28,848 nucleotides of DNA, taken from Gammaproteobacteria bacterium UBA1119 (GTDB lineage Bacteria; Pseudomonadota; Gammaproteobacteria; Pseudomonadales; Azotimanducaceae). Each line of letters begins with the position of its first letter. Position 1 is the first letter of the stretch. The stretch spans positions 1-28,848 of the forward strand of contig DCBA01000008.1 of the NCBI GenBank assembly GCA_002313255.1, written 5' to 3'. The translations under genes and the position numbers were made by a program. Positions 1-28,848 of this stretch are shown here, piece by piece. The notes below the pieces were generated by a model. It worked only from the letters and a program-made list of their open reading frames with translations, ran no database searches and was not told where the DNA came from.

Positions 1-482
1 GCGTCCTTCACTTGGTAGTATTTCCCAGAAAAGTCGACACGTTCGTCCTCTGATTTAGTGAATAGCATACGAATCAGATCCACCGCTTCCTCAAGCCGAT
101 CGCTCCTCTCTTTGAGCGAAGGAAAATCCCAACCGTAGGTGTTGTGTTCGTGCTCGTACCAGGCGGCTCCAATACCCAGTTCCATCCTGCCTTCGGAGAT
201 ATGATCGAGTGTTGAACACATCTTCGCGAGAAGCGCCGGGTTTCGGTATGTGTTGCCCGTCGCTAAAACACCGAGTCGCAAACGGTGAGTGATCGTCGCT
301 ACCGCAGTGATCAAAGTCCAACCCTCCAACGCTGGCCCATCAGCAGCTTTCGGATTCCCCGGCGGCATAAAGTGGTCCGAGAACCAAACGCTGTTCCAGC
401 GACCATCCTCAAGCGCGTGGACCGTCGTCGCTATGTCGGACCATTGCGTACCGTAGTTGCTTAATTGCGCGCCAAATTGCAT
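1..482 (-). CDS. Luciferase-like (LLM class) flavin/F420-dependent oxidoreductase, partial
   Basis: The minus-strand reading frame is open from 482 to the left edge, so about 160 N-terminal residues are present and the C-terminus is outside the window. The protein begins MQFGAQLSNYG and continues with VWFSDHF, LGVLATGNTYRNPALLAKM and GRMELGIGAAWYEHEH, the typical TIM-barrel signatures of bacterial luciferase-like monooxygenases, often annotated as F420-dependent. The frame also has an ATG at 533, but the ATG at 482 is preceded by a strong GGAGGGG Shine-Dalgarno about five bases away and gives the family's usual N-terminus, so I chose 482. The substrate cannot be inferred. The PhyH-type dioxygenase gene lies upstream on the same strand. 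Confidence 0.85.
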   Translation of the reverse strand, partial: MQFGAQLSNYGTQWSDIATTVHALEDGRWNSVWFSDHFMPPGNPKAADGPALEGWTLITAVATITHRLRLGVLATGNTYRNPALLAKMCSTLDHISEGRMELGIGAAWYEHEHNTYGWDFPSLKERSDRLEEAVDLIRMLFTKSEDERVDFSGKYYQVKD

Positions 483-610
483 CTGCCCCTCCGCTGGTAA
501 CTCGGTCCACCGTCGCCAGCGGAACGACTTCATTCTTGACTAGTGACTATCCCCGCGCGAATGAAAGTCCATTTGCGCTCCCCTTCGTATCAAAACGCGT
601 CGACCCGCGA

Positions 611-1381
611 TCACCCACCGGAATCCTTTATTGTGAGCGACTTCTTCAACTTCAACTTTGACTTCCGACTCTTCTGGTAGAAGCAGTTGACCGCTCGCCG
701 AGGTCGTCCAGACTTATTCTTGCCGGACCAGTGGATTGTTTTTGAGTTGTGTATCGACACATCTCCTGGATTCAAGATGGCGGCAACCGCATTGGGGTCA
801 CTGAATAGATCGCTAGACTTGAGTGAACTGAACAAATGACCATTGTCGTTAAACTGTAAATGCGATCCCGTCAAGAAGTGGACGCAACCGTTAGAGGGAT
901 CCGCAGAATCCAGTGCGAACCATATGGTGCAACCGTTATCTCCATCGACATGTGGATGAACTTCGTCTTCCGCCTCTTGTTTACAAAAATACCCAACCGT
1001 CGATGGAGACGGTGTTTCTTCCAACAATTCTGTTAAGAGAGGCAAATGTGCGCCGTTGTTGATTAAGTCTCCGAAGTAATCGTCGACCCTCTCCAAACCC
1101 TTCGCAACATTACTATGACGTTGAGGTAGTCCATGATGTTTAAAGATCGAATCTTTCGAGTGGAGACGTTTGACCACGCGTCGGGAACGTTCTCGCATTT
1201 CTGTTACCACCTCATGCGAAATAAAATCACGAATCAATACAAAACCGTCTCGACTAAAGTCCGACTTCAACCAAGCAAGGTCGCTTGATTTCACCGTTAT
1301 CTCCGCTTCGGGCCTTTCTTTCACGACTCCTTCACCCCATTTAAAAGGTAGCGAAACAGTACCGGTTGATCTTGCTCCCAT
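611..1381 (-). CDS. Phytanoyl-CoA dioxygenase (PhyH) family Fe(II)/2-oxoglutarate oxygenase
   Basis: A 256-residue protein with the PhyH-family layout. DGFVLIRDFIS near residue 45 is the usual N-terminal strand. HPHVDGD carries the HxD iron ligands, GCVHFLTGSH follows, and near the C-terminus NPGDVSIHNSKTIHWSGKN carries the distal iron histidine, followed by arginines that would bind 2-oxoglutarate. The family hydroxylates small molecules or lipid-derived substrates using iron, oxygen and 2-oxoglutarate in the cytosol; no specific substrate can be named. The length is near the usual 250-300. The start at 1381 is an ATG without a clear Shine-Dalgarno, and a start a few codons inside is possible. 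It lies on the same strand as the LLM oxidoreductase and is divergent from the next gene. Confidence 0.85.
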   Translation of the reverse strand: MGARSTGTVSLPFKWGEGVVKERPEAEITVKSSDLAWLKSDFSRDGFVLIRDFISHEVVTEMRERSRRVVKRLHSKDSIFKHHGLPQRHSNVAKGLERVDDYFGDLINNGAHLPLLTELLEETPSPSTVGYFCKQEAEDEVHPHVDGDNGCTIWFALDSADPSNGCVHFLTGSHLQFNDNGHLFSSLKSSDLFSDPNAVAAILNPGDVSIHNSKTIHWSGKNKSGRPRRAVNCFYQKSRKSKLKLKKSLTIKDSGG

Positions 1382-1584
1382 CCGCGTCGAATGGACCCTC
1401 TAGTGCTGCTTTCAACTCGTTATATCTTCCAGAAAGGGACGCGGCACTATAGCAAACTGTCCTTATCCGAACGTTTCGCGGGCATTGGAAATCACCCAAT
1501 CGTACCGTTGTTCGAACGCGCCCTGTTTGTGATCAGCCTATCGATGTGTTGCCATAACGACTTGCAAGGAAAAGAGGTGAGCTC

Positions 1585-2220
1585 GTGCCAATCATTGTCG
1601 TATCCGCGTTAGAGAAAGTAGGCGAATTCGGATCTAAAGCTTGGTGTGAAGCCTGCGCAGAAAATGCCGTGAAAATACTGCAAGCCGCCGATTTGCCTTC
1701 GGACTACGAGTGGGCTTTTTCCGAGCACTACACGCATCCTCCAGCTCGAATGTTATCGAACGACAGGCCGAAAGCGGCTTATTACATCCTCGTTAAGAAT
1801 GGTCAAATAACCGGCGGAGACGGCGAACCCGAGGAATGTCTTGCCATCAGAGGCTTTCACATCACAGCTCGATGGGCAGCTATCTGCAATCAATCTGGCG
1901 CTTTTTACGGAAAAGAAGGTGGACGACAACGGAGCATGGATGAACGCGTGATGTACGAAGCGATAGAAAAGCACGTAGGTCGTCCTAACCCCCTTCGGCG
2001 TGGTGGCGGACCAGAGATTTTTTGGCCAGACGAAATCAGCGGACCCCTGATGGAGGGATCTGAAGAAGGCAACGGTCTGCACAATATTGCTGCTACCTTG
2101 CAAACGGATTCGCCAGAATTCGCCGACCTACCAGTGACGAACATGCGCGTGCCGATCTTTGACGATATGACCAGCGAACAAAAAAAAATCTTCCTTGAGC
2201 TATGTGCGATCGACGCCTAG
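1585..2220 (+). CDS. Conserved-looking protein of unknown function
   Basis: A 211-residue protein I do not recognise. It starts with GTG at 1585, preceded by AGAGGTGAG, a good ribosome site. Coding character is convincing: balanced composition, no low complexity, and a clean stop just before the sulfatase relic. Visible features are a WCEAC (CxxC) motif near residue 21, a central part rich in aromatic residues and glycine (FHITARWAAIC), and a C-terminal acidic stretch ending in EQKKIFLELC. There is no signal peptide or membrane segment. A CxxC near the N-terminus could bind metal or be redox-active, but there is no thioredoxin-like context. It is followed by the broken sulfatase on the same strand, so the two may once have been an operon. 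Confidence 0.65.
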   Translation: MPIIVVSALEKVGEFGSKAWCEACAENAVKILQAADLPSDYEWAFSEHYTHPPARMLSNDRPKAAYYILVKNGQITGGDGEPEECLAIRGFHITARWAAICNQSGAFYGKEGGRQRSMDERVMYEAIEKHVGRPNPLRRGGGPEIFWPDEISGPLMEGSEEGNGLHNIAATLQTDSPEFADLPVTNMRVPIFDDMTSEQKKIFLELCAIDA

Positions 2221-2263
2221 GTGCCGATTGAAAACGTACCCGATTCGTCTCTATAAGCATCAC

Positions 2264-3044
2264 GTGACCAAAACATTCTTTTCATTACCGCAGATCAATG
2301 GCGCGCGGAATATTTATCGTGCTTGGGACACATGGTCCAAACACCGAACTTAGATGCTCTAGCAGCAGAAGGCGTGTTACTTACAAAACATTTCGCGAAT
2401 GCAGCACCCTGCGGGCCTTCCAGAGCCAGCATCCACACTGGAATATACCTGCAAAATCATCGTGTCAGCGCTAACGGGACACCACTCGAAACTCGGCACA
2501 CCAACTGAACCATTGAAATGCGTACGCAAGGCTTCGTCCCGACGCTTTTTGGTTATACGGATACGGCGTTGGATCCGTGTGAAAGCATATCTGCCGACCC
2601 AAGGCATAGGCCCTGGGACGGGGTTCTGCCAGGCATGGTGCCAATCGTTCAATTAGGCAACCTTTTGGAGTCTGGACCTCACTCCTAGGCTGAGCGGTTG
2701 CGGGGAAAAGGTTACCCCGTACCCATCGATTCAAATGAACTTTACACGACCAAGAAAGCGCAGCTTGAATGGGAGGATGGCTGACCAGCAGCGGCTCCCC
2801 TGGCAATTCCGGTCGAACTTCATGACACCTATTTCATGGTCGATCAAGTGATGAATTGCATTAAAGATCGACACGGCCGGTGCGTGCATCTCTCGTTGCT
2901 TCGACCCCACCCGCCGTGGATCGCACCCGACCCGTACAACTGCTTGTATGTCCCTAACGACCTCCCACCTTCTTAAGAGAGCTAACACTCTAGAGTCCGA
3001 ACGAGCCCAGCGTCCCTGCCTCACCCCGGCCCATCTTCCGCGAC
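2264..3044 (+). pseudogene. Sulfatase pseudogene, N-terminal half
   Basis: A single reading frame (with 2272 as a codon start) gives a clear sulfatase: NILFITADQWRAEYLSCLGH, TPNLDALAAEGV, the CxPSR active-site signature (CGPSR, Cys codon at 2410) that is matured to formylglycine, then FGYTDTALDP, GVLPGMVPIVQLG and LSLLRPHPPWIAPDPYN. The frame is broken by TGA at 2506, TAG at 2686, TGA at 2782 and TAA at 2974. The probable GTG start at 2264 would need one more A in the A-run near 2270. After 2976 the similarity resumes in the next frame (TLESERAQRP) and fades near 3044. Roughly 250 residues of a ~500-residue enzyme remain, and the C-terminal half is absent here. Only the decayed state and family are certain; the substrate is unknown. 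Confidence 0.85.
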
Positions 3045-3054
3045 GCTGAGCGGC

Positions 3055-3083
3055 TCTACATCTCGCCAGAGAAGCGGTATAAT
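3055..3083 (+). promoter_or_regulatory. Candidate sigma-70 promoter of the phosphonate operon
   Basis: A perfect TATAAT at 3078-3083 lies exactly 17 bases after TCTACA at 3055-3060, which matches four of six positions of TTGACA. It sits just past the last recognisable sulfatase similarity and about 190 bases before the first phosphonate gene, in the right direction. It was judged by eye, so a chance match is possible. Confidence 0.4.
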
Positions 3084-3275
3084 CCGTTTCGTTAGAACTC
3101 TCTGATCATAAGTGTCTGTCTTACACCGACCGGCTGATACCTAGACGTTCACGTCGTACCGCGCCCCAGCCATTCGTGACCAAACGCGGCTGAGTGCAAT
3201 CAAACGGACTCTTTGCGACTCGGCGGCATGGCAGAGTGATCTCCATGAGTAATGTGCTAATCGAACGGGAACGAG
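3084..3275 (+). other. Leader or junction region with no recognised gene
   Basis: About 190 bases between the candidate promoter and the first phosphonate gene. It holds one 17-codon ORF (3245-3298) that overlaps the next gene out of frame and is probably not real. A stretch near 3205-3245 reads NGLFATRRHGR in one frame, which is weakly reminiscent of the middle of sulfatases, but I do not rely on it. No riboswitch or terminator was recognised. Confidence 0.4.
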
Positions 3276-4769
3276 TTGATCAGACGAATATCCACTAGTC
3301 ACAATCTCAACGTTACTGATGAAACGCTTCAATCCCCCGGTGATGCCATTCGAACGGCCATCATACTCGCAGCCGGAATGGGTGTTCGCCTGAAGGAGCG
3401 GGGCAAGCTGACGCCTAAGGGCTGCATGTGTCTGGGGGAGAAAACGATTGTCGAGGAATCCGTTCTACGACTGCTGGCAGTGGGTATTGACCGGATTGTG
3501 ATTGTCACCGGATACCTCGCGGAACAATATGAGCCGTTACAGGACCGGTACCACCAAACGGTGCAGTTGGTCCACAACTCGCACTTTGCCGACTCGGGCA
3601 GCATGTACTCGCTGTATTGTGCCCGCGACTGCGTTGACGAAGCCTTCCTGCTATTGGAGTCTGACCTCGTTTATGAACGCCGGGCCCTCATCACATGCCT
3701 TGAACATCCGAGCGACAATGTCCTATTGCTGGCTGGCTTGTCGAAAACTAGTGATGAGTGCTTTGTGGAGACGCGCGATGGCTGCCTGGTCGCGATTGGA
3801 AAGAGCCGGGAAAGCTTGGGTGCTGAGGTACCGGGTGAGATGGTTGGCATCTGCAAGATTTCCCGATCGCTTTATTCAGTGATGCTAGAGGCGGCTGAGC
3901 AATGCTTCCGAACAACTCGCCATGTGGACTACGAGACTGATTGCTTGGTGGCGGTAGCGGGTACCGTATCTATAGCGTGCCCCTCGGTCGAGGATCTGGT
4001 GTGGTGCGAGATTGACGATGAAACGCATCTCGTCCGTGCTCGAAACGAGATTTATCCTGTCGTTCAGGTGGACGACAACCAGCAAATCAACCTCAGTAAG
4101 TTCAAGACGATCGGATTCTTCGAGGAGCGGGACCTGATCATTCGCCACATTCATGATTTCTTCGAATCGGTGAATGCACATCGGATACGTGCCTGCATCA
4201 TGTTCGGCACACTACTAGGGAAGTTGCGGCACAACGACTTCATTCCCTGGGATGATGATGTGGACATCGTCGTTTTTGATTTCGATGCGTTCCTGGCGCA
4301 ATGTGCGCCGGAACTCGAGCAAAAGGGATACGCCGTTGAGCCCGACGTCCGAGACGGCAAGAGAATGGGATGCCGCATCTTCCGTGAAGACAGTGCAATG
4401 GTGCCAGGTAAACCTCATATTCGGTTCCCTTGGATCGGAATCTGGGAGCACGAAGTCAACGAGGACGGACTGATTGTGCTCCCACCCGAAGATGTACGGT
4501 ACAAGCCGGAGGATTTTCTACCCCTCGGCCAAGTGGACCTGCTCGGCATCCCTGTCGGAGTGCCGCACAACCCGACGGAGATTCTAAACACCTATTTCGG
4601 GTCTGATGACTGGATGGAAGTTTGTCAACTCCCATACCGGGACCATCGAAAAGGCGGCAAGCTCACAGGCTTTCCCGACGACAAATTCAACCTGCAGACC
4701 GTGTTGAACTACCTCGCCGCTGAGCAGCTTCCCTCCCTTCGTGAGGTAACCAAGAATGATATCGAATGA
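3276..4769 (+). CDS. Bifunctional LicC/PntC-like cytidylyltransferase and LicD-family transferase
   Basis: A 497-residue fusion. Residues about 25-255 are a nucleotidyltransferase: LAAGMGVRL (31-39), TPK (46-48), SGSMYSLY (107-114), LLLESD (125-130) and WCEIDDE (243-249). From memory this set resembles the 2-aminoethylphosphonate cytidylyltransferase PntC more than choline-phosphate LicC. Residues about 290-490 are a LicD domain with GTLLGKLRHNDFIPWDDDVD (311-330) and its acidic metal site at 326-328. Predicted role: make CMP-AEP, then pass phosphono-AEP to a surface glycan. The only usable in-frame start before the LAAG motif is TTG at 3276, with a weak GGGA ribosome site. The stop overlaps the next gene by 14 bases. 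Phosphocholine as substrate cannot be excluded, but the PEP mutase context favours AEP. Confidence 0.85.
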   Translation: MIRRISTSHNLNVTDETLQSPGDAIRTAIILAAGMGVRLKERGKLTPKGCMCLGEKTIVEESVLRLLAVGIDRIVIVTGYLAEQYEPLQDRYHQTVQLVHNSHFADSGSMYSLYCARDCVDEAFLLLESDLVYERRALITCLEHPSDNVLLLAGLSKTSDECFVETRDGCLVAIGKSRESLGAEVPGEMVGICKISRSLYSVMLEAAEQCFRTTRHVDYETDCLVAVAGTVSIACPSVEDLVWCEIDDETHLVRARNEIYPVVQVDDNQQINLSKFKTIGFFEERDLIIRHIHDFFESVNAHRIRACIMFGTLLGKLRHNDFIPWDDDVDIVVFDFDAFLAQCAPELEQKGYAVEPDVRDGKRMGCRIFREDSAMVPGKPHIRFPWIGIWEHEVNEDGLIVLPPEDVRYKPEDFLPLGQVDLLGIPVGVPHNPTEILNTYFGSDDWMEVCQLPYRDHRKGGKLTGFPDDKFNLQTVLNYLAAEQLPSLREVTKNDIE

Positions 4770-5457
4770 TGTTGATCGGTGGAGGTACCCCAGGCTCGCA
4801 AAGCCGGAGTCGGACGGCCCCTTCTGCTATCACGTCCAAAGACGCATTTCCGGCTGGATTGCGGTTCGGCTTGCCCGCACCTTAACACCCAACGCGGCCA
4901 CCGCTCTCGACCTGATCTTCGGCATAGCTGCCGCCATGCTAGTGCTGCTGGATCACTGGTTGTGGTGCGCGATGCTGATTCAGGTGTTCGGGATCTTTTC
5001 GTGCGTTGACGGAGAGATCGCCCGAATTCGCGGCCGCCCGTCCGGGATCGGAGACTTCTTGGATACGCTGACCGATCGCGTCACCGAGCTACTTCTGGTG
5101 GGGGCGATCGCATTCTCTCTGGGCGCACGAGTGGAGTCGGGGAGCGCGCTCATTGCGGGCTTCGCCCTTCTGGGAGGCGTCTTCGTGCTGACGACCAGCT
5201 CGGAAAAATTCCGTTCGGTCTGGGGGATGGGGTATCCCAAGCGTCGGCTCGAGCGCTTGTTTGGCCTGTTCTGTTCGGGAAGCGATAGTCGTCTGCTTAT
5301 GTTGTCGATCGGGTTGGTCGTAAGCGAGGTCACCGGAGAAGGGATTTTTCTACTCTGGTTGATGTGGATGCTGGCTGCAGCGGCGTTCGTTAACTTCATC
5401 TTTCGAATCGTATTGGTTTACCGGCATTTCAGCACAGAAAATCCGACCGAATCATGA
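4756..5457 (+). CDS. CDP-alcohol phosphatidyltransferase family membrane enzyme
   Basis: A 233-residue integral membrane protein carrying the full family signature D-G-x2-A-R-x8-G-x3-D-x3-D: D85 G86, A89 R90, G99, D103, D107. The N-terminus has the usual RLARTLTPNAATALDLIFG run before the first membrane helix. Further hydrophobic segments lie at about 50-83, 112-135, 140-155, 175-190 and 195-220. The family transfers a phosphoalcohol from a CMP-activated donor to an alcohol in the membrane. Next to a CMP-AEP synthetase, the natural hypothesis is transfer of AEP from CMP-AEP onto diacylglycerol or another lipid alcohol, giving a phosphonolipid. It overlaps the upstream gene by 14 bases and the downstream gene by ATGA, so the genes are probably translationally coupled. 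The donor and acceptor are inferred. Confidence 0.88.
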   Translation: MISNDVDRWRYPRLAKPESDGPFCYHVQRRISGWIAVRLARTLTPNAATALDLIFGIAAAMLVLLDHWLWCAMLIQVFGIFSCVDGEIARIRGRPSGIGDFLDTLTDRVTELLLVGAIAFSLGARVESGSALIAGFALLGGVFVLTTSSEKFRSVWGMGYPKRRLERLFGLFCSGSDSRLLMLSIGLVVSEVTGEGIFLLWLMWMLAAAAFVNFIFRIVLVYRHFSTENPTES

Positions 5458-6173
5458 GTACCACTCAGCATATCGTGTCCGATGGAACAGATCTCGCCGA
5501 ATTCATAAACGATCGTGGCCCACATTGCCTGATTGTTGCCCGACACGGCGAAACCGACTGGAATGCCGAGAGAAGATTGCAGGGCCAGCAGGACACGTCG
5601 CTCAACAGCCGGGGGCGCTGTCAGGCCCTGAAAGTAGCCAGACTTCTGAAGAACCTGCCACTCTTACAAGTTCATTCCAGTATTCTGCGGCGCTGTCGGG
5701 AAACGGCACATCCCATCGCCGAGGCCAACATCGGCCAACCCAATGTGGTCTCCAGCGACTTGCTGAAGGAAATCGCACTGGGCGTTCTCGAGGGTGAGCT
5801 GAAGGATCAGCAATCCACGGCCGCGTTGACTCGGCATTACCAGAATTTCTCCAGAGACGAGGTTCACTACCGTCTACCGGACGGCGAGACGTTGCACGAC
5901 GCTGCCGTCCGTGTGCAGCGCTTCTTTGGCCAGAACGAGCACTTGACAGGTCCAGGCATTCAGCTGATTGTGGGACATAGGAATGTAAACAAGATGATCG
6001 TGAAGTACCTTCTTGAGTTGTCGTTTGAGGAGGGATTTCGTATCGAGCAGGAGCACCAGCGGCTCTACCTATATTTTAGAGCCTCTAACGAGCTGTGGTC
6101 CTGCTGGATGGGGGCTGCGACCGCCTGCCTTACCTTGGGGTACACGACCACAAAGAACGGCAGCTACGCATAA
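5454..6173 (+). CDS. Histidine phosphatase (phosphoglycerate mutase-like) family protein
   Basis: A 239-residue protein with the RHG signature ARHGETDWN (R30, H31) followed by LQGQQDTSLNSRGRCQA. It also has SSILRRCRETA with the second catalytic arginine, KEIALGVLEGE with the acidic proton donor, and VGHRN around residue 173 with the second histidine. All catalytic positions appear present, so it should be an active phosphomonoesterase or mutase. It overlaps the CDP-alcohol transferase gene by ATGA and ends 27 bases before PEP mutase, so it belongs to the operon. It may dephosphorylate a product or acceptor of the membrane transferase, much as CobC-type enzymes act near alcohol-transfer steps. 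The actual substrate is unknown. Confidence 0.88.
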   Translation: MSTTQHIVSDGTDLAEFINDRGPHCLIVARHGETDWNAERRLQGQQDTSLNSRGRCQALKVARLLKNLPLLQVHSSILRRCRETAHPIAEANIGQPNVVSSDLLKEIALGVLEGELKDQQSTAALTRHYQNFSRDEVHYRLPDGETLHDAAVRVQRFFGQNEHLTGPGIQLIVGHRNVNKMIVKYLLELSFEEGFRIEQEHQRLYLYFRASNELWSCWMGAATACLTLGYTTTKNGSYA

Positions 6174-6200
6174 TCACGAAAGAAGGAATTTGAGGATTAC

Positions 6201-7592
6201 ATGAAAACAGTCTATATCGCGATGAGTGCCGACCTAATCACTCCAGGGCATGTGAACATCGTCCAGGAGGCCAGGACGCTGGGAGAAGTGGTGATCGGTC
6301 TGCTGACCGACGACGCTATCGCCGGCTACCAGCGGCTGCCCTACATGGAATACGAGCAACGCAAGGTCGTTATGGAGAACATCGTCGGCGTCAAAGAAGT
6401 CGTGCCTCAGGAAACGCTCGACTACATACCGAACCTTAAGAAGATCAAACCCGACTACGTACTGCACCGCGATGACTGGAACACCGGTGTGCTCCGGGAA
6501 ACCCGCCAGCGCGTCATCGATACGCTTAAGCAGTGGGGTGGGGAACTTATCGAGCCGCAGTATTTAACCGGTGTCACGTCTACATCACTCAACCGGGCTA
6601 TTCGGGAAGTGGGAACCACGCCGCAGATGCGCATGGGTATGCTAAAGCGGATGCTGGAGGTCAGCCCGCTGATTCGCATTATCGAGGCGCATAGCGGTCT
6701 GACGGGGCTGATCGCCGAGACCGCTCGCGTCGAATGCGATAACGGGGTCCGGGAGTTTGACGGGATATGGATGAGCAGCCTCACCGATTCGGCCGTCAAG
6801 GCTAAGCCCGACATCGAGTACGTAGACATAACCTCGCGCATGAACACCGTCAGCGATATTCTCGAAACAACGACCAAACCCATCATCTACGACGGCGATA
6901 CTGGCGGCTTTGCCGAGCATTTCGTATTCATGGTCCGCACGCTGGAGCGACTCGGTGTCTCGGCCGTCATCATCGAAGATAAGATAGGGCTGAAGAAGAA
7001 CTCGCTCTTCGGTACCGACGTCGAACAAATACAGGATGACATCGAGCACTTCGCTCACAAGGTCACCTGCGGGAAGCATGCGCAAGTAACCGACGACTTT
7101 ATGATCATCGCTCGCATCGAGAGCCTGATTCTTAAAGCCGGCATGGACGATGCGTTGGCCCGCGCACAGGCTTACATCGACGCCGGTGTTGACGGCATCA
7201 TGATCCACAGCAAAGAGTCGACCGCCCACGAAGTGCTGGCGTTCTGCAAGGAATATGCGACGTTCGACGATCGCGTACCTCTGGTGACGGTGCCGTCAAC
7301 CTATTCCAACACGACCGAGGATGAACTGGCTGAAGCAGGTGTTCGTATCGTGATCTACGCCAACCAACTCTTGCGCAGCGCGTACCCGGCCATGGTCGAT
7401 GTCGCTAGGAGCATTCTTCGTAACGGCCGCGCCGCCGAAGCCGAGGACCGCTGCATGCCTATCAAAGACATCATCGGCCTGATTCCGGAAAGAGGGATGG
7501 AACCGTCACTGGCTCGAGGTCCCCGCCTCGCAGCGAAAGCGTCCACCAAGAGGGTGCAGGTCAACGACATAAGTACGCGTGATTCGTTGTAA
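6201..7592 (+). CDS. aepX: Phosphoenolpyruvate mutase with N-terminal cytidylyltransferase-like domain
   Basis: PEP mutase rearranges PEP to phosphonopyruvate, forming the C-P bond that starts nearly all phosphonate pathways. The 463-residue protein has a nucleotidyltransferase-fold domain at about 1-135 and the mutase (isocitrate lyase superfamily barrel) at about 155-440. Diagnostic mutase motifs are YDGDTGG (metal site, D231 and D233), [10 protein letters not shown] (259-268) and ARIESLI. In the N-terminal domain the usual HxGH is TPGH (14-17), losing the first histidine, while VTSTSLNR (125-132) resembles the second family motif. The ATG at 6201 follows GAAGGAATTTGAGGA, a good ribosome site. 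It overlaps the decarboxylase gene by 14 bases. The mutase assignment is firm; whether the N-terminal domain still catalyses anything is open. Confidence 0.95.
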
Positions 7593-8703
7593 GGATTTCA
7601 TCGACTGGCTGGCGGCGCTCGGCGTGGATTTCTACACGGGCGTGCCGGATTCGCTGCTCAAGCCGTTTTGCTTTTACCTGGCCGACCATACCGGTGACAA
7701 ACATGTTGTTGCGGCCAACGAAGGCGGCGCCGTGGCTCTGGCGTGTGGATACCATCTGGCCACGGGGAAAGTGCCACTTGTTTACTTGCAGAACTCCGGT
7801 CAGGGCAACACGATCAACCCGCTGCTTTCCCTGGCCGATCACGACGTCTACAGCATTCCGCTGCTGCTGCTGATTGGCTGGCGAGGCGAGCCCAGCACGA
7901 AAGACGAACCACAGCACGTCAAGCAGGGCAAGGTCACCGTCAGCTTGCTCGAAGCGATGGACATTCCCTGGCGTGTCCTGTCACCAGAGCCCGAAGCGGC
8001 TCGGCGTTGCGTGAATGAACTGCTGGCAATAGCGACGTCCGAAAGCCGACCGGTCGCCTTAACGATCCGCAAGGATACGTTCGAGCCTTACAAGTCGACA
8101 GCTCAGGCTGTGAGCGACTTCCAGCTAACTCGTGAGCAGGCCGTCGAAGTTGTCGTTGCCGCGTTGGGCACGACCGATGCGATCGTTTCCACGACGGGAA
8201 AATTATCGCGCGAACTTTACGAATACCGCGATCGCACTGGACAGGGCCACCAGCGGGAGTTCCTGACGGTCGGTTCAATGGGACACGCTTCGCAAATCGC
8301 CATGGGTATCGCCCTTGCCCAACCCGATCGAAGTGTGTATTGCCTGGACGGCGACGGAGCCATGTTGATGCACATGGGCGGCGCCGCGATCATCGGCGCG
8401 GCTGGTCTGGTGAACTTCAAGCATGTCATCTTCAACAATGGCGTGCACGATTCCGTTGGTGGCATGGCTACGGCGGGCCTACGAGTCTCATTCACGGAAA
8501 TCGTCAAGGCGTGCGGTTACACTGAAGCGTCGCGCGTCGAGCAATACAACGATCTGGCTGGGAAGGTAGCCGAGCTTCGCTCCGCGCGGGGGCCGGCCCT
8601 CCTGGAGATCATGGTCCAGAAGGGCGCACGCACCGACCTAGGCAGACCAAAAACCTCACCGATCGAAAACAAAACGGCCTTCACAGAGTTCCTGTCCCAC
8701 TGA
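7579..8703 (+). CDS. aepY: Phosphonopyruvate decarboxylase
   Basis: A thiamine diphosphate enzyme that decarboxylates phosphonopyruvate to phosphonoacetaldehyde, pulling the unfavourable PEP mutase reaction forward. The 374 residues match the family length. The N-terminal pyrimidine domain shows [13 protein letters not shown] and [19 protein letters not shown] with the conserved glutamate. The C-terminal domain shows the ThDP motif [11 protein letters not shown] (about 257) ending in [12 protein letters not shown]. The start is GTG at 7579 inside the end of the mutase gene, so the two are coupled. It ends 29 bases before the convergent transaminase gene with no visible terminator hairpin between them. 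Confidence 0.95.
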
Positions 8704-8732
8704 CGCAGAAAATGCATTGGGCTCCGACGTAA

Positions 8733-9875
8733 TCAGTTGCACGGAAGCTCGATGCCCATCTCGCTGGACGTCTCCCGGACTGCAGTAAGCAGGTCAAGAA
8801 TGTCAGACTCAAAAAGATGCCCGATATTCCCGATGCGGAAGCAATCGATATCCGACACTTTGCCAGGGTAGATCACAAATCCCTTGTCGTTCAACCGCTT
8901 GTAAAACTCGCCGAACTGGAAGAGCGGATCATTCGGATAGCAAAAAGCGGTGATGATCGTGCCCTGCAGTTCGGGCCGCAGGTACTCGGCAAACCCCATT
9001 TCGCGCATCCCGACAACAAGCACTTCGTAGTTAGCGCCGTAGCGAGCGACGCGACCCTCAACGCCGCCTTCCGCCTGCAATTCACAGAGCGCCTGCTCGA
9101 AAGCCAGGATCGCGTGCGTTGGCGGGGTGAATCGAAACTGGCCGTTCATTTCCAACCCCTGCCATTGCGCTAGCAGATCAAGACTCACCGAGCGGGCCCA
9201 ACCCTCCGTAGCGTGGAGCGAATCGCGACGGCAGATTGCAAACGAAAAGCCCGGCACGCCCTCGATGCACTTGTTGGCAGACGAAACCAGGAAATCGATT
9301 TCGCACCTTTCAAAGTCAAACAGGACAGCGCCGAAAGCGCTCATCGAGTCGACGAAATACACCTTCTCATGCTGCTTGACCACGCGACCAATTTCTTCAA
9401 TGGGATTGATGATGCCGGTCGTCGTCTCGCAGTGAACGACGGCGACGTTGGTGATCGCCTGGTCGTCGGTCAGTCTTCGGTCAACATCTGCGGGTACCGG
9501 TACCGTGTTCGCGTTGTATTCGAGGATTCCCGTGTCAATTTTAAGCACCTTGGCTATGTTGGCAATTCGATCACCATAGGCACCATTGACAATCACCAAC
9601 AGCTTTCCGCCCGGGGGGACCGTCGAACCAATGACTGACTCAAGGCCGAAAGTTCCACTGCCTTGCATGAGCACGGCTTCGTACCCATTGTCCTTCGACA
9701 CACCCGCAACAGCCAGCAGGTTTTCGCGAACGTGGTGGACTGCTTTGATGAAGGCGACGTCTCGCGATCCAAGATCTCGAAGCATTGCCTGCTTCACAGT
9801 TTGGCTGGTCGTAAGCGGACCAGGCGTAAACAACGTCTTATCGTTTTCGAAAGAAATTCGTATCGAGTTAGACAT
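8733..9875 (-). CDS. phnW: 2-aminoethylphosphonate-pyruvate transaminase
   Basis: A class V PLP aminotransferase of 380 residues interconverting phosphonoacetaldehyde and 2-aminoethylphosphonate. Visible motifs are LFTPGPLTTSQTVKQAM (15-31), QGSGTFGLES, VHCETTTGIINP, VDSMSAFG with the PLP-ring aspartate (D176), and SSANKCIEGVPGF with the Schiff-base lysine K202. PhnW is also known from catabolism, but beside PEP mutase and decarboxylase genes it most likely completes AEP synthesis (often called aepZ). It is on the opposite strand, converging on the decarboxylase, so it needs its own promoter. The ATG at 9875 has no Shine-Dalgarno but directly follows a 12-base palindrome. Confidence 0.95.
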   Translation of the reverse strand: MSNSIRISFENDKTLFTPGPLTTSQTVKQAMLRDLGSRDVAFIKAVHHVRENLLAVAGVSKDNGYEAVLMQGSGTFGLESVIGSTVPPGGKLLVIVNGAYGDRIANIAKVLKIDTGILEYNANTVPVPADVDRRLTDDQAITNVAVVHCETTTGIINPIEEIGRVVKQHEKVYFVDSMSAFGAVLFDFERCEIDFLVSSANKCIEGVPGFSFAICRRDSLHATEGWARSVSLDLLAQWQGLEMNGQFRFTPPTHAILAFEQALCELQAEGGVEGRVARYGANYEVLVVGMREMGFAEYLRPELQGTIITAFCYPNDPLFQFGEFYKRLNDKGFVIYPGKVSDIDCFRIGNIGHLFESDILDLLTAVRETSSEMGIELPCN

Positions 9876-9876
9876 A

Positions 9877-9888
9877 TTGAACGTTCAA
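9877..9888. repeat. 12-bp perfect palindrome at the AEP transaminase start
   Basis: TTGAACGTTCAA is a perfect palindrome one base upstream of the transaminase start codon, where a ribosome binding site would be expected. It could be an operator or merely a chance sequence. Confidence 0.4.
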
Positions 9889-10011
9889 ATCAACTCGTGA
9901 GTTTTCCCAATTCCATAAGTCCGAAGCTGCCATTTTCCACCTTGCGTTACAAGTGCACGCCTGGAATTGCCAACTAAGACGCTCCAAGAAACCACCTCCA
10001 ACGTGGCTCCA

Positions 10012-10210
10012 AAAAGCCGTTTCTGCGGAGTTGTCCTGCCCGACCTGATAAGATTTTACGACTTAAAACCCTTCCAATATCCTACCCGTCGCCCACGAGC
10101 GACCAGTCCAGTCCGCAACAGGCACGATGCCTTACCGGATGTTGCATGACGAACAGTCACTAACGCACGTGGCCATCACCGACCAACGTGTCGTCGATCG
10201 ATCCCGCGGT
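10012..10210 (+). pseudogene. Probable sulfatase pseudogene, C-terminal remnant
   Basis: This lies in the 362-base stretch between the transaminase and isocitrate lyase genes, which has no intact gene. On the plus strand one frame reads RFCGVVLPDLIRFYDLKPFQY (10018-10080), resembling the late sulfatase segment with LPPL-F-DL-DP-QF. A second frame reads YRMLHDEQSLTHV then AITDQRVVDRSRG (about 10132-10209), resembling the sulfatase C-terminal tail of the type SWRMRHDERTLTH. A frameshift between them is needed. It has the same strand and order as the N-terminal sulfatase relic at 2264-3044. The match is from memory of the family and is weaker than for the N-terminal half. The rest of the stretch (9889-10011) shows nothing I can name. 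Confidence 0.5.
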
Positions 10211-10237
10211 AACACTACACGCTTTTCGACAGGTCTC

Positions 10238-11839
10238 CTAAAATTGCGTCATGGTGTTGGCGGCGCCCCCAGCGAGTAACGCTTTCTCGCCAAGAAAGTA
10301 CTCCTTATGGTCATCCCCAATATTCGAACCAGCTAAATCCTGATGCTTAACGGATGCTAAGTCCCGTCGAATCTCTTGACGTTGAACACCTTTGACATAA
10401 GCGAGCATCCCCAGCTCACCGAAATAGCCTTCCGACAACATATCCACCCCGAGCGCTGTTTCGTGATACGTCGGTAAGGTAATGAGGTGATGGAAAATCC
10501 CAGCTTCGCGTGAGGCATCGCGTTGAAAATTTTGGATTAGACGATCCGCGTTCTGTGCGAGCTCAGTCTCGTCCATAGTCTCGTCCATCAAACCCCTCTC
10601 GAACACCGCGGGATCCGGATAAGCGGAAACATCTTTGCCCGCGCCTTTCCACTCTTCGTATACCTGTTCACGGAATTTCAAGGTCCAGTTAAAGGACGGG
10701 GAATTGTTGTAAACCAGTTTGGCTTCCGGACGAGTCTTGCGCACGGCTTCGACCATGGCACCGATCTGTTCGAGGTTGGGTCGCTCTGTTTCGATCCAAA
10801 GCAAGTCGGCCCCGTGTTCAAGCGCCGTGACACAATCGAGTATGACACGATCAAATCCGGTGTCCTCCTTAAACGCATAGAGGCCGTTATCCAACCGTTC
10901 TGGCTTGCACAACACCCCATTTTGGTAAATAGCCATGTCGCCTTCTTTGAGTTCGCCGAGATCGCTCACAGGCGACGCTTTTAGGAATTCGCAATATTTG
11001 TGACCGAGGTCGCCCGGTTCTTGCGAGACGGGTATCTTCTGCGTCAGTCCCGCGCCTAGCGAATCGGTACGTGCAACGATCACCCCGTTGTCGACGCCAA
11101 GCTCAAGAAACGCATAGCGAATCGCATGCAACTTAGACACGAAGTCTTCATGCGGAACCGTGACCTTGCCCGCTTGATGCCCGCACTGTTTGGCATCAGA
11201 CACCTGATTTTCAATCTGGATCGCGCAGGCTCCCGCTTCAATCATTTTCTTCGCTAGAAGATAGGTGGCCTCTTCATTCCCAAATCCCGCATCGATGTCC
11301 GCAATCATAGGCACGATGTGGGTTTCATAATTATCGATTTTGGAGATAGGTTCCGATACGTCGTGGCCCGCCGAACGCGCTTCATCGAGCGTCGCAAACA
11401 CGTGTTGAAGTTCGCGTGCATCGGCTTGGGTAAGAAACGTATAAATCTCTTCGATCAAGTCCGGAACCGAGGTCTTTTCATGCATGCTCTGATCCGGAAG
11501 CGGTCCAAATTGCGAACGCAGGCCAGCAACCATCCATCCGCTCAAGTAGATATACCTCTTGTTTAGCGAGCCCTGATGTTTTTTCACCGACATCATGGTC
11601 TGTTGTGCGACGAAACCATGCCAGGCACCTAGCGATTGTGTGTAATTGCCAGGGTCGGCGTCGTAATCTGCCATATCGCGACGCATGATGTCCGCGGTGT
11701 AACGAGCAATATCCAATCCCGTGCGAAAACGGTTTTGGTGGCGCATACGAACAACGTATTCCGGTTTGATCGCCCCCCATTCCTGTCCGCGTCCTAACAA
11801 CCCGCGACGTACTTCATCAATCTCTTCCATATACCCCAT
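10238..11839 (-). CDS. aceA: Isocitrate lyase
   Basis: Cleaves isocitrate to succinate and glyoxylate in the glyoxylate shunt, allowing growth on acetate, fatty acids and other C2 sources. From the ATG at 11839 the protein has 533 residues, the size of the longer Pseudomonas-type enzymes. The catalytic signature is KQCGH (217-221) within SDAKQCGHQAGKVTVPHEDF. DIDAGFGNEEATYLL carries the metal and substrate aspartates, VARTDSLGAGL and YNNSPSFNW follow, and the protein ends in NTMTQF. The frame continues upstream to a TTG at 11872, but the ATG at 11839 has AGAGGGA six bases upstream and starts MGYMEEIDEV, so I prefer it. An AT-rich inverted repeat lies about 70-90 bases upstream. No malate synthase gene is in the window. 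Confidence 0.95.
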   Translation of the reverse strand: MGYMEEIDEVRRGLLGRGQEWGAIKPEYVVRMRHQNRFRTGLDIARYTADIMRRDMADYDADPGNYTQSLGAWHGFVAQQTMMSVKKHQGSLNKRYIYLSGWMVAGLRSQFGPLPDQSMHEKTSVPDLIEEIYTFLTQADARELQHVFATLDEARSAGHDVSEPISKIDNYETHIVPMIADIDAGFGNEEATYLLAKKMIEAGACAIQIENQVSDAKQCGHQAGKVTVPHEDFVSKLHAIRYAFLELGVDNGVIVARTDSLGAGLTQKIPVSQEPGDLGHKYCEFLKASPVSDLGELKEGDMAIYQNGVLCKPERLDNGLYAFKEDTGFDRVILDCVTALEHGADLLWIETERPNLEQIGAMVEAVRKTRPEAKLVYNNSPSFNWTLKFREQVYEEWKGAGKDVSAYPDPAVFERGLMDETMDETELAQNADRLIQNFQRDASREAGIFHHLITLPTYHETALGVDMLSEGYFGELGMLAYVKGVQRQEIRRDLASVKHQDLAGSNIGDDHKEYFLGEKALLAGGAANTMTQF

Positions 11840-11906
11840 GGATCGTCCCTCTGAACCTCGAAAGGAGCGCAACTTTATACTATATATTATGGAACGTATG
11901 GATAGT

Positions 11907-11931
11907 TATATATTCTAATATGGAATATATA
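11907..11931. promoter_or_regulatory. AT-rich inverted repeat upstream of isocitrate lyase
   Basis: TATATATTC (11907-11915), a seven-base spacer, then GAATATATA (11923-11931): perfect nine-base arms. It lies 68-92 bases upstream of the chosen aceA start, next to a possible minus-strand -10 (TATAGT or TATAAA) at about 11872-11882. It is a plausible operator for carbon-source control, but AT-rich palindromes also arise by chance. A related element lies upstream of the GNAT gene at 20313-20329. Confidence 0.4.
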
Positions 11932-11984
11932 CTTAAGACATCCAATCCCGCCTACTTGGCGGACTAAAATCAGCTTCGAACAAG

Positions 11985-12010
11985 CGAGGCGCGGGTTCTT
12001 TTTCGCCTCG
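11985..12010 (-). terminator. Weak candidate hairpin after the Gfo/Idh/MocA gene
   Basis: CGAGGCG (11985-11991) pairs with CGCCTCG (12004-12010) across a 12-base loop, about 45 bases past the stop of the minus-strand dehydrogenase. A second small hairpin, CCGCC-TACTT-GGCGG, is at 11948-11962. Neither is followed by a U-tract in the minus-strand transcript, so intrinsic termination is doubtful. Confidence 0.22.
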
Positions 12011-12052
12011 TTAACGGCTCCGAATCAGAGATATATCGCTTTCCCAGACGAC

Positions 12053-13120
12053 TTACACCTTAACTTCTTTACCACCACGTTCTGCGGAACGGTATAGAGC
12101 ATCGAGCATGCGCTGCACCGCGAGACCGTCCTCGGCCGGCGCGAGCGTCGGCGTTTGATATAGGCAATGGTCAACAAAATTGTTCATTTTGCGCGAAAAC
12201 ATTCCCTGGAAGGACTCCTCGGCCAACCAACCGGGCGACGTGTTTACCATGTGTCCAGCCTGGTCTCGAAAAATTCTTGGCGGATCCCAGGTTGCCCCCC
12301 CCTTCTCGCCCATGATTTGAAAGTCCCAATCGTCCTTTTCGATGTGTGCAGCAAAGGCCGCTTCGACATGGACGACCGCACCGTCGTCAAATCGCACCCT
12401 ACCGACCGCAAGATCTTCGACCGTGTACGTTTTGTGGTCCCAGCCCTTCCAAGCCGATTCAACACGGTTCGATGGTTTATTTCCGATATAAGTGAACATG
12501 TCCGCTGAAGCAGTGACAGGCACCGGCGAACCCATCGTGTAGTGCGCCATTTCAAGGACATGCACGCCAATGTCGATGAGTGGCCCGCCACCTTGGAGCT
12601 CTTTTTGACCGAATACTCCCCAATTCGGAATCCCCCTTCGGCGCAAAGCTTTGACGCGCGTGTAGAGTATCTTCCCGAATTGACCATCATCCGCGGCCGC
12701 TCGGAGGAACTGAGTTCTAGGATTGAATCGATATTGAAATCCTATGACTAATTTCCGCCCCAAATCACGAGAGGCGGCCAGCATTCGTTCACCCGCCTTG
12801 GCCGAGTGGGCAAGCGGTTTTTCACAGAGAACGTCACAACCAGCTTTCATTGCATCTATCGAGGCCCGTTCGTGGAGTCGATTAGGCGTGCAAACCGACA
12901 CCGCATCCAAAGCTTCGACTCCCAGCATTTCCTTCCAGTCAGAATAAGCGTGCGGAATGTCAAACCGATCCTGATATCCGCGCATACTCGTCTCGGAAAT
13001 ATCGGCCATCGCGACCAGTTCGACGTCTTCGCGCCGACTGAGGTCTCGCAGATGCGTTCCCGCAATTGCCCCGGCTCCAATAAACCCATAGCGCAATTTC
13101 TTGTTCTTACGATTGGCCAA
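12053..13120 (-). CDS. Gfo/Idh/MocA family NAD(P)-dependent oxidoreductase
   Basis: A 355-residue dehydrogenase, typical in length. The Rossmann fold begins at residue 10 with RYGFIGAGAIAGTH (GxGxxxG, 15-21). CTPNRLHERASIDAMKAG and VLCEKPLA with the EKP motif (100-102) follow. The C-terminal sheet domain begins at about 125, with FQYRFNP and GGGPLIDIGVHVLEM carrying the catalytic-region aspartate and histidine. The family oxidises or reduces sugars, inositols and their derivatives; the substrate is unknown. The start is TTG at 13120 with an AGAGG about ten bases upstream, and no ATG fits because the Rossmann motif follows at once. It is divergent from the ABC importer, and an edge-truncated family member lies at 28405. 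Confidence 0.92.
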   Translation of the reverse strand: MANRKNKKLRYGFIGAGAIAGTHLRDLSRREDVELVAMADISETSMRGYQDRFDIPHAYSDWKEMLGVEALDAVSVCTPNRLHERASIDAMKAGCDVLCEKPLAHSAKAGERMLAASRDLGRKLVIGFQYRFNPRTQFLRAAADDGQFGKILYTRVKALRRRGIPNWGVFGQKELQGGGPLIDIGVHVLEMAHYTMGSPVPVTASADMFTYIGNKPSNRVESAWKGWDHKTYTVEDLAVGRVRFDDGAVVHVEAAFAAHIEKDDWDFQIMGEKGGATWDPPRIFRDQAGHMVNTSPGWLAEESFQGMFSRKMNNFVDHCLYQTPTLAPAEDGLAVQRMLDALYRSAERGGKEVKV

Positions 13121-13305
13121 CTTCCATACCTCTTCCCTAGGAAAGCTGTGAAGCTTATCACCGTGGATTCGTCGCCAAAGAAAGTCTTACGTATGCAGAC
13201 CAGCGTATGGCCTGAATCGACCGAGAACCCTATAGTGCGCGATTAATCAACCATTAACGCGTGGGCGTATCAGCACTACGTACGCGAATCCTATGGACGA
13301 CGAAC

Positions 13306-14343
13306 GTGACTAGCTACTTCATCAGACGATTGCTTCTCGTAATCCCAACATTCTTAGGCATAACCGTGCTGGTGTTTGCGGTCACCCGAGTCGTCCCGGG
13401 AGGGCCGATCGAGCGGGCCATGAACGAAGCGCTTTTGGCCCAAACAGATAGCGCAGTAATGATCGATATGAATAGCGTTGCCGGGGCAGCATTGTCCGAG
13501 GATCAACTTGCCGAATTGCGCGCGTACTACGGTTTCGATAAGCCCTGGCACGAGAGTTACGTCATTTGGCTGGGACGGGTAATGCAACTAGACCTTGGAA
13601 TGTCGACACGCTACACCGAGCCCGTCTGGGACATCATAAAAAACCGCTTTCCAATCTCGATTTTCTACGGAATCATGACCCTCATTCTTACCTACGCTGT
13701 ATGCATCCCGTTAGGCATCGCAAAAGCGCTTCGCCACAACAGCGTTTTCGACAACGCAACTTCAGCGGTCGTCTTTTTCGGGTACGCACTCCCCGGTTAC
13801 GTTGTTGCCATCGGATTGTTAACCGCGCTCGCTTCTGCTTGGGAATGGTTTCCACTGGGCGGGTTTGTAAGCGATAACTTCGACCAACTCTCGACCGCCG
13901 ACCAGGCCATCGACATTCTCTATCACGCAACATTACCGTTGATTGCCTACCTAGCCGGTAGTTTTGCCGTGATGACTTTCATGGTGAAAAACTCACTGAT
14001 GGACAATCTATCGTCCGACTACGTCCGCACGGCGATCGCGAAAGGCATGTCCTTCAAACGCGCGGTGTTTCGCCACGCACTCCGCAATAGCCTTATCCCG
14101 GTCGCCACCTCTTTTGGACAACTGATCTCTGTCATCATCAGCGGTTCGTTTCTGATCGAAAAGATCTTCAATATCGACGGGTTCGGTCTACTCGGATTTG
14201 AATCGCTCGTCGAAAGGGATTATCCGGTCGTCATGGGTATTTTGGTGATCTCATCCCTACTGTTCCTCGTCGGTAACATTCTTTCGGACATCTGCGTCGC
14301 AATCGTCGATCCCCGCGTGAAATTCGGCGAGAACGGTTCTTGA
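13306..14343 (+). CDS. ABC transporter permease, DppB/OppB/YejB type
   Basis: An inner-membrane permease of peptide-type ABC importers, 345 residues from the GTG at 13306 (MTSYFIRRLLLVIPTFLG). The family's N-terminal helix is followed by VVPGGPIERAMNEALL, the periplasmic segment. The core has about six membrane helices, with the EAA-like cytoplasmic loop YVRTAIAKGMSFKRAVFRHALRNSLIPVAT (contacts the ATPases) near residue 245. The frame continues upstream to 13261, but those residues do not resemble the family, so I start at the internal GTG. Its stop overlaps the next permease start (TTGA). The upstream 180 bases are shared with the divergent Gfo/Idh/MocA gene and should hold both promoters. 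Confidence 0.92.
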   Translation: MTSYFIRRLLLVIPTFLGITVLVFAVTRVVPGGPIERAMNEALLAQTDSAVMIDMNSVAGAALSEDQLAELRAYYGFDKPWHESYVIWLGRVMQLDLGMSTRYTEPVWDIIKNRFPISIFYGIMTLILTYAVCIPLGIAKALRHNSVFDNATSAVVFFGYALPGYVVAIGLLTALASAWEWFPLGGFVSDNFDQLSTADQAIDILYHATLPLIAYLAGSFAVMTFMVKNSLMDNLSSDYVRTAIAKGMSFKRAVFRHALRNSLIPVATSFGQLISVIISGSFLIEKIFNIDGFGLLGFESLVERDYPVVMGILVISSLLFLVGNILSDICVAIVDPRVKFGENGS

Positions 14344-15398
14344 AATTGAGACCACAACTAAACCCGCTCACGCAGCGGCAGCTAGCCCGATTTCGTAGTC
14401 TAAAACGGGGGTATTGGTCCGCAGTGATCTTGTTGATCACCATCGTGTTGAGTATTGGCGCGGAACTCTTGGTCAACAGCCGCGCACTAATCGTTAGTTA
14501 CGAGGGCAATTGGTTCTTTCCGACGTACGACAAATACCTCCCAGGTAGCACGTTTGGCCTTGGCTACGAATACGAAACAAATTTTCGCGAACTTAAAGTT
14601 TTTTTCGAACGGCAACCAAGTAACTCGAATTGGGTGATCATGCCGCTCGTGCCCTACAACGCCTTTGAGGTCGACTTACCTGCCGGCAGATACCCACCCA
14701 ATGCCCCGTCACTTTCAGAAAAGCACTATCTTGGAACAGACACTACCGGCCGAGATGTGCTTGCACGACTCGTCTATGGGTTCCGAATCGCGATTTCATT
14801 TTCTTTGATTCTGTTAATTTGTAACTACACGATTGGGGTGGCACTTGGCTGCGCTATGGGATTTTGGGGAGGTGCCTTTGACCTCTTCTTTCAGCGGATT
14901 ATCGAAGTTTGGTCCAACGTGCCCTTTCTCTACGTCATCATGATCATTGCTTCGGTCATCATCCCGAACTTCTGGACACTGATGATCGTTATGGTGATCT
15001 TTGGGTGGATGTCCATGACGTGGTACATGCGCACAAGCACATACAAAGAAAAGACTCGAGCTTACGTGCTTGCAGCGCGCGCACTCGGAGCGAGCAACGC
15101 TCGCGTGATATTCAGTCACATCCTTCCGAACTCGATCTCGATCATCGTCACGTTCGTGCCGTTCGCGATCGCCGGGGGCATCACCTCCCTCACCGCTCTC
15201 GACTACCTCGGTTTCGGTCTCCCGCCACCAACCCCCAGCTGGGGCGAATTGCTTTCGCAAGGTACAAGCCAATTAGAGTCTCCTTGGCTAGTGACGTCAG
15301 TCGTTGGTGCGATGGTGGCAATTCTTCTAATGGTGACTTACGTTGGAGAAGCGGTTCGCGAAGCTTTTGATCCAAAAAAATTCGCCTATTACGAGTAA
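14340..15398 (+). CDS. ABC transporter permease, YejE-like
   Basis: The second permease subunit, 352 residues, starting at TTG 14340 in a four-base overlap with the previous gene. After the first membrane helix there is a long periplasmic insert (about 45-125) with ALIVSYEGNWFFPTYDKYLP and a tyrosine-rich stretch, as in YejE of the microcin C/peptide importer rather than plain DppC. Then come HYLGTDTTGRDVLARLVYG, typical of the DppC/OppC/YejE branch, and the EAA loop RAYVLAARALGASNARVIFSHILPNS near residue 240. It is expected to form the channel with the 13306 product. The transported compound is probably a peptide or peptide-like molecule. Confidence 0.92.
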   Translation: MKLRPQLNPLTQRQLARFRSLKRGYWSAVILLITIVLSIGAELLVNSRALIVSYEGNWFFPTYDKYLPGSTFGLGYEYETNFRELKVFFERQPSNSNWVIMPLVPYNAFEVDLPAGRYPPNAPSLSEKHYLGTDTTGRDVLARLVYGFRIAISFSLILLICNYTIGVALGCAMGFWGGAFDLFFQRIIEVWSNVPFLYVIMIIASVIIPNFWTLMIVMVIFGWMSMTWYMRTSTYKEKTRAYVLAARALGASNARVIFSHILPNSISIIVTFVPFAIAGGITSLTALDYLGFGLPPPTPSWGELLSQGTSQLESPWLVTSVVGAMVAILLMVTYVGEAVREAFDPKKFAYYE

Positions 15399-15405
15399 TG
15401 AAACC

Positions 15406-17271
15406 ATGCATCTGCGTATGAACCCCATGGCCAGAGCCTTGATCGCTCTTCTCAGCGCGCTCGCGTTAATCGGTTGCGGGACCAACGATAAAGATGACCC
15501 ACGAGCTGAAACGCGACGTGATGTCGCGCAAGAAATTATTTCGTACCCAGTCGGCGGCGTTTTACCCAACGGACTCGCTTGGGAAACCAATAACGAGGAT
15601 CCCATTTTTGCCTCTGCCGACGCCAAGCCCGGGGGGGCTTTTCGTACCTATGTCCTCGCGTTCCCGCTCACGATCCGTCGAGTAGGACCCGACTCCAACG
15701 GCTCATTCGCGGGGTACACCCGTGCTGGATTTCTATCCCTCGTGAGTCTTCACCCCAATACAAGAAATTTCATCCCGACGTTAGCGACACATTGGGCTTT
15801 CGACGACGATGGAAAAACCGTTTATTACCGATTGCATCCAAACGCCAAGTGGTCCGACGGAACACCTATTACAGCCGACGATTACCTCTACACCCTCGAC
15901 TTCATGCGTTCGAAACACATCGTCGCTCCCTGGTACAACAACCATTACACAAACCAGATCGTCAATGTTGTGAAGTACGACGACTACACCATTTCCATCG
16001 AGGGCGGATCGGCAAAACCCCAAGACGAGATCCTCTTCGAGTACAGCATGGGACCCGTCCCCAAACACTTTCATGTTCTTGACCAAAATTGGGTCCGGGA
16101 AAACAACTGGAAGGTCGAACCCAACAATGGCCCATACCAGATCTCAAAAATAGAAAAGGGCAAGTACATCGAGTTCACGCGAAAGCATGACTGGTGGGGA
16201 AACGATCTCAAGTACTACAGGCACCGCTTTAATCCCGACCGGATACGCGTCCGGGTCATTCGGGATGTGAACATCGCATTACAACATTTCTTTAAAGGCG
16301 AGCTCGATACCTTCGGTGGTGTACTGCCGGAATTTTGGCACGATAAATTCAAAGGCAAAGATTTCGACAACGGCTACATACACAAGATCTGGTTTTACAC
16401 CGACAATCCGCAACCGGCCTCGGGCATGTGGTTGAACCAATCCAACTCCATCCTTTCCGATCGGAAAGTACGCTACGGGCTCGCACACGCCATGAACATC
16501 GACAAGGTGATCACTACGGTGCTCCGCGGCGACTATCGAAGGCAGCATACACATCACGAGGGTTATGGCGATTATTCCAACACTTCGATTCGTGCGCGCG
16601 CATTCGATTTGACTACAGCGAACACACTACTGGACGAGGCCGGATGGACGGAAAGAAACGACCTCGGAATTCGTACCAAGGGCCGGCAGACGTTGTCCTT
16701 ACGTGTCACCTACGGTCAATCGCATCACACACCACGTCTCGTGATTCTCCGGGAAGAAGCTAAAAAGGCCGGGATTGATTTGACACTGCAATTGCTCGAT
16801 TCCGCCGTATCTTTCAAACAGATGTTGGAAAAGAAACATCAGATTGCCTGGATGGGGTGGTCCGGTGGAGGTCTGTCACCACGTTATCGACAGTTTTATC
16901 ACTCCGACAATGCGAACAAACCGCAGAACAACAACCTCACCAACAACGCCGTACCCCAAATGGATACGCTGATTGACAAGTACCGTACAGCAACTGAAAA
17001 GACGGATCGCGTCGAGTTAGCCCATCAGATTGAACAGATGCTGCATGACACCGGCGCCGTGATTTTCACCTTTAAGGTTCCGTATACACGAGACGCGTAC
17101 TGGCGTTGGATGAAGCTTCCCGAATTTAGAGGTACACGCGTTGGAGACTTGTTCAATCCGATGGGTGGCCAGTTTTGGATCGACGAACTGGAGCGACAAA
17201 GCGTTCTTGACGATGCCGCGCCACAGACCGCCCCCGTGTCGATACTCGACACAACATACTTTTCGGAGTGA
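15406..17271 (+). CDS. Extracellular solute-binding protein family 5 (YejA-like lipoprotein)
   Basis: The periplasmic substrate receptor of the importer, 621 residues from the ATG at 15406. The N-terminus MNPMARALIALLSALALIGC is a lipoprotein signal with lipobox LIGC and the lipidated cysteine at 24. SBP family 5 motifs follow: PTLATHWAFDDDGKTVYYRL, WSDGTPITADDYLYTLDFM, GPYQISKIEKGKYIEFTRK and RYGLAHAMNIDKV. The aromatic-rich WWGNDLKYYRHRFN and FKGELDTF resemble YejA, which binds peptides and microcin C. The open frame extends upstream into the permease, but the signal peptide fixes the start. The gene lies between permease and ATPase genes rather than first, as in many dpp and yej operons. 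Confidence 0.92.
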   Translation: MHLRMNPMARALIALLSALALIGCGTNDKDDPRAETRRDVAQEIISYPVGGVLPNGLAWETNNEDPIFASADAKPGGAFRTYVLAFPLTIRRVGPDSNGSFAGYTRAGFLSLVSLHPNTRNFIPTLATHWAFDDDGKTVYYRLHPNAKWSDGTPITADDYLYTLDFMRSKHIVAPWYNNHYTNQIVNVVKYDDYTISIEGGSAKPQDEILFEYSMGPVPKHFHVLDQNWVRENNWKVEPNNGPYQISKIEKGKYIEFTRKHDWWGNDLKYYRHRFNPDRIRVRVIRDVNIALQHFFKGELDTFGGVLPEFWHDKFKGKDFDNGYIHKIWFYTDNPQPASGMWLNQSNSILSDRKVRYGLAHAMNIDKVITTVLRGDYRRQHTHHEGYGDYSNTSIRARAFDLTTANTLLDEAGWTERNDLGIRTKGRQTLSLRVTYGQSHHTPRLVILREEAKKAGIDLTLQLLDSAVSFKQMLEKKHQIAWMGWSGGGLSPRYRQFYHSDNANKPQNNNLTNNAVPQMDTLIDKYRTATEKTDRVELAHQIEQMLHDTGAVIFTFKVPYTRDAYWRWMKLPEFRGTRVGDLFNPMGGQFWIDELERQSVLDDAAPQTAPVSILDTTYFSE

Positions 17272-17274
17272 ACC

Positions 17275-18258
17275 GTGGCTGCATTGCTTGAAGTACGCGA
17301 TCTTAGGGCAGGGTTCGATACCGACGCCGGCTACATCGAAGTACTCGACGGCGTCAGCTTTGAGCTGGCTTCTGGAGAGACGTTGGGGCTGGTAGGCGAG
17401 TCGGGATGCGGAAAAAGCGTCAGCGCCCTCTCTATCATGAACCTCTTGCCGCAGCCTGCCGGAAAAATTACAGCGGGATCCATTGGATTTCAAAACCGTG
17501 ACCTCATCGCGCTACCTAGAGAAGAAATGCACGACGTGCGCGGAAACCGTATCTCGATGATTTTCCAGGAGCCAATGACCGCGCTAAACCCTGTCCATCG
17601 AGTCGGCAATCAAATCATAGAGGCGGTAAAGCTACACGAGCCTGGCTTAACGACCGCTATCGCACGACGACGTGCCCTTGAGATGCTCGAACGAGTCGGG
17701 ATTTCCGCACCGGATCAGCGTCTAAAAGAATATCCGCATCAGTTATCAGGCGGCATGCGGCAACGCGTCATGATTGCCATGGCGCTTACCATGCAGCCCG
17801 ACCTCCTCATAGCTGACGAGCCCACCACGGCGCTAGATGTCACGATCCAAGCCCAGATTCTCGATCTGTTGCGAGAGATGCAGCGAGAATCCGGGATGGC
17901 TATTCTTTTTATCACCCACGACCTTGGCGTGATAGCCGAGCTATGTGATCGGGTAACCGTCATGTACGCCGGCTGTGTCGTCGAGCAAGCGAGTGTTACC
18001 CAACTGTTCTCGACACCCCGCCATCCCTATACGCAGGGACTATTGCGATCGATCCCTCGATTGGACGCCACCCCGAAACAGCCCCTGACGACCATACCCG
18101 GGGTAGTGCCAGCGTTGATTGATATGCCCGAGGGCTGCCGATTTCGAAACCGCTGTCTCAATGCCGAAGACGACTGCGAGCTCCGATCCCCTGATCTCAT
18201 TCACGGGGCGGGACGCCAGATCGCGTGTCACCATCCGGTCGCGGAAGTGCTGGCATGA
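17275..18258 (+). CDS. ABC transporter ATP-binding protein, DppD/OppD type
   Basis: A 327-residue ATPase. Walker A is GESGCGKS (41-48), the signature LSGGMRQRV, and Walker [13 protein letters not shown] followed by the switch histidine in ITHDLG. The C-terminal oligopeptide/dipeptide extension has [12 protein letters not shown] and a cysteine cluster, [14 protein letters not shown]. It is expected to pair with the 18255 product to energise the importer. GTG at 17275 follows GGAGTG, and only three bases separate it from the binding-protein gene. In E. coli yej the two ATPases are fused in YejF; here they are separate genes, as in dpp and opp. Confidence 0.95.
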
Positions 18259-19250
18259 AGGAGTCGTTGCTACAAGTCCGAGGGCTGAAGAAATACTTTC
18301 CTGTCCGAGGTGGTGTGTTCCTGCGCCGTATCGGAAACGTACAAGCCGTCGAAGATGTTTCTTTTAGCGTTGAAAGGGGTAAGACCCTCGGACTCGTCGG
18401 CGAATCTGGGTGCGGCAAGAGCACAGTCGGGCAGACCATCCTGAAATTGCACAACCCGACCGCGGGCGAAATTTTCTACGAGGGTCGGGATATCGCAGCC
18501 ATGAATCGAGCAGAGCTCAAAGCCTTCCGCCGAAACGTGCAAATCATTTTTCAAGATCCTTTCGAATCGCTGAATGCACGACACACGGTGAGCCGAATCC
18601 TTGAAGAACCATTCGTGATCCACGAAATAGGAACGGCCGCAGAACGTCGAAGTTGGGCTGGTGATTTACTTAATCGAGTCGGCTTGCAAGCCGATGCGCT
18701 GGACCGCTTCCCACATGAATTTTCAGGCGGTCAACGCCAACGAATAGGCATCGCGAGAGCGATTGCATTAAAACCAAAGCTTGTCGTTTGCGATGAAGCG
18801 GTATCAGCGCTCGACGTTTCGATTCAGTCCCAAGTGATTAATCTATTAATGGATCTACAACGGGAAATGAACCTAGCGTTGATCTTCATTGCCCACGATC
18901 TCGCCGTTGTCAAACACGTATCCGACGATATCGCCGTCATGTATTTAGGAAAGATCGTGGAACAAGCCGACGCCCAAGAAATTTACGCGTTTCCACGACA
19001 CCCTTACACCAAGGCCTTACTTTCGGCGATTCCCATACCTGACCCCAGTCGACGCGGCGAAAGAATCATCTTGTCCGGAGACGTCCCTTCGCCGATTCAT
19101 CCGCCGAATGGATGTCGTTTTCACACACGATGTCCACATGCAGAAGATCAATGTCGAACCGTGGAGCCAACCGAAGAACTCGTCAATGAAGGCCATCGTG
19201 TTACCTGTCATTTTTGGAACGAACTCGCTAAACGCAATTCCGTGGGCTAG
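18255..19250 (+). CDS. ABC transporter ATP-binding protein, DppF/OppF type
   Basis: The second ATPase of the importer, 331 residues, with ATG at 18255 overlapping the previous stop (ATGA). Walker A is GESGCGKST, preceded by FPVRGGVFLRR, which is typical of the F subunits. The signature is FSGGQRQRIGIARA and Walker B LVVCDEAVSALD. The switch histidine is in FIAHDLAVV, and the C-terminal HPYTKALLSAIP and CRFHTRCPHAEDQC belong to the oligopeptide extension. It is the last gene of the five-gene operon; the next gene converges 22 bases downstream. Confidence 0.95.
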   Translation: MKESLLQVRGLKKYFPVRGGVFLRRIGNVQAVEDVSFSVERGKTLGLVGESGCGKSTVGQTILKLHNPTAGEIFYEGRDIAAMNRAELKAFRRNVQIIFQDPFESLNARHTVSRILEEPFVIHEIGTAAERRSWAGDLLNRVGLQADALDRFPHEFSGGQRQRIGIARAIALKPKLVVCDEAVSALDVSIQSQVINLLMDLQREMNLALIFIAHDLAVVKHVSDDIAVMYLGKIVEQADAQEIYAFPRHPYTKALLSAIPIPDPSRRGERIILSGDVPSPIHPPNGCRFHTRCPHAEDQCRTVEPTEELVNEGHRVTCHFWNELAKRNSVG

Positions 19251-19272
19251 TCAAATAAAGCAATTTTGCTTA

Positions 19273-19728
19273 TCACCTTAGCTTAATCGAATGGGTGGTT
19301 CGGCCCTCAATCATTATGCTGCTAGCACCATAAGACGGCGCCCTGAATAACGGTCGAGCATTGTTGCCAAAACCGTATTGCTCTTTTGGTATACCAAAAA
19401 AACCTTCGTCTACCGCGCCATTTCCATTGGTGTCATGGAAAATGGCGATCGCAACAATTCCATCAGGAACGGTTATAACAAGCTGCGCCACTTGATCTAT
19501 CGTGCTTTCACGGGTCACGGAATGGATACCAGCTTTCTCGACCGGCGTACGAGTATTCACCATGTCGTCAACGAAAGTCCTAGCGTCCTGATAGAGAGTG
19601 ACAAAAAGCATACCCGGTCGCCGGATATTCGTAACGGTGAGAACTAAATCACCGGCAAAGATTTCCGTTCCGAACAAGACCGCACTTATGCCCCATGCGA
19701 GTACAACTTTGTCGAACCGAAACCACAC
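19273..19728 (-). CDS. DUF2141 domain protein, probably exported
   Basis: A 151-residue protein with a signal-peptide-like N-terminus (VVLAWGISAVLFGTEIFAG; cleavage probably after FA near residue 25). The mature part is a short beta-rich domain with AIAIFHDTNGNGAVDEGFFG and PKEQYGFGNNA, the hallmark of DUF2141, whose acidic DxNxNG loop resembles a calcium-binding turn. The function of the family is not established. The start is GTG at 19728, five bases after the GNAT stop, so it is probably co-transcribed with that gene. It converges on the ABC operon. Confidence 0.85.
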   Translation of the reverse strand: MWFRFDKVVLAWGISAVLFGTEIFAGDLVLTVTNIRRPGMLFVTLYQDARTFVDDMVNTRTPVEKAGIHSVTRESTIDQVAQLVITVPDGIVAIAIFHDTNGNGAVDEGFFGIPKEQYGFGNNARPLFRAPSYGASSIMIEGRTTHSIKLR

Positions 19729-19733
19729 TTCAG

Positions 19734-20255
19734 TTAGTGCTTCAGGTCCAGGAAAACGCAGGTGCTACTTACAGCGCGATTGCGGGCGAGCGAAAAAATG
19801 CTTTTTTCACCGCATGGCCGAAAGCCGAGTTTCCGTAATACACGCCCAGACGCGAGATTGTCCTTCTGATAAGACGCCTCCAATCGCGCACATCCAAGCG
19901 TGGTTTCAGCGTACCCGATCAAACCCGCCGCAGCTTCCGTCGCATAACCACATCCCCAATGTTCTCGGGCGATCCAATAACCGAGCTCTAAGACAGCCGC
20001 GGTTTCACCTGTCAGGCCCGCGCCACCGATCACCGTACCGTCCAGATCTACAGTAAAGTTACTTTCGCAATCAGACGATGCCTTCGCCCTCACCTTTTTG
20101 ATGAACTCGTTAGCATCAGCCAGTCGGTATGGGTGCGGGACTCGGGCAAGCCACTTCGCCACGTCCCAATCGCCGAGCAGCCTTGTCAGCTCGCCAGCGT
20201 CCTTTGCGTTCGGCGTGCGTAATCTCAGGCGTTGCGTTTGAACTTCTCGCGACAT
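19734..20255 (-). CDS. GNAT family N-acetyltransferase (RimJ/RimL-like)
   Basis: A 173-residue acetyltransferase beginning MSREVQTQRLRLRTPNAKDA, the usual first strand of the RimJ/RimL-like branch. VIGGAGLTGE and LELGYWIAREHWGCGYATEA form the acetyl-CoA pyrophosphate-binding region, with a Gx(C)GYA version of the Q/RxxGxG/A loop. SGRVLRKLGFRPCGEKSIF is the typical C-terminal motif. The acceptor may be a protein N-terminus or a small molecule and cannot be named. No Shine-Dalgarno is visible before the ATG at 20255. The 185 bases upstream are unusually AT-rich around 20285-20345. DUF2141 follows after five bases. Confidence 0.88.
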   Translation of the reverse strand: MSREVQTQRLRLRTPNAKDAGELTRLLGDWDVAKWLARVPHPYRLADANEFIKKVRAKASSDCESNFTVDLDGTVIGGAGLTGETAAVLELGYWIAREHWGCGYATEAAAGLIGYAETTLGCARLEASYQKDNLASGRVLRKLGFRPCGEKSIFSLARNRAVSSTCVFLDLKH

Positions 20256-20312
20256 AGGTTCGAATCCATTCTTGTTCGGTGCCGTTACGATAATATATTA
20301 ATTCTAATACTA

Positions 20313-20329
20313 GATATATTCTATATATC
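20313..20329. promoter_or_regulatory. AT-rich inverted repeat upstream of the GNAT gene
   Basis: GATATA (20313-20318) and TATATC (20324-20329) flank TTCTA. The surrounding tract also contains ATTCTAATA (20301-20309), which occurs inside the aceA upstream repeat (11912-11920) as well. It is centred about 66 bases upstream of the GNAT start. It may be a promoter or operator; chance is possible in so AT-rich a tract. Confidence 0.3.
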
Positions 20330-20440
20330 ATTGTTTTTAATAGATTATTAAAACACTTCGATCCCGCTGGACCTTTACGCGAAACAAGTCCCGCATTAAA
20401 GTCAGTTAGGTCGTTGACACCAAGCGTCTTGTCACCGTAA

Positions 20441-20860
20441 TCATCCTGATCTAAACAAATCACGGGCACGCCAAAGCGCAATCGCCGGGGCCAGAAAAAT
20501 AATCCCTGCCGGCAACCCCGCCACCAAACCGCCACCACGTTCGTCAACAAGGTTCCATACGACCATCGAAAAACTCACTTGGATCACGTACACCGATGCC
20601 CATGGCCACATCCAATGACGCATCTTGAAAAACCCCCATGCCATCGCGGCGTACACAAACCAATGAAGGGGCGCCAGCAACTTAGCCCACTCTTGATGAA
20701 ACGTAATCCCAAACCAAACCTCTTCGTCGTCCGCCATTGGCTTCCAAAAAATATCGAACGGCATGTAGACGAACGTCATGTAGATGCAAAAGATGTACAT
20801 TGCCGTCATCCACCAAGGACGTCGCAAGAGATCTCGACGGATAGGTTCAATAAGTTGCAT
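20441..20860 (-). CDS. Small multi-pass membrane protein of unknown function
   Basis: A 139-residue protein from the ATG at 20860 (MQLIEPIRRDLLRRPWW). The open frame runs further upstream, but those residues are not protein-like and cross the divergent promoter region, so I start here. There are about four hydrophobic segments: TAMYIFCIYMTFVYMPFDIF, LHWFVYAAMAWGFF, ASVYVIQVSFSMVVWNL and GIIFLAPAIALWRA. A tryptophan- and methionine-rich stretch KMRHWMWPW sits between the second and third. I do not recognise a family. It is divergent from another small membrane protein 68 bases away, which suggests a shared control region. Confidence 0.7.
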   Translation of the reverse strand: MQLIEPIRRDLLRRPWWMTAMYIFCIYMTFVYMPFDIFWKPMADDEEVWFGITFHQEWAKLLAPLHWFVYAAMAWGFFKMRHWMWPWASVYVIQVSFSMVVWNLVDERGGGLVAGLPAGIIFLAPAIALWRARDLFRSG

Positions 20861-20928
20861 AGGCTCTTCTCTTTTCTCAGCAATATCTGTTATTACAGAG
20901 TTAACGTATGAAACGCTAAAGGTTAGGC

Positions 20929-21306
20929 ATGTTAACGGTTTTGATCCGCATACTTGTTGCCCTTCCCACGGTTTTGTTTTTTTACCAAGGCGTGAACTGG
21001 CTGTTCCAACCTGAAGAGGCCGCGGCCGGTCTCGGCATGTCACTGTTGTCAGGCATTGGCGCCAGCACTCAAATCGGTGATCTAGGAAGCTTTTTCTTGG
21101 TGAACAGTGGCTTGATGGCCATGGGCCAATTTCGAGGTCGGAGTCAATTGCTGTACATTCCCGCTGCGTTTATCGGAGTGGCCGGGATCTTTCGCGCGTT
21201 GTCGGCGGTCATGGGGAATGCAGATTTTGCCGCTCAAATGATCGGATTCGAAGCCATTTTGACGGTCATCCTAGTTGTGGCCGCACGGCACCTCGCGAGT
21301 CACTAA
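20929..21306 (+). CDS. Small four-helix membrane protein of unknown function
   Basis: A 125-residue protein with four hydrophobic segments: IRILVALPTVLFFYQGVNW, a glycine-rich second one (GDLGSFFLVNSGLMAMG), LLYIPAAFIGVAGIFRAL and MIGFEAILTVILVVAARHL. Its size and layout resemble small uncharacterised families such as DUF4345, but I cannot confirm this. The ATG at 20929 follows AAAGGTTAGGC. The MOSC gene begins 15 bases after its stop, so the two are likely an operon. Confidence 0.7.
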   Translation: MLTVLIRILVALPTVLFFYQGVNWLFQPEEAAAGLGMSLLSGIGASTQIGDLGSFFLVNSGLMAMGQFRGRSQLLYIPAAFIGVAGIFRALSAVMGNADFAAQMIGFEAILTVILVVAARHLASH

Positions 21307-21321
21307 AAATAGGGGATTACC

Positions 21322-22179
21322 ATGGGAACGACTATTGCGAATATTTTTCGCTACCCAGTTAAAAGCATGGGTGGTCATCAGCTGGATGAAGCACTACTTT
21401 CGATTAATGGCATTCCCGGTGATCGGTCATGGGCGTTAAAAGATGAAGAGCTCGCCAGCATCAAGGGCGGTAAACGTCACCCTTCGTTGATGGGCATGTC
21501 AGCAGAATTCGAACAGGAGCCCGATGAGTCAAACGTCTCTCCACACGCTCAAATTCGGCTCCCCGATGGATCGATCATTTGCACCCGCGATGAAGACGCA
21601 GAAGAAAAGCTAAGCCAAGCACTCGGTACCAAGGTCACCCTTTGGCCCATCCTTCCTAAAGAACAGCTTGACCATTACCGTCGATCCGCGCCTGATCCAA
21701 ATGTCGACGCGCAACTAAACCTTCGCGAGATATTTGCTAGAACGCCGGACGAACCTCTACCTGACCTGCGTGGATTTCCGCGGGAGCTTTTCGAATACGA
21801 ATCGCCACCGGGTACTTACTTCGACGCTTTTCCATTACTCCTCATTTCGAAGGCGTCACTGCAAAGTTTGGAGGACCACTCCGATCAATCGAAATTCGAT
21901 GTCCGGCGATTTCGTCCGAACGTCCTGCTTGAAACGGATGAAGCCGGTTACCCCGAGGAAGAATGGGCTGGGAAAAGCGGACGTATCGGAACTGCAAAAT
22001 TGAAGTTCGAAATGGCGTGTCCACGATGCATTATGACGACACACGGTTTTGACGATCTACCCAAAGATCCGCGAGTGATGAGAACGTTGGTACAGGCCAA
22101 TAATGGCAATCTCGGCATCTACGCCTCGGTCGTCGAGGCCGGGACGATCGCCGTGGGGGACTCGCTGATCCTCGAATAA
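21322..22179 (+). CDS. MOSC domain-containing protein
   Basis: A 285-residue protein with the MOSC N-terminal beta-barrel (IANIFRYPVKSMGGHQLDEA, then GIPGDRSWAL) and a C-terminal MOSC domain containing FRPNVLLE and the conserved cysteine region CPRC (233-236) followed by IMTTHGFDD. MOSC proteins such as mARC and YcbX bind molybdenum cofactor through this cysteine and reduce N-hydroxylated compounds or transfer sulfur. YcbX-type proteins often carry an extra ferredoxin domain, which is absent here. A strong AGGGGA precedes the ATG at 21322. It follows a small membrane protein gene; the monooxygenase gene begins about 270 bases later. Confidence 0.9.
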   Translation: MGTTIANIFRYPVKSMGGHQLDEALLSINGIPGDRSWALKDEELASIKGGKRHPSLMGMSAEFEQEPDESNVSPHAQIRLPDGSIICTRDEDAEEKLSQALGTKVTLWPILPKEQLDHYRRSAPDPNVDAQLNLREIFARTPDEPLPDLRGFPRELFEYESPPGTYFDAFPLLLISKASLQSLEDHSDQSKFDVRRFRPNVLLETDEAGYPEEEWAGKSGRIGTAKLKFEMACPRCIMTTHGFDDLPKDPRVMRTLVQANNGNLGIYASVVEAGTIAVGDSLILE

Positions 22180-22304
22180 CCGAAGCAAACGGTTCGTTCA
22201 CGCGTCGAAGCCAAATCGCGAGGGCGACCGTCATGCGTCACAAGCTCCAAGATCGTTTCCTTGATTTATTGAAGTTTCCGTTGTCTTAATTGCCAGGAAT
22301 CCCG

Positions 22305-22457
22305 ATGGAAAACTTCGACGAAAAAATGGTTCTAGTAACCGATTCGACACGCCACATCGGCGGGGCAATCGAAATATCTTGCCCCGAATCTTTTGAGTCT
22401 CGTCACCGAAATTGGCAGACTCAAGGATTCGTAGTCCGAGAAGCAAACATTGCATGA
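22305..22457 (+). pseudogene. Possible short-chain dehydrogenase remnant or 50-residue ORF
   Basis: A 50-codon ORF starting MENFDEKMVLVTDSTRHIGG, which resembles the beta1-alpha1 NAD(P)-binding start of short-chain dehydrogenases (VLVTGSTRGIG), with the first motif glycine replaced by Asp13 and His17 in the next glycine position. After about residue 24 the resemblance ends. Its TGA overlaps the preferred monooxygenase start as ATGA. Read as a decayed fragment, but a real leader peptide is possible. Confidence 0.35.
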
Positions 22458-24112
22458 CCTCCACTAGCGGCACATCTTCAAACGAAAGTTCAAACATGGA
22501 TCAAACGCCAAACGTCGATGTCGTCGTCGTTGGAGCCGGTTTCGCTGGGATGTACATGATTCATCGACTCCGCGAACTCGGTCTAACCATTAGGGCTTTC
22601 GAAGCCGGTAGCAACGTCGGCGGAACTTGGTATTGGAATCGCTACCCCGGAGCCCGCTGCGACGTTCCGAGCATTGAATACTCGTTCTCGTTCGATAAGG
22701 AGCTCGAACAAGAGTGGAACTGGTCCGAAGTGATGGCGTCACAAGAAGAGATTCTCGTATACGCCAACCACATCGCAGATCGCTACGACATCCGGCGAGA
22801 CATTACGTTCGATACGCGGGTCACAAAGATGGAGTTTGATGACGCCAGCGCTCGGTGGCTGGTGGAAACAGACGGTGGAGAACGTTTGGACGCACACTAT
22901 TGTGTAATGGCAACGGGGTGCCTCTCTATGCCCAATAAACCTCCGATTGCTGGTGACAGCAAGTTTCAGGGCCAGGTTTATCACACCGGTACGTGGCCCG
23001 AAGAAGGCGTCGACTTTATCGGCAAAAAAGTAGGCATCATCGGGACTGGATCGTCCGGCGTCCAGGCAATCCCCGTGATCGCCGAGACGGCCGCACAACT
23101 CGTCGTCTTTCAACGAACACCCGTTTACACCTTGCCGGCCTTTAACCGTCCGCTGTCGGAGAAGTACCGAAAGGAAGTCAAAGCCAGCTACGCCGACATT
23201 CGGAAGATGCAACGTGAGTCGCCCGTTGGGATATCCAGTTTCGGGGCGAGAGCCGTCGGACAACTACCCGTTCCTAAAAAAATAATGGATTTAACCCCGG
23301 AGGAACGCCAAGCCGAACTGGCCCGAACCGGTTTTTCGGGTCTACGAACCTACGCGGATGTTTTAACCGATCTATCGGCCAACGAAGTCGCATGTGATCT
23401 TTATCGAGAGAAAATCGAAGAGATTATCGACGATCCCGAAACCGCAGAGGCGCTAAAACCACACGGCTATCCTATTGGCTGTAAGCGTCAGGTTTTCGAT
23501 TCGAACTATTACGCCGCTTTTAATCAAGAGAACGTAACTCTGGTTGACCTACGCAAAGGCGGCATTAATCGGATCACCGCCACCGGTATCCAGACCGATC
23601 ATGAGTCGTTCGACATCGACATACTCGTTTATGCAACCGGTTTCGATGCAATGACGGGCGCACTAAAGCGCATTGATATCCGTGGCCGAGACGGCCAACG
23701 CCTTATCGATAAATGGGTGGACGGACCGCGAGCGTACCTGGGGCTTCAAATGGCAGGGTTTCCCAACCTATTTACCATCACCGGCCCGGGGAGTCCGTCG
23801 GTACTAAGCAACATGCTGGTCGCCATCGAGCAGCATGTCGACTGGATCCGGGACTGCCTAGAGCATCTGGGAAATAACCAAGTTGACACGATCGAACCGA
23901 CGCTTGACGCCGAAAGCGAATGGGTTGCTCATGTCAACGACGTCGGCCAAGGCACGATGTTTACGGCGCCGACCTGCAATTCTTGGTACCTCGGAGCAAA
24001 CATTCTCGGAAAACCGCGCGTATTCATGCCGTACGTTGGCGGAATTCATCGTTACCGCGCAAGGTGCGAAGCGGTAGTGGCAAATGACTACGAGGGATTC
24101 AGGCTCGAATAA
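22454..24112 (+). CDS. Baeyer-Villiger monooxygenase (FAD, NADPH; cyclohexanone monooxygenase-like)
   Basis: A flavoprotein inserting oxygen next to a ketone, giving esters or lactones. It has 552 residues from the ATG at 22454. The first Rossmann motif GAGFAG is at 27-32, followed by GGTWYWNRYPGARCDVPS, typical of the CHMO branch. The type I fingerprint FQGQVYHTGTWP is at 171-182, with the second Rossmann GTGSSG at 197-202 and YATGFDAMTG in the second half. All signature residues are present. The start is uncertain: TTG 22412, ATG 22454 and ATG 22496 are all in frame. I chose 22454, which has GAGAAG ten bases upstream and overlaps a short upstream ORF, although 22496 gives the more compact N-terminus. 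Substrate unknown. Confidence 0.92.
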   Translation: MTSTSGTSSNESSNMDQTPNVDVVVVGAGFAGMYMIHRLRELGLTIRAFEAGSNVGGTWYWNRYPGARCDVPSIEYSFSFDKELEQEWNWSEVMASQEEILVYANHIADRYDIRRDITFDTRVTKMEFDDASARWLVETDGGERLDAHYCVMATGCLSMPNKPPIAGDSKFQGQVYHTGTWPEEGVDFIGKKVGIIGTGSSGVQAIPVIAETAAQLVVFQRTPVYTLPAFNRPLSEKYRKEVKASYADIRKMQRESPVGISSFGARAVGQLPVPKKIMDLTPEERQAELARTGFSGLRTYADVLTDLSANEVACDLYREKIEEIIDDPETAEALKPHGYPIGCKRQVFDSNYYAAFNQENVTLVDLRKGGINRITATGIQTDHESFDIDILVYATGFDAMTGALKRIDIRGRDGQRLIDKWVDGPRAYLGLQMAGFPNLFTITGPGSPSVLSNMLVAIEQHVDWIRDCLEHLGNNQVDTIEPTLDAESEWVAHVNDVGQGTMFTAPTCNSWYLGANILGKPRVFMPYVGGIHRYRARCEAVVANDYEGFRLE

Positions 24113-24205
24113 AGCTACGTCGCGACTGGGATTAATCAGCACTCAAACAGATCCCCTAGAACGAACGGTGATCTCTCCATTCAACGGGCTTCCGAGCGAA
24201 AATAG

Positions 24206-25528
24206 CTAACGAACAGACTCCCAAATATCATCAACGCGTTCCACCCGAACGCGATCTAGCTTGGCGGTACCACTGCGTACGTTGAAAACCAAAGGGGCAA
24301 CGTACGCGTCCGGTAAATAACAGAAATTCGCGCTCACCTGACCACCACCTAAAAACAATTCGACTGACGTCCGGTCAATGAGCAAACGTACCGACAAATG
24401 GCCCTTGCCCACCATCGGAACCTGGCTGTCCCGAAAGTTGACGACGCGTCGTTCAAAATCGAACGTTAAGGGTATGCCGCGAATCTTCAACACTACTTCG
24501 CAACCATCGTCCGCCGAGATATCAAAAGCGATGTCAAACAGATCACCTGAAACGGGCATAGGCCAAGGCTTTGACCCGTCGAACTCGACTGATACGGGAA
24601 CGTCCAGCGATTCTGTGATTGACTCAATCTCTTCGACCGGCCACCGGCACAGTGTCCAAATGCCATTATTTCCTCGCAACGAGAGTTCCACTGGAAAACT
24701 CATTTGTTGATTGAACGGCATTTCTGGATACCGTCCTCCAGACATCCAGGAAATCTGAATGCGTCGCCCGCTCGGCGCATTGCTCCACGTTTGGGCAGCG
24801 TATCCATTGGTTCCATGTTCACAGATTTGAACTTCCGAACGCGGCGAAAACAAAGCGCCGTCAAAATCGCCAATCAAATAGTTCCCGCTCCCACCCCAAA
24901 ATACCCAGCGTTCGATCCCCGTCTCGTCTAGCAACGGGAAAAAATCGGGACACTCGCTGTCGTGTTCTAGGGTGATGTTCTGTATCCGCGCCCACTGTTT
25001 AGCGTCGGTAGAGCGTAGTAAACAAAACCGATCGTCGGCCAGGTAAAGTGCCATGATCCAGCACCGAGTCGGCGCGTGCCAGACTACTTTTGGATCTCGA
25101 TTATGCGCGTCAATCCAAGGAACAATCGGGTTTTCGTCGAACTTCAGCCAGGTGTCACCACTATCGGTACTGTACGCAAGACATTGGGTGTAATGTTTCG
25201 GAGGCTCAACGTGATTACCCGCCGCCGTGTAGAACGCGAGTAAGGTGTCTTCACCCAACCCCGAAGTATCGAACCTGTCGACCACGGCCGATCCCGAAAA
25301 CATCGTCCCGTGTTCGTCCGGATACAGCGCGTGCTCCATTTGAACCCAATGCACGAGGTCATCGCTCACCGCATGTCCCCACGTCATGTTCCCCCAGACG
25401 GTCGCCTCGGGGTTGTGTTGAAAAAAAAGGTGCCAGCGCCCCGAATGGTAGATCAAACCATTGGGATCGTTATGCCAATTTTGACGAGCGGAAAAATGGA
25501 ATCGGGGCCGGTGAACTTCGTCGTACAC
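24206..25528 (-). CDS. Glycoside hydrolase family 32 (beta-fructofuranosidase/levanase)
   Basis: A hydrolase of fructose-containing glycosides (sucrose, levan, inulin), 440 residues. The complete GH32 triad is present: NDPNG with nucleophile D21, RDP with transition-state stabiliser D145, and EC with acid/base E192. The five-bladed propeller spans about 10-300, with FSGSAVVDR and WMSGGRYPEMPFNQQMSFP. A C-terminal beta-sandwich module follows, including SVELFLGGGQVSANF. There is no signal peptide, so it should act in the cytosol on imported oligosaccharides. GTG at 25528 follows AAGGA. No sugar transporter, fructokinase or regulator lies beside it, so it looks like an isolated gene. Confidence 0.95.
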   Translation of the reverse strand: MYDEVHRPRFHFSARQNWHNDPNGLIYHSGRWHLFFQHNPEATVWGNMTWGHAVSDDLVHWVQMEHALYPDEHGTMFSGSAVVDRFDTSGLGEDTLLAFYTAAGNHVEPPKHYTQCLAYSTDSGDTWLKFDENPIVPWIDAHNRDPKVVWHAPTRCWIMALYLADDRFCLLRSTDAKQWARIQNITLEHDSECPDFFPLLDETGIERWVFWGGSGNYLIGDFDGALFSPRSEVQICEHGTNGYAAQTWSNAPSGRRIQISWMSGGRYPEMPFNQQMSFPVELSLRGNNGIWTLCRWPVEEIESITESLDVPVSVEFDGSKPWPMPVSGDLFDIAFDISADDGCEVVLKIRGIPLTFDFERRVVNFRDSQVPMVGKGHLSVRLLIDRTSVELFLGGGQVSANFCYLPDAYVAPLVFNVRSGTAKLDRVRVERVDDIWESVR

Positions 25529-25657
25529 AGTCGTCCTTGAGCTCTATCGATGAATTGCGATTGTATCGATTAGCGAACGTGCAATGTTTGCGATGGTCTT
25601 GCACTAGCATTCAGACCATGCGGAAATGCACCCATTCGGAACGGACGAGAATAACCA

Positions 25658-26293
25658 ATGAAACTCTACGACAGCACGATGGCACCAAACCCCCGACGCG
25701 TTCGCGTCTTCATGGCAGAGAAAGGCGTTGAATGCGAAAACATTCAGGTCGACATCATCAAGGGAGAGAATCTCGGCGAATCGTTCCTCTCAATCAATCC
25801 CCGTGGTCTTTTGCCCACGCTTGTTCTGGACGACGGTACCGTAATCGACGAAACCGTTGCGATCTGTCGCTACATCGAGGAAACGCACCCAGAACCACCA
25901 CTCTTAGGTAGCGATGCCATCAGCAAAGCGCATGTAGAAGCCCGACAAAGGCACATGGAATTCGATGGCCTGCTTGCCGCTGCGGACGCATTCAGAAATT
26001 CTTTCCCCGGTTTCTCATCGCGTGGATTAGCCGGCAATGCTGGCTCGGTCGACGCGATTCCAGCCCTCGCGGAACGCGGAAAGAACGCGATGCTTCGTTT
26101 TTACGAATCGCTTGATACAGCGCTCAACGGCTCCGCATTCATCGCCGGCGAAACATTCAGCATCGCCGACATCACGGCGTTATGTACGATCGATTTTGCG
26201 GCTGGAGCTGCTCGTGTTCCGATTCCTGATCATTGCTCTAACGTGCAACGGTGGCATGCCGAGGTCTCTGCTCGACCGAGTGCCAAAGCCTGA
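25658..26293 (+). CDS. Glutathione S-transferase family protein
   Basis: A 211-residue cytosolic GST. The thioredoxin-like N-terminal domain (1-80) starts MKLYDSTMAPNPRRVRVFMA and has INPRGLLPTLVLDDGT with the cis-proline and IDETVAICRYIEE with the glutathione-binding acidic residue and serine/threonine position. The helical C-terminal domain (90-205) contains FIAGETFSIADITALCTIDF, the conserved N-capping-box region. It may conjugate glutathione to electrophiles or act as a peroxidase; the substrate is not predictable. Divergent from the GH32 gene. Confidence 0.93.
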   Translation: MKLYDSTMAPNPRRVRVFMAEKGVECENIQVDIIKGENLGESFLSINPRGLLPTLVLDDGTVIDETVAICRYIEETHPEPPLLGSDAISKAHVEARQRHMEFDGLLAAADAFRNSFPGFSSRGLAGNAGSVDAIPALAERGKNAMLRFYESLDTALNGSAFIAGETFSIADITALCTIDFAAGAARVPIPDHCSNVQRWHAEVSARPSAKA

Positions 26294-26519
26294 ACGGAAT
26301 GTTTGGGTAGCAACTCGTCCGTAATCGTCTAATTTGAATTGTCGATCGTCGTGCACAATCCACGAGACGGCACGTGTTCGAAGGAAAAGATGGCCGCTCA
26401 ATCGCTCGCATGTGACTATAGCGCCAGCAATAAATGGCACGCCTAAGTTGCTTCGTGAGACGGAATCATCCAACCAATCTAGCTCTATAAAACGATCGAG
26501 AATAGCCATCGTTCGGGTG

Positions 26520-28298
26520 TCAGCGTATCCATATTGGAGACGTCCAGGCCCGCTCTTGTATCGTCGCTGGATACCCAGCGCGGGGCGCGACCCCCGCCCG
26601 AATAGCGTCCCACGTCGACCAACGGCAGGTCGGATTTTGAACTACTCGGGCATAATAAAAGGCTGGATTGGCGTAATCGTAATCTGGATCCTTCCAAATC
26701 GCTGAAAGCTGCGCTGCGCCATGATTCTGGCTCATAGTACAGGTCACTACATCGACGGTAGCTCCGTTGTCAGAGCATCGATTTGTATCCAGATCGATCT
26801 CGCCACCGTCTGAGCAGGCAACGTCATACACCCGCTCACGCTTTGACCCGTTTTCAAGCCAGCCTTTGACAATTTGTAGTCGTTGAAGCGGCGCTGCGTT
26901 CCAATCCCGAACAGCAACAACCAATAAGTCGGGAGCCGTTCGTCGGCGCCTCAATACACCTCCCTGCGGGATGCCTCTCGCATACGCAACTCGCGCGTAG
27001 TCGGCGCGCGTAATTAGGTCATGTGGGAAGTCATGACCTGCAAACATGCGAATACGAATTCGAGGGCCACTTGTTGCGAACGTTTCCTTCCGAGTGAACG
27101 CCGTAAAAATGGCTTCACGAGTATTCTCGTCCGCCCACACGCCGGTCAGGCCCGACGCCCCATAATGCGTACGGTAGACCTGTCGGTATGCAGGGACCGT
27201 ACCTTCTACTCGAACCGGAACCGACCCCCTCCGTTCGGGAACTGCGTCAAGCATCCCGACCTTGCCAGCGTACGTCCTCTCGTCAAAACGCGAACCCCCA
27301 TTGTGCGTATCGGAAGCACCCACCATGCCAAACCGATAAGGATTAACACCGGTTCTACGCTCTATCTGGAGACCAGTCAGGTATGCGTCTCGGACATAAC
27401 TACCTCGAGGTCGACTCTTTAACCAGGAAGCAACACGATAAGGAAAAATTTCGAAGTCCGCCCACTCGTCATTCGGAGATAAAAACGGATGAGTCTCCGA
27501 TGTCCCCTTTACCTGGGTGACTTCAACAAGTGGCTCGTTACGAATGCGTAACGACGCGTACTCCGTGTCAATAGGCGATCCATCCCATTTGACGTCCTGG
27601 AACATCCATCCATCGGAACCGTTCGAATTGTGCGGAATCGATAACAACCGCACACCCTGCCCGCGTTGTTCGTCCATCCAGCGCCATAAATCCTCTGGAT
27701 TAAAAGATTCGAGTCGCCCGAATATGTCGAGCGGCACCTGCTCCGAACCAAATATGACGTTTCGATGGAGATTTCCGGCATCTCGAAAAGATGTGTATTC
27801 GTAACCGATGAACGTCGTAAATTCTCCAGGTTCGTAGTGGCGCTGCGCCGCGTCCACCACGTGCCGCCATGCGTCCCGTAGCTCGCGTTGGGTTACGTTT
27901 TCTGCCACGAAGGAACCCGCATCCGGATGGGATCTGCCTCGTTCGACTACGGTTGATTCATCCAGAATGCCCAGTTGGGTTGCTGTCCTATAGAGGGGGT
28001 GGTTTGGATTACTCAACGTCGTCAAGCCCCCCAGGTATTCGGCGTGATCGGTGACGGCGTAGAAATCGAGCGGTTGATCGAGCTGCACGGCATAACCTTC
28101 CGGGTGACGTATTTCCGCACCGCGCGCGAACCGGTATGCATCGTCCGGCGTCGCCCGCGTTCCGAACGCAAACGCGTCCATCGAAAATCGGGTGTGGACG
28201 TGCAAATCACCAAAGTAGGCGTAGCGTTCAATCGCGTGGATATAAGTTGTCAAACCAAGCGCCACGCAAATTAACCAAATTTTCACTGAGTTCCTCAT
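26520..28298 (-). CDS. DUF3604 domain protein, exported
   Basis: A 592-residue protein. The N-terminus (VKIWLICVALGLTTYIHA) is a signal peptide with cleavage near residue 22. YFGDLHVHTRFSMDAF (HxH at 33 and 35), VTDHAEYLGG, LSIPHNSNGSDGWMF and GASDTHNGG are the metal-binding His/Asp motifs of the PHP-like DUF3604 family. The C-terminus ends in a typical AYYARVVQNPTCRWSTWD segment followed by QERAWTSPIW. The family is probably a metal-dependent hydrolase of unknown substrate, secreted to the periplasm. I use the ATG at 28298, which follows GAGGGGA by nine bases, rather than the TTG one codon earlier. Confidence 0.92.
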   Translation of the reverse strand: MRNSVKIWLICVALGLTTYIHAIERYAYFGDLHVHTRFSMDAFAFGTRATPDDAYRFARGAEIRHPEGYAVQLDQPLDFYAVTDHAEYLGGLTTLSNPNHPLYRTATQLGILDESTVVERGRSHPDAGSFVAENVTQRELRDAWRHVVDAAQRHYEPGEFTTFIGYEYTSFRDAGNLHRNVIFGSEQVPLDIFGRLESFNPEDLWRWMDEQRGQGVRLLSIPHNSNGSDGWMFQDVKWDGSPIDTEYASLRIRNEPLVEVTQVKGTSETHPFLSPNDEWADFEIFPYRVASWLKSRPRGSYVRDAYLTGLQIERRTGVNPYRFGMVGASDTHNGGSRFDERTYAGKVGMLDAVPERRGSVPVRVEGTVPAYRQVYRTHYGASGLTGVWADENTREAIFTAFTRKETFATSGPRIRIRMFAGHDFPHDLITRADYARVAYARGIPQGGVLRRRRTAPDLLVVAVRDWNAAPLQRLQIVKGWLENGSKRERVYDVACSDGGEIDLDTNRCSDNGATVDVVTCTMSQNHGAAQLSAIWKDPDYDYANPAFYYARVVQNPTCRWSTWDAIRAGVAPRAGYPATIQERAWTSPIWIR

Positions 28299-28404
28299 CA
28301 ATTTCGTCCCCTCAGCAACACACTACCGACGGCTATATGACTCGCGTAGCTACCCTATTCGTGAACGTGTAGCCGAGCAACGTTTGCTCAGATCAGCGCG
28401 TAAA

Positions 28405-28848
28405 TTACCAGACCTTTTCCCAGTTCCGGCTTTCGACGGACCGATACATCGCGAGCGCCGTACGTAATTCGCCCAACGAGTATTCCGGTGGGGCCGCAAG
28501 CGTTTTTGAGTCTAGTACCGCGAGGCTAAAATCGTTGAGTTCAAAACCGTAGCTATCGACTTTACCTTGGAAGGCATCCATCACCGTTGCCCCTTCAGAT
28601 TCACCCTCGTTGAACAGAATCAAGCGCCCGTCCCGGCCGTGTTCGATAACGATTTCTCCAGACGTTCCCGTGATTCGAAAGTCTTCGGTCGGCCCGACAA
28701 CGCCTCCACTCAGAAGAGCTTCAAACGATGCCGTGATCTCGCTATCAAAAAGCATAAGAGCCCTCACCCAAGACTCTCCCTCCATATTTGGAATATGACT
28801 CCCCATGGTGGCGATCACTTCGCTCACTTCACCGAGTAGCATTCGGAG
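28405..28848 (-). CDS. Gfo/Idh/MocA family oxidoreductase, C-terminal part (partial)
   Basis: The open frame enters from the right edge, and 147 C-terminal residues are visible. It shows the beta-sheet domain typical of the second half of Gfo/Idh/MocA proteins: DSEITASFEALLSGG, DFRITGTSGEIVIEHGRDGR and the ending EYSLGELRTALAMYRSVES, a common C-terminal helix in this family. The NAD-binding half lies outside the window. It is distinct in sequence from the complete member at 12053. It ends about 105 bases before the DUF3604 start on the same strand, so the two may be co-transcribed. Confidence 0.8.
   Translation of the reverse strand, partial: LRMLLGEVSEVIATMGSHIPNMEGESWVRALMLFDSEITASFEALLSGGVVGPTEDFRITGTSGEIVIEHGRDGRLILFNEGESEGATVMDAFQGKVDSYGFELNDFSLAVLDSKTLAAPPEYSLGELRTALAMYRSVESRNWEKVW

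Follow-up and report, generated by a model that had tools for sequence, protein, structure and literature searches.

What becomes of 2-aminoethylphosphonate (AEP) in a bacterium that encodes two potential end-transferases side by side? The question is raised by positions 3276-9875 of a contig from Gammaproteobacteria bacterium UBA1119 (GCA_002313255.1, contig DCBA01000008.1, positions 1-28,848, forward strand; this whole stretch of 28,848 nucleotides is hereafter the window). A preliminary description of the locus proposed that a single operon makes CMP-AEP and feeds it to both a glycan and a phosphonolipid.

Gene content and origin of the locus

The genes initially named are real open reading frames within this piece, although the list missed a histidine phosphatase gene, a cytidylyltransferase-like domain fused to the PEP mutase, and the opposite orientation of the transaminase gene. 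The features are:

2269..3022, plus strand: 5' remnant of an interrupted hydrolase gene, without a plus-strand ORF of at least 90 aa
about 3023..10106, no strand: acquired island of 7.1 kb, where four congeners have 646-651 bp of a PehA/PMH-like gene
3276..4769, plus strand: PntC-like AEP cytidylyltransferase (predicted; residues ~27-262) fused to LicD (~263-497); TTG start, true start uncertain
4756..5457, plus strand: CDP-alcohol-phosphotransferase-fold protein, DIPPS-like and with Ser82 in place of D1, overlapping the gene before it
5454..6173, plus strand: histidine phosphatase of branch 1, which has RHGET and the conserved residues further on; it too overlaps the gene before it
6201..7592, plus strand: PEP mutase (residues ~148-430) with an N-terminal Fom1-like cytidylyltransferase domain, from profile and motif
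7579..8703, plus strand: phosphonopyruvate decarboxylase, Ppd (TIGR03297, 498.9 bits, cut-off 312.5)
8733..9875, minus strand: AEP transaminase, convergent (PRK13479, 484.7 bits, cut-off 296; also TIGR02326 and TIGR03301)
10106..10204, plus strand: 3'-end remnant of the same hydrolase gene

Since the transaminase lies on the minus strand and converges on the five closely spaced genes of the plus strand, the six genes are not one operon. The gene order recurs at five loci in other genomes, complete or as far as the contig extends, with about 59-85% protein identity, so the cluster is not a chance assembly.

Comparison with the congeners places the island within a sulfatase/phosphonate-monoester-hydrolase-like gene, of which it substitutes about 650 bp and which four congeners retain at this locus. 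The ends of the island showed no convincing terminal repeats. We considered the neighbouring isocitrate lyase gene (10238-11872) as a further member, given its weak match to the PEP_mutase Pfam profile, and excluded it: it scores 918 bits against PRK06498 and is present in 5/6 congeners, in four of which the empty island site lies beside it.

The PntC domain, the CDP-alcohol transferase and the phosphatase form a core common to eight loci, in proteobacterial and Verrucomicrobiales assemblies. LicD accompanies it in seven of the eight genomes, so the two adjacent transferases first described are the usual state, and LicD is not essential to the core. The exception, G008 (96% complete), gave no LicD match, so that CMP-AEP has no evident local consumer there besides the CDP-alcohol transferase. 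The preliminary proposal was not refuted by its own check for transferases that occur without phosphonate genes: a PEP mutase is present in the window and in 7/7 other transferase-bearing genomes; in two of them (G454 and G455) it lies on a contig other than that of the core, beside a methyltransferase gene. A search of plasmids with the transferase gave no match. The same search with PntC-LicD matched 39 records, of which six were examined; those of Priestia and Pseudohalocynthiibacter list neither a PEP mutase nor a CDP-alcohol transferase. The cluster is best read as a horizontally acquired island, sporadic among bacteria and probably serving AEP tailoring.

Synthesis and predicted activation of AEP

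Profile scores support the proposed synthesis of AEP by PEP mutase, phosphonopyruvate decarboxylase and AEP transaminase. The PEP mutase scores 389.7 bits against TIGR02320 (cut-off 319.55) and has the EDKxxxxxNS motif. Its N-terminus matches PF01467 (37.9 bits, cut-off 21), and the HxGH nucleotidyltransferase motif is expected in a phosphonate cytidylyltransferase domain of the Fom1 type. The motif is altered here, reading TPGH in the window and HPGH in the Fom1 chain 5x3d; Thr occupies its first position in 120/120 of the homologues listed (114 by regular expression, 6 by eye). As the domain also lacks a match in the PEP mutases of two other loci (L023 and L024), we put it second as the main activator.

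The PntC domain is the better candidate. It matches NTP_transf_3 (45 bits, cut-off 27), and its closest PDB chain is 6PD1 (E 6.6e-45), the AEP-specific Treponema enzyme Tde-PntC. The residues with assigned roles in that enzyme, i.e., R15, K25 and K153 and the pocket residues E104 and E196 (PMC6697681; site numbers counted from the alignment), are conserved in the window and in seven other loci, and the seven residues compared are identical in 8/8 loci. The initial assignment as an AEP-type cytidylyltransferase is thus upheld as a prediction. The fused LicD part scores 46.1 bits against PF04991 (cut-off 22.6) over profile positions 2-49 of 227 only. The DDD motif, important in LicD proteins, is present as DFIPWDDD. 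The fold model of the fusion was poor (pLDDT 39) and was excluded from the analysis.

A CDP-alcohol transferase with an altered signature

The transferase belongs to PF01066 (CDP-OH_P_transf; 35.9 bits, gathering threshold 22) but departs from the full signature of the CDP-alcohol phosphotransferases, D1xxD2GxxAR...GxxxD3xxxD4 (PMC10156783), because D1 is Ser. We therefore place it in the superfamily only, and not as a canonical enzyme. Ser occupies D1 in 142/142 proteins of its family among the matches listed. The controls have Asp at this position (29/29 and, in a separate count, 18/18 of those matched by regular expression in a set of 20), as do 4/4 paralogues of the same genome and four enzymes of other clusters. 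We rejected the idea that enzymes using CMP-phosphonate donors have generally adapted to them by this Ser: Asp is found there in the PEP-mutase clusters of Roseomonas, Mycetohabitans and Mesorhizobium, and in a Rahnella cluster that has a PntC-like gene and, in the stretch shown, no PEP mutase (two of the four were read by regular expression and two from the alignment).

Alanine at the CEPT1 signature residues D136 and D154 nearly abolishes activity (PMC10156783). Together with the contrast between the family and every control read, this is what speaks for LicD being the sole working end-transferase, with the CDP-alcohol-type protein inactive in transfer and serving another role (membrane anchor, carrier or export), which is very unlikely given the apparent lack of LicD in G008 and the invariance, in aligned members, of D2, D3, D4 and an extra Asp100, which argue for a retained catalytic site.

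Searches by NCBIfam score, PDB sequence and fold alignment place the transferase nearest to IPCT-DIPPS, AF2299 and the inositol-phosphate enzymes, ahead of the choline/ethanolamine phosphotransferases; the class II enzymes CEPT1 and CHPT1 are among the matches, scoring below DIPPS, AF2299 and PIPS in both sequence and fold. Against the IPCT/DIPPS equivalog model NF041135, two different proteins of the cluster score 64.7 and 87.2 bits, far under its whole-protein cut-off of 580. With the fold model (mean pLDDT 67), the best VIA-align match is DIPPS, tied with AF2299 and with PIP synthases close, and in the Foldseek ranking 4mnd comes after AF2299 and a PIP synthase. The closeness of PIP synthases in both means that a lipid product has to be considered. 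The transferase also has an Arg directly behind D4, and Arg at this site has been associated with acceptors that carry a phosphate; the comparison with MtPIPS covered this position, the other phosphate-binding Arg of MtPIPS being R155 and R195.

Where AEP may be attached

The adjacent phosphatase suggests a phosphorylated intermediate, within the limits of a broad superfamily: the protein scores 133 bits against His_Phos_1 and 102.3 bits against the CobC alpha-ribazole phosphatase model TIGR03162 (cut-off 162.9), so that membership of PF00300 is what can be assigned. AEP probably ends up attached to small or cell-surface molecules. We tentatively favour a scheme, predicted in all its substrates and in the order of its steps, in which PEP mutase, Ppd and the transaminase would make AEP and the PntC domain would convert it to CMP-AEP. 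The DIPPS-like transferase would then pass AEP from CMP-AEP on to a polar acceptor that bears a phosphate, at one of its hydroxyls, giving AEP-X-phosphate, and the phosphatase would release the phosphonate ester AEP-X. LicD would be a second outlet for CMP-AEP, not a required one, and might modify a glycan or glycolipid. The Ser at D1 counts against this scheme in that it could weaken catalysis. Inositol phosphate was put second as acceptor: PF07994 has matches in 0/8 core genomes (some incomplete) and in 5/14 controls (three over the cut-off), and uptake could still supply it. As it is probably not made here, the acceptor would be glycerol-3-phosphate or the phosphate of a sugar or polyol.

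A bolder version of this scheme, itself unlikely, sees in the island the phosphonate equivalent of the pathways by which archaea make inositol/glycerol phosphodiester solutes. The subfamily with Ser at D1, perhaps offset by the invariant Asp100, would produce a water-soluble AEP-polyol ester (e.g., glyceryl-AEP), and the island would have spread between phyla and landed here in a phosphonate-monoester-hydrolase-like gene, removing a possible degrader of such esters.

The phosphonolipid first proposed, in which a lipid alcohol such as diacylglycerol receives AEP from CMP-AEP in the manner of the Kennedy pathway and LicD feeding a glycan, is an improbable reading, even if the two adjacent transferases on which it was built are there. 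The transferase fold is that of integral-membrane enzymes, and its Asp100 (three residues ahead of D3) corresponds in position to Glu151 of CEPT1, a possible cytidine contact (PMC10156783). Plasmids of Roseomonas and Mycetohabitans encode a CDP-alcohol transferase together with a PntC-like enzyme and a PEP mutase, in Roseomonas beside hopanoid genes, and the phosphonolipid label has been given to clusters of Nostoc and Burkholderia (PMC5987646). However, identity to the Mycetohabitans and Roseomonas enzymes is 32-38% over only 77-90 residues, with differences at D1 and after D4. The closer resemblance to AF2299, DIPPS and PIPS than to CEPT1/CHPT1 also argues against a phosphonolipid, which would leave the phosphatase unexplained.

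The phosphatase would have a role if the steps are linear. A class I transferase would then link a polyol phosphate with CDP-diacylglycerol, removal of the phosphate by the phosphatase would lay the polyol bare, and PntC-LicD would add AEP to that head group. The PIP synthase-like fold and the Arg after D4 fit this order, as do the relatives of LicD, which include NF045866, a model for a lipid cholinephosphotransferase (51.3 bits, cut-off 225). Yet G008 has PntC, transferase and phosphatase with no LicD match, and inositol phosphate is an unlikely polyol phosphate in these genomes; we regard this order as quite doubtful.

Relation to known systems

The preliminary description knew of no characterised pathway with this exact gene set. 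The set does differ from the published ones compared here, but its kind is in print: clusters of an NTP transferase, a CDP-alcohol phosphatidyltransferase and PepM were published as phosphonolipid clusters (PMC5987646, Fig 7), and the island varies that proposal. Like the Nostoc and Burkholderia clusters (PMC5987646, after Yu et al. 2013) and those of Roseomonas and Mycetohabitans, it has PepM, Ppd, transaminase, NTP transferase and CDP-alcohol transferase. Unlike the island's enzyme, the Roseomonas and Mycetohabitans plasmid enzymes have Asp at D1 and no Arg/Lys after D4. A lysylphosphatidylglycerol-synthase-domain gene is present there, and the stretches shown (incomplete gene tables) list no LicD or histidine phosphatase.

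With the PntC phosphonyl-tailoring pathway (Rice et al. 2019, PMC6697681) the island shares PEP mutase, AEP genes and PntC leading to CMP-AEP; it differs in the fusion of PntC to LicD and in the phosphatase of its core. That paper mentions LicD-like genes near PntC and calls nucleotidyltransferase-PEP mutase fusions common, and the terms "CDP-alcohol" and "phosphatidyltransferase" are absent from its main text. The di-inositol-phosphate solute pathway of Archaeoglobus (IPCT-DIPPS, 4MND), which provides the best NCBIfam match and shares the best VIA-align match with AF2299, also combines a cytidylyltransferase with a DIPPS-like transferase that has Arg after D4. The island differs from it in having two separate proteins, a PntC-type donor enzyme, Ser at D1 and no inositol-phosphate synthase found. 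By annotation alone, the Pantoea ananatis pgb cluster is also similar (PepM, Ppd, PhnW, an IPC transferase/DIPP synthase and a CDP-alcohol phosphatidyltransferase), but its table lists a number of additional genes and neither LicD nor a histidine phosphatase (PMC9933511, Table 4).

Phosphonates accumulate in seawater and feed microbes there (PMC8931226), and the 2019 paper on PntC calls their tailoring steps enigmatic in its abstract (PMC6697681). The targets that bear CMP-activated phosphonates in bacteria are largely unknown, and PntC, transferase and phosphatase make a compact three-protein system in which one step of phosphonate attachment can be tested. The conserved change at D1 would also test how far the CDP-alcohol-transferase signature is required.

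A phosphonate cluster inserted in a hydrolase gene

The phosphonate-cluster functions named in the preliminary description were all found as ORFs in the window, together with a histidine phosphatase gene absent from its list. Adjacent genes of the plus strand overlap or are 27 bases apart, and the gene for the 2-aminoethylphosphonate (AEP) transaminase is convergent to them.

Genes of the cluster (ORFs in the window) and of the interrupted hydrolase
3276-4769, +, predicted AEP cytidylyltransferase (PntC) fused to LicD
4756-5457, +, CDP-alcohol transferase
5454-6173, +, histidine phosphatase
6201-7592, +, cytidylyltransferase-like domain fused to PEP mutase
7579-8703, +, phosphonopyruvate decarboxylase
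8733-9875, -, AEP transaminase
2269-3022 and 10106-10204, hydrolase remnants, all that is left there
Stretch L099, 9990-11504, -, whole hydrolase gene

The DNA match between the window and four congeners (G005, G003, G006 and G002) ends at 3017-3022 and resumes at 10107; between these points the congeners hold 646-651 bp of an ORF and not the cluster. At full length (504 aa in G005) this ORF encodes a sulfatase-superfamily hydrolase nearest to PehA/phosphonate monoester hydrolases, which is not a named PehA since it scores 531 bits against NF045661 (cut-off 900). Its best PDB chains are 4uph and 2vqr, labelled as sulfatases or multifunctional phosphatase, and 2w8s, labelled as a phosphonate monoester hydrolase. 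A phosphonate synthesis cassette thus replaces part of a phosphonate-ester-type hydrolase gene that four congeners keep, and with a single case the choice of such a target may be chance. The other two congeners are uninformative on the insertion: G004 carries the flanking isocitrate lyase gene and aligned over that gene only, and G001 had no match to it. Also in the window, a PhyH-family dioxygenase (611-1381, -) matches the methylphosphonate hydroxylase model NF052437 weakly (24 bits, cut-off 500); this stretch also aligns in two congeners.

A conserved core with variable partners

We compared eight loci: the window, L010 (Acidiferrobacteraceae), L011, L012 and L013 (Verrucomicrobiales), L014 (labelled Proteobacteria), and L023 and L024 (genomes G036 and G008, of the window's family). 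Most are metagenome-assembled, so this wide spread could include misbinned contigs. The transferase gene is flanked by those for PntC and the phosphatase in 8/8 loci, with LicD lying between PntC and transferase in L010, the phosphatase gene on the opposite strand in L023 and L024, and the same gene cut by the contig end in L012. PEP mutase is in the same stretch as this core in six of the eight; genomes G454 and G455 carry it on a different contig, next to phosphonopyruvate decarboxylase and methyltransferase genes, so that its linkage to the core is putative there. Five loci have a PntC-LicD fusion and two (L010, L023) a separate LicD, which had no match in genome G008. L023 and L024 each encode a PntC-transaminase fusion, like Treponema Tde1415, and PEP mutase there had no match to the extra N-terminal cytidylyltransferase-like domain. 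No glycosyltransferase was found in the part of the neighbouring ORFs that was scanned.

In G036, a polyamine/AEP-type ABC transporter (L023, 12928-17201, -) adjoins the phosphatase gene, its ATPase scoring 344 bits to PhnT2 (cut-off 457.7), and L024 has a similar permease upstream of its PEP mutase. Both L010 and L011 have a second, partial histidine phosphatase match at the cluster's far end (7879-8313 in L010, extending to near the contig end; 15167-15552 in L011, in two pieces). A transferase is also paired with a phosphatase on a Rahnella plasmid (L042, 8992-12180), where a fusion of a PntC-like domain and an aminotransferase is followed by a distinct CDP-alcohol transferase and a HAD hydrolase.

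The transferase is sporadic in genomes, given its low counts in every set: none of six congeners, 3/58 relatives, 4/206 genomes of the family and 1/398 drawn from the phylum (the window's genome counted each time), and 2/288 from the order and 1/387 from the phylum of another genome, G453 (itself counted). In the protein database 392 relatives are listed, many on metagenome contigs.

Two cytidylyltransferase-like domains

The solved structure closest to PntC (CYTIDYLYLTRANSFERASE) is the Treponema enzyme Tde-PntC (E 6.6e-45), with phosphocholine cytidylyltransferase behind (E 6.2e-15). The residues tied to catalysis and the AEP pocket by Rice et al. (PMC6697681) are identical in 8/8 loci, and all eight have Glu at two positions where LicC has Asp. 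As a sequence indicator this Glu pair is informative, though not universal, because the Roseomonas and Mycetohabitans enzymes carry Asp at one of the positions. The domain fused to PEP mutase (6201-6640) is nearest to that of Fom1, which activates hydroxyethylphosphonate, and Thr replaces the first His of HxGH in 120/120 listed homologues (114 by regular expression, 6 by eye; P0121-P0240, best matches only, 79-97% identical). One source names one of these, P0208, a 2-hydroxyethylphosphonate cytidylyltransferase.

The transferase differs from standard phospholipid enzymes

The transferase stands apart from standard phospholipid and phosphonolipid enzymes in four results. First, its best NCBIfam models, all under cut-off, are IPCT/DIPPS (87 bits), archaetidylinositol phosphate synthase (52) and PIP synthase (48). 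Second, PDB sequence searches placed the Archaeoglobus IPCT-DIPPS 4mnd first and AF2299 second; Foldseek placed AF2299 first, MtPgsA1 fourth and 4mnd fifth; and VIA-align put 4mnd and AF2299 equal at the top, PIP synthases next, and choline phosphotransferases and PGP synthase lower. The fold model has middling confidence (pLDDT 67). Third, in the signature D1xxD2GxxAR...GxxxD3xxxD4, Arg directly follows D4, as in 4mnd and AF2299. This residue is Lys in 29/29 controls that are PgsA-like by motif as well as two of four paralogues in the window's genome, and neither Arg nor Lys in 18/18 regex-matched of 20 divergent controls (substrates not assigned). PMC6506517 describes it as crucial and conserved among inositol-phosphate users. 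Fourth, D1 is Ser in the window and the seven other loci and in 142/142 listed proteins, the window's own included (139 by regular expression, 3 by eye), each of which has an Asp three residues ahead of D3; D1 is Asp in every control enzyme read. These 142 are the top-listed matches, about 73-100% identical to the window's protein, more distant members being sampled only via L010-L014 and L023/L024.

A proposed transfer and dephosphorylation route

We propose a route in which every substrate is putative. The transferase acceptor would be phosphorylated, the transfer product would keep this phosphate, and the neighbouring phosphatase, whose conserved residues are present, would remove it. PGP synthase and a phosphatase follow the same logic. 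Mannosyl-3-phosphoglycerate synthase and its phosphatase give a precedent (PMC1224877), and AfDIPP synthase is a membrane CDP-alcohol enzyme with only soluble substrates and products (PMC4634129). Inositol phosphate seems unlikely as the acceptor.

The preliminary description suggested that CMP-AEP, the predicted PntC product, may feed both an AEP-glycan and a phosphonolipid. The idea of two outlets holds for most genomes seen, LicD being the putative second one; in G008 the transferase would be the sole evident local consumer of CMP-AEP, because LicD has no match there. The phosphonolipid half fares less well: a phosphonolipid is less likely as the transferase product than an AEP-polyol ester.

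A literature search of incomplete coverage, in which absence is therefore weak evidence, found no paper joining phosphonate, LicD and CDP-alcohol, and PntC together with phosphonate and LicD only in Rice et al. Already published examples of PEP-mutase clusters with a CDP-alcohol transferase are the Nostoc/Burkholderia phosphonolipid clusters (PMC5987646) and Pantoea pgb (PMC9933511). The cluster is real and conserved. It is an insertion at a site that lacks it in congeners, and a variation on known phosphonate-tailoring pathways.
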